From Cytophaga aurantiaca DSM 3654 (GTDB taxonomy: Bacteria; Bacteroidota; Bacteroidia; Cytophagales; Cytophagaceae), in assembly GCF_000379725.1 (NCBI RefSeq), contig NZ_KB903621.1, forward strand, positions 124,001 through 188,000: DNA of 64,000 bases. The letters are read 5' to 3'. Positions 1 through 64,000 of this stretch are shown piece after piece. The stretch's first letter is position 1; every line of letters starts with the position of its first letter. The position numbers were made by a program, and so were the translations under genes. Under the pieces are notes generated by a model. It ran no database searches. It saw nothing but the letters and a program-made list of their open reading frames with translations, and was not told the DNA's origin.

Positions 1-1385
1 GTATTTAAGCTATCCGGATACAGTTCTTCTTTGTTTCCCTGCCATGAATACGACCACGCTCCATGCAACTCAGATAAAGCATCTGCATACGGACCAGTAA
101 GCAATACTTTTTTATCTTCGGACAAAGGCAGCAATCCATTTGAATTTTTCAATAAGGTAATGGATTCGCGCGCTGCCTGTAAAGCTGTTTCTGTGTAGGA
201 TGGTTTTGAGAATGCATCTACCGCTTCCTGCTCCAGATATGGATGTTCAAACAGGCCCAGATCTTTTTTCAATTGTAAAATTCTTCTTACAGATTCGTCG
301 ATGCGCTTTTCTGAAATTTTTCCTTCTTTAACCAATGCAATCAGGTCTTCTGTGAATTTAAAATCAAAGGGAACGATACACATATCAATACCGGCGTTTA
401 CTGCCAGCAACACCGCGTCTTTATGGGTTTCTGCTACTTGATGACGCTCCTGAAGTTTTACAATATCCAGCCAGTCTGTAATTACTACGCCTTTAAAACC
501 AAGTTCGGTTCTTAAAACATCAGTCAATAAATATTTACTTGCATGTACAGGTGTGCCATTTATTTCAGCAGAGTTTACCATCAAGGTATGTGTACCTTCA
601 TTAACAGCCGCTCTGAACGATGGTAAATAATGTTCTCTTAAAACAATCTCCGGAATGTTTGCCGATGCTCTGTCTTTACCGTTTAACGCGGCCGAATATC
701 CGACAAAGTGTTTCATACAAGCCGCTACATGCAAGGGATTTGAAACATCACCCCCTTCAAAACCACGAATAGCAGAAACTCCCATTTCTGTAACCAGATA
801 GGTGTCTTCTCCAAACGTTTCTCCAAGTCGCGACCATTGCTGATTACGGCCTACGTCCAACACGGGTGCAAAATTATACCGTATTCCCGCTGCTCTGGTT
901 TGTACAGCTGTTATTGCGCCGCATTCTTTTACTAATGAACGGTTTCTTGTTGCAGCCATACCAATGTTGTGAGGGAACTGTATGCCTTCATACACATAGT
1001 TTGCGCCATGTACCGCATCGATGCAATATAAAAACGGAATTTTGTGACGAGTTTTTTCAAGTGTTAATTTTTGAATGGGCTCAATGATTGAATGCCATTC
1101 ATTTAATGTGTATGCATGTGTCAATACATTCTGAATCGAACCGACATGATGTTTTATAATTACATCATTCAGTTTTGCTGTATCCAGAACTACTACGCTG
1201 TCTGTTTCATTCGCAATGGTCGCCAGTGTAAGATTGGTCATCTGTCCGACTTTTTCTTCCAGCGTCATTTCAGAAATAATTTTTTCGATTGGATCGATCG
1301 GTTTTTTTTCTACTTTTTTAGTGCATGCACTCATGCAGATCAAAGCAACTAAAGAAATTATTCCTGAGAAATGTTTTTTGTTCAT
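1..1385 (-). CDS. Glycoside hydrolase family 3 beta-glucosidase lipoprotein (3' end outside window)
   Basis: The gene starts with ATG at 1385 and runs off the left edge, so about 461 N-terminal codons are visible. The product opens with a lipoprotein signal ending in a cysteine box (ICMSAC). The GH3 N-terminal barrel follows: MTLEEKVGQM near residue 40, YCIDAVHG, the RYNFAPVLDV region, CMKHFVGYS, and the nucleophile motif VITDW with Asp304. The alpha/beta sandwich domain then begins (ESITLLKNSNGLLPL). Family knowledge says such enzymes remove terminal beta-linked glucose from oligosaccharides in the periplasm, which would suit a cellulose or glucan degrader. The substrate cannot be read from sequence. 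The missing C-terminus should carry the rest of the second domain and any fibronectin-like domain. Confidence 0.93.
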   Translation of the reverse strand, partial: MNKKHFSGIISLVALICMSACTKKVEKKPIDPIEKIISEMTLEEKVGQMTNLTLATIANETDSVVVLDTAKLNDVIIKHHVGSIQNVLTHAYTLNEWHSIIEPIQKLTLEKTRHKIPFLYCIDAVHGANYVYEGIQFPHNIGMAATRNRSLVKECGAITAVQTRAAGIRYNFAPVLDVGRNQQWSRLGETFGEDTYLVTEMGVSAIRGFEGGDVSNPLHVAACMKHFVGYSAALNGKDRASANIPEIVLREHYLPSFRAAVNEGTHTLMVNSAEINGTPVHASKYLLTDVLRTELGFKGVVITDWLDIVKLQERHQVAETHKDAVLLAVNAGIDMCIVPFDFKFTEDLIALVKEGKISEKRIDESVRRILQLKKDLGLFEHPYLEQEAVDAFSKPSYTETALQAARESITLLKNSNGLLPLSEDKKVLLTGPYADALSELHGAWSYSWQGNKEELYPDSLN

Positions 1386-1429
1386 GTGATTTAAAAATAA
1401 ATGAATGAGGATATATGATTATATCGAAT

Positions 1430-1576
1430 CTATCCGTAGAGTTGGTGAAGCGCTCTACGATCTTATTATGAATAGAGTCTTTGACTCGTTTTTAATATTT
1501 TACCTAAGTTTACAAAGAGTCTAAAGAGTCTCAATTATTAATCATCCATAGAGCGCTTCGCTAACTCTACGGATAG
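1430..1576. repeat. Double-hairpin dispersed repeat, copy A
   Basis: A 147 bp element has imperfect terminal inverted repeats of about 32 bp. The left arm at 1430-1461 begins CTATCCGTAGAGTT and the right arm at 1544-1576 ends AACTCTACGGATAG. Inside is a second inverted repeat of AGAGTC/GACTC units near 1474-1488 and 1514-1531. A near-identical architecture recurs at 34308-34453. Here it lies between the 3' end of the aldo/keto reductase and the 5' end of the GH3 gene, both on the minus strand. It has no ORF. It could be a MITE or a REP/BIME-like element and could act as a terminator. Confidence 0.8.
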
Positions 1577-1591
1577 GATTGTTTAAAGTAA

Positions 1592-2563
1592 CTATTGAGA
1601 CCAGGAAGTTGGCTCTCTATCCCAACGGTGTTTTTTTAATTCGTTGTACAGATCAAGGTTTAATTTTTTTCCGTCGCTTACACCAGTGTTTGCCAATACA
1701 TTGCGTTCCTTTCTCATGCCGGGGATCGTAGTAGATACATCGTCGTTCATTAAAATAAAGCGCAATGCCATTTCTGCCATCGTCATACCCTGCGGTACAA
1801 CAGGTCTCAACAGGTCAGCATGTTCAGAACTTGAGATCAGATTTTCGGGTACAAAATAACTTGCTCTCCAATCGCCTTCATCAAACGTTGTATCCTTTGT
1901 GATCGCGCCGGTTAATGTTCCTTCATCAAAGGGCACTCGTGCAATTACGGCGATATCTAATTTTTTACACAAAGGGAACAATACATCTTCGGGTGCCTGA
2001 TCAAAAATATTATAAATCACCTGTACCGAATCGATCAAACCTGTCTTTAAGGTATTAAGACAATTTTCAGGTTCCCATCTGTTTACACTTACGCCCCAGG
2101 CATCTACCTTGCCTTCCTTTTGCAAATCTTCAACAGCACGCTGCCAACGTTCATCAGTTGCCCAGGCATCTTCCCAAACGTGAAACTGCATGAGGTCGAT
2201 TTTTTCAACACCTAAATTTTTTAAACTTATTTCAGTATATTTTTTTATGTGCGAAGGCGGGAAGCATTCGTCCAGCGTATAAGATTTTTTTGAAGGCCAT
2301 TTGAAATTCATCGGTGGAATTTTAGTGGCTACATAAATTTTTTGGTTTGGATGTCTTTTAACCAATTTGCCCAGTAATTGTTCGCTATGACCTTCGCCAT
2401 ATCCCCAAGCGGTATCAAAAAAATTAACGCCTTTAGAAACAGCCAGATCCAGGGATTGTTCAGATTGAGAATCATCCGACCCTTTCCAGCCGCTTGCGCC
2501 CCACATTCCGTATCCGATTTCACTTACTTTCCAATTGCTTTTTCCAAACTTTCTTAACTGCAT
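1592..2563 (-). CDS. Aldo/keto reductase
   Basis: This 323-residue protein spans the full length of an AKR (beta/alpha)8 barrel. The catalytic tetrad is readable: Asp50 (NFFDTAWGYG), Tyr55, Lys81 (VATK) and His128 (MQFHVW). The C-terminal part carries the usual cofactor region before the IPGMRKERNV segment. Such enzymes reduce aldehydes or ketones with NADPH in the cytoplasm. The overall pattern (LRKFGKSNWKVSEIGYGMWG at the start) is that of the YajO/YghZ-like general AKR group. Substrate is unknown. It appears to be a single-gene unit. Confidence 0.93.
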   Translation of the reverse strand: MQLRKFGKSNWKVSEIGYGMWGASGWKGSDDSQSEQSLDLAVSKGVNFFDTAWGYGEGHSEQLLGKLVKRHPNQKIYVATKIPPMNFKWPSKKSYTLDECFPPSHIKKYTEISLKNLGVEKIDLMQFHVWEDAWATDERWQRAVEDLQKEGKVDAWGVSVNRWEPENCLNTLKTGLIDSVQVIYNIFDQAPEDVLFPLCKKLDIAVIARVPFDEGTLTGAITKDTTFDEGDWRASYFVPENLISSSEHADLLRPVVPQGMTMAEMALRFILMNDDVSTTIPGMRKERNVLANTGVSDGKKLNLDLYNELKKHRWDREPTSWSQ

Positions 2564-2750
2564 ACCTTTATAAGTTATATTAATATAACAAGGTAAGCTA
2601 TTTTATTGAAATAGGAAAAAGGGGGTATTGAAGAATGATAAATTCACGGCATAAAAATATACAGAATGCTAATCTATTGTATTACAAAGTTATATCAAAC
2701 ACGAACCAAGGCTTAATGTTAGTTCTTCTTTCTTTCAAGATGAACTGGGT

Positions 2751-3125
2751 TTACTCCTCTTTATTCACCATAAACATGGCTGTGGAAGGAAAACGGGCAA
2801 ACAATTCGTCTTTTAATGCTTCAGAAATAGGAAGGGAACCGATTGCCTGAGACATACAATGCAGCCAGGCAATGGCGTCAGTTTCGGTAATGGGGTGCGG
2901 CATATGACGTGCACGCATCTGCGGATGACCAAACTTTTCAGAATAAGCTTGCGGACCACCTAAAAACTGAGACAAAAACAAACGCTGTTTGAATTTGATC
3001 TCTTCTTTGTCATTTTTAAATAAATGTGCTATCTGATCATTTACAAAAACCAAATCGTAAAAACGTTCTACCAATAGATCAAGATTTTCTTTTCCCAGTC
3101 GATAATAAAGCGCTTCGTTTTCCAT
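2751..3125 (-). CDS. Group II truncated haemoglobin (YjbI/trHbO-like)
   Basis: The 124-residue product has the short 2-on-2 globin pattern. Visible landmarks are Tyr23 at the B10 position, the FLGGP turn at residues 54-58, the GHPQMRARHMPHPI segment with proximal haem ligand His74, and Trp87 at G8. Tyr at B10 and Trp at G8 are typical of group II proteins such as Bacillus YjbI. Family roles include oxygen or NO chemistry and peroxidase-like activity in the cytoplasm. No partner reductase is adjacent, so the physiological role here is inferred only. Confidence 0.92.
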   Translation of the reverse strand: MENEALYYRLGKENLDLLVERFYDLVFVNDQIAHLFKNDKEEIKFKQRLFLSQFLGGPQAYSEKFGHPQMRARHMPHPITETDAIAWLHCMSQAIGSLPISEALKDELFARFPSTAMFMVNKEE

Positions 3126-3238
3126 AATTCAGATATCTTTTATGAAAACAAAAGTGCAAAAAAGCTATTTAAGAAGCGAACCGGATTGGATAATGATTGT
3201 CATTGAAAGCTATGATCTATATAAGCATCCAAAACTGG

Positions 3239-3787
3239 CTAAGCCGTAAAATGCTTTTTCAAAAACTTTTTTAGTTGTACATACGTGATGTTTACCGCTA
3301 ACAGGTTTCCTTTCTCATCTACAACATTAATACATGGTGTACCCGGTGCTTCATAATCCATCATTATTTTTGATGAACCGTCAAAAGGATCGTAGCCATG
3401 AATTGCAAAGTTTAATTTATCTTCTTCAATTACAGGTCGTAATGTAGTAGTATCCATATCAATTGAAATCATGATGTACGCAAGGTTTGCTTTTTTATAA
3501 GGAGCCATAATATCCGGCAGATATTTATTGGCTTCTCTGCAATGCGGACAGGTAGGGCTCCACAAATGAACGATCACAATTTTTCCTCTGTAATCACGCA
3601 GTGAAATACTGTCTACACCATTCAGAGCCGCCACTTTAAAATCAGGAGCTTTTGCGCCCACAACAAGATGCTCAGAATTTCTGGCAGCAATAAAGGCCAG
3701 ACTCAAAATCGCTATGATGATAAAACAATTTGAGATTCGTGTCAGCTGTAACATAAGGTTAGTATAATTTTGAGTCATTAATTTCAA
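3239..3787 (-). CDS. TlpA-like membrane-anchored thiol-disulfide oxidoreductase
   Basis: The 182-residue protein has one N-terminal hydrophobic segment (about 20-36) followed by a thioredoxin fold. The active site is TCPHC, with Cys80 and Cys83, and the downstream cis-proline region is APGTPC. The APDF motif near residue 47 and SLRDYRGKIVIVHLWSPTC are typical of the TlpA/ResA/AhpC-TSA-like group. It should act on the periplasmic side as a reductase, for example in cytochrome or protein maturation. It is monocistronic by spacing. Start choice is uncertain: a second ATG lies at codon 4. Confidence 0.88.
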   Translation of the reverse strand: MKLMTQNYTNLMLQLTRISNCFIIIAILSLAFIAARNSEHLVVGAKAPDFKVAALNGVDSISLRDYRGKIVIVHLWSPTCPHCREANKYLPDIMAPYKKANLAYIMISIDMDTTTLRPVIEEDKLNFAIHGYDPFDGSSKIMMDYEAPGTPCINVVDEKGNLLAVNITYVQLKKFLKKHFTA

Positions 3788-3848
3788 AACAAAGTTATCT
3801 AACTATATATTCGTAGTATTACATAAAAATGGATTTCAATTGTAAAAA

Positions 3849-4196
3849 TTAGCTGTGTTTGAACGTAGTTGTTCCATCGTCCGAACCAAAAGAAATTTCT
3901 CCAAAACTCAAATGATATTCATCTGATTTACAAAGAGGCTTTAAATGATCGATCAGTTTTTCACGAATGATATCTCCATCGTCTGAAGCATCATATCCTT
4001 CTTTACTTCCATCCGGAATGATAAAAAATGAGCAGTAATTATTTACAATACTGTCTTTGATTTCAGAAACCAAATTGGACCCATTAGATGCTTCCATATG
4101 CAATTTATAAAGTTCAATCGCTTTGTTACGGATAGAGTCCAGGATCTTTCTATCGTTACAAGTTATTATAAGTGCATGGTGGCGGATATTTCTCAT
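3849..4196 (-). CDS. Small hypothetical protein
   Basis: This 115-residue protein has no signal peptide and no membrane segment. The start, MRNIRHHALIITCNDRKILD, resembles an N-terminal beta strand followed by an amphipathic helix. The middle region contains SFFIIPDGSKEGYDASDDGD, and the C-terminus is acidic (FGSDDGTTTFKHS). I do not recognise the family. It stands alone between the TlpA-like gene and the P-II gene and reads on the opposite strand to the latter. Confidence 0.6.
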   Translation of the reverse strand: MRNIRHHALIITCNDRKILDSIRNKAIELYKLHMEASNGSNLVSEIKDSIVNNYCSFFIIPDGSKEGYDASDDGDIIREKLIDHLKPLCKSDEYHLSFGEISFGSDDGTTTFKHS

Positions 4197-4394
4197 TCAG
4201 GGACTAACATAATAAAGGCTGGGTTTGTAAATATCGTTTTCTCTTGCCGAAATACAAAATAATGCTCTTAATCTAATAGTTGAAAATAAATTTTAAATTG
4301 AATTTTTTTAATATAAAATATTCTAAAATGCATAAAAACCGCAATTAAGTTAAATTTTTTTGTTTTCACGAAATAGATTTTCTATTATTAAAAT

Positions 4395-4414
4395 ATCGAT
4401 ATAGTTATATCGAT
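4395..4414. promoter_or_regulatory. Perfect palindrome upstream of the P-II gene (possible operator)
   Basis: The sequence ATCGATATAGTTATATCGAT is an inverted repeat of two 9-base arms around a GT spacer. It ends only 18 bases before the P-II start codon and just upstream of the purine-rich AAAGGAG ribosome site at 4417-4423. It could be a dimeric regulator site or a hairpin affecting translation. No regulator can be assigned from sequence. Confidence 0.45.
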
Positions 4415-4432
4415 AGAAAGGAGCATAACTAT

Positions 4433-4753
4433 ATGATGGTAGAAATAAGTGCTATTATCCGTGCAGGAAAATTTGATGATGTCCGGGATGCATTACATGC
4501 CATTGGAGTAGAGTTCTTCATTTTTTTTGACGTTAAAGGAGTAACCTTTACGAAAGAGCACAAAGGTTCCTACAGAGGAACAACCATATTTGATGCAAGC
4601 TCAATTTCGAGAAGAAAAATTGAAATAGTAGTGCCTGAAGTCGACGCAGCAGAAGTAGTCGACTGTATTAAAAAAGCCGCTACCACAGGTGTAGCCGGCG
4701 ACGGGAAGATCTTTGTAAAAGACATTAAAACTTCCGTTAGAATCAGTATCTGA
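4433..4753 (+). CDS. P-II family nitrogen regulatory protein with variant T-loop
   Basis: The 106-residue protein follows P-II throughout: IIRAGKFDDVRDALHAIGVE at the N-terminus, a T-loop at about 37-55, KIEIVVP at 62-68, and the B-loop GDGKIFV at 89-95. P-II proteins bind ATP/ADP and 2-oxoglutarate and plug or release the Amt channel, and amt lies directly downstream. Against E. coli GlnB, the uridylylated Tyr51 corresponds to Ile52, and the 2-oxoglutarate ligand Gln39 corresponds to Thr40. The first T-loop tyrosine (Tyr47) is kept. The C-loop ends early at RISI. The AAAGGAG site at 4417-4423 suits ATG 4433 (ATG 4436 is also possible). Confidence 0.9.
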   Translation: MMVEISAIIRAGKFDDVRDALHAIGVEFFIFFDVKGVTFTKEHKGSYRGTTIFDASSISRRKIEIVVPEVDAAEVVDCIKKAATTGVAGDGKIFVKDIKTSVRISI

Positions 4754-4836
4754 TTCTTCACTCAAATAAGTAGAAGTAGTAGTAGCGGAATTTCCACAAT
4801 TTCGCACGAATAAGCATATAGTATGAATACGTTGGA

Positions 4837-4852
4837 ATCTGCTTAAGCAGAT
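4837..4852. promoter_or_regulatory. Perfect 16-base palindrome in the amt leader
   Basis: ATCTGCTTAAGCAGAT lies in the 176-base spacer between the P-II gene and amt, about 78 bases before the amt start. The long spacer and the symmetry suggest a regulator site or a small attenuating hairpin. Without a U-tract it is not a convincing terminator. Confidence 0.35.
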
Positions 4853-4929
4853 GTCCGAATCATACAGCTGTCTTTTCAAGGCAGTGAAAGGTACCCTTTT
4901 GTTCTTTTCTTTAATCAACTTAAATAAGT

Positions 4930-6324
4930 ATGCCAAACGTAACACCTGAAATGTATGACTCTGTTATGCTTATCAAGCAACAGATGTTGGTTGATAGTTT
5001 AAATCTTGCACAAACTGCTTTAAACGATTCATTACATGCTACAAATGAATTGATGTTCAAAACCCGAACCGAACTTGCTATCACAAAAGATACCATCGCA
5101 AATTCTTCTTTCAAATCGAACAATGTGTGGATGATGGTAGCAACAGCTCTTGTATTTATTATGCACCTTGGATTTGCGACACTTGAATCGGGACTTACTC
5201 AAGCAAAAAATACGACAAACGTTTTATTTAAAAACTCCATAGTTCCTGCAATCGGAATTCTAACACACGCTATTTGTGGTTTTAATTTTATGTATCCGGG
5301 ATTTATAGAAAATGTTTCCATGGATTTCATTGGCTTTACGGGTTGGGGCATTGCACTACCTGAAGGAGGAGAAACCGCTGCTTATAATGCAGGCATGACC
5401 TACTGGACAGATTTTTTATTTCAGGCAATGTTTGCCGCTACTGCTGCAACAATTGTTTCAGGTGCAGTAGCAGAACGGATCAAGCTTATGAGTTTCATGG
5501 TTTTCACAACTATTTTCACAGCTTTTATATATCCAATCATTGGTAGCTGGAAATGGGGATACGGCTGGTTAAACACGATCGGTTTTCAGGATTTCGCAGG
5601 ATCTACATTGGTACATTCTGTTGGTGGCTGGGCTGCACTTGCAGGTGTTATACTGCTTGGTGCACGGCACGGCAAATTCGAAAAAGGAATGATCAAGCCT
5701 ATCCCGGGTCATAATATGACGTCGGCTGTTATCGGAACATTTCTGCTTTGGCTCGGTTGGTTTGGTTTCAACGGAGGTTCCGTATTGTCTGCCGAACCCG
5801 GCGTTGTTTCAAGGGTTTTGGTTATGACATGTCTTTCAGGTTCTGCCGGGGCAATTGCTGCTTCGTTTACAATATTTGCTGTTAATAAAAACTTTGACCT
5901 CTCAATGGTTTTGAATGGCATTCTTGCTGGCCTTGTAGGAATTACTGCCGGGGCCAATAACATGGGTATACTTGATTCAGTGATTATCGGTCTTGTAAGC
6001 GGATCTTTGGTTGTTGGGTCAGTAATTATGTTTGAAAAATTAAAACTGGATGATCCTGTCGGCGCATTGTCTGTTCATCTGGTATGTGGTATCTGGGGTA
6101 CAGCAGCTGTAGGTCTTTTCGGAACAAAAGCTGGTGGTGAACAATTCATTACACAATTGATTGGTATTGGTGCCGTAGGTATTACAGCGTTTGCCAGTTC
6201 ATTCATTATATTCCTCATTATTAAATATACTATTGGACTACGTGTTGACAAAGAAGAAGAAATTTTCGGACTGGATGAATCCGAACATTATATGGAAGCA
6301 TATCCAAATTTTATGACAAAATGA
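4930..6324 (+). CDS. amt: Ammonium transporter (Amt family)
   Basis: The 464-residue protein has the 11-helix Amt core from about residue 66 onward. Diagnostic segments are GFATLESGLTQAKN, AERIK after SGAV, GSTLVHSVGGWAALAG with the first pore histidine His229, and SVHLVCGIWGTAAVGLFG with the second, His383. It conducts NH4+/NH3 across the inner membrane. About 65 hydrophilic, helix-forming residues precede the first membrane segment in place of a normal short N-terminus or signal peptide. The preceding P-II gene is the expected regulatory partner. A terminator follows at 6347-6378. Confidence 0.96.
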   Translation: MPNVTPEMYDSVMLIKQQMLVDSLNLAQTALNDSLHATNELMFKTRTELAITKDTIANSSFKSNNVWMMVATALVFIMHLGFATLESGLTQAKNTTNVLFKNSIVPAIGILTHAICGFNFMYPGFIENVSMDFIGFTGWGIALPEGGETAAYNAGMTYWTDFLFQAMFAATAATIVSGAVAERIKLMSFMVFTTIFTAFIYPIIGSWKWGYGWLNTIGFQDFAGSTLVHSVGGWAALAGVILLGARHGKFEKGMIKPIPGHNMTSAVIGTFLLWLGWFGFNGGSVLSAEPGVVSRVLVMTCLSGSAGAIAASFTIFAVNKNFDLSMVLNGILAGLVGITAGANNMGILDSVIIGLVSGSLVVGSVIMFEKLKLDDPVGALSVHLVCGIWGTAAVGLFGTKAGGEQFITQLIGIGAVGITAFASSFIIFLIIKYTIGLRVDKEEEIFGLDESEHYMEAYPNFMTK

Positions 6325-6346
6325 TTCTTACTCCGTTATTACAAAC

Positions 6347-6378
6347 AAAAGCATTGCTCTTAAAACAGCAATGCTTTT
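6347..6378 (+). terminator. Rho-independent terminator after amt
   Basis: Arms AAAAGCATTGCT and AGCAATGCTTTT pair perfectly over 12 bases around an 8-base loop, followed by a T-rich tail. It lies 23 bases after the amt stop and before the SulP gene, so sulP probably has its own promoter or depends on read-through. Confidence 0.8.
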
Positions 6379-6396
6379 ATACTTTATTCAATAGTT

Positions 6397-8643
6397 ATGG
6401 TTGTTCAAGAAGAATTAATCTTCGAGGTAGAAGAACTTGAATCCGAATCTAAAAGTCGCTGGAAACTTTCAAGAGTACTCAATCCGGCGGCCGACAGTTC
6501 TGCATTTAAAAAATATTTACAAAAAGATCTGCTGGCTGCATTCGTCGTATCGCTTATTGCGTTGCCTCTTTGCATGGGAATTGCTCTTGCGAGTGGTTTC
6601 CCTGCTGTATCCGGCATTTATACTGCTCTCGTTGGAGGGTTAATTATAACATTTATATCGGGAACACATGTAGATATAAAAGGGCCGGCGAGTGGATTGT
6701 GTGTTATTATTTTAGCAGCTGTTCATTCGTTTGGAGAAAATCCATTTCCTTATGTCCTGGCCTGTTTATTTGTTGCAGGTATTGTGCAAATGTTTTTTGC
6801 TGTTCTTCGCTTTGGAGCTTTGGGTGACTCGTTCCCGGCTTCAGCAGTATTAGGTATGATGGCAAGTTTTGGCATTATGATCGCCATCAAACAATTTCCT
6901 GTTCTCATTGGCGCCCATGTGCATGGAAAGACTCCTATAGATCTATTAATGGAAATTCCTGAATGCGTTGCACACCTGAATATTAACATTGCTATTATTG
7001 GCTTCACAAGTTTAGGTATTATGATTGGCATGAGCTTTTTGAAAGGTTCCTGGACTGCTTATGTACCCGCTCCTCTAGTAGTTATTGTTGTTGCTATTCC
7101 CTTAAGCATTTTCTTTAATATTCAAGGCATGCCTGATGGTAGTGAATATTTAGTTTCGTTGCCGGGTAATTTATTTGAAGGCATTATGTTTCCGGATTTT
7201 TCGCAATTGATTTCTTTAAATTCATTACAATATATTTTAATGATTGCATTAGCTGGCAGTTTAGAATCGTTGCTAAGTTCCAAAGCAATCGAAATGGTGG
7301 ATTCCAAAGGCCGTAAGTCGCGATTGAATAAAGATCTGTTTGCAATAGGCATAGGTAATTCTCTTCTGGCATTAATTGGAGGTTTGCCGATGATTTCGGA
7401 TGCTAAAAGAAGTTTACTCAATGTTAATTATGGCGCACAATCAGCTTGGTCTAATTTTTTTCACGCAGGCTTTTTATTGTTAATTGTTGTTATTGGAGAG
7501 CCCTTGATCCGAATTGTCCCGCAAGCTGCGCTATCCGGTATCTTAATATATATTGCTTATAAATTGGCATCACCCAAGCAAATGGCAGCAGCTTATAAAA
7601 TCGGAGCCGAACAACTCGTTGTATTTATTGCCACTTTAATTATCTGCTTGTTTACCAATGTGCTTTGGGGCATACTTGCTGGCATCATTTTAGAACTTAT
7701 TATCCATGCATACTTTGGTGTGAAAATAAATAGCTTATTTAAAACCAGTGCAGAATTAAAACAGGAAGGCGCTCATAATTATACACTTCATATTTATGAT
7801 GCCGCAGTATTTTCAAATTATATGGGTGTCAAAAAATATTTACAGACATTACCTGAATATTCAAACGTCACTTTCGATTTTTCAAAAGCAAAAGTTGTTG
7901 ATCATACCTTTTTAGAACATTTGTATTACCACGAAGAAAAAATTCAAAAGAAGGGTGGACAGATCGTGTTGGCTGGACTGGACCATCATAAACATTTAAG
8001 CGATCATCCCCTGGCCTCCAGAAGGATTGTCGATACAGATATACTTACACAGCGTCAGTTAGAATTGCAGGACTTTGCAAACAAAAACGGTTTTACTTTC
8101 GACCATCGGATTGTTTCTAACCTGTCAAAGCTGGAAGATTTTTTGGCAACGAAACATATTCAAATAAAACTTCAACGAAATGTACTTGTAGGATCTCATT
8201 ATAATATGAATTTTGAATTGTCAGATTTAATGTTGATTCACACAACAGGAAACAGATCACATAACATCAATATGACAAATGCATTATTCTCTATACCCGG
8301 AATGAATATACCGGAGTTTATTTTAGAGCCGGATGGATTTACAGATGATTACAAAGATGATTCATCTTTTAAAGATATTGACTTTAGTCAGCATTCTGTA
8401 TTTTCATATTACTATATATTAAAAGGTCCGGATGAAAAAGCAATTTCAGATTTTTTTACAAATTCATTAATCCGGTTTTTTGAAAAACACAAAGGTTTCC
8501 GTCTGGAGTCTAAGCACAACATGATCTTCGTATATAAAAAAGCCCGGCGTATTAAGCCGGAAAATTTAAATATGCTAATTGATTTTACAAAGATGCTTAT
8601 GTATGAACTCTATGTTCAGAGAAATTTAAGTATAAAAGCATAA
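6397..8643 (+). CDS. SulP family inorganic anion transporter with STAS and extra C-terminal domain
   Basis: The 748-residue protein has a SulP membrane core from about residue 42 to 440, starting LQKDLLAAFVVSLIALPLCM. The conserved GLPMISDAKRSLLNVNYGA loop and the NFFHAGF segment follow. A STAS domain covers about 458-555, and the serine of the usual STAS motif is replaced in DFSKAKVVDHTFLEHL. A further 180 residues (about 565-748) form a cytoplasmic region I do not recognise. SulP proteins move sulfate, bicarbonate or other anions with H+ or Na+. The substrate is unknown. It starts 18 bases after the amt terminator. Confidence 0.9.
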   Translation: MVVQEELIFEVEELESESKSRWKLSRVLNPAADSSAFKKYLQKDLLAAFVVSLIALPLCMGIALASGFPAVSGIYTALVGGLIITFISGTHVDIKGPASGLCVIILAAVHSFGENPFPYVLACLFVAGIVQMFFAVLRFGALGDSFPASAVLGMMASFGIMIAIKQFPVLIGAHVHGKTPIDLLMEIPECVAHLNINIAIIGFTSLGIMIGMSFLKGSWTAYVPAPLVVIVVAIPLSIFFNIQGMPDGSEYLVSLPGNLFEGIMFPDFSQLISLNSLQYILMIALAGSLESLLSSKAIEMVDSKGRKSRLNKDLFAIGIGNSLLALIGGLPMISDAKRSLLNVNYGAQSAWSNFFHAGFLLLIVVIGEPLIRIVPQAALSGILIYIAYKLASPKQMAAAYKIGAEQLVVFIATLIICLFTNVLWGILAGIILELIIHAYFGVKINSLFKTSAELKQEGAHNYTLHIYDAAVFSNYMGVKKYLQTLPEYSNVTFDFSKAKVVDHTFLEHLYYHEEKIQKKGGQIVLAGLDHHKHLSDHPLASRRIVDTDILTQRQLELQDFANKNGFTFDHRIVSNLSKLEDFLATKHIQIKLQRNVLVGSHYNMNFELSDLMLIHTTGNRSHNINMTNALFSIPGMNIPEFILEPDGFTDDYKDDSSFKDIDFSQHSVFSYYYILKGPDEKAISDFFTNSLIRFFEKHKGFRLESKHNMIFVYKKARRIKPENLNMLIDFTKMLMYELYVQRNLSIKA

Positions 8644-8675
8644 AAGGAATGGCGCTTGTAGGCGCCATTCCTTTT
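8642..8675. terminator. Bidirectional terminator between sulP and the SPFH gene
   Basis: Arms AAAAGGAATGGCGC and GCGCCATTCCTTTT pair perfectly over 14 bases around TTGTAG. Convergent genes end at 8643 (plus strand) and 8679 (minus strand), so the hairpin can serve both. Confidence 0.88.
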
Positions 8676-8678
8676 ATA

Positions 8679-9464
8679 TTATTCTCCGCCAACCATAATT
8701 GGCACATCACCATTACCTCCGGTAATAATGACCTTTGCATTGGGTGAAGTTGAAAGATTTTTCATCATTTCAATATATTTATATTTAAGAGCAGCCGGTG
8801 TCATGGCAGAGTTAATAATGTCCTGTGCCTTTTTTATACCTTCTGCTTCAACAACCAATCTTTCAGCTTCTTTCTGTTGCTTTAGAATAACGTATTCCAT
8901 CTGCAAAGCTTCCTGCTGCGCCTGCACTTTATTCTGAATTGCTTTTGTTATCTGATCGGGAAGTACAATGTCTTTTAATAATACAGCATCGATCACAAAA
9001 CCGTATTTGTGAACAGCAGCTATCATCTGTTCTTTAATCGCAGATTCAATTTTTTCTCTTTCTGTTGAATATAGTTCTGTAGCAAAATATTTTGCTGTGA
9101 TCTCTCTTGTCGTAGCTCTGAAGTTTGTCATGATTGCAACCTCTTCAAAATTTTGTCCGAAGCGAACATACACTGCTTTTGCGCTATCCGGGTTGATATG
9201 ATACAGCAAGCTGATTTCAGCATCAATACTCAATCCTTCTTTTGTTGGCACAATTAGTTTACTGTATACTTCCCTAACACGAACATTGACTTTTATAATT
9301 TTTGTGGTAAAGGGATTATATCCTCTTGCACCTGCATGTATAGGCTGAGGTTTGATCACTCCTACTTTCTGGATCATGCCTACTTCGCCCGGACGAACGA
9401 TGGTACAAGCAGCAAATACTGCAGTTGCAGCAGTTATTGCTAAAACGGTTTTTAGTTTTCTCAT
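8679..9464 (-). CDS. SPFH/prohibitin-family lipoprotein
   Basis: The 261-residue product has a lipoprotein signal (AVFAAC, Cys20) followed by an SPFH/Band 7 domain. Typical features are GEVGMIQKVGVIKPQPIHAG, the EGLSIDAEISLLYHI strand, and a charged coiled coil at about 165-220 (QNKVQAQQEALQMEYVILKQ). Members form ring or cage scaffolds in membranes. A lipidated start suggests a periplasmic or outer-membrane version, unlike the inner-membrane prohibitins. No protease partner is adjacent. Confidence 0.88.
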   Translation of the reverse strand: MRKLKTVLAITAATAVFAACTIVRPGEVGMIQKVGVIKPQPIHAGARGYNPFTTKIIKVNVRVREVYSKLIVPTKEGLSIDAEISLLYHINPDSAKAVYVRFGQNFEEVAIMTNFRATTREITAKYFATELYSTEREKIESAIKEQMIAAVHKYGFVIDAVLLKDIVLPDQITKAIQNKVQAQQEALQMEYVILKQQKEAERLVVEAEGIKKAQDIINSAMTPAALKYKYIEMMKNLSTSPNAKVIITGGNGDVPIMVGGE

Positions 9465-9596
9465 ACAATTAAAAGTTGAAGGTTTAATTAATGTGAGAAA
9501 GCTATTCAGAAATTATGTTGAGATTCTGTAGTCTTGATTAAATATTTTTCATGCCGCTAAGTATACTTATCCCTTCACTTTATGCGAAGGAACCAA

Positions 9597-9719
9597 TTAG
9601 AAGTCCATAAACTCTTTGTTATCTAGATTCAATCGTTCATGAGTAGCTTTGATACAATTATTAAACGAAGCAATCATGGTTATTAAAAATATGCCGAATA
9701 AAATATATTTTATTTTCAT
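9597..9719 (-). CDS. Small peptide with N-terminal membrane segment
   Basis: A 40-codon frame runs from ATG 9719 to TAA at 9597-9599. The peptide begins MKIKYILFGIFLITMIASFN, a good signal or membrane helix, followed by a charged tail ending KEFMDF. It sits in the 430-base space between the SPFH gene and the STN protein gene. The hydrophobic start with basic residues is the only support, so it may be spurious. The rest of that interval (9465-9596 and 9720-9894) shows nothing recognisable. Confidence 0.35.
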   Translation of the reverse strand: MKIKYILFGIFLITMIASFNNCIKATHERLNLDNKEFMDF

Positions 9720-9894
9720 AATACATTTTTAACGCTTGAACAATATTTTATCTCTCAGCAATTTTTGCTGTTACTAAATTTCAAGAATGTTTTTAAATTG
9801 TACTGGTTGATTTGTCGGACCATAAAAAAGTGGTGCGACGAATAATGTTCACTAACACATCATGCAAATCACTTTCTTCCGGTTACATCCGTGG

Positions 9895-11631
9895 TTAAAA
9901 ACGAATACCGGCATTGATACCAACCCAATACGGATTGTAAAATATTCTGCCATTACTTCCGTTGATGTTCTGTTCATACAAGATGCTTCCCTTAGGAATC
10001 ATTTTAGATCCTGTTGAACCGTCTGCATTTGTAAATTCTGAAAACGACGTGTTTAATGTCGGACCGGCAAAAAGCGAAACGCGTTTTGATAAATTCACGC
10101 CAAGCATAATACGCAGCTGTCCTTGTTCATTTACTTTATTTGTAAAAAATTCGTTTTCATTAATGTGCATTGCAAGTAAATCAAATGAGAGTGTTGAACG
10201 CTTCGTCATCTGTATCGTAGATCCAAAGCCATATCCAAAGGTCCATCGATAATAATTATCCGGATTATAGTTGGCGCCAAACTGGAAGATGTTATAAAAA
10301 CTTTTTACACCTGTTTTGATCAATATATTGCCTTGTGTTGTTTCTGAGTAATATCCTTCTACTCTGCCATATCCATTTTTTGAAATAGATAACAAACCTA
10401 CAGGTACACCTTTTATTGTATCGCTGATATTGATAAAGCCCAATTGAAATCCGGATACTTTACGTGCGTGGTTTATCAGACCAATTTGTCCGCCATTGAT
10501 TGTACCATTGTGCTGATTAACTACTCCGGAAATCTGTACACCATCTAATTGTTCTGTTCCAACATTCACCACACCTGCGATCTGCGAACCGGAAATGGCA
10601 CCTCCTGCAACATTCACAATACCTGCAACCTGTCCGCCGATAACTTCCTGACTGCTTACATTTGCAATGCCTGCAATCTGTCCGCCGCGCACATATTCTC
10701 CTGCAGCGTTAAATACACCAGCAAGCTGGGCTCCTTGAACTTCTTTACGTACAACATTTCCCAGGAAACCGAATTCAAAACCTGAAACCGCACCATTGTA
10801 ACCTACCAATGCATTCAGAGACCAATCGTTTCGATACAAGCCACTGGTTTGCATGTGTGTTCCGAAAGGATATACACCTGTGAATTGAAAATCATCGTGT
10901 ATCAACAGATCTTCGTCATAAGAAACTTCAGAAGTATCTGAGATGTTATCTTTGTTCTTTTTAGAAAAAAGAATACTGTCTTTAATTTGTTTATACTCGT
11001 TTGCAAGTGCAATCTTTGCTGCCTTCCAGCTTTGTTTCAATTTTGTTTTATTAGCAAATGATGCTGTAGCAACACTGTCTTTCTTTTGTGTATAGCTGGA
11101 ATTTAAATCGGTAAGTCCTTTTGTGTACTGACTATCCAATTCTTTTATTGCTTGTGAAGTATCTTTTGAAGATACAACTAAGGGTTTTGCTTCCAATACT
11201 AATTTTGGATTTTGCGTGGTGTCTTTTAGAGCAATCTTCTTTGATAGCGTATCGCTGCCTGCAGGCTTTGGTGCGGCATAGACCGATTTTGTTCCCGATG
11301 CGGAATTTGTAACTGCAACTTTTCCTTTTTTCAAAACAATCTGATTTCCCACCGCTTTGAACGTGATTGGCGTAGGTTCAAACAATTGCTTCAATGCTTC
11401 ATTCAGCGTGGTGTTTGTGACATTTAATGAGACCTTCTGACTTAAATTTATTTGATCCGGCGAAAAAGAAAAGTTTACTCCATACGTAGCTTTTATTTTT
11501 TTTAGTGCTTGATCTAAGGTTATATTCTGGAAGTTTATGGTTACTTTTTTTTCTAATACCTGTGCAGAAGTAAACTGTACAGAAAATATCAGACATACCA
11601 ATACCATATGAAGTTTAACTATTGTCTTCAT
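9895..11631 (-). CDS. Secreted STN-domain protein with LA_2272-type surface repeats
   Basis: The 578-residue protein has a signal peptide (cleavage near residue 23) and an STN/secretin-TonB short domain at about 30-105 (TINFQNITLDQALKKIKATY). A variable linker of about 150 residues follows, with charged helices. Then come at least six repeats of roughly 16 residues of the type GGQIAGIANVSS, VIGGQVAGIVNV and ISGSQIAGVVNV. The final 150 residues look like beta strands of an outer-membrane barrel and end in NAGIRF with a terminal Phe. It is last in an operon with sigma and FecR genes, where a TonB receptor normally stands. The role is unknown; surface display or signal sensing is an inference. 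Confidence 0.82.
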   Translation of the reverse strand: MKTIVKLHMVLVCLIFSVQFTSAQVLEKKVTINFQNITLDQALKKIKATYGVNFSFSPDQINLSQKVSLNVTNTTLNEALKQLFEPTPITFKAVGNQIVLKKGKVAVTNSASGTKSVYAAPKPAGSDTLSKKIALKDTTQNPKLVLEAKPLVVSSKDTSQAIKELDSQYTKGLTDLNSSYTQKKDSVATASFANKTKLKQSWKAAKIALANEYKQIKDSILFSKKNKDNISDTSEVSYDEDLLIHDDFQFTGVYPFGTHMQTSGLYRNDWSLNALVGYNGAVSGFEFGFLGNVVRKEVQGAQLAGVFNAAGEYVRGGQIAGIANVSSQEVIGGQVAGIVNVAGGAISGSQIAGVVNVGTEQLDGVQISGVVNQHNGTINGGQIGLINHARKVSGFQLGFINISDTIKGVPVGLLSISKNGYGRVEGYYSETTQGNILIKTGVKSFYNIFQFGANYNPDNYYRWTFGYGFGSTIQMTKRSTLSFDLLAMHINENEFFTNKVNEQGQLRIMLGVNLSKRVSLFAGPTLNTSFSEFTNADGSTGSKMIPKGSILYEQNINGSNGRIFYNPYWVGINAGIRF

Positions 11632-11659
11632 CGTTGAAAGTTAATACGTTAATTGAATG

Positions 11660-12691
11660 TTATTTGCAGCCGTTTCCTCTAAGGATGAAGGTGTCTCCTT
11701 CTTTTTCGACTTTCATGTTCATTGAAAGGGCGATGATCTCTACAATTTCAGCAGGGTTGGCATTGTCAAACTCTCCTGTAAATCTGCAAGTGCCCGCTTC
11801 ACTTTTTTCTAAAATTACCCGAGCCCCTGTTATGCTTTTCAAATCAGCCAACACTTGATTTAAAGGTGTTCCAACGAAAATCATTAATTCAGAATTCCTC
11901 CAGGCTGCTGTTTTGGTAATCGTTTCTGTGCTTTTATGTAGGCCTCCATAAATATCTACAGAACATGCCATTCCTTTTGTAAGCATAATCTCTTTTCCTG
12001 AGCGACTGTATTTTTCAAGTACTGCTACTTTACCTTCTTCTACTTCAACTACATCAACCGAATCTGTAGCTCTGCTGCGTACCAGGAACGACGTACCCTT
12101 CACAATCACACGCGAACGATAGGAAAGAACGGTAAATGGTTTTGATGCGTCTTTACGAACTTCGAAGAAAGCTTCTCCATCCAGGAAAACCATACGGTCG
12201 TCTTCTCCATAAGTAGAAGAGTAGCGCACTGTTGTAGTGTCGTGCAAGTAAACTTTACTGCTGTCGGGCAGGTAAAATTCTTTCATCCCATTCAAAGCTC
12301 TTAAATCTGTGAACGTTGGTTTTGTAAACAACACATTGCTCATCGCCCATGTAATCAAAGCGAGTACCAATACTGCAGCTGCAGCCCGCGTAATTGGTGC
12401 TTGAAGCAATTGACTCCAGATAGAAATCACTTTGGCTTGCTTTTCATCGATTGTCTGTGCTTTAACTTTATTCCAGGCGCTTGATATATCAAATTCCGGG
12501 AATGCCATTTTTTCACGGGATGCAATCCATGATTGTTCAACTTCCTCGAAGAATACAGCATGCTCCGGCTTTTCTGTTTTCCAACGGAAAAGTTCCTGCT
12601 CCTGCTGATCCGAAAGTTCACCGTGCTTATAAGCAGTAATGATCTCGTACCAGTATTCGCTATTCGGTATGCTTGTGTTCTTCATGGCCAT
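11660..12691 (-). CDS. FecR-family anti-sigma factor
   Basis: This 343-residue protein has a cytoplasmic N-terminus (1-100), one membrane helix at about 102-120, a periplasmic FecR domain (about 125-230, including DDRMVFLDGEAFFEVRKDASKPFTV split over two strands) and a C-terminal DUF4974-like domain at about 270-340 (TPLNQVLADLKSITGARVIL). FecR proteins hold an ECF sigma factor and release it upon an outer-membrane signal. It lies 37 bases downstream of the sigma gene and 28 bases upstream of the STN gene, consistent with one transcript. Confidence 0.93.
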   Translation of the reverse strand: MAMKNTSIPNSEYWYEIITAYKHGELSDQQEQELFRWKTEKPEHAVFFEEVEQSWIASREKMAFPEFDISSAWNKVKAQTIDEKQAKVISIWSQLLQAPITRAAAAVLVLALITWAMSNVLFTKPTFTDLRALNGMKEFYLPDSSKVYLHDTTTVRYSSTYGEDDRMVFLDGEAFFEVRKDASKPFTVLSYRSRVIVKGTSFLVRSRATDSVDVVEVEEGKVAVLEKYSRSGKEIMLTKGMACSVDIYGGLHKSTETITKTAAWRNSELMIFVGTPLNQVLADLKSITGARVILEKSEAGTCRFTGEFDNANPAEIVEIIALSMNMKVEKEGDTFILRGNGCK

Positions 12692-12728
12692 TTCAATAAT
12701 AAGACAATAGATTAGTGGTTCACCCCTA

Positions 12729-13328
12729 CTATGAGTTAAAAAAATGTGTAATATCTTCCGACAGACAGATAATCAGTAGAATAAAAAGGTGTTCTCTCAT
12801 AATTCTGAGGGCTTTACCCATCTGATTTTCAACCGTTTTAATCGAAATATGAAGCATTTCGGCAATTTCTTTATATGATAATTGATCTTCTCTGCTCAGC
12901 ATAAACACCGTTCTACAACCATCGGGCATTGCTGCAATTGCCTGATCAATTTTTTTCTGTACATCCTGAGCCTGTAACAACAATTCCGGATCATCCGACG
13001 CAGAACTGCTTGTCTCATTTAAAACAGAAATTTCTTCGTTGATTATTTTTTTAGAACGGGTGTATTCATTGATGCTGCGGTTGTATACCGAGCGAAATAA
13101 ATAGGCTTTAAAAGATGTTTGAATCGAAGTAGATTCTCTTTTATTCCAAAAATTTATAAAGCAGGTCTGCACCACATCTTCAGCCTTGTCCCGATCGTGT
13201 ACAATGCGAAAAGAGAAGCGGCAAAGCTGCTTGTAATACGTATGAAACAATGCTTCAAAATATGCCTCCCGATTTTCGGAAGGCCATTCTTTTTCATCGT
13301 CTTTTATTGATTTGTGCAAGGTGCTCAT
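12729..13328 (-). CDS. ECF-type RNA polymerase sigma-70 factor
   Basis: The 199-residue protein contains sigma region 2 at about 25-95 (YKQLCRFSFRIVHDRDKAED) and region 4 at about 130-180 (LSYKEIAEMLHISIKTVENQ, a helix-turn-helix). The pattern matches the Bacteroidetes family-1 expansion of FecR-controlled sigma factors. The start ATG overlaps the TGA of the preceding lactonase gene (ATGA), suggesting translational coupling. Its target is probably its own operon and possibly distant genes. Confidence 0.94.
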   Translation of the reverse strand: MSTLHKSIKDDEKEWPSENREAYFEALFHTYYKQLCRFSFRIVHDRDKAEDVVQTCFINFWNKRESTSIQTSFKAYLFRSVYNRSINEYTRSKKIINEEISVLNETSSSASDDPELLLQAQDVQKKIDQAIAAMPDGCRTVFMLSREDQLSYKEIAEMLHISIKTVENQMGKALRIMREHLFILLIICLSEDITHFFNS

Positions 13329-14347
13329 TTGCTCAATTTCACACGTAATAAATACATGTTTGCAGTAATGTATAAATAAGATTCCGAATCGTCCAATGCA
13401 ACATTGGATGCATGTTCTTTAATTTTTATGGTAGCTATATGTTTGCCTGCAGGATTAAATACCCAGATGCCTGTTGGGCCCGATGCATAGATATACCCTT
13501 TGCTGTCCATTTTTAAACCATCCGGTAAGCCTTTGCCTTTATTCACAAAGGATGTAGCATCCATAAATACTTTTCCATTGGATAATTTTCCTCCTTCATC
13601 TATGTCATATACTGCCCAGATTGCACGAGCCGGATCGGAATTCGCAACGTATAATTTCTTGCCATCATTTGAAACGATGATGCCATTCGGACGGGTCAAT
13701 GAATCAATCAACTGTTCAACAGAACCATCAATGTTGATTCTGTAAACACCTTCTTTTGTCTGTTCTTTCGATGAATCGTTTTCCTGTTTTACCAAACCGT
13801 ACGGAGGATCCGTAAAGTAGTAGTTTCCCTTTTTATCCGCACATACATCATTTGGACTACTAAAACGTTTTCCGTCGAATTTATTTGCAAGTGTTTTAAA
13901 TTCCGGTTTTGGCGCACTTAATGAAGCCTGCATTTCTGCAATGCGTCGATCGCCGTGCTGTGCCAGTACCAACTTGCCGTTGTTGTTCAAACACAAACCA
14001 TTTGAACCTGTTTCGCCACCTCGGGCGATTGTATCTGTATAACCGGATGGAGTTAAATATACTTTTAAGCCTTCTTTTTCAGACCAACTGTTAATGGTAT
14101 TTCTTGGCACATCTGAAAAAATGATTTTTTGCTGATCTTTCAACCACAACGGACCTTCAGACCAAAGAAAACCTTGTGCTAAAATTTCTGCCTTCGCATC
14201 TTTAGAAAAAAGTTTCTCTGCTTCAGGATCTAATATTTCAATTTCGCTTAATGTATCCGCTGCTGTTTTTTGTGCGAGTGGTTTTTCATTCGTGCAGCTT
14301 GCCAAAACAACTGCTAAAAAGGAAATCAGTAAAAGGCTCTTTTTCAT
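13325..14347 (-). CDS. SMP-30/gluconolactonase-type lipoprotein
   Basis: The 340-residue protein has a lipoprotein signal (VVLASC, Cys18) and a six-bladed SMP-30/LRE beta-propeller. Recognisable blade motifs are EGPLWLKDQQKIIFSDV, GSNGLCLNNNGKLVLA, SSPNDVCADKKGNYYFTDPP, RPNGIIVSNDGKKLYVANSD and LPDGLKMDSKGYIYASG. The acidic and Asn residues in these motifs are the usual metal ligands. Members hydrolyse sugar lactones. It is first in the sigma/FecR/STN operon and overlaps the sigma start, an unusual partner for a FecR unit. Confidence 0.9.
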   Translation of the reverse strand: MKKSLLLISFLAVVLASCTNEKPLAQKTAADTLSEIEILDPEAEKLFSKDAKAEILAQGFLWSEGPLWLKDQQKIIFSDVPRNTINSWSEKEGLKVYLTPSGYTDTIARGGETGSNGLCLNNNGKLVLAQHGDRRIAEMQASLSAPKPEFKTLANKFDGKRFSSPNDVCADKKGNYYFTDPPYGLVKQENDSSKEQTKEGVYRINIDGSVEQLIDSLTRPNGIIVSNDGKKLYVANSDPARAIWAVYDIDEGGKLSNGKVFMDATSFVNKGKGLPDGLKMDSKGYIYASGPTGIWVFNPAGKHIATIKIKEHASNVALDDSESYLYITANMYLLRVKLSK

Positions 14348-14430
14348 GTGGCTAAAGTACGTATTTTATTTCGATGTATAAAAGATTCAAGTGTTCTTAT
14401 GTAAATGATTATTCAACGTTTAGGCTGATA

Positions 14431-15384
14431 TTAAGCCTTTCTGGTAACGATTTTTTCGATCCATTTTTCGGGAATCCGTTTGGCAATCTTCACAAGTATA
14501 AACGTAACCAATAATGCAAATAGCATTCGAAAAATAAAGATCATGGACCAATCCGCACCCATAGAAATCATCAGCAAGGAATCTTCAATTAAACTATGGC
14601 AAAGTCCCATCAATACGAACGCATAAAATACATCCATCTTCGGAATATTTTTTTCTTCCGTTTCTTTAATGATCAAGGCGCCGCCGTATAAAATACCTAA
14701 GCTAAGCCCGATAACCGTCATCGGGATCACATCTTTATTGATGCCCATAATTCCCAATACGGGTTTTAACGCTGCGCTGAATTTATCTAAAGCTCCCGAC
14801 TTCTTTAATACACGCATTACAAAAAGCAGTGCCATCACAACAAAAAACACAATGATGTATTTTTTAATTTCTCCAAGAAACCAATCCAACAAGGTCGGGT
14901 CGGCAAGCACTTCCGGTTTCCATTGTATGATATTTGGTTCCTGTAAAAAATGTGTTGCAAGCAGTAGTTGATTCATCACAAAAGCTGCGACGATACCAAA
15001 ACCGAAACGGATCAAAAACATGACCCACAATCTGCAGCCCGCTTTTCGTGCGATCTGTAATTCAATGGGAAGTGCGTGTGCCATCAACATCATGCTGCAC
15101 AATATAGAAACCTGCGCGGTTGTTAGGGAATCTGAAATGGCCAGCGAATAAAATGCCATCATACCACCGTAAATATTGGTAACCATGGTTGTTGCCCAAA
15201 TGATTCCGCAGGCACCGGGTAAACCAATTAACTTCATAATGGGTGCCAATGCATCGCCTAGCATATTGATCCAGCCCAGATACTGTAACAATTTAACAGC
15301 AATTGAAATAGGAATCATGATTTTATACAGACCAACCGCAGATTTGGTTGTGTCTTTGAGTAGGCTTTTAAATTCGTTGAGCAT
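14431..15384 (-). CDS. Nucleoside-recognition (gate) domain membrane protein
   Basis: I prefer ATG 15384 (MLNEFKSLLKDTTKSAVGLY), giving 317 residues. The frame extends to 15486, but that stretch looks non-coding. Two gate domains are visible: about 10-130 (MIPISIAVKLLQYLGWINML, IWATTMVTNIYGGMM) and about 190-300 (GINKDVIPMTVIGLSLGILY, GLCHSLIEDSLL). At least seven hydrophobic helices are present. The family is also called spore-maturation-A/B-like, but that name implies nothing about sporulation here. The transported substrate is unknown. Confidence 0.85.
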   Translation of the reverse strand: MLNEFKSLLKDTTKSAVGLYKIMIPISIAVKLLQYLGWINMLGDALAPIMKLIGLPGACGIIWATTMVTNIYGGMMAFYSLAISDSLTTAQVSILCSMMLMAHALPIELQIARKAGCRLWVMFLIRFGFGIVAAFVMNQLLLATHFLQEPNIIQWKPEVLADPTLLDWFLGEIKKYIIVFFVVMALLFVMRVLKKSGALDKFSAALKPVLGIMGINKDVIPMTVIGLSLGILYGGALIIKETEEKNIPKMDVFYAFVLMGLCHSLIEDSLLMISMGADWSMIFIFRMLFALLVTFILVKIAKRIPEKWIEKIVTRKA

Positions 15385-15631
15385 GTATATAATGAGCGAA
15401 CGACAAAAATAGAGAGATAAGTATACAAAGCAAAAAAGGGGGTGCGAATTGGATACGATGTTATTATTTAATGAAAAATACTGCACTGGGCTGTTGGCCG
15501 AAAAGGCGCAACAGCGAGTTGAGTTGTGGTGAAAAGGGGATGAATATAGAATTCAACATGTCCGTCAGATAAGTGAAGGATGGTAAAGCACAAGTTCTCT
15601 CATTACAATAATAAAGAATAATTTTCGCATA

Positions 15632-15799
15632 ATCCCGTTAGGGATATAATATCTGTAGTAAACCAAGCATAATCAAAACATGCACAAGTCCCATCGGGAC
15701 GGTATATATAGTGATTAGCCGTCGCTCCTAAACGGAGCTCCGTGCATAAGGATTTTTAGAGGTATCTTTTCTACAGATATATTACTCCTCTGGAGTAAT
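15632..15799. repeat. Cluster of four short hairpins with flanking inverted repeat
   Basis: Four small palindromes lie within 168 bases: ATCCCGTTAGGGAT (15632-15645), GTCCCATCGGGAC (15688-15700), GCTCCTAAACGGAGC (15724-15738) and ATTACTCCTCTGGAGTAAT (15781-15799). A longer-range inverted repeat joins AATATCTGTAG (15648-15658) with CTACAGATATATT (15771-15783). The interval between 15384 and 15828 has no gene; its first half (15385-15630) shows nothing I can name. The CCCGTTAGGG and CCATCGGGAC cores resemble repeats I have seen in other Bacteroidota, from memory only. Confidence 0.7.
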
Positions 15800-15828
15800 T
15801 ACTAAGATCGATAAAGTTGGTGTTCAGT

Positions 15829-16572
15829 TTATTTCAATTCTTTCAACAACTGCTTCTTAGTCTTATAACCAATGTCTTCCCAAACAAGTTTTTGGCCTTT
15901 ATAAATTTGAAGCGTTGGCAGCGATTCAATTTCAAAATGTTTAGAGATCGTTGGATTTTTATCTACATCAATCCGGATCACAACAACTTTGTCTTTCATT
16001 GTTTCAGCAATGTCTTCAAGATCGGGTTCCATTTGTTTACACGGACCGCACCACGTTGCATAAAAATCGACCAATACATATTTGTCTGTCAGTAACAATT
16101 TTTGAAATTCTACCAAGGTCATATCTTCCGTTGCGTCCGTTTCTGTTGGCGCTGCAGCTGATACCAGCGGTAAGTTTGCATCCTTCCATTTTAGAATACC
16201 ACCTTCTAATTCATATACCTGCTGAAAGCCGTTAGCTTGTAAAAATTCTATGGAAGAAGAACTGCGTCCCCCTCTTAAGCAGTAGACAAATACAGGCTTT
16301 GATTTATCTAATTGTGCCACCTTTGTTTTAAAATCAGCATTGTTCCAATCTACATTTGTAGCGTTTTGAATATGCGCCTCCGAGAATTCATCCGGTGTAC
16401 GTACATCAAGCAGAATTGCATCTTTTGTGTTCTTCAGTTTTTCATCAAATGCAACAGCACTTAATTTAACCGAATCGGCAGTTTCCGTAAGCGCTTGTGC
16501 CTGCTGCTGATTCGAACAGGCACTCAAGGCAACAACAAATACGACAACGATTCTAAGGAAATACTTTTTCAT
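15829..16572 (-). CDS. Rhodanese-thioredoxin fusion lipoprotein
   Basis: The 247-residue protein has a lipoprotein signal (VALSAC, Cys19), a rhodanese domain at about 38-135 and a thioredoxin domain at about 150-247. The rhodanese active loop is YCLRGGRS with Cys98, and DVRTPDEF marks the domain start. The thioredoxin active site is WCGPC with Cys175 and Cys178, and the cis-proline loop is ESLPTL. It probably handles sulfur transfer or disulfide reduction in the periplasm. Both catalytic sites look intact. A secreted protein gene follows upstream after about 35 bases. Confidence 0.93.
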   Translation of the reverse strand: MKKYFLRIVVVFVVALSACSNQQQAQALTETADSVKLSAVAFDEKLKNTKDAILLDVRTPDEFSEAHIQNATNVDWNNADFKTKVAQLDKSKPVFVYCLRGGRSSSSIEFLQANGFQQVYELEGGILKWKDANLPLVSAAAPTETDATEDMTLVEFQKLLLTDKYVLVDFYATWCGPCKQMEPDLEDIAETMKDKVVVIRIDVDKNPTISKHFEIESLPTLQIYKGQKLVWEDIGYKTKKQLLKELK

Positions 16573-16607
16573 TTTATTTTAAATTTAATCTTGTGATTTA
16601 TTTTTAA

Positions 16608-17285
16608 TTATTGACCCATCTCTGTATCCTCAGGCGCCAATATCATAATGTAAATTTTATTGCGCGCATTGTATTGTGAAATGAACGGATATGAATTTTT
16701 ATGATGGGAGTCTCCTTTTATTTTTCTGAAACTTTCATACAATGTCGGATCTCTTCTTATGATCGGGTCAAGATTATCTTTATCTACTTTTGCAATTAAA
16801 CCTGTCTGAAAATCTAAAAAATAAATATTTGTCTCAACACTCGTTGTTGTATAGGGCATGGATGTCATGGGAAGCCCATTCTGTCCAAGTCCATTATTAT
16901 ATGTGGGGTAATGTGTTGTTGTTACTAATTCCTTTAAAATGAATGTTGATATTGCTCCTTTTAAAAAAACAGAGCTTAATTCGTTTTTATAAAAAATAGA
17001 TAAATGTCCATCAACAACTGTGGCATATAAGAAGGATTCATATTTTAATCGTGTGCCTCGGCTATTAACATAATAGAGGCGATCAAGATTTATGGATTGC
17101 TGGTTTTTATCAAGCTCCAATTCGGAATCCGGATAGCTTGGAGAATTATAAATTAATTCCTGAAGAGACGTATAGATACCGTTCTTAAATGCAAACGAAT
17201 TGTCAAACACGGCACTGTCAAAAGAATTTTGAGCATGTACTCCTTTGCAAAAAATCAGTGTTACAATAAGAATTAAAAATCTCAT
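16608..17285 (-). CDS. Secreted hypothetical protein
   Basis: The 225-residue product has a clear signal peptide (MRFLILIVTLIFCKGVHAQN, cleavage after HA). The mature part is rich in Tyr, Asn and Ser, with strands such as HLSIFYKNELSSVFLKGAIS and TNIYFLDFQTGLIAKVDKDN. I do not recognise a domain. It lies just upstream of the rhodanese-thioredoxin gene on the same strand (35 bases), so the two may be cotranscribed. Confidence 0.75.
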   Translation of the reverse strand: MRFLILIVTLIFCKGVHAQNSFDSAVFDNSFAFKNGIYTSLQELIYNSPSYPDSELELDKNQQSINLDRLYYVNSRGTRLKYESFLYATVVDGHLSIFYKNELSSVFLKGAISTFILKELVTTTHYPTYNNGLGQNGLPMTSMPYTTTSVETNIYFLDFQTGLIAKVDKDNLDPIIRRDPTLYESFRKIKGDSHHKNSYPFISQYNARNKIYIMILAPEDTEMGQ

Positions 17286-17426
17286 AACTATAGTTTATAT
17301 TGATTATGTATTTTTTGCTTTTATATCTTACAATCATCAAGCCAAAGATTTATTATAAAAATACACTATTCAAGGTATAAAACCCAAGTTCAAAATATCT
17401 AATTTATGATTTTCATCTAAAAATAA

Positions 17427-17461
17427 AAAACAGATGCCTGCCTTAAGCAAACATCTGTTTT
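17427..17461 (-). terminator. Terminator after the first lmo0937-type gene
   Basis: Arms AAAACAGATG and CATCTGTTTT flank a 15-base loop. On the minus strand the stem is followed by a U-rich tail. It lies 20 bases past the stop of the small membrane peptide gene at 17481-17624. Confidence 0.7.
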
Positions 17462-17480
17462 ATGTATCGAATTTTAAAAA

Positions 17481-17624
17481 TCAGCCTCGGATTATACGAA
17501 GCAACACAGCTACAACTGCTATGACAAGTAATATGTGAATAATGCCACCTGTATGAAAGCCTAATACACCGATTGCCCAAGCAATAACTAAGATAACAGC
17601 GATAACATAAAGTAAATTTCCCAT
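17481..17624 (-). CDS. lmo0937-family small membrane peptide, copy 1
   Basis: A 47-codon frame runs from ATG 17624 to TGA at 17481-17483. The peptide begins MGNLLYVIAVILVIAWAIG and has a second hydrophobic helix, HILLVIAVVAVLLRIIRG. The two-helix pattern with a central GxHxGG turn is that of lmo0937-type proteins, which occur widely beside stress genes. A second copy lies at 19930-20085 with strongly similar sequence and the same MGNLLY start. Its function is unknown. Confidence 0.82.
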   Translation of the reverse strand: MGNLLYVIAVILVIAWAIGVLGFHTGGIIHILLVIAVVAVLLRIIRG

Positions 17625-17709
17625 GATTTATATATTTTAAATTTGTATTGTTTGCTTTGATATTTTTATGTTTGTAGACATTATAATTTTAGTCAACAGA
17701 TGTTCTGTT

Positions 17710-18006
17710 CTAACCTCTTTTGCCTGGAAAGTATTTAGTTGATTTTGCTGTATGACTTTGATTCAACGATTCCAGTTTTATTTTATACAACGTTTTTGCC
17801 TGATTTATATCAGATTCCTTTGATGTTTTTTGTATCTGTTTTTCAGCGTGATCCACTTGCATTTTCTCCACATATTTCTGCTTTGCTTGTACTACATTAG
17901 TATACACATTATCTGTTGTGGCTTTTAAATCCATAGCAACAGTTAACATCGAGCCTGTTATAAAAACAAGGGATGTTAAAACGATAAATGAGTGCGTAAT
18001 TTTCAT
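17710..18006 (-). CDS. Small secreted or membrane-anchored hypothetical protein
   Basis: The 98-residue product has a hydrophobic N-terminus (about 7-25, FIVLTSLVFITGSMLTVAM). A long Lys/Gln-rich helix-forming stretch follows (KQKYVEKMQVDHAEKQIQKT), ending in a basic tail (YFPGKRG). It could be an inner-membrane-anchored periplasmic coiled coil. No family recognised. It lies within the envelope-stress block. Confidence 0.6.
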   Translation of the reverse strand: MKITHSFIVLTSLVFITGSMLTVAMDLKATTDNVYTNVVQAKQKYVEKMQVDHAEKQIQKTSKESDINQAKTLYKIKLESLNQSHTAKSTKYFPGKRG

Positions 18007-18156
18007 ATGCGTACTTGTTTAAAATAATAGATTTCGATTACTATTCTAGACACTGATATTACTTCAAAGATGCTGGTTTCAGGAATGTAAAGTTTTACAC
18101 GGAAATGTCAATTTGTTATAGATATTCCATCTAATTCAATAAAATGAAAATAAAAT

Positions 18157-18190
18157 ACGCCAGAAGAAATCGAATGATTCCTCCTGACGT
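18157..18190 (-). terminator. Terminator after the PepSY-like lipoprotein gene
   Basis: On the minus strand, ACGTCAGGAGGAA pairs with TTTCTTCTGGCGT, with several G-U pairs, and a U-rich tail follows. It lies 35 bases beyond the stop at 18225. Confidence 0.6.
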
Positions 18191-18224
18191 ACATTTTAAC
18201 CCCTGAAAATAAACACTGTTTTAA

Positions 18225-18794
18225 CTATCCAACCTGGGAAGCATTTTCTCTGAAAATCACTTCAATTTCTTTTGCATCATTTTGAGACACAGGTTTCAGA
18301 ACAACTACATACGAGCCTTCTTTATTTATATGACTATATGTTGCTGCTGAAACAATTTTATATGTCGAATATTTTTCTTTAATGACATTATAAATATTTT
18401 GCGGCAACTGATCTATTTCAATTTCTTTTCTTTCTTCTATTATATCTCCTGTTGAAGAATAGATAATCCAATGTGTTTTTCCACTTTCAACGAACACAAC
18501 ACTGTAATTTGTTTTTTCAGTGTTAGCCAGATCTGAATATGTTTCCCAACTCACATCTTTTGCCAAAGGAAATCTGTTCCCAAAATTATCCTTCACTTCA
18601 GCAGGAAGCGTTGTTGCTGATTTGGTTTTTGGAACAACCGTTTCGGTTTTTTTAGCACTTGCTACTTCCTTTTCCTTTTGAACCTTTGTTTCAGGTGTCG
18701 AAGCAGTTTGCATCTTTTTACCTGAACTACATGATGACAATACTATTAAACCAAATACTATGGTCACCGTAAAAGGCATAAATACTGTTTTCAT
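18225..18794 (-). CDS. Lipoprotein with PepSY-like (BLIP-type) domain
   Basis: ATG 18794 is preferred over the longer frame because AAGGAGA sits 6 bases upstream. This gives 189 residues. A lipoprotein signal (IVLSSC) leads into a Lys/Thr-rich linker, then two related alpha-beta repeats: VKDNFGNRFPLAKDVSWETY with its strands, and NVIKEKYSTYKIVSAATY with its strands. The architecture matches the small periplasmic PepSY-like proteins of Bacteroidota, as does the protein at 41648-42082. Role unknown. Confidence 0.75.
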   Translation of the reverse strand: MKTVFMPFTVTIVFGLIVLSSCSSGKKMQTASTPETKVQKEKEVASAKKTETVVPKTKSATTLPAEVKDNFGNRFPLAKDVSWETYSDLANTEKTNYSVVFVESGKTHWIIYSSTGDIIEERKEIEIDQLPQNIYNVIKEKYSTYKIVSAATYSHINKEGSYVVVLKPVSQNDAKEIEVIFRENASQVG

Positions 18795-18839
18795 AACTAA
18801 TCTCCTTTTAATTAACATCTATTAATGAAGTGCTTTAAA

Positions 18840-19223
18840 CTACGTAGTCTTTACTCGCTTTTTTAAAACAAACTGCATTACCTTTTCACTAATGGATCGG
18901 ATGGTGTCGGAATTTTTTGCTGTAACATTCGTCACACCCATTTGCAATAGGTTACCTACAATGTGCGTAAGAGGATTGTGCGATCCGCCTACAAATATTT
19001 TTTTTGAAATATAACCCGAAGCCATCCCAATGATATTATCAATAAGGTTGTTTTTAATATCGGGTGTATTTACTGCTTGATGATAAGCATTTTTTATAAT
19101 ATTGATTGGTTTAATGCTTTCATGAACCACATGGACCTGCTCTTTTAAAAGTCGCAGTTCAATAGATTGTTTCTTTTTAAGCAAGTTAATTGCTTCAGTT
19201 AAATTATCTTGTTGCTCTTTCAT
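18840..19223 (-). CDS. Hypothetical protein coupled to the holin-family gene
   Basis: The 127-residue protein starts with a charged coiled-coil-like helix (LLKKKQSIELRLLKEQVHVV). The second half has Gly-containing amphipathic segments (NIIGMASGYISKKIFVGG, NLLQMGVTNVTAKN) and a basic C-terminus. Its first 20 bases overlap the end of the upstream holin-family gene in another frame, so the two are likely co-translated. This gene order (YtxH, holin-family, this protein) resembles the YqjC-D-E kind of stress cassette. Function unknown. Confidence 0.65.
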   Translation of the reverse strand: MKEQQDNLTEAINLLKKKQSIELRLLKEQVHVVHESIKPINIIKNAYHQAVNTPDIKNNLIDNIIGMASGYISKKIFVGGSHNPLTHIVGNLLQMGVTNVTAKNSDTIRSISEKVMQFVLKKRVKTT

Positions 19224-19572
19224 GATCTTCTTTTTTTAATAGTTCAGCAATCACTGCGGTTCTAACCGGAGTGCCGATCCAGTTCGATCCAAAAATATAA
19301 ACAAGCAACCCACCTAAACTATATAAAGCTGCGACAACAAAAAACCCATAGTACGATTTCCCTAATAATTCACCAATCCATAAAGAAAGGCCAATACTAA
19401 ATGTTAATAAAAACAATGTAAACACTAATAGAAGCGTCAACTTTATCATTAAGTATGAAAACATATTCGCTGACTTATCAACCGCATTAAGTTTTAATAA
19501 GGTGAATGTTGTTTTGCTATAATCTTCTGCTCGTTGAAAAAGCAGCTCTATTGGTGTTACATTGTTTTCCAT
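19204..19572 (-). CDS. Holin-superfamily III / YqjE-like membrane protein
   Basis: The 122-residue protein has a short cytoplasmic start, then two strong membrane helices at about 45-67 (LLLVFTLFLLTFSIGLSLWI) and 75-97, with a basic tail. The pattern is that of YqjE or the so-called phage holin family that bacteria encode in stress cassettes. No lysis or phage gene is nearby, so I read it as an envelope-stress protein. It overlaps the next gene by 20 bases. Confidence 0.75.
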   Translation of the reverse strand: MENNVTPIELLFQRAEDYSKTTFTLLKLNAVDKSANMFSYLMIKLTLLLVFTLFLLTFSIGLSLWIGELLGKSYYGFFVVAALYSLGGLLVYIFGSNWIGTPVRTAVIAELLKKEDHERATR

Positions 19573-19602
19573 GGCTGTATGTTTTTATTCAAGAAATTCT
19601 GA

Positions 19603-19878
19603 CTATACTTCTGCAACTGAACTTTTAAATTCATTTTTTGCTTCGTTGTATTTAGACTTTCCTTTTGCAAGAAGATCTTCTGCTTTATCTGCATACTTAT
19701 CTTTAAGTGCAGCAAGAAGTTCATCGAATTGATCTTTTAAATCATCCACATAACCTTCTCCTTTGTCAAGGATTTTTTTTCTTGTTTCTGAACCTTTGTC
19801 TGGTGCTAACAATGTACCAACCAATGCACCTACGGCAACTCCTGCCAATACGCCTAATAATACTTTACCTGAACTCAT
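19603..19878 (-). CDS. YtxH-domain protein
   Basis: The 91-residue product begins with a Gly/Ala-rich membrane helix (VLLGVLAGVAVGALVGTLLA) followed by the typical APDKGSETRKKI motif. A charged helical tail rich in Lys, Asp and Ala follows. This is the YtxH/GvpP-like pattern known from general-stress genes. It is the first gene of the three-gene minus-strand run ending at 18840. Confidence 0.88.
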   Translation of the reverse strand: MSSGKVLLGVLAGVAVGALVGTLLAPDKGSETRKKILDKGEGYVDDLKDQFDELLAALKDKYADKAEDLLAKGKSKYNEAKNEFKSSVAEV

Positions 19879-19929
19879 AGTTGTATTTGTTTAAATTGTT
19901 TAAGAATAATTGTTTGTCGTTTATAAAAT

Positions 19930-20085
19930 TTAGACAACTTTGTTGCCTTGAATAACTCGTAATAAAATAGCAATAACTGCTATAACAAGTAATACATGAA
20001 TAATTCCTCCGGCTGCATAAGCAAAGAAGCCAACTGCCCAAAAAAGAATTAATACTACTGCGATGATATAAAGTAAATTTCCCAT
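19930..20085 (-). CDS. lmo0937-family small membrane peptide, copy 2
   Basis: A 51-codon frame runs from ATG 20085 to TAA at 19930-19932. It begins MGNLLYIIAVVLILFWAVG and ends RVIQGNKVV, parallel to the peptide encoded at 17481-17624. The two peptides share the MGNLLY start, the central GGIIH segment and the LLVIAVxAxLLR helix. The copies flank the YtxH/holin genes, suggesting local duplication. Confidence 0.82.
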   Translation of the reverse strand: MGNLLYIIAVVLILFWAVGFFAYAAGGIIHVLLVIAVIAILLRVIQGNKVV

Positions 20086-20145
20086 GATTGTATGTGTTTA
20101 GAGTTTATGATATTTTTTTTGTTTTATTCTTTCGGCAATAAAGAA

Positions 20146-20760
20146 TTACTTCTTTTCCAATTTGTTTTGAACAGCAACCGCATGATCCAAATGTGTTCTT
20201 AATTCCGGCAACATAGAAGCAGCCCATGCTCTAATATCTCCATCGCTTGATTCTGTAGATTGTTTTTCAAATAATTCGATTGCCTTCTTATGGCCATCAA
20301 CCATTTGATCTGCATAATCTTTGTTAAATTCTTTTTGATCCTTTTTCTCAGAGAATTTAGTGTAAGCATTTTTAACATCTTCGGTGTCTTCCGTTGGAAC
20401 AGAAATGCCTTTTTTAGCAGCTAAGCCTTTTACATCTGCCAATGCTTTGGTATGTGCTTTTTCCATCATTTTAGCCAATTCTTTTACATCCGCATTTGTA
20501 GTTCTTTGTTGAGCTAATTTCCCAAGAGAAATTTCTTCTAAATTTATTTCAGTAGCCTTCACCAAAAACTTCGCGTTTTTCTCGTCGTCGCTTTCTGTAA
20601 ATTTTTTGTCATTCTGTTCCTTTGCTACCTCTTCTGTTTTTGGCTCTGAATGCTTGTCGTCAATATCTGAATGTTCTGTTTTATTTTCGCAAGATGTCAA
20701 TCCAAAAAGTAGAGACGAGAAGAAAATAACTGATGATGCTTTAATGATTGTCGTTTTCAT
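20146..20760 (-). CDS. DUF4142 lipoprotein, copy 1
   Basis: ATG 20760 is preferred: it gives a proper lipoprotein signal (MKTTIIKASSVIFFSSLLFG, then LTSC). The longer frame to 20853 has no sensible N-terminus. The mature protein has an acidic linker and a four-helix DUF4142 domain at about 65-200: FLVKATEINLEEISLGKLAQ, VKELAKMMEKAHTKALADVK and DGHKKAIELFEKQSTES. DUF4142 proteins are ferritin-like helical bundles of unknown function. A second, more divergent copy lies at 22454-23074. Confidence 0.88.
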   Translation of the reverse strand: MKTTIIKASSVIFFSSLLFGLTSCENKTEHSDIDDKHSEPKTEEVAKEQNDKKFTESDDEKNAKFLVKATEINLEEISLGKLAQQRTTNADVKELAKMMEKAHTKALADVKGLAAKKGISVPTEDTEDVKNAYTKFSEKKDQKEFNKDYADQMVDGHKKAIELFEKQSTESSDGDIRAWAASMLPELRTHLDHAVAVQNKLEKK

Positions 20761-20950
20761 ATTGTTAAAAGTTTTAATGTTTTGTTGTTTTAGTTTTTTA
20801 TAGCTGTTGTTAATTAACATTACAAATGTGCATACGTTCTCTTCCGATAGCATTACAAAAAAATATTAATCTTTTATATCATTCCCATTACATTGTAATT
20901 ATCTGTTTAAAGGGTTATAACTCTTATATGATCATTAGAAGTTGGTTTAA

Positions 20951-20993
20951 ATAACAACGGGGTGCCCTTTAAATAAGGCCACCCCGTTGTTAT
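20951..20993 (-). terminator. Hairpin after the YihY/BrkB gene
   Basis: Arms ATAACAACGGGGTG and CACCCCGTTGTTAT pair perfectly around a 15-base loop. It lies 24 bases past the stop at 21018. The tail is only moderately U-rich, so strength is uncertain. Confidence 0.65.
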
Positions 20994-21017
20994 AAGAAAT
21001 TTATTTTATGAATCTTT

Positions 21018-21902
21018 TTATGTTTTACGTTCTGCAATTTCGGTTGGCTTCGGTTTTGAAAAATATTTCTTTGTATACGTATTTGTAAACTCTGCACCAA
21101 AAAATAAAATCATTGAAGAATACGAAACCCACAGCAATAATAAAACAATGGAACCGCCAGCTCCATAAGCTGACTCGGGTGTTGTTTTCCCAAAATAAAA
21201 GCCCAATGCTGTTTTTCCAATGGTAAATAAAATACCGGTCACAAGTCCTCCCAGCCAAACCTGATTCCACTTTATTTTAGCGTCAGGTAATATTTTAAAC
21301 ATCAGCACAAACAAAAAAGAAATGATGATTAAAGATATAATAAAATTGAACACATTAAATACAACAATAAATACTTCGGAAGAATCTGAGTGAATCCATT
21401 CACCCAGTGCAGACAATGCTGTGGATACAACAAGCGATATCAAGAGTAAAAATGCTATTGCCAAAATTAAACCAAAGGAAAACATTCTACTTTTTAATAC
21501 GATCAGTATTCCTTTTTTTGTCGAAGTCTCAACCTCCCATATCTCATTCAAGGTTTTTTGAAGCGCAACAAAAACGCCTGTTGCGCCAAGTAACAATGTT
21601 CCAACGCCAATGATTGTTCCTAAAATAGTTGCTTTCGTTTTCCCGGCATTGTGCAAGATAAGCTCTACCTGATCCCCAATGTCTGATCCCAGTGTATGTG
21701 TTACCTGATCGATCAAATTTTTATTTACAATATCTTTATTAAAAAAGTATCCGGTTATCGTAACGATCAAGACTAATAAACCCGGCATGCTGAAAATAGC
21801 ATAATATGCAATAACAGCACTTTGTTTAAACGGATCTCTTTTGTTCCACTCCTGAAAAGTGGTCTTGAATAAAGCCGACAGTTCTTTTAAGTAAGCTAGC
21901 AT
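21018..21902 (-). CDS. YihY/BrkB-family inner membrane protein
   Basis: The 294-residue protein has six predicted membrane helices. Family motifs include the N-terminal KRDPFKQSAVIAYYAIFSMP and ATGVFVALQKTLNEIWEV in the middle. The C-terminal part has KIKWNQVWLGGLVTGILFTIG and AYGAGGSIVLLLLWVSYSS. The family was once called ribonuclease BN by mistake. Members are inner-membrane proteins of unclear role. TspO lies directly upstream on the same strand (25 bases). Confidence 0.93.
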   Translation of the reverse strand: MLAYLKELSALFKTTFQEWNKRDPFKQSAVIAYYAIFSMPGLLVLIVTITGYFFNKDIVNKNLIDQVTHTLGSDIGDQVELILHNAGKTKATILGTIIGVGTLLLGATGVFVALQKTLNEIWEVETSTKKGILIVLKSRMFSFGLILAIAFLLLISLVVSTALSALGEWIHSDSSEVFIVVFNVFNFIISLIIISFLFVLMFKILPDAKIKWNQVWLGGLVTGILFTIGKTALGFYFGKTTPESAYGAGGSIVLLLLWVSYSSMILFFGAEFTNTYTKKYFSKPKPTEIAERKT

Positions 21903-21927
21903 AGAGTATAATTTAGAAATTGAATAA

Positions 21928-22419
21928 CTATGAATTTAAAATCAAAATGCTAGCATTTAAAATTGTTGCAAAAGCAACCCACAATAAATAAGGAATTAAA
22001 ATGTATGCTGCAGTTTTAGAAATAGGAAAAAATTGAATGATTGTAACCAATATCAATATTAATAATAACGTTATATCCACCAATGCCAATTCAGGCGAAT
22101 GAAATTTGAAAAATAATAAAGACCACCAAAAATTTAGAAAGAGTTGTATGATAAAAAATGTTACTGCAATCTCTTTTTCGTTTGTTGGTTTCTCTGATTT
22201 CCATACCAGCCACAAACTAATTCCCATTAAAAGATATAATATAGACCAAACCGGACCAAATACGGCAGACGGTGGATTCCATGAAGGTTTATTCAGATTA
22301 TCAAACCATGGATTCATAGCTGCATTAGAAAGTATGCTGCTTAAAACACCTGTAAGTTCACAACCTATTATTGAAATAATTAATTTCCATATGCTTAATT
22401 TTTGAATTGAAGTATCCAT
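21928..22419 (-). CDS. TspO/MBR-family tryptophan-rich sensory protein
   Basis: The 163-residue protein has five helices and the signature NLNKPSWNPPSAVFGPVWSI, followed by LYLLMGISLWLVW and NFWWSLLFF. These tryptophan-rich segments are the porphyrin/tetrapyrrole-binding region of TspO. It acts in membranes in porphyrin handling and stress responses. It lies 25 bases upstream of the YihY gene and 34 bases downstream of DUF4142 copy 2. Confidence 0.94.
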   Translation of the reverse strand: MDTSIQKLSIWKLIISIIGCELTGVLSSILSNAAMNPWFDNLNKPSWNPPSAVFGPVWSILYLLMGISLWLVWKSEKPTNEKEIAVTFFIIQLFLNFWWSLLFFKFHSPELALVDITLLLILILVTIIQFFPISKTAAYILIPYLLWVAFATILNASILILNS

Positions 22420-22453
22420 AATATTATTTTATGCTTTAGTTATTTTAATCGAC

Positions 22454-23074
22454 TTATATTGCGGCATATTTTTTCTGACATATAAGAGCATAGTCTAAAT
22501 GTTTTCGTAAAGCAGGTAAAGCACAAAAAGCCCAGATCTTAATTTCTGCATCCTCAGATTCGTCTACGATGTCTTCAAATATATCAATGATACGTTTTTG
22601 ACTTACAACCATCATATCACAATATTCTTTGTCGAAAGAAATGCCTGATTTTTTATTTAAAAAATCAGCCGCCTCCAAGCCCTGTATTGTAGTAGAACCT
22701 GGAATGGAAATAGATTTTTTATTTGCTAGAATTGATAAAGCATTTAACGTATTGGCATTCATCTTTTCAATCATTTTGCCCAATTCTTTTACATCAATAT
22801 GTTTTGCCTTTTGTTGTGCAACCCGGGCCAGATGAATTTCTTTTAAATGTATTTCAGCCACATTAACTAAATACCCTGCATTTTTTATATCTTCTGAATT
22901 ATCAAATCTTGCTTCATTCAATTCGCATGCAACGGCTTTTGAATCTCTTCCTTTGATTGAATTGCAAGAAGAGCCACTAAACAGAAATGCTGCACCCAAT
23001 ACCACAGCTGCCAAGAAGAGGATTTGGAAAAATAGAGTTGAAAGATTTAAATAATTTTTCATAGATGTGGTCAT
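22454..23074 (-). CDS. DUF4142 protein, copy 2
   Basis: The 206-residue product has an N-terminal hydrophobic anchor (about 14-32) and a DUF4142 helical domain: YLVNVAEIHLKEIHLARVAQ, KELGKMIEKMNANTLNALSI and CDMMVVSQKRIIDIFEDIVD. An AAAAGGAG ribosome site ends 9 bases before ATG 23074, supporting that start. It is probably the first gene of a DUF4142-TspO-YihY run. Its sequence differs from copy 1 mainly in the linker. Confidence 0.87.
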   Translation of the reverse strand: MTTSMKNYLNLSTLFFQILFLAAVVLGAAFLFSGSSCNSIKGRDSKAVACELNEARFDNSEDIKNAGYLVNVAEIHLKEIHLARVAQQKAKHIDVKELGKMIEKMNANTLNALSILANKKSISIPGSTTIQGLEAADFLNKKSGISFDKEYCDMMVVSQKRIIDIFEDIVDESEDAEIKIWAFCALPALRKHLDYALICQKKYAAI

Positions 23075-23166
23075 TTTAATTATCTCCTTTTAGATAATGC
23101 AAATAACCACATGAATCACATTAGAATGATTACATGAAATTTTCTAATTTTTATAGGTTTACCATT

Positions 23167-23184
23167 AAGCCAAGCGCTTGGCTT
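23167..23184. other. 18-base perfect palindrome
   Basis: AAGCCAAGCGCTTGGCTT lies between the stop of the CHASE3 kinase gene (23188) and the start of DUF4142 copy 2 (23074). There is no U-tract on the minus strand, so it is more likely a regulator site for the DUF4142 unit or a weak hairpin than a classical terminator. Confidence 0.4.
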
Positions 23185-23187
23185 GCT

Positions 23188-24978
23188 TTATTTTATAGGT
23201 AAAAAAATGTCGAAGCTTGCTCCTACTCCAAGAATGCCGTTAGCAAAAATTTTTCCTTTGTGGTTTTCAACAATTTTTTTACAGATCGCTAATCCAATAC
23301 CTGTTCCTGGATAGTCAGAATTATTATGCAAGCGATAGAATAAAGTAAAAATAGCTTCCGCATATTCTGCTTCAAAACCTAATCCATTATCTGATATGGT
23401 TATTTTGTAATATTCTGTATTTGTATTTTGATTTAAGAACGTAAACTCTTTTGCTTTAACAATTTTACATCCAATAGTAATAATCGGGTCAACATCCGGT
23501 TTGCAATATTTTAAAGAATTTGCAATCAGGTTTATAAATAATTGTTGAATCTGAAATGGAATAACACTCAGCGTTGGAAGTGATGTGGAATTGATTTTAG
23601 CATTTTTTTCTTCAATCGTCTGAACTAGCTCCAGTTCAGCGGACGTGAGCAATTCATTCAAATCGGCCTCTTCAAATACTTTTTCGATTTTATTTGTTCT
23701 TGAAAAAAGCAACAGATCATCTATCAATATCCGCATGCGATTTGCCGCCGCTTGAATACGCTGAAAATACTCTCTTCCGGTTTCGGATAAATTATAGGAT
23801 TCTTTTTCATAGATGCGGGATATGAACGTTTGTATCTTTCGAAGCGGCTCCTGCAAATCATGGCTGGCAACGTGGTTAAAAGATGCAAGTTCCTTGTTAC
23901 TTTTTTCCAATTCCTGATTTCGATCTTCCAGCGATTTACTTATTAAATATTGATCTGTAATATCATTGTTGATTCCAATAAGAATTTTATTTCCTTTATT
24001 ATTTGTTAAAAATCTTCCTATGGATCTGAAATACCGAATGCTTCCATCCTTACGAATGATCCTGTAAAACGCTACACTGGATTCTTTATCGTTTACGGCT
24101 TTGTTTTCACCATTCGCAATAATGTGCTTGTCCTCCGGATGAACAAACTCCAAGAAGGCTTCATTGCTTGGTACAAACGAGTTAGGTTCTGCTCCTAATA
24201 AACGGTATTGATTGTCTGAATAAATAAATGTATTTGATTGCACATTCCATTGCCAGCTACTGAAGCCACCAATTTCTTCCGCATGTTTCATACTCTCTGT
24301 TGCAATAATCAATTCATCATTTGCTTTCTTAAACGATTCAAGATCCTTGTTGATCTTAAAGTATGAAAAAACAAATACGATTAATGAAAACAATAAGAGC
24401 AGCATGGAATAGAAAGGTGTAAAAAAGCTTTCATTCTTATAACGTTCTTCACGCTCTACCATATACAACTGTTCTAAATCAGCCATTTTATTGATGTGCG
24501 TACGTATCGAAATCATCAACTTTTTACCTTCAACTAAGCTTTTATTAAACCGTTTTGCATTGAGTGGTATTGAATCTGTTAAGTTTATAGAATTTTCAAA
24601 AAGAATATTATACCTCTGTGTAATTAGTTGCTGCAGTATATCAAGATTATTTCTCTGCGTAAGATTATCCTCAACCAAATAATTTAAGGTCTTTAGAGAT
24701 TTTGCCACCTTATCACGGGAATCATTGAATGCTTTTATAAAAATAGTATCTCTTGAAATAAAATAACCTGTCTGGTTAATTTCAACATCTTTCAGTGTGG
24801 AGTTAAGCTGTTCTAATTCAAGATGCACTTTATGTGAGTGAACAAGCAGCTTAGAGGATTCATTTAAACCGACCGAGTGCTTATATAAAAATGTAGAAAT
24901 AAATATTAAAATAAATAATGAAGCAGCAAAAATGCTTTTTAAAAACAAAGAAGAATTAAAAACACTTTTTAAATTCAT
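23188..24978 (-). CDS. Sensor histidine kinase with CHASE3 and PAS domains
   Basis: The 596-residue kinase has a helix at 11-31, a CHASE3 sensor at about 38-180 (EINQTGYFISRDT, DNLTQRNNLDIL), and a second helix at about 188-208. A PAS/PAC domain at about 225-345 follows (GGFSSWQWNVQSNTFIYS, YRIIRKDGSIRYFRSIG). The HisKA domain carries His373 in ASHDLQEPLR, and the HATPase has Asn487 in LIANSLKY and G boxes such as SDNGLGF and GTGIGLAICKK. The phytochrome-like DLQEPLR H-box is often paired with small receivers. Such a receiver lies directly upstream at 24990. Confidence 0.94.
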   Translation of the reverse strand: MNLKSVFNSSLFLKSIFAASLFILIFISTFLYKHSVGLNESSKLLVHSHKVHLELEQLNSTLKDVEINQTGYFISRDTIFIKAFNDSRDKVAKSLKTLNYLVEDNLTQRNNLDILQQLITQRYNILFENSINLTDSIPLNAKRFNKSLVEGKKLMISIRTHINKMADLEQLYMVEREERYKNESFFTPFYSMLLLLFSLIVFVFSYFKINKDLESFKKANDELIIATESMKHAEEIGGFSSWQWNVQSNTFIYSDNQYRLLGAEPNSFVPSNEAFLEFVHPEDKHIIANGENKAVNDKESSVAFYRIIRKDGSIRYFRSIGRFLTNNKGNKILIGINNDITDQYLISKSLEDRNQELEKSNKELASFNHVASHDLQEPLRKIQTFISRIYEKESYNLSETGREYFQRIQAAANRMRILIDDLLLFSRTNKIEKVFEEADLNELLTSAELELVQTIEEKNAKINSTSLPTLSVIPFQIQQLFINLIANSLKYCKPDVDPIITIGCKIVKAKEFTFLNQNTNTEYYKITISDNGLGFEAEYAEAIFTLFYRLHNNSDYPGTGIGLAICKKIVENHKGKIFANGILGVGASFDIFLPIK

Positions 24979-24989
24979 GTGTAATCAGT

Positions 24990-25436
24990 CTAAAGACTAA
25001 GTAAAAAATTATCTCTATTTAATCCAGAGGTATGGTACTGCCAGTTTATTGTTATTACATCTTCAAGAATTTTTTTTAATGCAGAAAACTCATGTGGTTT
25101 CTTTATGTATACATTCGCACCCTGCACAAACGTTTCTTCAATATCTTCTTCGGATGCAGATGTTGAATAAATAGCTATTGCTATGTCTTTTAACCGGTCT
25201 ATTGATTTTATTTCTCGCAAGCAGTCCATACCTGTTTTGCCCGGCATATTTAAATCAAGAAAAAGTATATGCGGCAAAATAACTTTAGGTTGATTGAGAA
25301 AATTCATCAATTCGATGCCGTTTTTTAACGTACTGACTTCAGTTTTAATTTTTATTTCTTCAAATGCGTCCTTAAAAAAGAGTCTATCATCTTCATCATC
25401 ATCTGCAAGCATCACTCTGATTATCTCGTTTTGCAT
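24990..25436 (-). CDS. Single-domain response regulator
   Basis: The 148-residue protein is a lone receiver domain: acidic pocket ADDDEDD at 11-17, phospho-acceptor Asp61 in LFLDLNMPGKTG, and the conserved Lys113 in KKP. There is no output domain. It lies 11 bases upstream of the CHASE3-PAS kinase on the same strand, so the pair is likely a cognate module that signals by protein contact. Confidence 0.93.
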   Translation of the reverse strand: MQNEIIRVMLADDDEDDRLFFKDAFEEIKIKTEVSTLKNGIELMNFLNQPKVILPHILFLDLNMPGKTGMDCLREIKSIDRLKDIAIAIYSTSASEEDIEETFVQGANVYIKKPHEFSALKKILEDVITINWQYHTSGLNRDNFLLSL

Positions 25437-25477
25437 TTCTGTATTGTTTATTGATTAATATAATTTAAATGTATTTT

Positions 25478-26041
25478 TTAATTTTTCTTTTGTAATGCAC
25501 TCTTTCTTTTATCAATAATCCTTAAAAATGCACTTGGGGTAAGGCCTGTTGCATTCTTAAATTGATTACTAAAGTGTGCAACACTGCTATAATTCAACTT
25601 CCATGCTATTTCAGTAATTGTTAACTCATTGGTAAGAATCAACTGCTTAGCACGTTCAACTTTCTGTAAAATTATAAAATTGGCTATGGATGTGTAGGTA
25701 ACATCAGAAAACAGGTTTGAAATGTATCCATAGCTTTGTCCGATCTTGTCGGCCAGATAAACGGATGTTTTTTCATTCGATATTTTCTCATCGCTATAAA
25801 TCATTTCTATGATAGCATCTTTTATCTTTTGAACAAGAATGCTCTTATGGCTTTCAACAACCGAAATTCCATATTCACCTAAATTATCCTGCAATTTTTT
25901 AACTGTTTCGTTCGAAGCGGAATTTTGAATTTCTACTTCCCCAAAACCTAATATTGAATAATCTATATTCAATGCATCCAGTTGCTCTTGCAGCACCTTC
26001 TTACAAATTGCATTTATGTCAAATTTCAAATATAGTTTCAT
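25478..26041 (-). CDS. AraC-family regulator with small ACT-like N-terminal domain
   Basis: The 187-residue protein has an N-terminal alpha-beta domain of about 75 residues (MKLYLKFDINAICKKVLQEQ, LGFGEVEIQNS). The C-terminal AraC-type double helix-turn-helix spans about 95-180. Recognisable parts are LADKIGQSYGYISNLF and LTITEIAWKLNYSSVAHFSN, then TGLTPSAFL. An AAAAGGA site lies just before ATG 26041. The small regulator has no sugar-binding cupin domain. It sits upstream of the receiver gene in the stress block and may control it. Confidence 0.88.
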   Translation of the reverse strand: MKLYLKFDINAICKKVLQEQLDALNIDYSILGFGEVEIQNSASNETVKKLQDNLGEYGISVVESHKSILVQKIKDAIIEMIYSDEKISNEKTSVYLADKIGQSYGYISNLFSDVTYTSIANFIILQKVERAKQLILTNELTITEIAWKLNYSSVAHFSNQFKNATGLTPSAFLRIIDKRKSALQKKN

Positions 26042-26086
26042 TATCCTTTTTTACTAAATGTAATCCTTTTAAAGACAAAATAAAAT

Positions 26087-26117
26087 ATACCTTGCTCTTT
26101 ATATCAGAGCAAGGTAT
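26087..26117 (-). terminator. Terminator after the small membrane protein gene
   Basis: Arms ATACCTTGCTCT and AGAGCAAGGTAT pair perfectly over 12 bases around a 7-base loop. The minus-strand tail is U-rich. It lies 25 bases past the stop at 26143. Confidence 0.82.
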
Positions 26118-26142
26118 CTCAAGATTGCATATTTTATTACTT

Positions 26143-26352
26143 TTAATTCTTTTTATTAATCACCAGCATTGCTACACCACCTATTACCAGAATTACTCCA
26201 ACAATCGGCGACCATTGTACCGGATGGTTTTTTTCTTTGTTTATTTCTATCGGACCAACATCTACTACTTTTTCTTTTGTAATAATATTAAATCCTGTAT
26301 ACGCGATCATAAGTGCCCCAATTATGATAACTAAAATACCTGCATTCTTCAT
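26143..26352 (-). CDS. Small two-helix membrane protein (DUF3185-like)
   Basis: The 69-residue product has two hydrophobic helices, NAGILVIIIGALMIAYTGFN and PIVGVILVIGGVAMLVINK. They are separated by a charged loop containing VVDVGPIEINKEKNH. The arrangement resembles DUF3185-type proteins. It lies just downstream of the gene at 26379 (26 bases) and is followed by a strong terminator. Confidence 0.7.
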   Translation of the reverse strand: MKNAGILVIIIGALMIAYTGFNIITKEKVVDVGPIEINKEKNHPVQWSPIVGVILVIGGVAMLVINKKN

Positions 26353-26378
26353 AAGTTATACGTGTAAAAGTGTGATAA

Positions 26379-27458
26379 TTAAAATTGCATGAATCTATTC
26401 CATTGAAGCCATTCGGAAGAGCGTTTTATTTTTATTAAATAATCCTCTTCTTTGAAGACTTTGTGAAAGGTATTCAAAGCAAAAATCAATGTATTTATTT
26501 GGATAGATTTTTTCCCTTCAAACATTTTTTCTTCTTCTGAAAATGTTTTTTGATCATCGTTTTTAAAGATGTTCGATAATAGAAAATCAAAGGATGTTTT
26601 AGAAATTTGTCTGTAAGACGGCTCACCAGTTGCTAACCATGCACATAACAACGCTTCTGATATCAGACTACTTTCAACTGTAATGTTACTTTGAAACCAT
26701 TTCCAGTTGTTGTTCTCAACATCTTTATATAGATCAACTAAAATATTTGCACATTGTTTTATCAGCCACACACCTTCTATTGTTTCATTCTGTGTATGAT
26801 TATAATACAAGCCTTTAATAATATAGGAGATGGCATTCACAGAATGAATTTTTTTAATTCCTGCAAGTGCTTCCTGAAACATTGCTTCAGCCTTTGTAAC
26901 AATTGCTTCCGGCAACATTTTCTTTTTGGATATTAAATACCCTAATGCCCAAATGGCACAGCCTGTAGTATCAGCAAGATTTACATCGTTGTTATCGTCT
27001 GTGAATTTTTTTTCTACATTTACATATTTGAAAAAATAACCTGTAGGTTGAAGACAATATTGAATAAAATTCAAATAAATATCTATCAGTTCAAGATCTG
27101 TTTTGTCTCTTGTTAATGCATAATGTTCGCACATAATAACAAGAGCTGTTGCATTGTCATCTAAGGCATAAATACTCAGATCTTGTTTGTCACCAACGGT
27201 TTGCTTGATTCCAAAATCGGTTGTCAGGTTTTTTATTCTATTTAATGTATAATCAGCAAATGAATCTGAATTATGAGAAATTGCTGAGTAGTTAACAGAA
27301 TTCTTATTATCCGGTTGAATATCTGTTAAAATTGCATTGTTGGATGTTGACGTAACAGCATTAGATCGTGTAGATTTTATAGAACTTTTCTTTTTGAAAA
27401 GTGTCTTTACAACTGCTTGTCCTTCGTTAATGCTTTCCTTGTTTGTTGACTTTCTCAT
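26379..27458 (-). CDS. Alpha/alpha-toroid glycosidase-like protein
   Basis: The 359-residue protein begins with a low-complexity basic/Ser-Thr-rich region (1-65) with no signal peptide. From about 70 on it is nearly all helices with aromatic residues: SIYALDDNATALVIMCEHYA, GCAIWALGYLISKKKMLPEA and SSLISEALLCAWLATGEPSY. The DDNATAL motif (Asp100-Asp101-Asn102) resembles the helical barrel domain that accompanies glycosyltransferases in Bacteroidota. No such transferase is adjacent, so it may be an isolated or divergent copy. Enzyme activity is not established. Confidence 0.6.
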   Translation of the reverse strand: MRKSTNKESINEGQAVVKTLFKKKSSIKSTRSNAVTSTSNNAILTDIQPDNKNSVNYSAISHNSDSFADYTLNRIKNLTTDFGIKQTVGDKQDLSIYALDDNATALVIMCEHYALTRDKTDLELIDIYLNFIQYCLQPTGYFFKYVNVEKKFTDDNNDVNLADTTGCAIWALGYLISKKKMLPEAIVTKAEAMFQEALAGIKKIHSVNAISYIIKGLYYNHTQNETIEGVWLIKQCANILVDLYKDVENNNWKWFQSNITVESSLISEALLCAWLATGEPSYRQISKTSFDFLLSNIFKNDDQKTFSEEEKMFEGKKSIQINTLIFALNTFHKVFKEEDYLIKIKRSSEWLQWNRFMQF

Positions 27459-27679
27459 AACTCAAAGCTTTTAGTACTAATTATCTTTATCGAAACAGGT
27501 TCTGTAAAAGAGTACTGTAAAAGTGCGGAGTTTGAGAATTTAATACATTACAAGATTTTATTCTATTGTTACATAAATTACATGTGTAACCAATAAACTG
27601 GATTGAATGAAGCTATAATAATCTAAAAATCTATATGTTATGGCTTCACCCGTTTACTGTTTTGTCAGTATCAAAATGA

Positions 27680-28126
27680 TCAGCAATCCCATGAATAATA
27701 ATTATGATCGTTATCAAATTGAAAGCCCACAGATGGATATAATTGATTTCCAATAACATTTGATTTAGCAGTTTCCAGCATCATGCCACAACTGCCCGAC
27801 TCAATACATAATTGTTTTGCCTATTCAATTAACATTTTTGAAATTCCTTTGCCTCTTTCAGATGGTTTAACAAACAGGTCATTCAACAACCACAAACGCA
27901 GCATACGTGTGGATGAAAAAATTGGATACAATTGTATAAAACCTGTCAAATCTCCTACTTCATTTTCGGCAACATAAATCACTGAATCTTGATTTTTAAT
28001 TCGGCCTGCTAAAAATTTTTCGGCTGAAACCTTGTCTGTAGTCATTTTATAAAAAACACGATATGCATCAAATAAATCTATAAGTGGACGAATATCTTCG
28101 ATCACACATTTTCTAATTTGAATCAT
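27680..28126 (-). pseudogene. GNAT N-acetyltransferase interrupted by an in-frame stop
   Basis: Translation from ATG 28126 gives a GNAT domain (MIQIRKCVIEDIRPLIDLFD, LWLLNDLFVKPSERGKGISK). It stops at TAG in 27821-27823, right after MLIE. The same frame then continues with clear GNAT C-terminal sequence (AKQLCIESGSCGMMLETAKS, NVIGNQLYPSVGFQF, then YYSW) to TGA at 27680. Without that one stop the protein would be 148 residues, the family norm. The visible acetyl-CoA motif is SERGKGISKML. It is probably a recent pseudogene; suppression of the amber codon or a sequencing error are alternatives. Confidence 0.85.
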
Positions 28127-28171
28127 TTTGGATGTACAATAAATAAGTGTTCCTATAAAAATATAGATATA

Positions 28172-29508
28172 TTAATTCTGAAAGGTCAGCACAAATGTCG
28201 TTCCTATTTCCTGTTTATTCTGAACGTCAACCTGTGCGTTGTTCGCATCTATCAATTCTTTACAAAGTAATAAACCAATACCTGCTCCTTTTTCATTGGA
28301 TGTTCCATATCGGCTTTTTGAAAGGTCATTTAAAAACAATTTTTTCTTCAGCTCGTCTGAAATGCCAATACCCTCATCACAAATAAAAAGTTTTGTTTTC
28401 TTATCTTCTTTTATGCTATATATTTTTATTTTACTTCCTATGGGAGAAAATTTAATTGCATTATTAAAGATATTTCTGAACACAATTTCAAACATAACTC
28501 TATCAAATAATATCACATGTTCTTCTTGAATATCTAAATCTAATGTGAGTTTTTTATTTTCAATGCAATGATAAATTTTACTTATTTCTGAATCTACAGT
28601 CTTCTTTAATTTAATGCTCACCGGAACCGGATGTAAACCATTCATCTGTGAATACGACCATGTCAATAAATTATCAAGCATCTGGTATACATGCACCGAT
28701 GAATCTTTAAGTTTTAATCCCAGATCATGCATTTCAGCATCTGTCAATTGCGATTGGATCATTACTTCTGCAACACTGATTACATTGTTTATCGGCTGAC
28801 GTACATCATGAGAAATTATGGAGATCAATTTTGTTTTTAATTGATTCAAATCCAGCTGCTCTTTTGTTGTTTTATTTAACTGAACAGTAGATTCATATAA
28901 TTCATCACGTTCTATAAGTAAATTTTTATTTGTCAGAGATAGTTTTTTTAAAGCTACATCCGAAGAAATAACAAACACATACGTTAAAAAAACAGTACCA
29001 AAAAGCGAAATCACGTTGAATGCAGTATTAACAAAAACCAGGCCTTCAGGTTTTAAATGATAACCGAATCCAGATTATAACTGTTGGTAATAAACCCCGC
29101 AATGCTACAGATGGCAACTAAAATAATAGAAGTGAGTAAAGCGTTTTTTTGATCTTTATCGAACAATAAAAAAAGTATTACAACCAATGGCAAGTAAAAT
29201 GTAGCCATGTTTACTTTATTACCTAATACAATAGATAAACAGAATATGTTGATTGCAATGGTAGCAAAAATAAACATTTTTGCTTGATTGATTTTTCTTT
29301 TCGAATTGAAATGGAAACATAGCAAATATGCCGGTGAAAATACAATACAGATCAATGCCAACAAATGCAGGTCAAAAATGATGTATGGAACGATCATAAA
29401 AATGGATGTGCAAAAACACAATAGAGACAATACATTCACAAAGTAAATGCGTTTGGCTTCGATTGCCTTTAAGTTGTCCGATATTCCAATTTTTAACAGG
29501 TTGACCAA
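28172..29508 (-). pseudogene. Membrane sensor histidine kinase split by a frameshift
   Basis: Two minus-strand frames join into one kinase. The first (29508-29053, 151 codons) encodes four or five membrane helices and ends after NLDSVII. The second frame picks up upstream of its first usable start as GYHLKPEGLVFVNTAFNV and continues to the kinase: His69 (counted from GTG 29014) in IISHDVRQPINN, then an HATPase with ICDEGIGIS and GAGIGLLLCKEL. The change of frame must lie in the overlap at about 29052-29073. The intact paralogue just upstream (29510-30877) has exactly this layout without a break. Catalytic residues are still intact, so the damage looks recent. Confidence 0.82.
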
Positions 29509-29509
29509 A

Positions 29510-30877
29510 TTAGCTGTGGGTTAAATTTGTATCATTGATTTTTAAAGGTATTTGAACAATAAATATCGTTTGATATTTAGGTACACTTTCTACCTTAATT
29601 GTACCTCCTAAACTTTCAACTAAATTTTTACATAGAAGAAGTCCAATACCCGTTCCTTTTTCTTCATGAGTACCTTCCCTGCAAACGGATTTGTCATTTG
29701 TAAAAAGCTTGTCAAGGATTTCTTGCGAAATACCCATTCCGGAATCTTTAACCTGTATACTTAAATGTGTTTCGTTTTTTTCTGCAAGAATAAGTATAGC
29801 CTGACCAACGTAGCTAAATTTAATTGAATTCGAAATTAAATTTCGAAGTACAATTTCAAGCATATTAGCATCTGCATCAATTAACAAATTATTCGGGATT
29901 TTATCAATTAAAAGAATGCTCTTTTGATTTGCCTTTACTTCCAATTGATTAAATATGTCGTTTATTAATTCCTTCAGGTTCACCTTGTCGATAATAGGTT
30001 TGCTGGAATTGTTGATTTGGAAAACGGACCATTTAAGTAAATTATCTAATAAATGTGTTGTACTTTCTGCAGATCTCTTTAGCGTTTCTGAAATAAGTCT
30101 TTCTTCCTCTTTAGTTAAATTTCCTGAAACAAGCAGTTCCGTTAAGCCATGTATCGTATTAACAGGGCTTCTCAAGTCATGGGATATGATGCGGAATAAA
30201 TAATCCTTCATCAGATTTAATCGCTCCTGATCTTCCTTCGCGCGTTTTAAAATAAAATTTGTTTTCTGTTCGCGTTCTTTTTGAGTTGAAAGTTCTGTGT
30301 TCGCTTTTAGCAATTCGATTTCGCCAGCTTCGGTTAACTGTAAAAAAAGAAAGGCCAGAATTACCATACATAACATAGAGGTAATATCGAATGCATTATT
30401 AATAATGCGATACGTTTCTAAACTATATGTTTGTGGTATTTCAAATAAATGTATTGTGGTATTGATCAATACAATATTGAACGCAGTCAATACCAACATC
30501 GCATACATTGCATTTTTTTCTTCCTTTGAAAAAATCAATAAGGGTACTATAGAGATCGGAATGTAAAACAATTTTATTTGTACATACTGACCCAAACTAT
30601 ACGACAGAAAAAATGTATGCACCAGCATGGCCACATACAAAAGTATTTTACCTAAAAGAATATTTTTATTGCTGAAAACAAAATAGGCAATTGCATAAAT
30701 AACTGTAAAGCTTATGAATACAGCGTTTAGTGGATAGATGCTTTGATAAAGGAATGCAATAGAAAAGCCAACACTAATAAAGAAGCAAAGCGCAATAGTC
30801 ACCTTACCGATGCTATTGCGTTTTGTCTGAACATTATTACTGTTATCTGAAATTTTTGATGAAAAGAATCTATTCAT
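29510..30877 (-). CDS. Membrane sensor histidine kinase (intact paralogue)
   Basis: From ATG 30877 the product has 455 residues; a GTG at 30898 would add 7. Six hydrophobic helices fill about 25-185. A coiled coil follows (LLKANTELSTQKEREQKTNF). The HisKA domain is LFRIISHDLRSPVNTIHG (His233 by this start), and the HATPase has NLISNSIKF, VKDSGMGIS and GTGIGLLLCKNL. The stop is 1 base before the start of the broken sister kinase, so they form a tandem duplication. No response regulator is adjacent. The DUF4380 lipoprotein gene ends 26 bases upstream. Confidence 0.92.
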   Translation of the reverse strand: MNRFFSSKISDNSNNVQTKRNSIGKVTIALCFFISVGFSIAFLYQSIYPLNAVFISFTVIYAIAYFVFSNKNILLGKILLYVAMLVHTFFLSYSLGQYVQIKLFYIPISIVPLLIFSKEEKNAMYAMLVLTAFNIVLINTTIHLFEIPQTYSLETYRIINNAFDITSMLCMVILAFLFLQLTEAGEIELLKANTELSTQKEREQKTNFILKRAKEDQERLNLMKDYLFRIISHDLRSPVNTIHGLTELLVSGNLTKEEERLISETLKRSAESTTHLLDNLLKWSVFQINNSSKPIIDKVNLKELINDIFNQLEVKANQKSILLIDKIPNNLLIDADANMLEIVLRNLISNSIKFSYVGQAILILAEKNETHLSIQVKDSGMGISQEILDKLFTNDKSVCREGTHEEKGTGIGLLLCKNLVESLGGTIKVESVPKYQTIFIVQIPLKINDTNLTHS

Positions 30878-30903
30878 ATCCCCAAGCTGGCTGCACACAT
30901 TTC

Positions 30904-31854
30904 TTACCTCTTCATTGAGCGAGCTATTTTAAGCAAGTCAACATCTCCAATAGTTACGTGAACGGATGAAGGAAGTTTCGCTAATTTGTATCGAACTACA
31001 TAAACAATCTGTCCGCCAGGTTGCAATTCAACATAGGTTCCTTGTTGTTCAATTTCAATATAACTCTTATCAGGGTTCGTATAGAATTCAATTTCACCTT
31101 CCTTCGGTGCATATTTTCCCGTTACTACATCTTCAAAAGATTTCACTAACAATAAACCGTTATTAACCTGTGCCAACCATCCTTCTTTACCATCTGCCAA
31201 TAACTTTGGTACTCCGTTTTTAGGAACCGTTGTTGAATCGTATTGAAACCACGTTACACCACTGCTGTCTTTTGTTAATGATACCAAATCTCCTCGTTTC
31301 ACTTCATCTCCTGATGGATAGAATGTTAAACCGTTTGGTGCAACTCTTGAAATTTCCCAGGCTGCTACTTTTTGAGCTACCGTTGTATCATTCAAAATTG
31401 TATAGGTAACTACAAGCGAAGTATCCTTGGTATCTATCTTATATGATTTTGTAAATACGAATGCCTGCTTGATATCTTTCTGACTTTTTAAAACAACTTC
31501 TGAAGAATCTGATAAAACGGAATAAGCAAGATTATCCAACTGTTGCGAAGGCGGCCATCCCCATGCTTCCTGCGGACTAGGCCACAACGATGTTCCCCAG
31601 TTTCCGGCATTTACTTTTTTACCTGACAAACAATTTTCTCCATTTAAAGCAAGTGCTTCTAATCTACCACCATTTTTAACATCTACTATCGCCTGCAAAC
31701 CTGCGAAGCTTAAGGTATAAGCGCTGTCGCCGATTGCTTCAATTTTAGCAGTCTGTTCAACATGTTCTGCGGTCTCTGTCTTTTTTGAATCTGCACATGA
31801 ATACAACGCATTCACAGCAATAAGCAACGATGGCAAAAGATAATTCATTTTCAT
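30904..31854 (-). CDS. DUF4380-like lipoprotein
   Basis: ATG 31854 gives 316 residues (GTG 31860 would add two). The lipoprotein signal ends in ALYSC. The remainder is a beta-sandwich-like DUF4380 domain: LQAIVDVKNGGRLEALALNG, NWGTSLWPSPQEAWGWPPSQ and VAAWEISRVAPNGLTFYPSG. The fold is related to galactose-mutarotase-like proteins. It probably binds or processes a carbohydrate in the periplasm. Its end is 26 bases before the kinase gene start, a possible operon. Confidence 0.8.
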   Translation of the reverse strand: MKMNYLLPSLLIAVNALYSCADSKKTETAEHVEQTAKIEAIGDSAYTLSFAGLQAIVDVKNGGRLEALALNGENCLSGKKVNAGNWGTSLWPSPQEAWGWPPSQQLDNLAYSVLSDSSEVVLKSQKDIKQAFVFTKSYKIDTKDTSLVVTYTILNDTTVAQKVAAWEISRVAPNGLTFYPSGDEVKRGDLVSLTKDSSGVTWFQYDSTTVPKNGVPKLLADGKEGWLAQVNNGLLLVKSFEDVVTGKYAPKEGEIEFYTNPDKSYIEIEQQGTYVELQPGGQIVYVVRYKLAKLPSSVHVTIGDVDLLKIARSMKR

Positions 31855-31860
31855 AAGCAC

Positions 31861-32190
31861 TCGACTTAATTTATTGATTAATAAGTATTTTAGGTCGAAA
31901 TTACAGGATTTTTCAGAAACCCAAAACCTTACGCAAGACTATTTGCTGTAATCAAGAAAGTTGATTCAGAAATTTAAGTAGGCGTATACTTTTGAGCGTA
32001 TAAAGATATTTTATAAGTAAAGGGCTATGCTTTCAGTATTTTAAAAAAAATTAGAATATCTTAGAGATAAATTACAGCAATCAGCCAGCTACCAAGACTT
32101 CTTTATTAAACATTCTCAAGTCAATATTCATAGGGTTTACGCTGTATTAAAATAATTTTTAACGAGCAACATTCATTAAAACAACATATC
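31861..32190. other. Intergenic region between the divergent DUF4380 and tpx genes
   Basis: The 330-base interval must contain promoters for both divergent genes. It is AT-rich and shows A-runs near 32041-32050. I see no convincing ORF, repeat or structured RNA. Confidence 0.5.
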
Positions 32191-32700
32191 ATGACTAAAG
32201 TAACTTTAAAAGGAAACGCTGTTTCAATAAAAGGTGATTTGCCGGGCCTAGGCACAACTGCTTCTGACTTCACATTCGTAAAATCAGATTTATCTGAAGG
32301 TACGTTGTACGGACAAGGCGATGCAATAAAAGTGATCATTGCTGTTCCCAGCTTAGATACAAGCACCTGTGCATTAGAGACCAGACAATTCAATCAAAAA
32401 TTAGCAAACGAAACGGGTGTTAAAGCACTTGTTATTTCTAAAGATTTGCCTTTCGCTATGAAACGTTTCTGTGAAACAGAAGGTATTAAAAATGTAACAA
32501 GCGGTTCAGATTTCAGATCTTCTGAGTTCATTCAAAAATATAATACTGAAATTTTAGACGGACCATTAAAAGGACTTTCAGCGCGTGCAATCATTGTAGT
32601 TGATAAAAATAATGTTGTACGTTATACCGAACTTGTTCCGGAAATCTCTGCAGAACCTAATTATGATAACGTTTTGAAAGCGATTGCGGGTTTAAAATAA
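32191..32700 (+). CDS. tpx: Thiol peroxidase (Tpx family)
   Basis: The 169-residue protein matches Tpx over its whole length. The peroxidatic Cys60 lies in PSLDTSTCALETRQF and the resolving Cys94 in KRFCETEGIKNV. GSDFRSSEF and the C-terminal YDNVLKAI complete the pattern. It reduces H2O2 and alkyl hydroperoxides, using thioredoxin. It stands alone, with a terminator at 32725-32753. Confidence 0.96.
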   Translation: MTKVTLKGNAVSIKGDLPGLGTTASDFTFVKSDLSEGTLYGQGDAIKVIIAVPSLDTSTCALETRQFNQKLANETGVKALVISKDLPFAMKRFCETEGIKNVTSGSDFRSSEFIQKYNTEILDGPLKGLSARAIIVVDKNNVVRYTELVPEISAEPNYDNVLKAIAGLK

Positions 32701-32724
32701 TATTTTGCTCACTGAAAATATAGA

Positions 32725-32753
32725 AGAGTCGCAAATGCGACTCTTTTTTTTTA
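32725..32753 (+). terminator. Rho-independent terminator after tpx
   Basis: Arms AGAGTCGC and GCGACTCT pair perfectly around AAAT and are followed by nine T residues. It lies 24 bases past the tpx stop. Confidence 0.9.
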
Positions 32754-32777
32754 TTTTACATCAACCAAACTCCACAC

Positions 32778-34280
32778 ATGGTGCAAAAATTTATACTTTT
32801 AATCGCATTCCTTTGTTGCTCAATCATACATTCTCTGGCTGGTTCCGTTAATGCAACAGCATTAAAAAACGGATGCATCATTGTTCAAAAACCTTCTACA
32901 TTTTTTACTGCTACAGCATACAGTGCAAAAGTGAATGCGTGGTCGGTATATGGTTTACAGGATCAGAATCCGGCCACAGGCTGGTGTTCGGGCGCAGCTT
33001 CTAAAGCACCTTATGTTTTTGTATTTGAACTCTCAGAAGATTTTCTCATCAATAAACTTGTGTTCAATACCTTTTGTCAAAAAGAATATACCGGCATAAG
33101 CGCAAAAGACATCAAGGTTGAATTTTCTACCACATCTGCAAAAACTGGTTATGTATCTGCCTCACCCTTTTTACTGGAAGAAAATAAAATCAATGCATTT
33201 GAAATTACTGGTGTTAAAGCACGCTGGATAAAACTGACCATTACATCAAACCATGGCAATCCGCAATGGACGGAATTAATGGAGTTTGAAGCCTGGGGCG
33301 ATTATGTAACAAAAACACCTAAGTCCGTTTCCACAAACGGTGTGTGGAACAGCAATTTTGATTGGGTGAGTTTGAATACCAACAGCAGTGGTATTATATA
33401 TGGTTGTTACAAATGGTCGAGAGGCGAACTATATCTTAAACATGTGGATCGTACATCGTATACATTTACCTGGAAACAAGTTGACGATGGACAGCAAGGC
33501 TGGTGTGTACTTGTGATGAACAAAGAAGGAACAAAATTAAACGGTATCTGGGGAGTTAATTCGGATACAACAAAATTTGGGTGCTGGGAATTAACAAAAA
33601 CACAAAACACTGCTTATGCCTGTCCGAATGATCTTACTGTTGTAGCAAAAAAAGAAGAACCAAAAATACCGCCGATCAACGTAATGATTGAAGTAGTAGA
33701 TGTTGCAACTAAGAAAGTAGTTACAGGGACAATTGATATCTATACAAGAAAAAATTATTATTCCGTTGTTTCTGCAGACGGCATGTATACGGCAGATATC
33801 AAGCCGGATTCGTTCATTGTTGTTAAAACAGCATTGCCAAATTATTATCCAACCGTTGACACATTTTTATTAAACGACAAAGAACGTAAAAGTCTTTATA
33901 CCACGCATACCATTGAAGTTTCAAAACTGGCAGCGGGTAACAGTATTCTGCTGAACAATATTTTATTCAGCAGAACAAGTTCTGTTTTGCTTCCTTCTTC
34001 TCTTCCTCCGTTAAATCAATTGATAGCGGTATTAAATCAATATCCCAATATGATCATTGAACTCTCCGGACATACAGATAATGTAGGCGATACAAAACAA
34101 AATGTATTGCTTTCGCAACAACGTGTAGCAACTGTTAAAAACTATCTGGTTGAAAACGGAATTTCTGCAGACCGTATCAAAACCGTTGGTTACGGAGAAA
34201 AATATCCGATAGCAAGTAACGATGGCGAACAAACACGCAAGTTCAACAGAAGGGTGGAGATGCGGATTATAAAAATGTAA
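32778..34280 (+). CDS. Discoidin-like / OmpA-C fusion outer-membrane protein
   Basis: The 500-residue protein has a signal peptide (cleavage near residue 21, SLAG). Next is an F5/8-type C (discoidin-like) domain at about 45-178 (YGLQDQNPATGWCSG, KIELTITS-like strand ARWIKLTITSNHG). A second beta domain (about 185-275) contains three Trp/Cys-rich strands. The C-terminal OmpA domain covers about 390-500, with the peptidoglycan-binding pattern IELSGHTDNVGDTKQN and NRRVEMRI. It likely ties a carbohydrate-binding module to peptidoglycan. It is monocistronic. Confidence 0.87.
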   Translation: MVQKFILLIAFLCCSIIHSLAGSVNATALKNGCIIVQKPSTFFTATAYSAKVNAWSVYGLQDQNPATGWCSGAASKAPYVFVFELSEDFLINKLVFNTFCQKEYTGISAKDIKVEFSTTSAKTGYVSASPFLLEENKINAFEITGVKARWIKLTITSNHGNPQWTELMEFEAWGDYVTKTPKSVSTNGVWNSNFDWVSLNTNSSGIIYGCYKWSRGELYLKHVDRTSYTFTWKQVDDGQQGWCVLVMNKEGTKLNGIWGVNSDTTKFGCWELTKTQNTAYACPNDLTVVAKKEEPKIPPINVMIEVVDVATKKVVTGTIDIYTRKNYYSVVSADGMYTADIKPDSFIVVKTALPNYYPTVDTFLLNDKERKSLYTTHTIEVSKLAAGNSILLNNILFSRTSSVLLPSSLPPLNQLIAVLNQYPNMIIELSGHTDNVGDTKQNVLLSQQRVATVKNYLVENGISADRIKTVGYGEKYPIASNDGEQTRKFNRRVEMRIIKM

Positions 34281-34307
34281 TATGAAGATGAAGGCTTAGG
34301 GCAGAAG

Positions 34308-34453
34308 CTATCCGTAGAGTTAGCGCAGCGCTCTACGGATGTTTTGATAAAGGAGAGTCTCTGACTCGATTTATTTAAATACTTTTTAAAAACGAGTCGA
34401 AGACTCTGTTTCATTTACTGATCCGTATAGCGCTGCGCTAACTCTAGGGATAG
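34308..34453. repeat. Double-hairpin dispersed repeat, copy B
   Basis: This 146 bp element has terminal inverted repeats of 33 bp (34308-34340 and 34421-34453), reading CTATCCGTAGAGTTAGCGCA on the left. The inner inverted repeat is AGAGTCTCTGACTCG (34354-34368) with CGAGTCGAAGACTCT (34393-34407). It matches the element at 1430-1576 in length, arm sequence and internal organisation. It lies between convergent genes (stops at 34280 and 34478). Confidence 0.82.
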
Positions 34454-34477
34454 GAACATTCTTTTTAGAATTTCAAA

Positions 34478-35188
34478 TTATTCATATCGTTTCCTATACA
34501 ACGCATCAATCTTACGATCAAGTGCATCGATCTTCTTCTGGATCTTTATTTGTTTTTTTGCTGATAGCCCATAATCATTCTCATTATACACTGCTACTGT
34601 ATCAGTAGCATAATCAGCATACTCTCCATAACTACTGCTTTCAAGCAAATTAAAAGACTTATCAACCGGATAAATGGTTTCTATTTCTCCTCCTGCCCAT
34701 TTATTTTGTAGAAAAACAAAACCATCACACTTAACAGCATAGTTTGTTGTGTCAGCTTTGAAATAAATTTTTACTATATCTGTTCTATAAAATGGAATCT
34801 CCCGCTCTTTTTTTAATTCGAAATCACAAGAATGATAGACTATTTTTGATGAATCGATCTGATTCTCCTGTTGCCATTGTTTAAATTCCCTATACGATTG
34901 AACAACATGTTCCTGTACTGCATTTTTTAGTTCGATCGAATCAGACATTTTCCCAATTTGCGTTTTATTCATTCTCTTATAGGAAGCAAGCATTTCATTA
35001 ATAAAATCCTCTGCATCATGTTGCGTCAACATATACTTGTGCGTAAAATCCTGTTCATTCAACGTACACAGATCTTTTATGTATTGCTTGGCAAGTGCTT
35101 CCGGGTCGGGCAGATCTGATGCAGAAGCGGTGCTGGTAATAAACACCATCATCATTATTTTGATAATGTATTGTTTGAATCTTTTCAT
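34478..35188 (-). CDS. Secreted hypothetical protein, tandem paralogue 1
   Basis: The 236-residue product has a signal peptide ending TASASD. It then shares nearly word-for-word segments with the gene at 35237: DLPDPEALAKQYIKDLCTLN, EQDF, KYMLTQ and QIDSSKIVYHSCDFELKK. The C-terminus is a charged coiled coil (KIQKKIDALDRKIDALYRKR). I do not recognise the family. The pair arose by duplication; this copy lacks the second acidic YDYETV repeat found in the other. Cotranscription is likely (48 bases apart). Confidence 0.78.
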   Translation of the reverse strand: MKRFKQYIIKIMMMVFITSTASASDLPDPEALAKQYIKDLCTLNEQDFTHKYMLTQHDAEDFINEMLASYKRMNKTQIGKMSDSIELKNAVQEHVVQSYREFKQWQQENQIDSSKIVYHSCDFELKKEREIPFYRTDIVKIYFKADTTNYAVKCDGFVFLQNKWAGGEIETIYPVDKSFNLLESSSYGEYADYATDTVAVYNENDYGLSAKKQIKIQKKIDALDRKIDALYRKRYE

Positions 35189-35236
35189 AAAATTGTTATT
35201 GATCTCTATATCAAAATAAATGTGGCTGAATTTATT

Positions 35237-36022
35237 TTAATACTCCGATTTGTCATACTCCTCAATCAGTACTTCAATTTTACGATTATAACCCTCAATC
35301 TTTTTTTGAATTTTTAACTGTTTTTTTGTTGGCGGTGTCTCGCCTGTATATTCATTTTTTTCTCCAACCGTTTCATAGTCGTAATCAACTGCTGCTACTG
35401 TATCGACAGCATAGTCCGTTTCTACATAATCATATGCTACTGCTACCGTATCAGTAGCGTAATCATCATAAATTTTATTAAGGTATTTATCAACTGCATC
35501 AATTCCATCAAAATCTCCTCCTACCCATTTTGTCTTTAAAAACAAGAAATCATCACAGCCCATTGCATACTTTAATGTATCATATGAAAAATATATACTC
35601 ATTCCATCTATTCCATAATACGGTACTTTACGTTTTTTCTCCAATTCAAATTCACATGAATGGTATTTTATTTTTGAAGAATCGATCTTATTTTCATGCT
35701 GCCATTCTTTAAATTGTCTGTAGGATTTTACAACCAAAGAATGTACTTCGCTTCTGATTTTAAGTGAGTCTGAAAACTTTTCACTGGGCTTGTTATTTGA
35801 CTCCAGATACGACTTAGTCATTTCATTTATAAAAGTTTCTGCATCCGCTTGCGTCAACATATACTTGCGTGTAAAATCCTGTTCATTCAACGTACACAAG
35901 TCCTTTAAATATTGTTTGGCTAGTACTTCCGGATCGGGCAGATCTGAAGCAAAGGTTGAAAAAGAAAATGCGAAAAGTATGGTTGAGAGTATACTCTTAA
36001 AAATTGTTCGTATTGGTTTCAT
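35237..36022 (-). CDS. Secreted hypothetical protein, tandem paralogue 2
   Basis: The 261-residue product has a signal peptide (LFAFSFSTFAS). The core DLPDPEVLAKQYLKDLCTLN, KYMLTQADAETFINEM and KIDSSKIKYHSCEFELEKK parallels the neighbouring gene. It has an extra Tyr/Asp/Val-rich repeat (YATDTVAVAYDYVETDYAVD) before the charged C-terminal helix. Family unknown. Its 5' end is 24 bases from the 3' end of the YwqK-like gene upstream. Confidence 0.78.
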   Translation of the reverse strand: MKPIRTIFKSILSTILFAFSFSTFASDLPDPEVLAKQYLKDLCTLNEQDFTRKYMLTQADAETFINEMTKSYLESNNKPSEKFSDSLKIRSEVHSLVVKSYRQFKEWQHENKIDSSKIKYHSCEFELEKKRKVPYYGIDGMSIYFSYDTLKYAMGCDDFLFLKTKWVGGDFDGIDAVDKYLNKIYDDYATDTVAVAYDYVETDYAVDTVAAVDYDYETVGEKNEYTGETPPTKKQLKIQKKIEGYNRKIEVLIEEYDKSEY

Positions 36023-36046
36023 GGATTTTCTATTTAATTAATTTTA

Positions 36047-37738
36047 TTATAATGATAATGCTTTCGGAATAATTGAAAGTTCGTAATTTAATTTATAAAC
36101 GCTATTATTAAACCTTGAATCGTCATATACAAGTTTTTCATTTATTAGAAATTGTAAGAACGCTTTTTGCTGCTTTTTATTTAATATCGTATGATATGTC
36201 ACGTTGCTAATTGTTCTAAAATACTTTTGTCGTGCCGAAACAAGCTTGTTTGGGGTTGTTGTAATATAAAAATCTATTGACGTTGAAATGTTCTTTAGAC
36301 ATTTTCCTTCAGGACTTGTTAAATAATTTCTGAAGTGTGTTAAAAACGTATCTCTATTAAAGACCGGTTTCAAATCAGGAAAGTCAACACAATCCCTACC
36401 TATGGATTCATCAATAATAATCCTATGGTGAGGTTCATCAAACCATACTTTTCTATTTCCACCTTCCATATCTTGAGATTTAGTAGTAATATGATTTGTA
36501 TTAGCCGGAGCTTTAATGGGAAATATTTCTTTCCCATTCTCATAAAAACTTTCTGAAATAAGGGACCCATTTTCATACAAACTGTTTCGTGTTAATTGCC
36601 CCTTTTCATTATATTCTTTTTTTGTTCCGTTTAATAAACCATTGCTGTAATAGGAGCTTGAAGCAAGTTTTCCATTTTTATAATATTCTTTTTGGAGGCC
36701 ATTTCGTGTGTATTTCAAATACATTGCTTCTCTTTCCACGATACCCGTTTCATAGTATTCGATATATTTTCCATTCATTGATCCTGCTACATAATTTTTT
36801 TCTTCCTTTTTATTTCCATTTTCATAATACCTTAAAACTGTTCCTTCATCTTTGTAATTTTTATAAGGCGTATAGTCTTCAATATTTCCATTTTCATAAT
36901 ATGATTTAGAATATCCATCACCTTTATCGTCATGGATGGTTTCATACTTTAGTTGACCTCCATAATAATATACAAAGGAACTATCACCCTTGTCTCCATA
37001 ATAGTACCGATACTTTACTGTGCCATTTTCAAACAAACAACTATCATAAATAAGTGTGTTGTCATTTGTTTTGAAAATCCGGGTTTTAATCTGCCCATTG
37101 TTTGAATAATATTCTTCATACTTGTCATTTGTTTTAGCAGTGTAATATCCTTTTTTCTGAAGAAACCCCTTATCATCGTACTCTATAAAAGGACCACTTC
37201 CAAAACCATTACTGTATTCATACTTTTTAGCTAATTGTCCATTTAGGTAGTACGTCTCATAAGAGCCATTCAATTTGTTATCCATATAGATACTTCTTTC
37301 TTTTAATTGGGTTGTGTCCGGATAATACAATTCAAATAACCCTTCTCTATCTCCCCTTTCACATAAGGCGATACCGGAATAATAAACAGTAAATAAGCGT
37401 TTACAATACATTCGGTCTTCTTTGAAAAAAGCGTTCGCATAAAGTGTTTTTTTATCTATTGAAAACCACTTGCAGGTATCATATAAACTATTATTCTTAT
37501 ATTTTCCTTTTGCAATTAATATTGTATCATTTGTTTCAGACAAAAAATAGTTGGCAAAGTCTCCCTGTTTCACACAGAGTCCATCCATTTCATAATTGAA
37601 TAAATATGGATAAAGCATAAAATGCAATATATGCCGCTCGCCAACAATTATTTTCTTTATTGTAAAGACTTCCTGAAGTTGCGCTTGAGATACTAGAGAT
37701 GTTATTAAAAAAAATAGAACGCCGATCAATCGTTTCAT
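36047..37738 (-). CDS. Secreted YwqK/MORN-like repeat protein
   Basis: The 563-residue protein has a signal peptide (SLVSQAQ) and about fifteen tandem repeats at roughly 140-410 of the form YYxNGxLxxxxxYxxGxxxG: for example YYLNGQLAKKYEYSNGFGSG, RYYENGNKKEEKNYVAGSMN and EYNEKGQLTRNSLYENGSLI. Databases call the family YwqK antitoxin, but no toxin is present. The C-terminal 150 residues resemble a globular TonB-C-like domain (DCVDFPDLKPVFNRDTFLTH). The role is unknown; cell-envelope protein is likely. Confidence 0.82.
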   Translation of the reverse strand: MKRLIGVLFFLITSLVSQAQLQEVFTIKKIIVGERHILHFMLYPYLFNYEMDGLCVKQGDFANYFLSETNDTILIAKGKYKNNSLYDTCKWFSIDKKTLYANAFFKEDRMYCKRLFTVYYSGIALCERGDREGLFELYYPDTTQLKERSIYMDNKLNGSYETYYLNGQLAKKYEYSNGFGSGPFIEYDDKGFLQKKGYYTAKTNDKYEEYYSNNGQIKTRIFKTNDNTLIYDSCLFENGTVKYRYYYGDKGDSSFVYYYGGQLKYETIHDDKGDGYSKSYYENGNIEDYTPYKNYKDEGTVLRYYENGNKKEEKNYVAGSMNGKYIEYYETGIVEREAMYLKYTRNGLQKEYYKNGKLASSSYYSNGLLNGTKKEYNEKGQLTRNSLYENGSLISESFYENGKEIFPIKAPANTNHITTKSQDMEGGNRKVWFDEPHHRIIIDESIGRDCVDFPDLKPVFNRDTFLTHFRNYLTSPEGKCLKNISTSIDFYITTTPNKLVSARQKYFRTISNVTYHTILNKKQQKAFLQFLINEKLVYDDSRFNNSVYKLNYELSIIPKALSL

Positions 37739-37824
37739 GCTCTGAAGAATATTTTAAAATTAATGTATTCAAATGTATACATTAATTTTAAAATTTTATC
37801 CATCTAAAAATTACATGATTCTCT

Positions 37825-38445
37825 TTACTTGTTCATTTTTGGATCATTGTTAAACCGGTCATGCAGACTATTCATATACAAGGTAAGTTCCTGAGTAAAT
37901 GAATCCAGAGAATTTATGGATTGTTTCATATAATCTGTTATCTGCAAAAGATCTTCCCGCGAACTTTTAGTTGCATTCAGCAATTCGGACATACCCATTA
38001 TTTGCGTAACGGGTTGTCGGACTTTGTGCGAAGTTATAAAAAGCATTTGTTCCAAACCATGTATATATTCAATTCTTTCTTCTTCCACTTTTTTGCGTTC
38101 TGTAATATCAATGGATAAGATAAAAAGCCCTTCTGAAACCGGTTGAATTCGTAATTCAAACCAGCCTTTTGAATTGTCCGGATACGTAAATTCATTTTCA
38201 AAGCAATCCGATTTCCGTTCTTTCATACACTGTTTCAACAGATCAAACATAGGTGTCTTTTCAATGCCCGGATATTTTTCCATCATGGTATAACCAAGCA
38301 GTTCCTCGCGTGTATATTTACTATGCTTCACAACTGCATCGTTTACATACAAATACCGCCAGTCAAAACTGATCAATTGAAAGCCCTCGATCAATGTATC
38401 AAGAGTGGTTTCGTCGTTTTTCTTTTCGTGTAATTCCCCCGTCAT
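37825..38445 (-). CDS. PAS-DHp protein lacking an ATPase domain
   Basis: The 206-residue protein has a PAS domain at about 15-120 (LISFDWRYLYVNDAVVKHSK, GWFELRIQPVSEGLFILSID, then ITERK). A HisKA-like helix with His140 follows in LFITSHKVRQPVTQIMGMSE. It ends about 45 residues later, without N, G1 or G2 boxes, so it cannot phosphorylate itself by the usual route. The stop is clean. It may act as a phosphotransfer or dimer partner, or a degenerate kinase. No partner kinase is adjacent on the same strand. Confidence 0.82.
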   Translation of the reverse strand: MTGELHEKKNDETTLDTLIEGFQLISFDWRYLYVNDAVVKHSKYTREELLGYTMMEKYPGIEKTPMFDLLKQCMKERKSDCFENEFTYPDNSKGWFELRIQPVSEGLFILSIDITERKKVEEERIEYIHGLEQMLFITSHKVRQPVTQIMGMSELLNATKSSREDLLQITDYMKQSINSLDSFTQELTLYMNSLHDRFNNDPKMNK

Positions 38446-38767
38446 AATTCAAATTGGTTAATGTGTACATCTATACCAGTTGTTGCCTCTATTATTCGTT
38501 TGTGTATGTATTAAACTTTCCAAACTTGTTTTGCAACAATATGTATTGACCTGAAAAAGCAGATCAAAAAATAGCTGGTTTATTATTCTTAAATTAAAAC
38601 TAATTTATTATTAATTATAATATAGAAACGGATTTCTATGTTAAATGTTATGAATATTTGGCGGGGATATTTAAGTCAAATACACTATTTTGAGTGAAAT
38701 AAGGCTGTTATTGAAAAAGTAAATACCCTTTCCCAATTCTTTACAGATTTATAACGTTAATTGAATC
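38446..38767. other. Intergenic region between divergent PAS-DHp and OmpR-type genes
   Basis: A 322-base AT-rich interval separates two divergent signalling genes and should hold both promoters. No ORF, repeat or clear operator was recognised. Confidence 0.5.
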
Positions 38768-39445
38768 ATGAAAATACTGGTTATAGAAGACGAAGCTTCC
38801 ATGCAGGAGATCATTAAGGAGACGCTTGAAAAAGAAAAGTATCTTGTTGAATCTGCAACTACGTATGATAGCGCGCTGGACAAGATCATTTCATTTGATT
38901 ACGATTGTATTCTGCTTGATATAACCTTGCCTGATGGCAGCGGTCTGGATATTTTGTTTGAATTAAAAAAGCTTGACAAAACCAGTAACGTTATTATCAT
39001 TTCCGCAAAAAATTCCATTGATGATAAAGTTGCCGGATTAAATCTGGGAGCAGACGATTATCTGATCAAGCCCTTTCACATTGCAGAATTAACAGCACGT
39101 GTGAAATCCATTCTGAGAAGAAAAACGTTAGGCGGAAAAAATGAACTTGTAATCAATAATGTGAAAGTACTGTTTGACGACCGCATTGCATTTGTCAACA
39201 AGGAAGCTTTAGCATTAAATCGAAAAGAGTTTGATGTGCTTGCCTATTTCATGGTCAATAAAAACAGGCTTGTGAATAAAACTTCTTTGGCAGAACATGT
39301 ATGGGGAGATTTCACGGATGAATCGGATGATTTTGAATTTATCTATTCTCAAATTAAAAACCTGCGCAAGAAATTGAAAGATCATCACGCTGAAATTGAA
39401 ATTCAGGCAGTATATGGTATCGGCTATAAGCTTATTGCATTATGA
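38768..39445 (+). CDS. OmpR-family response regulator
   Basis: The 225-residue protein has a receiver domain (1-115) with Asp51 in ILLDITLPDGSG and Lys101 in IKPF. A winged-helix DNA-binding domain follows at about 130-225 (ALNRKEFDVLAYFMVNKNRL, YSQIKNLRKKL, GIGYKL). The stop overlaps the start of the following kinase gene by 4 bases (ATGA), indicating translational coupling of a cognate pair. Confidence 0.96.
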   Translation: MKILVIEDEASMQEIIKETLEKEKYLVESATTYDSALDKIISFDYDCILLDITLPDGSGLDILFELKKLDKTSNVIIISAKNSIDDKVAGLNLGADDYLIKPFHIAELTARVKSILRRKTLGGKNELVINNVKVLFDDRIAFVNKEALALNRKEFDVLAYFMVNKNRLVNKTSLAEHVWGDFTDESDDFEFIYSQIKNLRKKLKDHHAEIEIQAVYGIGYKLIAL

Positions 39446-40701
39446 GGCTACATAACTACACATTACTTTATTTGTCTGTTGCGCTGTTTTTTATCATAGG
39501 TGTTTGGGCAAGTATTTTTTATTTTCAAATGCTGGATGAAGTATATGACAGTATTGACGATAACCTGCAGAATTATAAAATTCTAATTATTAAAAAAGCA
39601 AAAACCGATTCTACCATTCTACAAAAAGTAACTTTTGACGAATCAAATTATTCGATCAAAAAACTTCCTTCAATTGCTGCTTCCAAAACAAAAGACATCT
39701 ACAAAGACACCCTTATGTATATGGAAAATGAAGACGATCTGGAAGCGGTGCGTTTATTGAAAACCGTTTTCACGATCAATCATACAGACTATTATGAATT
39801 GAACATTCTGTCTTCTATGGTTGAAGAAGACGACCTTATAGAAGATTTGTTTTATTCTCTAATCTGGCTTTATGCTATTTTGTTAGTCAGTATTTTTCTG
39901 GTGAATACCTTTCTATTAAGAAAAATATGGAAACCTTTTTACGACTTACTGAATCAGCTTGAAAATTTTAATTTGAGCTCAAGTAATTTTCAGCCTTTAA
40001 AAACAAACGTTCATGAGTTTAAATTGCTGAACAATTCTGTTTCTGATCTTTTAAAAAAGAACATTGAATTGTATACCAGCCAGAAACAGTTTATAGAAAA
40101 TGCATCACATGAATTGCAAACACCTTTGGCAATAAGCATTAACAAATTGGAATTGCTGGCAGAGAAAAATGAGCTGACCGAAACTGATCTGTATATGGTT
40201 GCTTCTGTAATAGAAAATCTGCAGCGCCTTACGCGTTTAAATAAATCGTTGCTGCTTTTGTCAAAAATTGAGAATAAACAATTCTCAGATGAAGAAACAG
40301 TTTCTGTTAATGAAATCGTGAATCGTTTAGCAGAAGATTTTTCGGACCTGGCATCTTTTAAAAACATTTCTATTGAAGTTGTGCAACATGCCGAATTATC
40401 TGTTAAGATGAACAAGGATCTGGCTGATGTATTATTAGGCAATCTGATCAAAAATGCTGTCGTTCATAATTCTTCTAATGGCTATGTAAAAATAATTCTT
40501 GAACAGGATTCTGTACTTATTGAAAACTCCGGGGATCAAACATTGGATGCTCAGCATATTTTCAAACGATTTTATAAAAATGCTGCAGAAAAAAACACAA
40601 CCGGACTTGGTTTAGCAATTGTAAAAACTGTTGCAGATAAATACGGTTTTGAAATTACATATTCATACAACGATAAGCATTGCTTTCGGATTGGGTTTTA
40701 A
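39442..40701 (+). CDS. Sensor histidine kinase partner of the OmpR-type regulator
   Basis: The 419-residue protein has two membrane helices at about 8-28 and 139-157, with a periplasmic sensor between them. A cytoplasmic HisKA domain follows (ENASHELQTPLAISINKLEL, His223), then an HATPase: LGNLIKNAVVHNSSNG, and GLGLAIVKTVADKYG. It probably senses an envelope signal and phosphorylates the coupled regulator. The signal is unknown. A bidirectional terminator follows. Confidence 0.95.
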   Translation: MRLHNYTLLYLSVALFFIIGVWASIFYFQMLDEVYDSIDDNLQNYKILIIKKAKTDSTILQKVTFDESNYSIKKLPSIAASKTKDIYKDTLMYMENEDDLEAVRLLKTVFTINHTDYYELNILSSMVEEDDLIEDLFYSLIWLYAILLVSIFLVNTFLLRKIWKPFYDLLNQLENFNLSSSNFQPLKTNVHEFKLLNNSVSDLLKKNIELYTSQKQFIENASHELQTPLAISINKLELLAEKNELTETDLYMVASVIENLQRLTRLNKSLLLLSKIENKQFSDEETVSVNEIVNRLAEDFSDLASFKNISIEVVQHAELSVKMNKDLADVLLGNLIKNAVVHNSSNGYVKIILEQDSVLIENSGDQTLDAQHIFKRFYKNAAEKNTTGLGLAIVKTVADKYGFEITYSYNDKHCFRIGF

Positions 40702-40716
40702 ATATTGTTGACTGGT

Positions 40717-40752
40717 AATAAGAAAGGCTGAATTTATTCAGCCTTTCTTATT
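40717..40752. terminator. Bidirectional terminator between kinase and outer-membrane protein genes
   Basis: Arms of 16-17 bases (AATAAGAAAGGCTGAAT and its complement ending CTTTCTTATT) flank a short loop. Convergent genes end at 40701 and 40754. Confidence 0.85.
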
Positions 40753-40753
40753 A

Positions 40754-41473
40754 TTATTTTTCGAAATGATACTCCAGTCCTATTGACAATCCCAGTGTGA
40801 TATTTCTGGATGAGCTTCGATCTGATTTCCAATGAGAGCCCGTACTGCCATGAGCGTTGTAGATATAATCTTTGTTTATCGGATCTGCTAAACTATAATC
40901 GGCTCTAAATTTTGTATTCATAAATACCTTGTCTGCAAGCCTAAAATTGAAGCCTACTCCTGCAACAACATCAAACAAAGACTTATTAAACCATTGCATA
41001 TCACTTCCAGGTAAATAATATCCCGAAGGCATATCAATTATTGCTTTTTTCAAATTTGAATATTGAAACCCAGCTGTAAATTCGATTGGTACCTTATGTT
41101 TTATAAAGGGTCTGTAGTTTAATGTTATTGGAATTTTAAGGTATGAAAGCGTTATTGGAGCATAAAATGGAGAGTTAGAACCATAATCAACTCCCTGTTT
41201 TGAATATAAAACTCCAAAATCAAGACTAATTTTTTCATTGAAAACATTGCCGCCTGTTAATCCAGTCATAAAGCCCTTCTTCCACATCGGGTTTGCATCT
41301 GGATCATTTTTTTCACCTGAATTACTAATGAATGTTGTTTGAGGCATATAACAAAAACCTATTTTAAATACAGAAAATTCTTTTGGTTTTGGCGTTGGTT
41401 TTTGCTGTGCATGAATGCTTATCGAAAACAATAAAAATACGCTAGATAAAAAAAGGTGTAGTTTGTAATTCAT
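40754..41473 (-). CDS. Outer-membrane beta-barrel protein (PorT-like)
   Basis: The 239-residue product has a signal peptide (SISIHAQQ). Repeated amphipathic strands follow (FSVFKIGFCYMPQT, SLDFGVLYSKQGVDYG, YLKIPITLNYRPFI), ending with GLSIGLEYHFEK. This is the small barrel type common in Bacteroidota (PorT/outer-membrane beta-barrel domain). No specific function can be given. Confidence 0.8.
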   Translation of the reverse strand: MNYKLHLFLSSVFLLFSISIHAQQKPTPKPKEFSVFKIGFCYMPQTTFISNSGEKNDPDANPMWKKGFMTGLTGGNVFNEKISLDFGVLYSKQGVDYGSNSPFYAPITLSYLKIPITLNYRPFIKHKVPIEFTAGFQYSNLKKAIIDMPSGYYLPGSDMQWFNKSLFDVVAGVGFNFRLADKVFMNTKFRADYSLADPINKDYIYNAHGSTGSHWKSDRSSSRNITLGLSIGLEYHFEK

Positions 41474-41647
41474 ATTAAAGTAAACATGGTGTTGAATATT
41501 GCAAAGATATTTAGTTTTGATCTATAATAAAAGACTCAAATGCTTAAATGCACTATGGTCTTTTACCTTTAGCACTTTGCATTAAGATTTTCCCGATTCT
41601 TTCCTGTTTTGATGTATTTATTTGTACAAACCAAATCAATTATCATT

Positions 41648-42082
41648 ATGAGAAAGTTATCTGTATTCTTTTTATTGCTGAGCGCGGGTTGCGCTTCAGC
41701 GCAAGAAATCCCTCAAGCAAACGTTCCAGCCGTTGTTGTTAATGCATTTCAGCAAAAATTTCCGCAGCAAGTAGCAGTTGAGTGGGAATTAAAAAAAGGC
41801 TTGTACGAAGCAGAATTTGAAATCGAAAATCTGGACCACAACGTTTACATTGACAGCACAGGAAAAATTGTGCGTTACAAAAAAGAAATAACAACAAATG
41901 AATTACCCGCTGCTGTGAATACATCTATCCAGAAAAATTTTAAAGGATATAAAATTGAAGATATTAAACGGATAGAAGAAGCAACGGGAATTACCTACAA
42001 AGTAGAGTTAGAGAAAGGTGAAGTCGAACGCAACGTAACGTTTGCAGTTGATGGAAAAATTGTAGAAAATATTGTTGACTAG
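41648..42082 (+). CDS. Small periplasmic PepSY-like protein
   Basis: ATG 41648 is chosen because it gives a proper signal peptide (MRKLSVFFLLLSAGCASAQ); the longer frame has no such start. The protein is 144 residues with two PepSY-like/BLIP-type alpha-beta repeats: VVNAFQQKFPQQVAVEWELK and AVNTSIQKNFKGYKIEDIKR. It resembles the lipoprotein at 18225-18794 in architecture. Known relatives have no defined role. Confidence 0.8.
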   Translation: MRKLSVFFLLLSAGCASAQEIPQANVPAVVVNAFQQKFPQQVAVEWELKKGLYEAEFEIENLDHNVYIDSTGKIVRYKKEITTNELPAAVNTSIQKNFKGYKIEDIKRIEEATGITYKVELEKGEVERNVTFAVDGKIVENIVD

Positions 42083-42087
42083 TAATA

Positions 42088-42125
42088 AAAAGAGAGGGCA
42101 TAAGAAAAATCTTGCCCCCTCTTTT
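42088..42125. terminator. Bidirectional terminator between the PepSY-like and ABC genes
   Basis: Arms AAAAGAGAGGGCA and TGCCCCCTCTTTT pair with one mismatch around a 12-base loop. Convergent stops lie at 42082 and 42162. Confidence 0.75.
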
Positions 42126-42161
42126 GGAATTTGTTTTTTGAAATTTGGAATTTTCGGAACG

Positions 42162-43904
42162 TCAGATTCTCGCCTGATACGTATGCAATTCGTAATACCT
42201 TCCTTCTTTCGCTATCAACTCTGCATGGTTTCCTTGCTCTGCAATTTTTCCGTTTTCAATTACCAGAATTTGATTGGCTTGTCTGATCGTGCTCAATCTA
42301 TGCGCTATTACAAACGTTGTTCTACCTTTCATTAATTCTGCAAGTGATTGCTGGATCAATGATTCACTTTGCGTATCCAGATTCGACGTTGCTTCATCTA
42401 AAATAATAATTTTAGGATCGGCCAGTATTGCACGTGCGATTGCAATACGTTGTCTTTGTCCACCCGATAATTTTACACCACGCTCTCCTATCAATGTATC
42501 CAGGCCTTGTTCAAAGCGGTCGGTGAATTCATTTACGTATCCGGCTTTCACCGCATTCAGCAATTGTGCTTCTGTTGCATTTGGTCTTGGGAATAAAATA
42601 TTTTCACGGATTGTTCCTTCAAATAAGAAATCATCCTGCAATACAACACCCAGATTTTTACGATAGCTGCTTAAGGTTATTTCTGATAGATCTTCACCAT
42701 CAATCGTAATTTTACCGGATTCCGGATTTAAGAAGGTCGCTACCAAGCCCGCTATTGTTGACTTGCCAGATCCCGATGTCCCAACAAGTGCTGTTACTGT
42801 TCCGGCTGGTGCGTCAAAACTTACGTTGTTCAACACTTCTTTTCCTTCCTGATAGGCAAATGAAACCTGATCGAATTTGATATTTCCTTTGATGTCTTTC
42901 AATACAACCGTTCTCTTTTCAGCATTCTCTTCCGGATCCATGTTCATGATTTCTTCCGTACGATCAAGTCCTGCAAAGGCCTCTGTAAGCTGACTGCCAA
43001 TGTTACTCATCTGTACAATCGGCGCGATCATAAAACCAAGATATAACGTAAAGGAAAGGAAATCTCCGTTTGTCATTTCACCTTTGATCATAAAATAACC
43101 GCCAATGCCCATAATGCCTAAGGTAGCCATACCAAGCAAAAACAACGAAGCACTAGTTATCAAAGATGTGGAGGTTAAACTCTTCTTTACATTATCAAAC
43201 AAGCGATCAACACCTGCCTGAAATGTTTTGTTTTCCTGCTCTTCGGCATTAAACCCTTTGATAATACGCACACCGTTTAATGTTTCCGTTAATCTTCCGG
43301 TTACATCTGCATTTATAATTCCTCTTTCTTTAAAGATCGGACGTATATAACCGAATGCTTTCATCGCAATGAAGGCGAAAATTGCAACGGGCAATAATAC
43401 GTACAACGTCATAATCGGACTGATCTTAATCAGCAGCACCAAAGCAATCACCGAAGTAATGGTACCACCAATCAATTGCACCAGGCCGGTACCAATTAAA
43501 TTCCGCACACCTTCAACATCCGTCATAATGCGGGATACCAATGCACCTGATTTATTGTTGTCAAAATAACTGATCGGCAAACTTAAAATTTTTCGTTGTA
43601 CCTGAACGCGAAGTTTTGAAATTAATAACTGTGCTTCAACACTCAGCAGTTTTGTAAGCATAAAAGACATGGCTGCATTTACGGCAATCGATAAACCAAC
43701 AACCCAAAGTAAGGTATACAGCATGTCAATATTTTTGTTCGCCACAACATCATCCAACAGATATTTACTTGCACCTGGCAAAACCAAACTAGCTAAGCGA
43801 CTGATGATGATCATAATTAAACCGATGAAAACGATTTTTCTTCTTGGCCAAATGATGGTTTTAAAAACCTGACCAAGGGTAACTTTGCTTTTCTTTTTTT
43901 CCAT
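42162..43904 (-). CDS. MsbA-type ABC exporter (fused membrane and ATPase domains)
   Basis: The 580-residue half-transporter has six membrane helices in about 20-310 and a nucleotide-binding domain from about 340. Walker A is VGTSGSGKST, the signature LSGGQRQRIAIARA, Walker B IIILDEATSNLD and the switch histidine VIAHRL. It should dimerise and export lipid, drug or peptide. Substrate specificity cannot be told from sequence. It is a single gene. Confidence 0.94.
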   Translation of the reverse strand: MEKKKSKVTLGQVFKTIIWPRRKIVFIGLIMIIISRLASLVLPGASKYLLDDVVANKNIDMLYTLLWVVGLSIAVNAAMSFMLTKLLSVEAQLLISKLRVQVQRKILSLPISYFDNNKSGALVSRIMTDVEGVRNLIGTGLVQLIGGTITSVIALVLLIKISPIMTLYVLLPVAIFAFIAMKAFGYIRPIFKERGIINADVTGRLTETLNGVRIIKGFNAEEQENKTFQAGVDRLFDNVKKSLTSTSLITSASLFLLGMATLGIMGIGGYFMIKGEMTNGDFLSFTLYLGFMIAPIVQMSNIGSQLTEAFAGLDRTEEIMNMDPEENAEKRTVVLKDIKGNIKFDQVSFAYQEGKEVLNNVSFDAPAGTVTALVGTSGSGKSTIAGLVATFLNPESGKITIDGEDLSEITLSSYRKNLGVVLQDDFLFEGTIRENILFPRPNATEAQLLNAVKAGYVNEFTDRFEQGLDTLIGERGVKLSGGQRQRIAIARAILADPKIIILDEATSNLDTQSESLIQQSLAELMKGRTTFVIAHRLSTIRQANQILVIENGKIAEQGNHAELIAKEGRYYELHTYQARI

Positions 43905-44263
43905 TATTTAAAATAGGTGAATACAAATTCAGACATTAAAGATACAACACAAAAAGTGCCTGTAAAGTTGTAGTCGGATAAAGGGCAATTATATTGTAGA
44001 AGCACCATAGTTTAAAAAAATAGATTTTGACAGACATTTCAATTGCTTACAAACGTTTTCATTCCTTGTCGTCCATGAAAAAATTCTATTTTTAATTTTT
44101 CTTGTCACTTGTTCTATATACAGCTCAATTCTGTTTATATTCTGTTGATTTACAATTCAAAACGCACAATAAATTTGCTTATTACACCCTTAATCGGCCT
44201 ACATTCTTATTTAGTTTTTCTACCTTTGCCTCAATTTTAAAAGAACTTTTAATAACCGATAAA
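43905..44263. other. Intergenic region between the divergent ABC and TolC genes
   Basis: A 359-base interval of AT-rich DNA with no convincing ORF. It contains a Bacteroidota-type promoter match near 44221 (listed separately) and should hold promoters for both directions. Confidence 0.5.
44221..44228 (+). promoter_or_regulatory. Possible -7 element for the RND operon
   Basis: TACCTTTG matches the Bacteroidota -7 consensus TAnnTTTG and lies 35 bases before the TolC start at 44264. No matching -33 TTTG was found at the expected spacing, so support is weak. Confidence 0.3.
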
Positions 44264-45523
44264 ATGATCCATATCCGGAGCGTATGTGCTGCAATACTAT
44301 GTCTCTTAAGTTTCTTACCGGACTCTTCGGCGCAGACAACGTATTCACTGCAAAAGGCACTACAAGTAGCTAAAGCAAACAATGTCCTTTTACAGGCACA
44401 GCAATTATCGTTAAACATTGCAGAGGCAGATGTTATTTCAGCCAAGCTTAGGCCCAACATGCATTTGAATAACCAGACGCTTTTTTTAATGAACCCCAGC
44501 TATTATCCTGCAAATACAGATTGGACCAACGGTCACAATCAACAGGTATGGTGGCAATTAACAAAAACGTTTCAGGCTCCGGGACAACGTTATAATAAAA
44601 TCGATTTCGCTCAGCAAAATGTACTGCTTACTCAAAAAGCATATGCAGCAACCGAACGTGAAGTATTTTTTGATGTAGCAAACAAATGGCTGCAGGTATG
44701 GATTGACAGCAAACAGATGACGCTCATCACTGAAGTGAAAGAGAATATTGATTCGTTGGTTGAGATCAATGAAATACGTTACCGCAATCAGGTAATCAGT
44801 GAAACGGATCTGATGCGTACTCAATTGCTTTCTGATCAATACGATTTGCAATTGATTGCACTACAACAGACCTACAAAAGTGATCTGATCATTCTTAAAG
44901 CTGCAATTGGTATCAACGACAGTATTGACGTTGATCTGAACGACCCTTTGTTGATTTCCTATACTACCCAATACGACAGTCTGCTTGAACAGGCACTTAC
45001 AAACAGAGCAGATATACAAGTTCACCGCGCAACATTGCTTGCCGCAGAATCAAATATTAAACTTCAGAAATCACTGGCATGGCCTCAGACAGAACTCGGT
45101 GCTATTTATAACCCACAAAACAGCATTCCCTATTTTGGCTTTTATGGTACAATTGAAATTCCTGTTTTTTCCCGCAATCAGGGTGAGATAAAAAAATCCT
45201 ATGTACTCAAACAACAGGCCGAACGCAACATCAACGCTGTTCAGTTTTTGATTCGGGCCGAATTACTTTCAGCCTATCAGACATTTAATATGTATCAGAT
45301 GAATCTGGATAAATACAATAAGATGATGATTACTTCCGAAAAAGTATTGGGCAATGTACGCTACAATTATTTAAGAGGCGGTACCAATATTATCGATCTG
45401 CTCGAAGCGCAGCGTAGCTGGCTTGATTCGCAGCAGCAATACAACAATATGATGAGTGAATACCGAAAAAGCTATGTGCAATTATTATATTCCTTAGGCT
45501 TGATCAATCAAATAGCACAATAA
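44264..45523 (+). CDS. TolC-family outer-membrane efflux protein
   Basis: ATG 44264 gives a signal peptide (AAILCLLSFLPDSSAQ); the longer frame to 44102 has no sensible N-terminus. The 419-residue protein has two internal repeats of long helices, with the typical start YSLQKALQVAKANN. The C-terminal repeat is RYNYLRGGTNIIDLLEAQRS. It forms the outer-membrane channel of the RND pump encoded downstream (the adaptor starts 4 bases after its stop). CusC/CzcC-like by context. Confidence 0.92.
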   Translation: MIHIRSVCAAILCLLSFLPDSSAQTTYSLQKALQVAKANNVLLQAQQLSLNIAEADVISAKLRPNMHLNNQTLFLMNPSYYPANTDWTNGHNQQVWWQLTKTFQAPGQRYNKIDFAQQNVLLTQKAYAATEREVFFDVANKWLQVWIDSKQMTLITEVKENIDSLVEINEIRYRNQVISETDLMRTQLLSDQYDLQLIALQQTYKSDLIILKAAIGINDSIDVDLNDPLLISYTTQYDSLLEQALTNRADIQVHRATLLAAESNIKLQKSLAWPQTELGAIYNPQNSIPYFGFYGTIEIPVFSRNQGEIKKSYVLKQQAERNINAVQFLIRAELLSAYQTFNMYQMNLDKYNKMMITSEKVLGNVRYNYLRGGTNIIDLLEAQRSWLDSQQQYNNMMSEYRKSYVQLLYSLGLINQIAQ

Positions 45524-45527
45524 AAAC

Positions 45528-46541
45528 ATGATGAAATACTTTATAGTAATAGCACTTGTGGCTTCAACGGGATTTTTTTCCTGTTCAAATAAACACGACT
45601 CAGAAAAGAAACCTGAAAACAAATTTTCTACTGTCCTTGACGGTGGGAAAAAAATACAATTTACCACTGAAAAAAGTTCTGATGCTTTTTTGACTGAAGA
45701 AGTGAAACGTTCGAATATAATTGCAGCACTTACGTTCCCGGCTAAAGTTGCAGCCACTGTTATTCCTTCTGATCAGGATGGTTCAAGTAACATTATTCTG
45801 TTTGAAGATCCGGATCTTGCGGGCAATTACACAGCGCTTATTCAGCACATCATCAACATCAATCAGATTAAAAATGTAAACATTGTTCAAAAGAAAATTG
45901 AACTGGAACGTGTAAAAGATTTAAAAGCACATGGTGTTTCTACAGGTAAAGATTTGTTGGAAGCAGAAACCAATCTAAGTATGGAGCAAACAAATCTTGC
46001 TAACGAACGCGCTGCCTTATTAGAGTCTGAATCGAATCTGAATGGCGGAGGCTTCCAGCCCGACGTACTTAGAAAATCAAGAGCAGGCACAGCATACATT
46101 ATTTGCGAGGTCCCCGAAAGTCAGATGAGCAAAATCAAAAAAGGCGATTATTGTTTTGTTGAATTTACCTCGATGCCGGGTACAAAATTTAAAGCAAAAG
46201 TTGATGGCATCGCCGACATCATTGATAACGTAACCCGTATGATCAAAGTGCGGATCAATATCGACAACAGTCAGTCAACACTTAAGCTCGGTATGTATGG
46301 CATGGTTTCGTTTGAAGTGAATGAAGGCGACAACATCAGTGTAAGCAACAGCGCATTAATTACCGTTCAAGGAAAAAATTATGTCTTCTTAAAAAGATCT
46401 TCTGTGTTGTATGAACGCAAGGAAGTTTTTATAGGACCACAAATCAATGACCGTGTAATTATTTACGACGGGTTGAAAGTTGGTGAGCAGGTTGTTATAA
46501 AAGGCATCATTCAACTGAAAGGGTTGAGTTTCGGTTATTAA
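45528..46541 (+). CDS. RND periplasmic adaptor (membrane fusion) lipoprotein
   Basis: The 337-residue protein has a lipoprotein signal (TGFFSC). A barrel/hairpin adaptor layout follows: a coiled-coil hairpin around 105-170 (LERVKDLKAHGVSTGKDLLE, NLSMEQTNLANERAALLES) and a beta-barrel with GTAYIICEVPESQMSKIKKG. A C-terminal domain follows (VIIYDGLKVGEQVVIKGIIQ). It joins the pump to the TolC-like channel. No histidine- or methionine-rich metal tail is seen. Confidence 0.9.
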   Translation: MMKYFIVIALVASTGFFSCSNKHDSEKKPENKFSTVLDGGKKIQFTTEKSSDAFLTEEVKRSNIIAALTFPAKVAATVIPSDQDGSSNIILFEDPDLAGNYTALIQHIININQIKNVNIVQKKIELERVKDLKAHGVSTGKDLLEAETNLSMEQTNLANERAALLESESNLNGGGFQPDVLRKSRAGTAYIICEVPESQMSKIKKGDYCFVEFTSMPGTKFKAKVDGIADIIDNVTRMIKVRINIDNSQSTLKLGMYGMVSFEVNEGDNISVSNSALITVQGKNYVFLKRSSVLYERKEVFIGPQINDRVIIYDGLKVGEQVVIKGIIQLKGLSFGY

Positions 46542-46618
46542 AACCAGCGTTTCAAATTTCATTTATATAGTATATACCATTCGTTTCTTCTTTTAAACAA
46601 GAAGAATATTTAACAGAA

Positions 46619-49600
46619 ATGATTAAAAACATTATTACTTTTTCTATTAACAATCGCTGGATTGTAATAGCTGCAAGCATTGTAATGATGGCCGTAGGTT
46701 ATTGGTGTTTGGTGAACATCAAGATTGAAGCCTATCCCGACATCGCAGATACCAATGTGATTGTTGTAACGCAATATCCGGGCCGTGCTGCTGAAGAGGT
46801 TGAGCAACAGGTAACCATTCCCATTGAACGTGCTTTACAGAATACACCCAATGTATTGGACCGCAGAAGCAGAACCATCTTTGGTTTAAGTGTTGTACAA
46901 CTCACGTTTAAAGACGGCACAGACGATTACTTCGCACGCCAGCAGGTAATGGAACGTATGGCAAGTGTTGATCTTCCTCCGGATGTGCTTACACCCGAAC
47001 TGGCACCTCTTACCACAGCTGTTGGAGAAATCATGCGTTATGTTGTTGAAGCTCCTTCCTATTACACACCTACACAATTAAGAGATTTACAGGACTGGGT
47101 AATCAAACCCTATCTCTTACAGGTACGGGGCATTGCGGATATCAGTACTTTTGGCGGACCATTAAAACAATTCCACGTAATTGCTTCAGCAGATAAACTG
47201 CGCAAATACAATCTTACGATGCAGAATGTGATTGATGCCATCCATCAAAACAATCAAAATGCCGGCGGAAATAACGTGGTGCGCGGCGAACAAGCCTTTG
47301 CAATCCGTGGCTTGGGTGTTGTAAAAACAGAAAGCGATATCGGTAACATCATCTTAATATCTTCCAACGGAGTTTCGGTCTTTATTAAAGATGTTGCATC
47401 GGTAGAAATTACACCGCCCCCGCCAAGCGGAATTTTGGGATACACAGTTAATGAAGATGGAGAAAATGTTAACAGCGGTGTAGAAGGAATTGTTTTATTA
47501 AGAAGAAAGGAAAATCCAAGTGAGGTCCTTGCTCTAATGAAACAAAAAATTGAAGACCTTGAAGCAAATGAATTACCGGAAGATGTTAAAATACGAATCT
47601 TATACGATCGCAGTTTCTTAATCGATCATTCGCTGGAAACTGTTGGACACACCTTATTCATGGGCGTATCCATTGTTGTTATTCTACTTGTCTTTTTCCT
47701 GGGAAATATCCGCAGCGCATTGGTGGTTGCATTAACCATTCCCTTTGCCTTACTCTTTGCATTTATACTGATGAAGATAACAGGCATTCCGGCAAACCTG
47801 TTATCGTTAGGTGCAATCGACTTTGGTATCATTGTAGATGGAGCCTGTGTGATGGCCGAACACCTGCTGCGTAAATACCGGTCAGCAAGTCCAGAAGAGA
47901 AAAAACAGGGAATCATTATGCTCTCCATTAATTCAGCGAATGAAGTGGGCCGCGAAATATTTTTCTCTGTAACCATTATCATTTTAGCCTACTTACCGAT
48001 TTTATTAATGACACGGGTGGAAGGTAAGCTCTTCTCACCAATGGCATTGACACTTGCGTTTGCAGTAATCGGTTCTATGCTGGCAGCATTAACAATCATA
48101 CCTGTTCTGTTGTCTTTTTCTTTCGCTAAAGTAATTTCCAATCCGGATGTTCCGTTGAAAGAACATAAAAATTTCGTGCTGGAGTTTTTACAAAAAGGAT
48201 ACCGCAAGATTCTCGATATTGCCTTAACGCATTACAAACGAACCGTTATCATCGGCTTTACGATTGTAGCGCTTATGATTGGTTGTATAATAAAATTAGG
48301 AACAGAATTTCTACCGACGCTGGATGAAGGTTCAATCTTCTTCCGTGCGAATTTTCCTTCCGGTATTACCATTCAGGAAAATGCAACCTATGCTCCGAAG
48401 ATCCGGAAAATTATTGCAAGCTACGCACCTGTTGCTTTTGTAATTACCCAAACTGGTCGCAACGACGATGGTACGGATCCTTTCCCAGCTAATAGAAATG
48501 AAATTCTTGTTGGTCTGAAAGAATATTCGTTGTGGACAGATACCATTACAAAAGCAGAACTTTTACAACGTATAAAACATGATCTGGAAGAAGAATTACC
48601 TGCAGTCCGTTTCTCTTCCGGGCAGCCCATCATTGATCAGGTAATGGAAATTGTAAACGGAAGTGCTGCCGACCTTGCTATTTCTATTGTTGGTGAAGAC
48701 CTAGAATTGATGCGTTCCAAAGGCGATAGTATATTAAGTCTGGTTAAACAGACCGCCGGTTCAGACAATGTGAACATAGAACAGGAAGGTCCGCAGGAAC
48801 AGCTTTGTATAAAAATCAACAGAGAGCGTGCCGCACGTTTCGGCATCAATGTAGCGGATATTGAAATACTGATCGAGACTGCCATTGCGGGTAAGGCAGT
48901 ATCTGTGCTATATGACGGTGCTAAGCGTTATGATATTGTTGTTCGTTATTTACCGGAAGATAGAAACTCAATTGCTACCATCAGCAACGTAATGGTTAAA
49001 TCTGCCGACGGTGCTTTAATTCCATTGAATCAATTGGCAGAAATTCTTTTTGTGCAAGGACAAACAAACATTTACAGATTCAATAACAAACGTATGATCA
49101 CGGTACGAACCAATGTTAAAGGCCGTGATCAGGGTGGGTTTGTAAAAGAGCTTCAGGATAAAATTCATAAACACATTAAAGTACCAAAAGGATATGAGAT
49201 CATCTTTGGTGGGCAATATGAAAACCTGCAGCGTGCGGGTAAGCAATTGTTGATTACTATTCCGCTTACCATCGGTATGATTTTTATTTTGCTTTATATT
49301 CTGTTTAAAAATATGAAGTATACGTTTGTTACCATGACCTGTATTTTATTTGCGCTTGCAGGTGGTATCTGCGGATTGTTAATGCGCGGTTATTATTTCA
49401 ACGTCTCGGCGGGCGTTGGTTTTGTAAGCATCTTTGGTATTTCAGTGATGACCGGTGTGATCCTGATTTCTGCCCTCAATAAAAAAACAGAAGGTATCAC
49501 AGGCGATCGAAAAGAACGTGTACTGGAAGGATCTGCCGAACAAATGAGCGCATTGCTTTCCATTTTAATAGTAGCTATCATTGGCTTGGTTCCTGCGTAC

Positions 49601-49774
49601 TCCTCGTCCGGTATCGGATCGGATGTTCAACGACCTTTGTCTACCGTGATCATCGGCGGACTTACAAGCACGTTGATCATTGCACCAATCATTCTCCCTG
49701 CTTTGTATCTATGGGCAACAACTAAAAAAGAGGATGTCGATACGAAGAAAGAAGAAGTAAAGCCAGCAGAATAA
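46619..49774 (+). CDS. CzcA/CusA-type heavy-metal RND efflux pump
   Basis: The 1051-residue protein has the RND layout: helix 1, a large periplasmic loop, helices 2-6, a second loop and helices 7-12. Early motifs include EAYPDIADTNVIVVTQYPGR. The helix-4 motif LGAIDFGIIVDGA (about residues 399-411) is the acidic signature of heavy-metal efflux pumps and separates them from multidrug RND proteins. The C-terminal tail is rich in Lys/Glu. It exports divalent or monovalent metals using the proton gradient. The metal cannot be told from sequence. It is the last gene of the operon. Confidence 0.93.
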   Translation: MIKNIITFSINNRWIVIAASIVMMAVGYWCLVNIKIEAYPDIADTNVIVVTQYPGRAAEEVEQQVTIPIERALQNTPNVLDRRSRTIFGLSVVQLTFKDGTDDYFARQQVMERMASVDLPPDVLTPELAPLTTAVGEIMRYVVEAPSYYTPTQLRDLQDWVIKPYLLQVRGIADISTFGGPLKQFHVIASADKLRKYNLTMQNVIDAIHQNNQNAGGNNVVRGEQAFAIRGLGVVKTESDIGNIILISSNGVSVFIKDVASVEITPPPPSGILGYTVNEDGENVNSGVEGIVLLRRKENPSEVLALMKQKIEDLEANELPEDVKIRILYDRSFLIDHSLETVGHTLFMGVSIVVILLVFFLGNIRSALVVALTIPFALLFAFILMKITGIPANLLSLGAIDFGIIVDGACVMAEHLLRKYRSASPEEKKQGIIMLSINSANEVGREIFFSVTIIILAYLPILLMTRVEGKLFSPMALTLAFAVIGSMLAALTIIPVLLSFSFAKVISNPDVPLKEHKNFVLEFLQKGYRKILDIALTHYKRTVIIGFTIVALMIGCIIKLGTEFLPTLDEGSIFFRANFPSGITIQENATYAPKIRKIIASYAPVAFVITQTGRNDDGTDPFPANRNEILVGLKEYSLWTDTITKAELLQRIKHDLEEELPAVRFSSGQPIIDQVMEIVNGSAADLAISIVGEDLELMRSKGDSILSLVKQTAGSDNVNIEQEGPQEQLCIKINRERAARFGINVADIEILIETAIAGKAVSVLYDGAKRYDIVVRYLPEDRNSIATISNVMVKSADGALIPLNQLAEILFVQGQTNIYRFNNKRMITVRTNVKGRDQGGFVKELQDKIHKHIKVPKGYEIIFGGQYENLQRAGKQLLITIPLTIGMIFILLYILFKNMKYTFVTMTCILFALAGGICGLLMRGYYFNVSAGVGFVSIFGISVMTGVILISALNKKTEGITGDRKERVLEGSAEQMSALLSILIVAIIGLVPAYSSSGIGSDVQRPLSTVIIGGLTSTLIIAPIILPALYLWATTKKEDVDTKKEEVKPAE

Positions 49775-49794
49775 GAATTAACATATTCATTCAT

Positions 49795-49839
49795 AAAAAT
49801 AAGCGCTCTAAAGATTGAATTCTTAGGGCGCTTATTTTT
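49795..49839 (+). terminator. Rho-independent terminator after the RND operon
   Basis: Arms AAAAATAAGCGCTCTAA and TTAGGGCGCTTATTTTT pair with one mismatch around an 11-base loop. It lies 20 bases after the pump gene stop. Confidence 0.85.
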
Positions 49840-49930
49840 TATCGAGTATTTGAAGGTGCTATTATTGTTTTTATTGTATCATAATATGTAACTTTATTTT
49901 TATTTGAATCTTTTTAAACACTCTCTATAC

Positions 49931-50725
49931 ATGTTAAGAACATTACTGATTTTGCTAACCGTTTTTTTGCTGTTCGATCTTCAAGCCCAGAACAAAAAAA
50001 TAAAACAGATTACTGCAAAAGAATATTACCCTTCCGGAAAATTAAGCATGATAATCGTTGAAGATTTTGATACTTCAGGTTTGCAAACGAAAAGAAGCGT
50101 ATACGATGGAGGTAAAAAACCATTATACTTAAGCGTGAGTGTTTACGACACAACAGGTCTTTTAATAAAAGAAACGAATTACGACAAACGTGCTGAAACA
50201 AATGATGTTTGGGAATATTTTTATAATGAACGCAGAGACTTAATCCGCCAGCAGCGTTTTTATTCCGATACCAAAATGCTTTACATCGAAAGTTATAAAT
50301 TAACTTACAATGCAAAGGGATTGGAAATATCAAACGAGGAAACGTATAAAGATGGATCAAAAGGTTGGTTTTATAAGTACGAATATGATTCTTTGAACAA
50401 CATGACGAATTCCAAATCTCATTTTAATGATACCATACGAACAGAATATGCATATACCTACTCAGGAAAATTGAAGACCTCGCAATTTTTGTATGATTAT
50501 GAAAATAAAAAAATGAAACGCGAATTAAGCGAAATGATCTATTATACCTATATCGAAGACCGCGTTGCTACAAGAACTGTTCATTCTGTTGCCAAACATT
50601 TAAGTAAAAAAAGCATCAGCATTAAAACTTATACATATGACAAAAACAATCTGTTAATTTTAGAAACTTATACAATCGATAATGTTCCGCAAGATAAAAC
50701 AGTTTATGAATATGTATTTTATTAG
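49931..50725 (+). CDS. Secreted hypothetical protein with YD-like repeats
   Basis: ATG 49931 gives a signal peptide (LLILLTVFLLFDLQAQ); the upstream codons are unlikely to be used. The 264-residue protein has repeated short strands with Tyr/Asp/Gly: VYDTTGLLIKETNYD, YNERRDLIRQQRF, YNAKGLEISNEETYK, YDSLNNMTNSKSHF. The pattern is like degenerate YD/RHS or YwqK repeats. Family unknown. A perfect terminator follows at 50772-50813. Confidence 0.72.
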   Translation: MLRTLLILLTVFLLFDLQAQNKKIKQITAKEYYPSGKLSMIIVEDFDTSGLQTKRSVYDGGKKPLYLSVSVYDTTGLLIKETNYDKRAETNDVWEYFYNERRDLIRQQRFYSDTKMLYIESYKLTYNAKGLEISNEETYKDGSKGWFYKYEYDSLNNMTNSKSHFNDTIRTEYAYTYSGKLKTSQFLYDYENKKMKRELSEMIYYTYIEDRVATRTVHSVAKHLSKKSISIKTYTYDKNNLLILETYTIDNVPQDKTVYEYVFY

Positions 50726-50771
50726 CAGAATTAGAAATCATTTATTGTTCATCTAAATAGAATGCCATTAT

Positions 50772-50813
50772 AAAAAAGCTCTTCATGGATTAAAACCCAT
50801 GAAGAGCTTTTTT
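50772..50813 (+). terminator. Rho-independent terminator after the YD-like protein gene
   Basis: Arms AAAAAAGCTCTTCATGG and CCATGAAGAGCTTTTTT pair perfectly over 17 bases with an 8-base loop. Confidence 0.9.
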
Positions 50814-50907
50814 ATTAAAAACCAATTTGTACATAATGATTTCAGCCATAAGTCAAAATGTATCTTTTATTCTGACTTTTGTATAAATCCTTTTGCCTGC
50901 GCCCAAA

Positions 50908-50915
50908 TACCTTTG
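50908..50915 (+). promoter_or_regulatory. Possible -7 element for the SDR gene
   Basis: TACCTTTG matches TAnnTTTG and lies 25 bases before the SDR start at 50941. A TTTTG run upstream (50877-50881) is not at the expected spacing. Weak support. Confidence 0.3.
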
Positions 50916-50940
50916 TTTCATTCACAAATCAATTACTCAA

Positions 50941-51759
50941 ATGACAAAGACTATTTTCATAACCGGTGCATCAAAAGGATTTGGTAAAATCTGGACAGAG
51001 GCTTTTTTAAAACGTGGCGATAACGTTGTTGCTACGGCAAGAAATACAGACGCGCTCAGCGATCTGGTAAAACAATACGGCAAACAAATTCTGACACTTC
51101 CATTAAATGTAAACGACAGAGAAGCAAGCTTTACTGCGATCAAAAAAGCGAAGGAACATTTCGGCAGACTGGATGTTGTAATCAACAATGCCGGTTACGG
51201 ACTTTTTGGTGCCGTGGAAGAAGCAAGTGAAAAAGAAGCACGCGATCAGATCGAAACCAATGTATTTGGTTTGCTATGGATCACACAAGCTGCACTTCCC
51301 ATCATGCGCGAACAAGGCAAAGGTCATATCATTCAGATCTCCAGTGCCTTGGGAGTTGTTACGTTGCCTGCATTAGGTTTATACAATGCTACAAAATGGG
51401 CCATTGAAGGACTTAGCGAATCGTTAGCAGCTGAAGTAAAAGGTTTTGGCATTGATGTAACGATTGTAGAACCAAACGGTTATTCTACCGATTTCGGTTC
51501 AGGATCTGCTACACATACAACAGCAATTCCGGCTTATGATCCGGTTAAAGCTGCTTTGTATGCGGGCTTTACAGAAGACAGTACCGGTTTACCGGAAGCA
51601 ACAGCAGAAGCAATGTTAAAACTTACTGCAGTAGAAAATCCTCCATTACGTCTGTTTTTAGGAAAAGTAGGTTTGCCTTGGGTCAAACAAGTATATGCAG
51701 AGCGGATGGCCGTTTGGGAAAGCTGGAAAGAAGTTTCAGAAAAAGCACAGGGAAAGTAA
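50941..51759 (+). CDS. Short-chain dehydrogenase/reductase (SDR)
   Basis: ATG 50941 starts a 272-residue protein with a classical SDR fold. The dinucleotide motif is TGASKGFGK near residues 8-16. NNAG lies near 83-86, the catalytic Ser in ISSALG near 137, and YNATK with Tyr and Lys near 150-154. It probably reduces or oxidises a small carbonyl compound with NAD(P)H. The AraC regulator directly downstream may control it. Confidence 0.93.
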   Translation: MTKTIFITGASKGFGKIWTEAFLKRGDNVVATARNTDALSDLVKQYGKQILTLPLNVNDREASFTAIKKAKEHFGRLDVVINNAGYGLFGAVEEASEKEARDQIETNVFGLLWITQAALPIMREQGKGHIIQISSALGVVTLPALGLYNATKWAIEGLSESLAAEVKGFGIDVTIVEPNGYSTDFGSGSATHTTAIPAYDPVKAALYAGFTEDSTGLPEATAEAMLKLTAVENPPLRLFLGKVGLPWVKQVYAERMAVWESWKEVSEKAQGK

Positions 51760-51818
51760 TTATTTGAACCGATTTTGTGTTCAGTAAAAGTGATGGATTT
51801 ACTTCAGATGTAAATCCA

Positions 51819-51851
51819 AACTCTCCAAGGGTTTTAAACCCTTGGAGAGTT
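51819..51851. repeat. CTCCAAGGG palindrome between SDR and AraC genes
   Basis: AACTCTCCAAGGG and CCCTTGGAGAGTT form a 13-base perfect inverted repeat around TTTTAAA. A shorter relative lies at 53591-53615. It lies in the spacer between the SDR and the AraC gene; both genes read on the plus strand. Confidence 0.65.
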
Positions 51852-51872
51852 AAATTTATTGATAGCTATTAT

Positions 51873-52772
51873 ATGAAACATTTTAAAAGCTTAGGTGATA
51901 TGCACCGGTCACATGGTTTTCCGGCACCCGAAAATCCCTTGTTCAGTATTTTCAAATGCAGCAGAAATGGTGCGTGTTCTTCTGCCAGCAGCGGAGAATT
52001 TACGAGCGACTTTTATATGATCGGATTTAAAAAATTGAAGTCGGGTGAAATGATATACGGCCGCACCAAATACGATCACGATTCCGGTACGATGTCTTTT
52101 ATAAAACCACGACAGGTAATTGCGTTCAATAATATTGAACTTGAAGACGACGGCTTTATGATTTATATTCACGAAGATTATTTGAACGGCCATCCCTTGC
52201 ATTCAGAAATACAAAAGTATGGCTTCTTTGAATACGAGTCGAATGAAGCGTTGCACCTTTCGCCAAAAGAAGAAAGCATCATCTGGGATCTGTATGCAAA
52301 AATTGAAACGGAGTACAATAACAATCCAGATGATTATAGTAAAGATATTATTCTTACCCACCTGGATTCTATTTTAAAATATTCTCAACGTTTTTACAAG
52401 CGTCAGTTTATAAACCGTGCATCGCTTTCGGGCAAGCTGATGTCTAAATTCAACGAGCAGTTGTCGGTATACGTTACCAACGGATCGCTTCAGAATAAAG
52501 GTTTGCCGAGTGTAAAGTTATTAGCGTCACAGTTAAATATTTCTTCCCGCTATTTAAGTGATCTATTAAAACAGGAAACGGGGAAAACTGCGATCGAACT
52601 GATTCATATCTATCTTATTTCCGAAGCAAAAAATTTACTGGTAACGGATGTAAATTCCATAAGTGAAATAGCGTATACATTGGGCTTCGAAAATCTTCCC
52701 TATTTTTCCCGTTTGTTTAAAAAAGAAGTTGGTGTGAGTCCGGTGCAGTATAAAAAACAATATTTGAATTGA
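51873..52772 (+). CDS. AraC-family transcriptional regulator
   Basis: ATG 51873 gives 299 residues; the upstream codons overlap the palindrome and are unlikely to be coding. The N-terminal domain (about 1-190) is a cupin-like AraC effector domain. The C-terminal double helix-turn-helix contains LASQLNISSRYLSDLLKQ and SISEIAYTLGFENLPYFSRL, then VGVSPVQYKKQ. It probably regulates the adjacent SDR gene. Confidence 0.92.
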   Translation: MKHFKSLGDMHRSHGFPAPENPLFSIFKCSRNGACSSASSGEFTSDFYMIGFKKLKSGEMIYGRTKYDHDSGTMSFIKPRQVIAFNNIELEDDGFMIYIHEDYLNGHPLHSEIQKYGFFEYESNEALHLSPKEESIIWDLYAKIETEYNNNPDDYSKDIILTHLDSILKYSQRFYKRQFINRASLSGKLMSKFNEQLSVYVTNGSLQNKGLPSVKLLASQLNISSRYLSDLLKQETGKTAIELIHIYLISEAKNLLVTDVNSISEIAYTLGFENLPYFSRLFKKEVGVSPVQYKKQYLN

Positions 52773-52875
52773 ATGAACGGCTTTCTGCTCTGATAAAATA
52801 CTTCATTCAAAAAGTCGGATAACCTTCTTTATTTGAATGCGTAAATTATGACTGTATATAACGAAGTATTAAGTC

Positions 52876-53544
52876 ATGAAATCAATTTTTACCGTCCTAT
52901 TAATCGCTTCGGCACAGTTGCTTTTTTCTTCCTGTAAAAAATCGGACGTAGAACCGGAATACGATTACGGACCATTTAATTACGGACAGATTTCTTCTAT
53001 CTCTGCAAACGGAAATATTGTGATTGATCTGGTGCAAGGAACTTCCAATGAAGTTGTGCGCATTACAAAAGGCGGTCCGCAGGTAGTTGCAGCCGGTGGC
53101 GGGCTTATTCTCAATGGCGGTGGAACGGTACGTCTCAGTGTTAAAGACCCTTTGTCTATTAGTCTGAACGGGTTCGGCAGTGGTGTAAAAAATACCGGTC
53201 CCGTTATCATGGAAAGTTTAGGTATTTACAATCAATCCGGCACAATCATTATAGACTCTCTTACAACAGAACAATTCTCCGTTACATTAAATAATCTTGG
53301 CGACTGTCAGGTTAAAGGCCGAACAGGTTATCTAACGGTATCTGCAACCAATCTTCCTACCTTTTATGGCTTCGGATTATTAGCAGACAGTTGTCTGCTT
53401 AATGTTTCTACCCTTGGTCAGATTCAGGTGAATGTTATACAAAAGCTTAGCGGTGTAAGTTATGGTGCCGGCACAATTTTCTATAAAGGAAATCCGGATA
53501 TTACGCTGCTGCAAGCAAGCGGAAGCGTTGTTCATCAGCCGTGA
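52876..53544 (+). CDS. Lipoprotein with GIN-like head domain (DUF2807-type)
   Basis: The 222-residue product has a lipoprotein signal (LLFSSC). A repetitive beta-rich domain with short Gly/Asn-containing strands follows (ISSISANGNIVIDLVQGTSN, GIYNQSGTIIIDSLTTEQ, LNNLGDCQVKGRTGYLTVSA). This is the pattern of GIN/DUF2807 beta-helical proteins. Function unknown; surface lipoprotein is likely. Confidence 0.78.
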   Translation: MKSIFTVLLIASAQLLFSSCKKSDVEPEYDYGPFNYGQISSISANGNIVIDLVQGTSNEVVRITKGGPQVVAAGGGLILNGGGTVRLSVKDPLSISLNGFGSGVKNTGPVIMESLGIYNQSGTIIIDSLTTEQFSVTLNNLGDCQVKGRTGYLTVSATNLPTFYGFGLLADSCLLNVSTLGQIQVNVIQKLSGVSYGAGTIFYKGNPDITLLQASGSVVHQP

Positions 53545-53590
53545 TTGACTTTATAAATTTCAAACTATCGATTGATGTTAGTCGAAACAC

Positions 53591-53615
53591 CTCCAAGGTT
53601 TTGAAAATCTTGGAG
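53591..53615. repeat. Short CTCCAAG palindrome
   Basis: CTCCAAG and CTTGGAG flank an 11-base spacer, related to the longer palindrome at 51819-51851. It lies between convergent gene ends (53544 plus strand and 53630 minus strand). Confidence 0.5.
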
Positions 53616-53629
53616 AATTCATATTATCG

Positions 53630-54274
53630 TCAAATCCGATGTACCGCTTCTTCTGTCAATACAAAAATTTCAGCATCTCTATGATAGGGCATATGTGCCA
53701 AGCCTGTTAATCGACCGAAAGCCGGCATGATCAGCGTATTCTTATTTTTATAAAAACATGGAAGCGTAATGCTTTGCCTTCCTTTTCCATACAGCACAAA
53801 ACCCGGATGAATATGTCCGCTGATGGAAAACTCATTTTCTTTCAAGGTCACAAAATTATGTGCGAATACAAATCCATTCTCATATACAGGTTCTGTTTCT
53901 ACTTTGATGTCATGTTTTTCATAGTGATGCTCTCTCAAAATATCATGATTTCCGCGCACAAGTGTAAATCGTATCTTCGAATATTTTTTTCGCAGGGCAC
54001 CAAAATATTCCCACTCCTGATTGTATTCGCTGTGAAATAAATCCCCTAAGATCAATAACCGTTCAGGTCCATAGCTATACAGCAATGCATCTAATTGTTG
54101 CAGATCATCAATACCCGATTCCATTGGAATCGGCAAGCCGTGTTTGCGAAAATGCGACGCTTTTCCCAAATGTACATCCGAGACAATTAACGTTTTAGCA
54201 TTGTGCCAATAAATTGCTTTTTGTGGAAGTAATTCTAATATATTATTATTTATTTTTAAGAATTGTCCGCTCAT
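53630..54274 (-). CDS. pdeM: Ligase-associated DNA damage response endonuclease PdeM
   Basis: The 214-residue protein is a calcineurin-like metallophosphoesterase. Metal-binding motifs are DVHLGK, GDLFH, RGNHD and GHIHPG, in the correct order. It is the PdeM family found with ligase/Lhr/exonuclease operons. Its start overlaps the end of the helicase gene by 1 base. It is the last gene of the operon. Confidence 0.94.
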   Translation of the reverse strand: MSGQFLKINNNILELLPQKAIYWHNAKTLIVSDVHLGKASHFRKHGLPIPMESGIDDLQQLDALLYSYGPERLLILGDLFHSEYNQEWEYFGALRKKYSKIRFTLVRGNHDILREHHYEKHDIKVETEPVYENGFVFAHNFVTLKENEFSISGHIHPGFVLYGKGRQSITLPCFYKNKNTLIMPAFGRLTGLAHMPYHRDAEIFVLTEEAVHRI

Positions 54275-56715
54275 TATTCTTTCTCCAGTTGTGTTTTCAT
54301 TTTGAACAAACGGTCCTCTAATTTTTCATTGGTAAATTTTCCACGCATCCGGTCTACCATAATCGGATAGGCAAATGGCGTTACTTTCTCAGGCTTTACC
54401 AACACAAGCTTCTGTTCATTAATTCGGTTATAGGCTTTGCGCATGCGTTGAATTTCCAATTGAAAATCCAGTACTTCGTCGTATGCCTGTCGCAATAACA
54501 AATTACTACTATCGTATTGTTCAAATACTTTGAAAAACAATTCGGCATTGGCTTGTAAGTGTCGTGTCTTTGCAGATTTTCCCGGATATCCCTGAAACAC
54601 CAATCCTGCAATGGATGCAATTTCACGGAAGCGGCGGCGCGCCATTTCCGTTGCATTTATACTCAGCTGAATTTCTTTTTCTAAATTTTCAATCCCAAAT
54701 AAATCTAGCTCCAATGCTTCTTCGATCGGAATTTCCTGATCAGACAACAATTCAAACCCATAATCATTCATCGCTACAGAAAACGTCATCGGTTTGATCT
54801 CGGAAATTTTCCGTGCAACAATTGCCGCCATACCTTCATGTACAAACCGTCCTTCAAACGGATACATAAATACATGATATCCTTCGCGGCTCTCCACATA
54901 TTCAATTAGAAATTCTTTATTGGTTGGCAAGTGCGAACGCTTCGCCTGAAGATCAAACAATTCTTTTAATTTTTTCAATTCCTCTTCTTCAATTTTATCT
55001 GTGTCAAAAAAATGATCGATCTTATAGCGGATCATTTCAGCAAGCTGCGAAGACAAAGGCATCCTCCCGCCCTGCCAACTCGGGACCAATCCTTTTTTTG
55101 CTTTGCTTTTTCGCACCAGCACATCCATGTGGTGAATGTGCACGATCTCTAAGTTATTTCCCGAAAACCAGAATACATCGCCGGGTTTGAGTTTCGAAAT
55201 AAAATTTTCTTCAATACTACCCAATCGTTTTCCGCTTAAATATTTTACCTGCATCGCAGAGTAACTCACAATCGTGCCCATGGAAAGCCGATGTCGTGAA
55301 GCAATGGAACGGTCGATTACTTTATAGATTCCATCTTCAATAACAACTTTGTGAAACTCATCATACGCATCCAGTGAATTGCCGCCATTGGTAATGAATT
55401 GCAATGCCCAGGCAAACTCTTCCGGAGTAACACTTGCGTAGCAAAAGGTTTTTTTAATTTCTGAGTAAATTACTTCCGGTTTGAAACCATCTGCAACAGC
55501 AAGGGTTACCAGATACTGAACCAGCACATCAAAACTTCGGATATACGGAATGCGGCTCTCTACCACATTGCGTTTGATAGACTCACGCATAGCAGCACCT
55601 TCAATGATTTCCAGGGAATTTGTCGGCACAAAATAAATTTTACTCAGCGCACCCGGACTATGTCCGCTGCGGCCGGCGCGTTGCATAAAACGTGCAACGC
55701 CTTTCGGACTGCCAACCTGCACTACAGTATCTACCGCAGAAAAATCTACACCCAGATCTAAACTCGAAGTACAGATCACTGCTTTCAATTTTCCTGCGTG
55801 TAAATTGTCTTCAACCCAGGTACGTGTCTTTTGATCCAGCGAACCATGATGCAAAGCTATCAATCCAGCAAACTCCGGTGCTACTTCAAGCAGCTGACGG
55901 TACCAGATCTCAGACTGCGAACGGGTGTTGGTAAAAATTAAAACAGAATTGCTGCTGTGAATGATCGGTACAACTTTTGGTAAAAGTTTTGTTCCTACAA
56001 AACCCGACCAAGGAAAGTTTTCAATTTTATCCGGAAAGATGGTTTCAATCTCAACGCGTTTCGGCAATTCTGCTCGAATCATCTTTGTCGGCGTTTCATA
56101 ATTTCCCAATAGCACATCTTTCGCTTCTTCCAGGTTTCCGATGGTTGCAGAGATTCCCCAAATCTTTAAATCCGGATTCAAGCCTTTCAATCGGGATAAG
56201 GCAAGCTCCATTTGTACGCCACGCTTGGAACCGATTAGCTCATGCCATTCGTCAACTACCACAGTCGACAAATCTTTAAACACATCTGCATACCCTTTTT
56301 GTGAGAGCAGCAGATGCAAACTTTCCGGCGTGGTCACCAGCAGCTGCGGCATATTTTTTTTCTGCTTTGTTTTTTGTGCCGTAGTTGTATCACCGCTGCG
56401 GATGGCTACTTCAAACGGAATATCAAGATCCACACACGAACGTGTGGTAGCATATTGAATTTCTTTTGCCAGCGCACGGATCGGTGTGATCCAGATGGCT
56501 TGCAGTCCAGCTTTCTTTTTTGTTTTAGATCCGGGATTCTTTTTTAAATACTCCAATAAAATACCAAACCACACGGAATAGGTTTTACCGCTTCCCGTTG
56601 GTGCATTCACCAACCCGGAATACCCATCCAGCATGGATTTCCAGGTTTCCTGCTGAAAAGTATGTGCCTTCCATTTTTGATTTTTGAACCAAGCAAGTAT
56701 GTCTTTTTCTGTCAT
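54274..56715 (-). CDS. Ligase-associated Lhr-like DEXH helicase
   Basis: The 813-residue superfamily 2 helicase has Walker A APTGSGKT at 38-45 and the DEWH box at 154-157 (VVVDEWHELIGSKRGVQ). The later motifs are SGHSPGALSK and the C-terminal winged-helix and WH-ladder region of Lhr proteins. Together with the ligase, exonuclease and PdeM it belongs to the ligase-associated DNA damage response set. It overlaps the ligase gene by 4 bases and PdeM by 1. Confidence 0.95.
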   Translation of the reverse strand: MTEKDILAWFKNQKWKAHTFQQETWKSMLDGYSGLVNAPTGSGKTYSVWFGILLEYLKKNPGSKTKKKAGLQAIWITPIRALAKEIQYATTRSCVDLDIPFEVAIRSGDTTTAQKTKQKKNMPQLLVTTPESLHLLLSQKGYADVFKDLSTVVVDEWHELIGSKRGVQMELALSRLKGLNPDLKIWGISATIGNLEEAKDVLLGNYETPTKMIRAELPKRVEIETIFPDKIENFPWSGFVGTKLLPKVVPIIHSSNSVLIFTNTRSQSEIWYRQLLEVAPEFAGLIALHHGSLDQKTRTWVEDNLHAGKLKAVICTSSLDLGVDFSAVDTVVQVGSPKGVARFMQRAGRSGHSPGALSKIYFVPTNSLEIIEGAAMRESIKRNVVESRIPYIRSFDVLVQYLVTLAVADGFKPEVIYSEIKKTFCYASVTPEEFAWALQFITNGGNSLDAYDEFHKVVIEDGIYKVIDRSIASRHRLSMGTIVSYSAMQVKYLSGKRLGSIEENFISKLKPGDVFWFSGNNLEIVHIHHMDVLVRKSKAKKGLVPSWQGGRMPLSSQLAEMIRYKIDHFFDTDKIEEEELKKLKELFDLQAKRSHLPTNKEFLIEYVESREGYHVFMYPFEGRFVHEGMAAIVARKISEIKPMTFSVAMNDYGFELLSDQEIPIEEALELDLFGIENLEKEIQLSINATEMARRRFREIASIAGLVFQGYPGKSAKTRHLQANAELFFKVFEQYDSSNLLLRQAYDEVLDFQLEIQRMRKAYNRINEQKLVLVKPEKVTPFAYPIMVDRMRGKFTNEKLEDRLFKMKTQLEKE

Positions 56716-58328
56716 GCTGGTTTTGATAATTGTTGAATCAGATCCAACAGGTCTTCTTTGTGATTGGCATCGTTGATGGATTTATCTTTTCGCCAACGCA
56801 GTATCCGCGGGAAGCGCAAAGCCACTCCCGACTTATGCCGCGGCGAGGGATTGATTCCTTCAAAGGCAATTTCAAAAACAAGCTCGGGTGTAACGCTGCG
56901 CACCGGACCAAATTTTTCTTTTGTATTTTTCTTTACCCAACTATCTACTTCTACCAATTCTTTATCTGTCAATCCCGAATAGGCTTTCGTAAATGCAACA
57001 AGTTCATCGCCGCTCCAAACGGCAAAGGTATAATCGGTGTAAAGATCTGCTCTTCGTCCGTGGCCACGCTGGGCATAGATCAGCACGCCATCCACAGTCA
57101 ACGGATCAATTTTCCATTTCCACCACTTGCCTCTTCTTCTTCCCGCTTCGTATAAACTGTCTTTGTGTTTCAGCATCAAGCCTTCGCACATACGGTCGCG
57201 TGAAGCTTCGCGCAAAACAATCATTTCTTCAGCCGTACTGCATGCAAACACCGGTGAGATTTTTAATATCGCGTTAGCGGACGGATTTTTTTCTTTGATT
57301 TCTTCCAGTATCGTTTCAAGCATTGCTCTGCGTTCGCTCATTGGCAGCATGCGTATATCTTCGCCTTTGTGTTCCAGCAGATCGTAGCACATCATAGCGA
57401 GCGGCGCATCCGCTAAACTTTTCTTTGAAAGATTTTTTCTGCCGATGCGTGTCTGCATTACATGAAAAGGCATCGGTTCATCACCATTGAACGGAAGGAT
57501 CTCACCGTCGATCACAGTACCATCAGGTAAAGCTTCTTTTAAAATTTCGAATTCCGGAAATTTATCGGTCATTAGCTCTTCGCCACGCGACCATACAAAT
57601 AATTCGCCACGACGCACTATGATTTGTCCGCGGATGCCATCGTATTTATATTCAATCTGCCAGTCGCTTATATTGCCCAGCGTTTCCATCGGCACATCCA
57701 ATTGATAGGCCAGATAAAACGGATAGGGTTTCGAAAGATCTTCGGTTGAATCTGTGTTGAATAAAAGATTTTCTAAACTTGAAGTTTCAGGAATCCAATT
57801 GCCCATCAAGCGATGCGCTACATTGCTTTCAACCAGTTTATAATTTTTTGCCAGTGCTTTAATCACCAGTTGCTGTGAAACACCCACACGAAAACTTCCG
57901 GTGATCAGTTTATTAAACACAAACCGTTCGGGAGTATTCAACTGCATCCAGATTTCCTTAATGATCTGCTGCCGTTCTTCTTCAGTTTTCATGTCCAGTG
58001 TTTTCAGCAAAGCCATCATACCACTCAACGAATAATCGGCTTGTGTTTCTGAAACCGGCAGCAATAAGGTAATCGTTTCTGCAAGATCTCCAACTACATG
58101 ATACGATTCCTCAAACAGCCATTCATTCACGCCAGCCAATTGCATGGACCACAATTTGAGTTCTGAAGTTTTAACCGTACGTTTTGGTTTTTTTCCTGTG
58201 AGCAAGGCTACAGCCCATAATGCATCGGCTTTATCTGATGCTGCAAAGTAATCGGCCAGTGCATCGATCTTTGCATTGGTCTTGGTCGTTTGATCCAGTT
58301 CCGTAAAGAGCTCAGCGAATTTCTTCAT
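56712..58328 (-). CDS. ATP-dependent DNA ligase
   Basis: The 538-residue protein has an N-terminal helical domain and an adenylation domain with the active lysine Lys228 in YKYDG. Later motifs are DGEIL, EGLMLKHKDS and WWKWKID. The C-terminal OB domain ends with the RFPRILRWRKDK region. It seals nicks with ATP, in contrast to the house-keeping NAD+ ligase. It overlaps the exonuclease gene by 17 bases and the helicase by 4 bases, so the operon is tightly coupled. Confidence 0.96.
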   Translation of the reverse strand: MKKFAELFTELDQTTKTNAKIDALADYFAASDKADALWAVALLTGKKPKRTVKTSELKLWSMQLAGVNEWLFEESYHVVGDLAETITLLLPVSETQADYSLSGMMALLKTLDMKTEEERQQIIKEIWMQLNTPERFVFNKLITGSFRVGVSQQLVIKALAKNYKLVESNVAHRLMGNWIPETSSLENLLFNTDSTEDLSKPYPFYLAYQLDVPMETLGNISDWQIEYKYDGIRGQIIVRRGELFVWSRGEELMTDKFPEFEILKEALPDGTVIDGEILPFNGDEPMPFHVMQTRIGRKNLSKKSLADAPLAMMCYDLLEHKGEDIRMLPMSERRAMLETILEEIKEKNPSANAILKISPVFACSTAEEMIVLREASRDRMCEGLMLKHKDSLYEAGRRRGKWWKWKIDPLTVDGVLIYAQRGHGRRADLYTDYTFAVWSGDELVAFTKAYSGLTDKELVEVDSWVKKNTKEKFGPVRSVTPELVFEIAFEGINPSPRHKSGVALRFPRILRWRKDKSINDANHKEDLLDLIQQLSKPA

Positions 58329-59361
58329 ACTCTGCGTCGGTTTCGTTGTTGTTCTCTTTTGCTTCGCCTTCGTTCAAAGACTCTCCTTCGTATAAAGTAT
58401 CTACTTCAACGGCATTCAAATGCAATTCTTCACGCAGCCATTTTGCGAACACAGATTTATATCCGTGTGTTACATATACATTTTCAGCACCGGTTTCTTT
58501 TACGGCTGTATTCAGTTCATCCCAATCAGCATGATCAGATAATACAAAACCTCTGTCGGCGCTTTTGCGTCGGCGGGTACCACGCAGCTGCATCCATCCG
58601 CTGCAGATGGCTACGGAAAACGGATCAAAACGCTTGAGCCACGGTGTTCCGATTGCAGACGGCGGTGCTACAATAATATTTCCTTTGAATAATGCTTTGT
58701 TTGTTTCTCCGGCTACTCTAGTTGTTGATGGTAATTCCAAACCGTCTTTTGTAAGCAGACGATTTAAATTATCTACTGCGCCATGGGTGTATATTGTTCC
58801 AATCTCAGGATCCAGATGTTTGATAATGCGTTGCGCTTTGCCTAAGGCATAACCGATAATTACACTGGCTTTTCCTTCTTCTTTATTTTTTTGCCACCAG
58901 GTATTAATATCTGCATGTGTTTGTTTCGCTTCCGGAAAACGATATACAGGCAAACCAAAAGTTGATTCCGTTACGAAGTGCTGACAACGCACAGGTTCAA
59001 AAGCCGTCGACACGCCATCTTGCTGCAATTTGTAATCACCCGATGCTACCCATATTTCTCCTTTATATTCCAAACGGATCTGCGCCGAACCCGGAATATG
59101 TCCGGCAGGATGCAGACTGATCCGCACGCCATTCATCACAATTTCTTCTCCGTATTCCACGCCGCGTATTTTTATATCTTCTCCTAAACGGAATTTTAAT
59201 ATCGGAACACTTATGCGATGCGAAAGATAATTTTGATTTCCACATTTGGCATGATCGGAATGTGCATGTGTGATGATCGCATTCTTTACTGGTTTCCACG
59301 GATCGATGTAGACATCGGCCTGCGGACAGTAAATTCCATATGGATCAAATTTCAATAGCAT
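58312..59361 (-). CDS. Ligase-associated DNA exonuclease (metallo-beta-lactamase fold)
   Basis: The 349-residue protein has a metallo-beta-lactamase/CPSF-like fold. The metal motif HAHSDH carries His32, His34, Asp36 and His37, and GHIPGSAQI and the later VLSDHADW and THGY motifs follow. It is the first gene of the repair operon. Homologues process DNA ends in the ligase-associated DNA damage response. The acidic C-terminus (ENNNETDAEYEEI) is a distinctive tail. Confidence 0.95.
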   Translation of the reverse strand: MLLKFDPYGIYCPQADVYIDPWKPVKNAIITHAHSDHAKCGNQNYLSHRISVPILKFRLGEDIKIRGVEYGEEIVMNGVRISLHPAGHIPGSAQIRLEYKGEIWVASGDYKLQQDGVSTAFEPVRCQHFVTESTFGLPVYRFPEAKQTHADINTWWQKNKEEGKASVIIGYALGKAQRIIKHLDPEIGTIYTHGAVDNLNRLLTKDGLELPSTTRVAGETNKALFKGNIIVAPPSAIGTPWLKRFDPFSVAICSGWMQLRGTRRRKSADRGFVLSDHADWDELNTAVKETGAENVYVTHGYKSVFAKWLREELHLNAVEVDTLYEGESLNEGEAKENNNETDAEYEEIR

Positions 59362-59558
59362 AACTGAAATAAATTAAAGCCTGTCGACTCACTACAAAAA
59401 TAAGTGATCCGACTATTGTAGCCTTTATATAATTTCGCAAATAAATATGAGATTTATACTACTGTTATTTAATCCTAAAAAATAATTCTTCTTTTATTGG
59501 GTTTGGAATTTCTGAATTGGCTGGTGGATTTGTGCAACCGTGATGTAAAGCAATTATT

Positions 59559-59843
59559 TTATATGAAATAAAAATAGAAAGTCATATCCAATATTATTAC
59601 ACCAAGACAGACGATTGTAGAAGTAAAGCTTGTTATTTTCTTTGTTTCAGTAAAGTCTTTCTTGTCATAAATAATAGAATAAATGAACATAACAACTAAT
59701 AGATATAAGCAATATTCCATCATAGTATTTGAATCTTTAGAGCTTGATCCAAAAATGAGTGTTGCTAACATAAGTCCAATAATAATTGTTAAACCAATCC
59801 TACTCGTTTTTTGCTCGTATTTCTTTTTGGGTTTATTTAACAT
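59559..59843 (-). CDS. Small three-helix membrane protein
   Basis: The 94-residue product has a basic start (MLNKPKKKYEQKTSR) and three hydrophobic helices at about 17-34, 43-58 and 74-92. No family recognised. It stands alone between the repair operon and the SGNH gene. Confidence 0.6.
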   Translation of the reverse strand: MLNKPKKKYEQKTSRIGLTIIIGLMLATLIFGSSSKDSNTMMEYCLYLLVVMFIYSIIYDKKDFTETKKITSFTSTIVCLGVIILDMTFYFYFI

Positions 59844-59937
59844 TTTATGATTTATTTTTAATGGCTACTGCTTATCAAAATATGGATTGATCAAAAAGTT
59901 ATACGCTGAATTTTATTCGTAACTCAATATAGGAAAA

Positions 59938-59969
59938 AAAAGAGTAACGCTGGTTGGCGCTACTCTTTT
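59938..59969 (-). terminator. Terminator after the SGNH gene
   Basis: Arms AAAAGAGTAACGC and GCGCTACTCTTTT pair with one mismatch around a 6-base loop. The minus-strand tail is a T-run. It lies 24 bases past the stop at 59993. Confidence 0.85.
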
Positions 59970-59992
59970 ATCAAAACAAATTCGTAAAACGT

Positions 59993-61342
59993 TTACGGGA
60001 ATTTCACACCTGAATATTTTGTAGCATCCACCAATGGTAAGGTTGAACCATAGGTAGCATTTATTGCTTTAAGAAATTCGTTCGCTAACATGGCATTTCC
60101 TATTGGTGTTAAGTGTACACCATCTAATGAAAAGGCGCCACCGCTAACAAACGTTGTGCTCAGGGTTACGCCGTTGTAAACAACTCCTGTTTCAACCTGC
60201 GTTAAAAATTTATTTACATCAACAAATGCCAATCCGTATGTTGCTGCTAAATTTTTAATTTTTGTATTGTAGTTGGATACGGCTGTTTGTATGTTACTGA
60301 TTTCAGAAGCTGTCAATACATATGCATTCGGTATTGCTTTTACAGATCCCCATTGTTTGCATTTCAAGGAATCCTGCGGAACCGACAATAATACAAATTC
60401 AGAAGAAGTTATTTGTCGTTTGCCACCGGGCGCAGCAGCATCTGCAATAATAAATGGATTCTGTCCTAAGTGAAATGTAATACCTAAAGGTGCATAGGCA
60501 GCATTTAATCCATCTACCTGTAACTGGCTTGTTAGCACCAAACCATTATAGGGTACAGTTGTAAAATACGGAACAGAAGTAATATCCGGTACGTTGGCTA
60601 TTGCTCCTTTTGCTCCGCCTGAAGTAAGTGTTGCTACAATGGCATCCATACTCGCATCAAACCCTGTACCTGCTGCACCGGCAGTTGGAGTAATTGCATC
60701 GCTTGCTCCGCCCGCTAAAGCATAAAGCAGTACATCGTTGCTTCCGATAAATAATGTAAAGAACGTTGGACTTTGAAGCATTGCATCTGATAACATGGAA
60801 GCGCTGGCAGGATTAGAAGCCATACGGGTAAAGAATGGATTGAAATTTCCAAAACCATTAGCCGGATTGCCATAACCAGGATAAATAGTAGTTATGGATT
60901 TTGCTCCGGGTACGCCCATGTTATTGAATGGGCCACTTGATGCATAGATGTTGCTGGCAAAAATACTTAAGTCGCCTGAAGTTGCTGCTGGCACAGGAGC
61001 CAAAGATGTATTTCCCAAACAATCAGCATGAGGAGCTAAAATTAATTTTGCGCCACCGCTAGCTCCAATACCTACAGATGTTGGATCTACAAGAGGCTGC
61101 TTAAATTCCCCGGCACCAATGCGGGCAAATTGTTCGGATATGAGTTTTGCATAAGACACCTGTTGACCATCATAATACAAAGCATTATCTGCATAACCCG
61201 ATGTGATTGAATTTCCAACGGCAACATATGTGCTTACATCCAGAGAACCTTTATTAACTGCAGGCTCCTCTACTGTTGGTTTACAGGCAACAATGCTTCC
61301 GCACACTGCCAATGTATATAGAATATGAGTATATTTTTTCAT
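59993..61342 (-). CDS. SGNH/GDSL-type hydrolase lipoprotein
   Basis: The 449-residue protein has a lipoprotein signal (GSIVAC, Cys20). The SGNH blocks are readable: nucleophile Ser45 in VAVGNSIT, Gly in NMGVPGAKS (block II), Asn202 in IGSND (block III), and Asp407/His410 in DGVHLTP (block V). The block I residue after Gly is Asn instead of the usual Asp. It should be an esterase or lipase-like hydrolase. The FadL gene lies 6 bases upstream, so the two are cotranscribed and may handle one lipid substrate. Confidence 0.92.
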   Translation of the reverse strand: MKKYTHILYTLAVCGSIVACKPTVEEPAVNKGSLDVSTYVAVGNSITSGYADNALYYDGQQVSYAKLISEQFARIGAGEFKQPLVDPTSVGIGASGGAKLILAPHADCLGNTSLAPVPAATSGDLSIFASNIYASSGPFNNMGVPGAKSITTIYPGYGNPANGFGNFNPFFTRMASNPASASMLSDAMLQSPTFFTLFIGSNDVLLYALAGGASDAITPTAGAAGTGFDASMDAIVATLTSGGAKGAIANVPDITSVPYFTTVPYNGLVLTSQLQVDGLNAAYAPLGITFHLGQNPFIIADAAAPGGKRQITSSEFVLLSVPQDSLKCKQWGSVKAIPNAYVLTASEISNIQTAVSNYNTKIKNLAATYGLAFVDVNKFLTQVETGVVYNGVTLSTTFVSGGAFSLDGVHLTPIGNAMLANEFLKAINATYGSTLPLVDATKYSGVKFP

Positions 61343-61348
61343 GGCTGA

Positions 61349-62569
61349 TTAGAAGTTATAGGTTAGTGAAAGACCCGGTACTAAAATACGTGTCTTGTAT
61401 GTACCTGACATATTGGTTTCAATATTGGTATCGGTACGTTTCATAAAGTTGATGTAACTGAATGATGCATCGATACTCAATTTATCTATTGGCTTATAAC
61501 CTATACCAGCCGTATAATTCAAACGGTCTGCATCCGGAACTTCCGGTGTTACATAGCCATCTTTAATCGGAGTCTTTTCAAAATTGATCCCTGCACGAAC
61601 CTGGAATTTATCGCTCAATGTATATTGACCACCCAAACGCAATGCATAGGTATTTTTATAATTTCTTGGCGACTCTGTATCTTTTAACGATGAGGTGTTT
61701 TGATCGTAATCAAATGCCAGCGATTTATAACTGGACCAGCCAATAAAATTGGCATCAAACGTAAGCAATAATTTTTCTGTAGGTTTTACGCCCACACCTA
61801 CTGTCAATACTTGTGGCAATGGTATCGATGCGCTGAAACCGCCAGAAGGAAAACTGGTTGCTAAAGACGGCGGCACATTAAATGTTGCTGTTCCGTTGTT
61901 CAATTTCATTTTAACTTCTGAACGATATGAAATACCAAAAGACAATTTATCAGATGGTTTATAGTATACACCTAAGTTATATCCCATACCACCTGCAGTA
62001 CCTGTTAAGTTTGCTGTTGAAGTTTGTCCGTTTGAATTTGCGATCGGCAAATCTCTGCTTAATTCTATATGTCCATAACCGTATACAAAACCTGCACCTA
62101 TGCCTAGTTTGTCATTAATTTTATAACTCACCGTTGGCTGAAAAAATACCGATAACAATTTCAGTTCTGTAATCGTGTATCTACCCGACCATCCGTTTGG
62201 ATACGTGATCGTACTGCCGAATGGTGTGTAAATCCCCATACCGAATTTGAATTTACTGTCTTTCGGGCCCCATACTCCGTAACCGGTGAATGGAGTGCTT
62301 ATTGGAGAGATCGTGTGATACTGCTGCTGGCTGTTTCCGTCTCTGAATGCGGTGCTTCCGGAAGTTAAACTTACACCGGCACTTACACTGTTGCCTTCCA
62401 GATGCGACACACTTCCCGGATTATAGAAAACACTTGCAGCATCTAAGTTTGTTGCAACACCTGCCGCGCCCATGGCTTGCTGCTTCTGCCCCTGCAGATT
62501 GACCTGAAAGCCTTGTGCAAAAAGCCATACAGGTGACAGCATACAAATACCAATTAATAATTTTTTCAT
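61349..62569 (-). CDS. FadL/OmpP1-family outer-membrane transporter
   Basis: The 406-residue protein has a signal peptide (PVWLFAQGFQ) and the FadL pattern: the hatch-forming NLQGQKQQAMGAAGVATNLD near the mature N-terminus, then fourteen amphipathic strands ending GLSLTYNF. Members import long-chain fatty acids or other hydrophobic compounds. The SGNH hydrolase gene follows after 6 bases. A pairing of uptake channel and esterase is common in Bacteroidota. Confidence 0.93.
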   Translation of the reverse strand: MKKLLIGICMLSPVWLFAQGFQVNLQGQKQQAMGAAGVATNLDAASVFYNPGSVSHLEGNSVSAGVSLTSGSTAFRDGNSQQQYHTISPISTPFTGYGVWGPKDSKFKFGMGIYTPFGSTITYPNGWSGRYTITELKLLSVFFQPTVSYKINDKLGIGAGFVYGYGHIELSRDLPIANSNGQTSTANLTGTAGGMGYNLGVYYKPSDKLSFGISYRSEVKMKLNNGTATFNVPPSLATSFPSGGFSASIPLPQVLTVGVGVKPTEKLLLTFDANFIGWSSYKSLAFDYDQNTSSLKDTESPRNYKNTYALRLGGQYTLSDKFQVRAGINFEKTPIKDGYVTPEVPDADRLNYTAGIGYKPIDKLSIDASFSYINFMKRTDTNIETNMSGTYKTRILVPGLSLTYNF

Positions 62570-62751
62570 AGCATTAGATGATTACGGTTTAAAATTTTTT
62601 AAAAATGCAATTGGTGACAATCCTTAAAAATTTAGGACATAGTCTTAATATACACATTCAAAACTTTATATAAAAGCTTTGTTCTGTCCCAATTATTAAT
62701 TTATACGGCTAACGATTTAAAAAGGGTTTAAAATATCTTGCTCATGCAATT

Positions 62752-63327
62752 TTAATTTTGATCGGGTTTCTTTAAATACTCATCCGTAAAATGTTTTTTC
62801 TCTTTGGGATTCGAGAATTTCTCCGTGTTGTAATTCTTAGAGTTTCCTTTAGAAATGGACAATGATTGCCAGTTTTCATTACAAAGCATTTTTCCTAAAA
62901 AAACAATCTGTCCTACGTGGTATGGATAATGCGCCAATTGCCGATTGATAGCTTCCATCACAGTATGTCCCTGATTGCGGATATAAATGGTTTTTACTAA
63001 ATCTTCTTCCTGTAAATTATTGAGTGCACTGAAGAGACAATTCCAGCCTTCGTTCCATTTTAGTAATAATGCTTCTCGTGTTTTATCTTCGGTTTCAAAT
63101 TCTGCATCTCTGTTACGCCATTCTTTTTCGCCATCAGCTGTTAAAAAATCTGTCCAGCGTGATAACATGTTTCCCCAAAGATGTTTCACTATAATTGCAA
63201 TGCTATTGCTTTCCGGATTATACTGCCAATACAGTTGCTCGTCGCTTAGTTGCAAAAATGTTTTTTCACCTAATAGTTTATAGTATTCAAACTGTTTTAT
63301 GGTGCTTTCTAAATAATTGCTTTTCAT
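62752..63327 (-). CDS. DinB-like / DUF1572-type protein
   Basis: ATG 63327 gives 191 residues. The four-helix DinB-like fold is indicated by SIAIIVKHLWGNMLSRWTDF and NRQLAHYPYHVGQIVFLGKM, which supply the three His metal ligands (His in KHLW, and two in HYPYH). Related enzymes include mycothiol- or bacillithiol-dependent transferases. Function in this organism is unknown. Confidence 0.85.
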   Translation of the reverse strand: MKSNYLESTIKQFEYYKLLGEKTFLQLSDEQLYWQYNPESNSIAIIVKHLWGNMLSRWTDFLTADGEKEWRNRDAEFETEDKTREALLLKWNEGWNCLFSALNNLQEEDLVKTIYIRNQGHTVMEAINRQLAHYPYHVGQIVFLGKMLCNENWQSLSISKGNSKNYNTEKFSNPKEKKHFTDEYLKKPDQN

Positions 63328-63393
63328 AAAATTCAGGCTTATGTATTTCACTAATAAAAAACAAAGAGTAAGCGTTTTTAAAATAGTTATACT

Positions 63394-64000
63394 TTATAAA
63401 TATATTCCTTTTGAAACTTCCCAACTGTATGGACCTTTATAGTTTTTTAATGTCATGATAGTGTTTTCAAGTTTTCCCCATTCTGTTTTAGGTTCAGCAG
63501 AAGATTCATCATTCCCTGTTGAAACACTCCATTTCTTGGACAAAAAATTAAAACTATAATTCTGAAATTTCTTTGTTACTTGATTGTATATATTTCTATC
63601 TGCACCAATTAAATAGAAATCGTTTTCTTTATATCTGAACTTGTAATTTGTCAGATTATCCGTACTGCCGCCTTTGTAAAAAGAAATTTCCAAAATCCCA
63701 TTCACAATCTGCATGCCTTCATACCATGCACTCGTTTGATATTGATTGTATAATATTAAATTATTGCATTGCTCAATCAACTTAAATTGATTTTGAATGC
63801 TGTCGAAAAATGCAATTACAAGAATAAAATGTTGAAACTGTTCAGGTTTTAAATTTTTATTATTCCTATTCTCAATAACAAAGGCTACATCTTTAAAAGT
63901 ATCTTTATTTAAATCTCCACTCACTGTATCAACAACATTCCAATCAGTAGGTATAAAGTCTTTTATGTTTTTTGCTTTGGGTTTGATTGCTGGATATATA
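63394..64000 (-). CDS. Hypothetical protein, 5' end outside window
   Basis: The reading frame is open to the right edge, so the apparent GTG start at 63924 is internal and the true start lies outside. Visible sequence includes IKDFIPTDWNVVDTVSGDLN, then KDTFKDVAFVIENRN, an Asp/Asn-rich loop resembling an FG-GAP or calcium-binding type segment, and a C-terminal beta domain (YKFRYKENDFYLIGADRNIY, SWEVSKGIYL). The family is a common secreted unknown of Bacteroidota, recalled from memory. A signal peptide cannot be judged. Confidence 0.7.
   Translation of the reverse strand, partial: IYPAIKPKAKNIKDFIPTDWNVVDTVSGDLNKDTFKDVAFVIENRNNKNLKPEQFQHFILVIAFFDSIQNQFKLIEQCNNLILYNQYQTSAWYEGMQIVNGILEISFYKGGSTDNLTNYKFRYKENDFYLIGADRNIYNQVTKKFQNYSFNFLSKKWSVSTGNDESSAEPKTEWGKLENTIMTLKNYKGPYSWEVSKGIYL

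Follow-up and report, generated by a model that had tools for sequence, protein, structure and literature searches.

Two imperfect palindromes, each housed in a gene-free spacer, are present in the window, a 64,000-nucleotide stretch of the Cytophaga aurantiaca DSM 3654 genome (G000:C2:124001-188000). Re-examination of the sequence placed element 1 at 1430-1576 (147 bp) and element 2 at 34308-34453 (146 bp), as an earlier sequence-only reading had given them, and the outer inverted repeats were also as that reading described. Element 1 is located between an aldo/keto reductase gene and a glycosidase-like gene, and element 2 at one edge of a ∼3.3 kb block of genes.

Two paired-hairpin elements in the window

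Each element was modeled as two half-elements in inverted orientation, annotated on the plus strand. The left arm of element 1 (1430-1462, plus strand) is a hairpin composed of CTATCCGTAGAG, a loop and CTCTACG, in which the loop and the 3' foot have diverged, and is followed by an inner hairpin GAGTC-TTT-GACTC (1475-1487, plus strand). The right half is read on the minus strand and comprises an inner box GAGTC-TAAA-GAGTC (1517-1530) and an arm hairpin with the loop TTAGCGAAGCG (1544-1576). Element 2 has a left arm hairpin CTATCCGTAGAG-TTAGCGCAGCG-CTCTACGGAT (34308-34340) and a left inner hairpin GAGTC-TCT-GACTC (34355-34367) on the plus strand, with a right inner hairpin GAGTC-GAA-GACTC (34394-34406) and a right arm hairpin containing two stem mismatches (34421-34453) on the minus strand. 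Inner GAGTC/GACTC inverted repeats had been attributed to both elements and were present as described, except in the right half of element 1, where the box is degenerate (GAGTC...GAGTC).

Folding as single-stranded DNA gave −36.1 kcal/mol for element 1 (z −9.8) and −46.6 kcal/mol for element 2 (z −12.6). None of 200 shuffles was equally stable in either case, and the structure of both elements is thus far beyond chance. The whole element can also be folded into a single long hairpin. A search of the window against Rfam returned 0 matches at the gathering threshold, and a known structured RNA family is not supported for the elements.

The family A half-element across the genome

Copies were counted in the whole assembly (4.42 Mb, 46 contigs, rated 100% complete). 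Element 1 alone gave 70 alignments on many contigs of its own genome, both strands counted. A covariance model of the half-element gave at least 60 matches at E ≤ 1, at least 50 of them at E ≤ 0.001; the model scored 150 of 2739 first-look candidates and the copy number is therefore a lower bound. For the census 55 of the 60 matches were used, comprising the 50 strong ones and 5 weak ones facing a strong half, and the remaining five weak matches (E 0.038-0.33), one of which (C3:65098) belongs to a second repeat family (family B, below), were left out. The census comprised at least 36 sites (55 halves), of which 19 were inverted pairs (122-163 bp) and 17 were lone halves or arms. Both halves scored above 50 bits in 14 of the 19 pairs, and in the other five one half was decayed or truncated. 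Two of the pairs form one tandem duplication of ∼729 bp that includes a full element (L016:14559-15434, on G000:C13). An integron attC/cassette array at C13:205-212 kb was considered and rejected, as ordinary genes flank the elements there and two of the copies are part of the tandem duplication. Across the order of the window, 19 of 390 genomes matched the family A model at E ≤ 1e-4 (own genome included, stricter filters).

The unit of family A, which is characterized by a TAGAG stem, is the half-element, and two half-elements face-to-face constitute the full element. An alignment of 35 halves, collected through sequence similarity to the arm with pairing playing no part, was utilized to define its anatomy. 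The arm is a 33-nt hairpin, CTATCC[G/T]TAGAG-TTAGCGNAGCG-CTCTA[C/A]GGAT, with a 10 bp stem. It is followed by an AT-rich spacer of ∼11 nt and a small hairpin AGAGTC-nnn-GACTCG, the 5 bp stem of which is GAGTC/GACTC. Both stems are kept by compensatory changes. Of 594 stem cells 97.3% were paired, and 5 pairs and 22 cells had changed on both sides; none of the 500 shuffles reached any of these measures and slid versions gave at most 3 pairs and 3 cells. One arm-stem position is G-C in 16 halves and T-A in another 16 of the 35. Covariation had been proposed as a check on the sequence-only reading, which was to be abandoned if only two copies existed or if compensatory changes and conserved boundaries were missing among copies; compensatory changes within the arm are strong, conserved boundaries are present and the copies exceed two.

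Local and long-range pairing were compared in 10 of the 19 full elements. Stem cells paired locally in 192 of 200 cases vs 186 of 200 for the long-range partner. Among 100 stem positions 88 keep both pairings, 8 break both, 4 keep the local pairing only and 0 keep the long-range pairing only. The conserved unit looks like the arm hairpin, with the long palindrome a consequence of two facing units, and the local preference is modest.

Overlap with predicted ORFs of at least 100 aa was absent from 34 of the 36 sites. The other two comprise one site with a 9-bp overlap and one that falls in the 5' portion of a 583-aa predicted ORF with an uncertain start. Among the 34 sites with two neighboring genes, 14 were convergent, 19 co-directional and 1 divergent (convergent vs divergent 14 v 1, p = 0.001). 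This bias favors an explanation in which the elements are RNA or DNA hairpins useful to the host at the ends of genes, under selection as bidirectional terminators or mRNA 3'-end stabilizers, with mobility only as their historical origin. Folding as RNA, which is very stable (z −11.9 and −13.6), and short T runs after some inner hairpins favor it too. Promoter avoidance alone would, however, yield the same orientation bias, element 1 lies between same-direction genes in a spacer that is element-free in both congeners, and the window contains no Rfam match. Furthermore, single halves and single arms are common, and in other genomes arms bracket genes for REP-associated tyrosine transposases (RAYTs). 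Selection as a terminator or stabilizer is accordingly judged improbable as the main explanation, and a putative secondary terminator role is possible.

Element flanks, RAYT genes and family B

The flanks of 13 full elements were examined for target-site duplications. A direct match of at least 3 bp was found in 0 of 13, and one of 2 bp in a single element. Both congeners (G001 and G002) have the aldo/keto reductase and glycosidase-like genes adjacent to one another, and element 1 was absent from the orthologous spacer in 2 of 2. In the spacer after the aldo/keto reductase gene of G002 (L221) a different palindrome with a 13-bp stem, CTTCTGAATCTGC...GCAGATTCAGAAG, is located where element 1 sits. 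The block of ∼3.3 kb at the edge of which element 2 lies is missing from both congeners, and a clean empty site for element 2 is lacking for that reason. The block spans 34478-37738 of the window and contains three genes, encoding two similar proteins (236 and 261 aa) and a 563-aa protein; in G001 and G002 it is missing between an OmpA-like gene and a PAS-domain gene. At E ≤ 0.01 family A is represented in the congeners by at most a decayed trace. Two matches were obtained in G002 (a solo hairpin with a ATCCGTAGAG stem and a family-B-like half) and one in G001 (family-B-like).

A MITE derived from a classical DDE-transposase IS, with ∼33-bp terminal inverted repeats, would account for the many copies, the predominance of pairs near 147 bp, the terminal inverted repeats and the conserved CTATCC...GGATAG ends. 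MITEs were among the earlier guesses. This origin is largely refuted: target-site duplications are missing (0 of 13 at ≥3 bp), every arm forms a covarying hairpin of its own, half-elements and isolated arms occur, and the gene found between such ends elsewhere encodes a Y1/HUH protein; a DDE-type MITE is scarcely credible.

One genome per species was scanned with the arm pattern TAGAGTTAGCGNAGCGCTCTA, in a scan from which own-genome records may be left out. The 50 stretches obtained included ones from Adhaeribacter, Rufibacter, Daejeonella, Sphingobacterium and Bacteroidetes MAGs. A RAYT-like ORF was identified by motif in 6 of the 50 (L114, L125, L147, L154, L162 and L163). A search for a transposase with matching ends, which the sequence-only reading had called for, was successful in genomes other than that of the window: in 5 of the 50 stretches (L125, L147, L154, L162 and L163) the RAYT lies ≤200 bp from an arm. 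A rough density estimate, based on the highest density seen (17 RAYT matches in 4.2 Mb), gives ∼0.2 expected cases, with a p value, also rough, of 5e-5 for four cases (five were observed). By eye, arms flank the RAYT on both sides in L125, L147, L162 and L163. In L147 the order over ∼720 bp is arm, spacer, inner hairpin, gene, inner hairpin, spacer, arm. In L154 a half-element is located 38 bp upstream of the RAYT start and the contig ends with the gene. L119 and L154 are contigs titled as a Bifidobacterium breve MAG, yet they carry Bacteroidota-type REP halves and a RAYT; the L154 sequence is also that of contig C177 in G104, a genome from the same order as the window, and the Bifidobacterium breve label of both is probably wrong.

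The arm-associated proteins matched Y1_Tnp in a profile search. The three family A RAYTs tested against the NCBIfam model REP_Tyr_transpos (NF047646, REP-associated tyrosine transposase) all exceeded its cut-off of 80, with 101.1, 95.2 and 97.2 bits, and the same three gave 24.8-31.1 bits against the IS200 model NF033573, below its cut-off of 55. Family A RAYTs contain the motifs NHIH, FWQQ and YLHENP, the last of which is not an exact YIH[QN]NP as tabulated in PMC6006769; the arm-associated protein thereby has HUH and tyrosine motifs together with the RAYT profile. A phmmer search of the PDB sequences with one RAYT as query found no match at E ≤ 0.01, and the link to the RAYT fold consequently rests on the Pfam and NCBIfam profiles. 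A tree of 27 rows placed the six RAYTs located beside TAGAG-type arms (L125, L147, L154, L162, L163 and L184) in one clade with support of 100/99. Loop type mapped onto the RAYT tree required 3 changes vs a shuffled mean of 7.7 (0 of 500 as low), with labels assigned by the authors and 9 of 11 extra loci lost to the ORF filter; these figures do not establish that the loop type arose once.

These profile scores bear also on an explanation in which the elements are non-autonomous derivatives of an ordinary IS200/IS605 element moved by a host TnpA of the IS200 type. In the own genome, four proteins of IS200 size (152-158 aa) match PF01797 strongly, and in G002 the solo ATCCGTAGAG hairpin lies ∼100 bp upstream of an IS200-type gene. 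Three tested arm-associated proteins nevertheless exceeded the RAYT equivalog cut-off and fell short of that for IS200. Within 8-10 kb around any of the four IS200-type genes no family A arm (≤11 of 33 mismatches) was detected, the only hit being one 12-mismatch chance match; the own IS200-type TnpA was rejected as mobilizer on this basis. An IS200/IS605 origin is considered very improbable.

A RAYT of the family A clade was not found in the own assembly of 46 contigs, in which a gene within a repeat-rich gap is possible. The best own match to a family A RAYT, at 40% identity, is a broken family B gene. Three intact own RAYTs have 33-37% identity to a family A RAYT, fall outside the clade and are without such elements alongside. 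Flanking of a RAYT by family A repeats was seen in other genomes and in no own-genome RAYT. Since no cognate RAYT was found in the own assembly, the family A copies look like an orphan population, and they are probably now fixed.

Family B has the four-hairpin architecture of family A, with a stem CTGGCGCCAGTC-TTAGCGNAGCGG-GACTGGTGCC and an inner hairpin GCAGTC-TTT-GACTGC. Its elements lie on both sides of the broken RAYT in the own genome (L039:4101-5068, G000:C3:65.1-66.1 kb) and enclose RAYT genes in the congeners G001 and G002, of which that in G001 has an internal stop. RAYT genes, some containing internal stops, lie between related stems in G004, G012 and G017. RAYTs with two-hairpin ends of quite different stems and loops (e.g. 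CAATCGCCCTCG-tttgcaa) were also seen at L073, L105, L196, L198, L079 and L106. The observations suggest several further REP families in the window's order.

The halves of the small elements could be compared with those beside the RAYT genes. By eye, one spacer of many full elements reads G-TTTAATA and the opposite one C-nnAAATGAAA, although 2 of 13 full elements could not be oriented in this way. In L147, L162 and L163 the G-TTTAATA type resembles the half downstream of the RAYT and the C-nnAAATGAAA type the half upstream, and this match of polarity is evidence that the small elements descend from an arrangement carrying a RAYT. The arm upstream of the RAYT in the same three stretches has a different, larger loop, and the small element is therefore not a plain internal deletion of the RAYT-bearing elements.

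Relation to REP systems and proposed mobilization

The preferred reading is that the elements are non-autonomous REP/BIME-type repeats (REPINs), mobilized in trans by a Bacteroidota RAYT of subclass 2.6 (Quentin 2018; Bertels group 5), to which a probability of roughly 0.8 is assigned. It is supported by the many copies, the occurrence of inverted pairs and singles, the compensatory changes, the missing target-site duplication and the RAYT genes bracketed by arms elsewhere. Short intergenic palindromes, single and in inverted pairs, are a REP/BIME (REPIN) trait and were found here. Of the three earlier guesses (MITE, REP/BIME-like element or transcription stop), the REP/BIME-like one with a trans-acting transposase is retained and the MITE is set aside. 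The modest copy number, a foot without GTAG/GTGG and the lack of a matching-clade RAYT among those found here count against the preferred reading.

Each half would be a substrate end, comprising an arm hairpin with the loop TTAGCGNAGCG and a CT foot, an AT spacer and a small second hairpin; the full element would be two such ends inverted, with the middle reduced to ∼6-24 nt. Hairpins may be extruded when the locus is single-stranded (e.g. on the lagging strand). By analogy with studied systems, the HUH/tyrosine RAYT would bind the extruded hairpins, nick near the CT at the hairpin foot and rejoin the DNA elsewhere without target duplication, by which new copies could build up in intergenic spacers. 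The cleavage step, the strand, the origin of new copies and mobilization itself are all inferred in this scheme.

The foot was compared with that of canonical REPs, which have GTAG/GTGG at the 5' foot of the hairpin. Here the foot is CT followed by ATCC. A stem-internal GTAG reads TTAG in 16 of 35 halves, and neither form is at the foot. The foot T is invariant and the foot C nearly so in the 35 own halves. In a wider set a CT foot was found in 50 of 91 distinct TAGAG-type arms and in 34 of 41 other-stem arms, the latter bin including three TAGAG arms read in another register; 7 rows were excluded from the count as chance, two of which (one each from L136 and L143) are genuine TAGAG arms. The 41 TAGAG-type arms without a CT foot comprise 33 from Adhaeribacter/Rufibacter, 31 of which read GTT, and 8 from the own genome and seven other sources. 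A universal CT foot is thus not supported. The wider set was gathered by loop motif and pairing, and the constancy of the loop across families is therefore partly ascertainment. A broader and more tentative proposal, rather less likely to hold than to fail, is that subclass 2.6 RAYTs use a non-GTAG rule, namely a constant mini-hairpin loop TTAGCGNAGCG (GCGNAGC core) on an arbitrary stem, a CT foot (GTT in Adhaeribacter and Rufibacter) and a second small hairpin, and that one such family, with the TAGAG stem, crossed Bacteroidota orders with its RAYT and was orphaned here after RAYT loss.

IS200/IS605 elements have subterminal hairpins recognized by a Y1 transposase, a likeness to the ends described here, and they too produce no target-site duplication. 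They differ from family A, whose tested proteins fall below the IS200 cut-off and whose ends consist of a pair of inverted two-hairpin units. E. coli REP/BIME with TnpAREP (subclass 2.2) and Pseudomonas REPINs share intergenic palindromes in inverted pairs and a link to a Y1 transposase. In contrast to these, family A is without a GTAG foot, has a simple stem without a conserved bulge and has an extra inner hairpin on each side. Its copies number tens vs about six hundred in E. coli (PMC8266576). Cleavage in the TnpAREP systems covered by the same source occurs at CT next to the hairpin, and in one of them also at CA (PMC8266576). In TIRYT/TIRtron units a RAYT-like gene is flanked by long terminal inverted repeats that bear no relation to GTAG REPs (Di Nocera et al., 2013, PMC3733652). 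Some of these repeats are likewise self-complementary and occur as repeat families; the species named there are outside Bacteroidota, and the likeness is one of described organization (PMC3733652).

The closest match is to the subclass 2.6 RAYTs, which are mostly from Bacteroidetes, have the motifs NH[LIV]H, WQ and YIH[QN]NP, and are flanked by 'atypical secondary structures' without a GT[AG]G foot that have additional copies at other places in the genome (Quentin et al., 2018, PMC6006769). Family A agrees with this account in its Bacteroidota hosts, in a RAYT of ∼180-190 aa that contains NH[LIV]H, WQ and Y-H-NP, and in flanking structures that are without GT[AG]G and have copies elsewhere in the genome (PMC6006769). 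No anatomy of these structures was found in the main text of that paper (PMC6006769). Here the two-hairpin end, the TTAGCGNAGCG loop, the compensatory stems and the paired inverted elements are defined, and the cognate RAYT was not found in the own genome. No earlier description of family A was found in the literature searched, and the supplementary table of PMC6006769, which falls outside that search, may list the family. Family A fits the description of subclass 2.6 in the main text, to which anatomy, covariation and distribution are added (PMC6006769).

The bench-studied RAYT systems described in these sources are proteobacterial, with GTAG as the recognition mark. In family A the end is defined by two hairpins, a recurring loop and a conserved foot, transposases matched to it occur in several genomes, and the population here is apparently orphaned; together these features make GTAG-independent recognition directly testable. 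Family A also explains a class of repeated intergenic hairpins in Cytophaga-like genomes, which could be mistaken for terminators or RNA elements.
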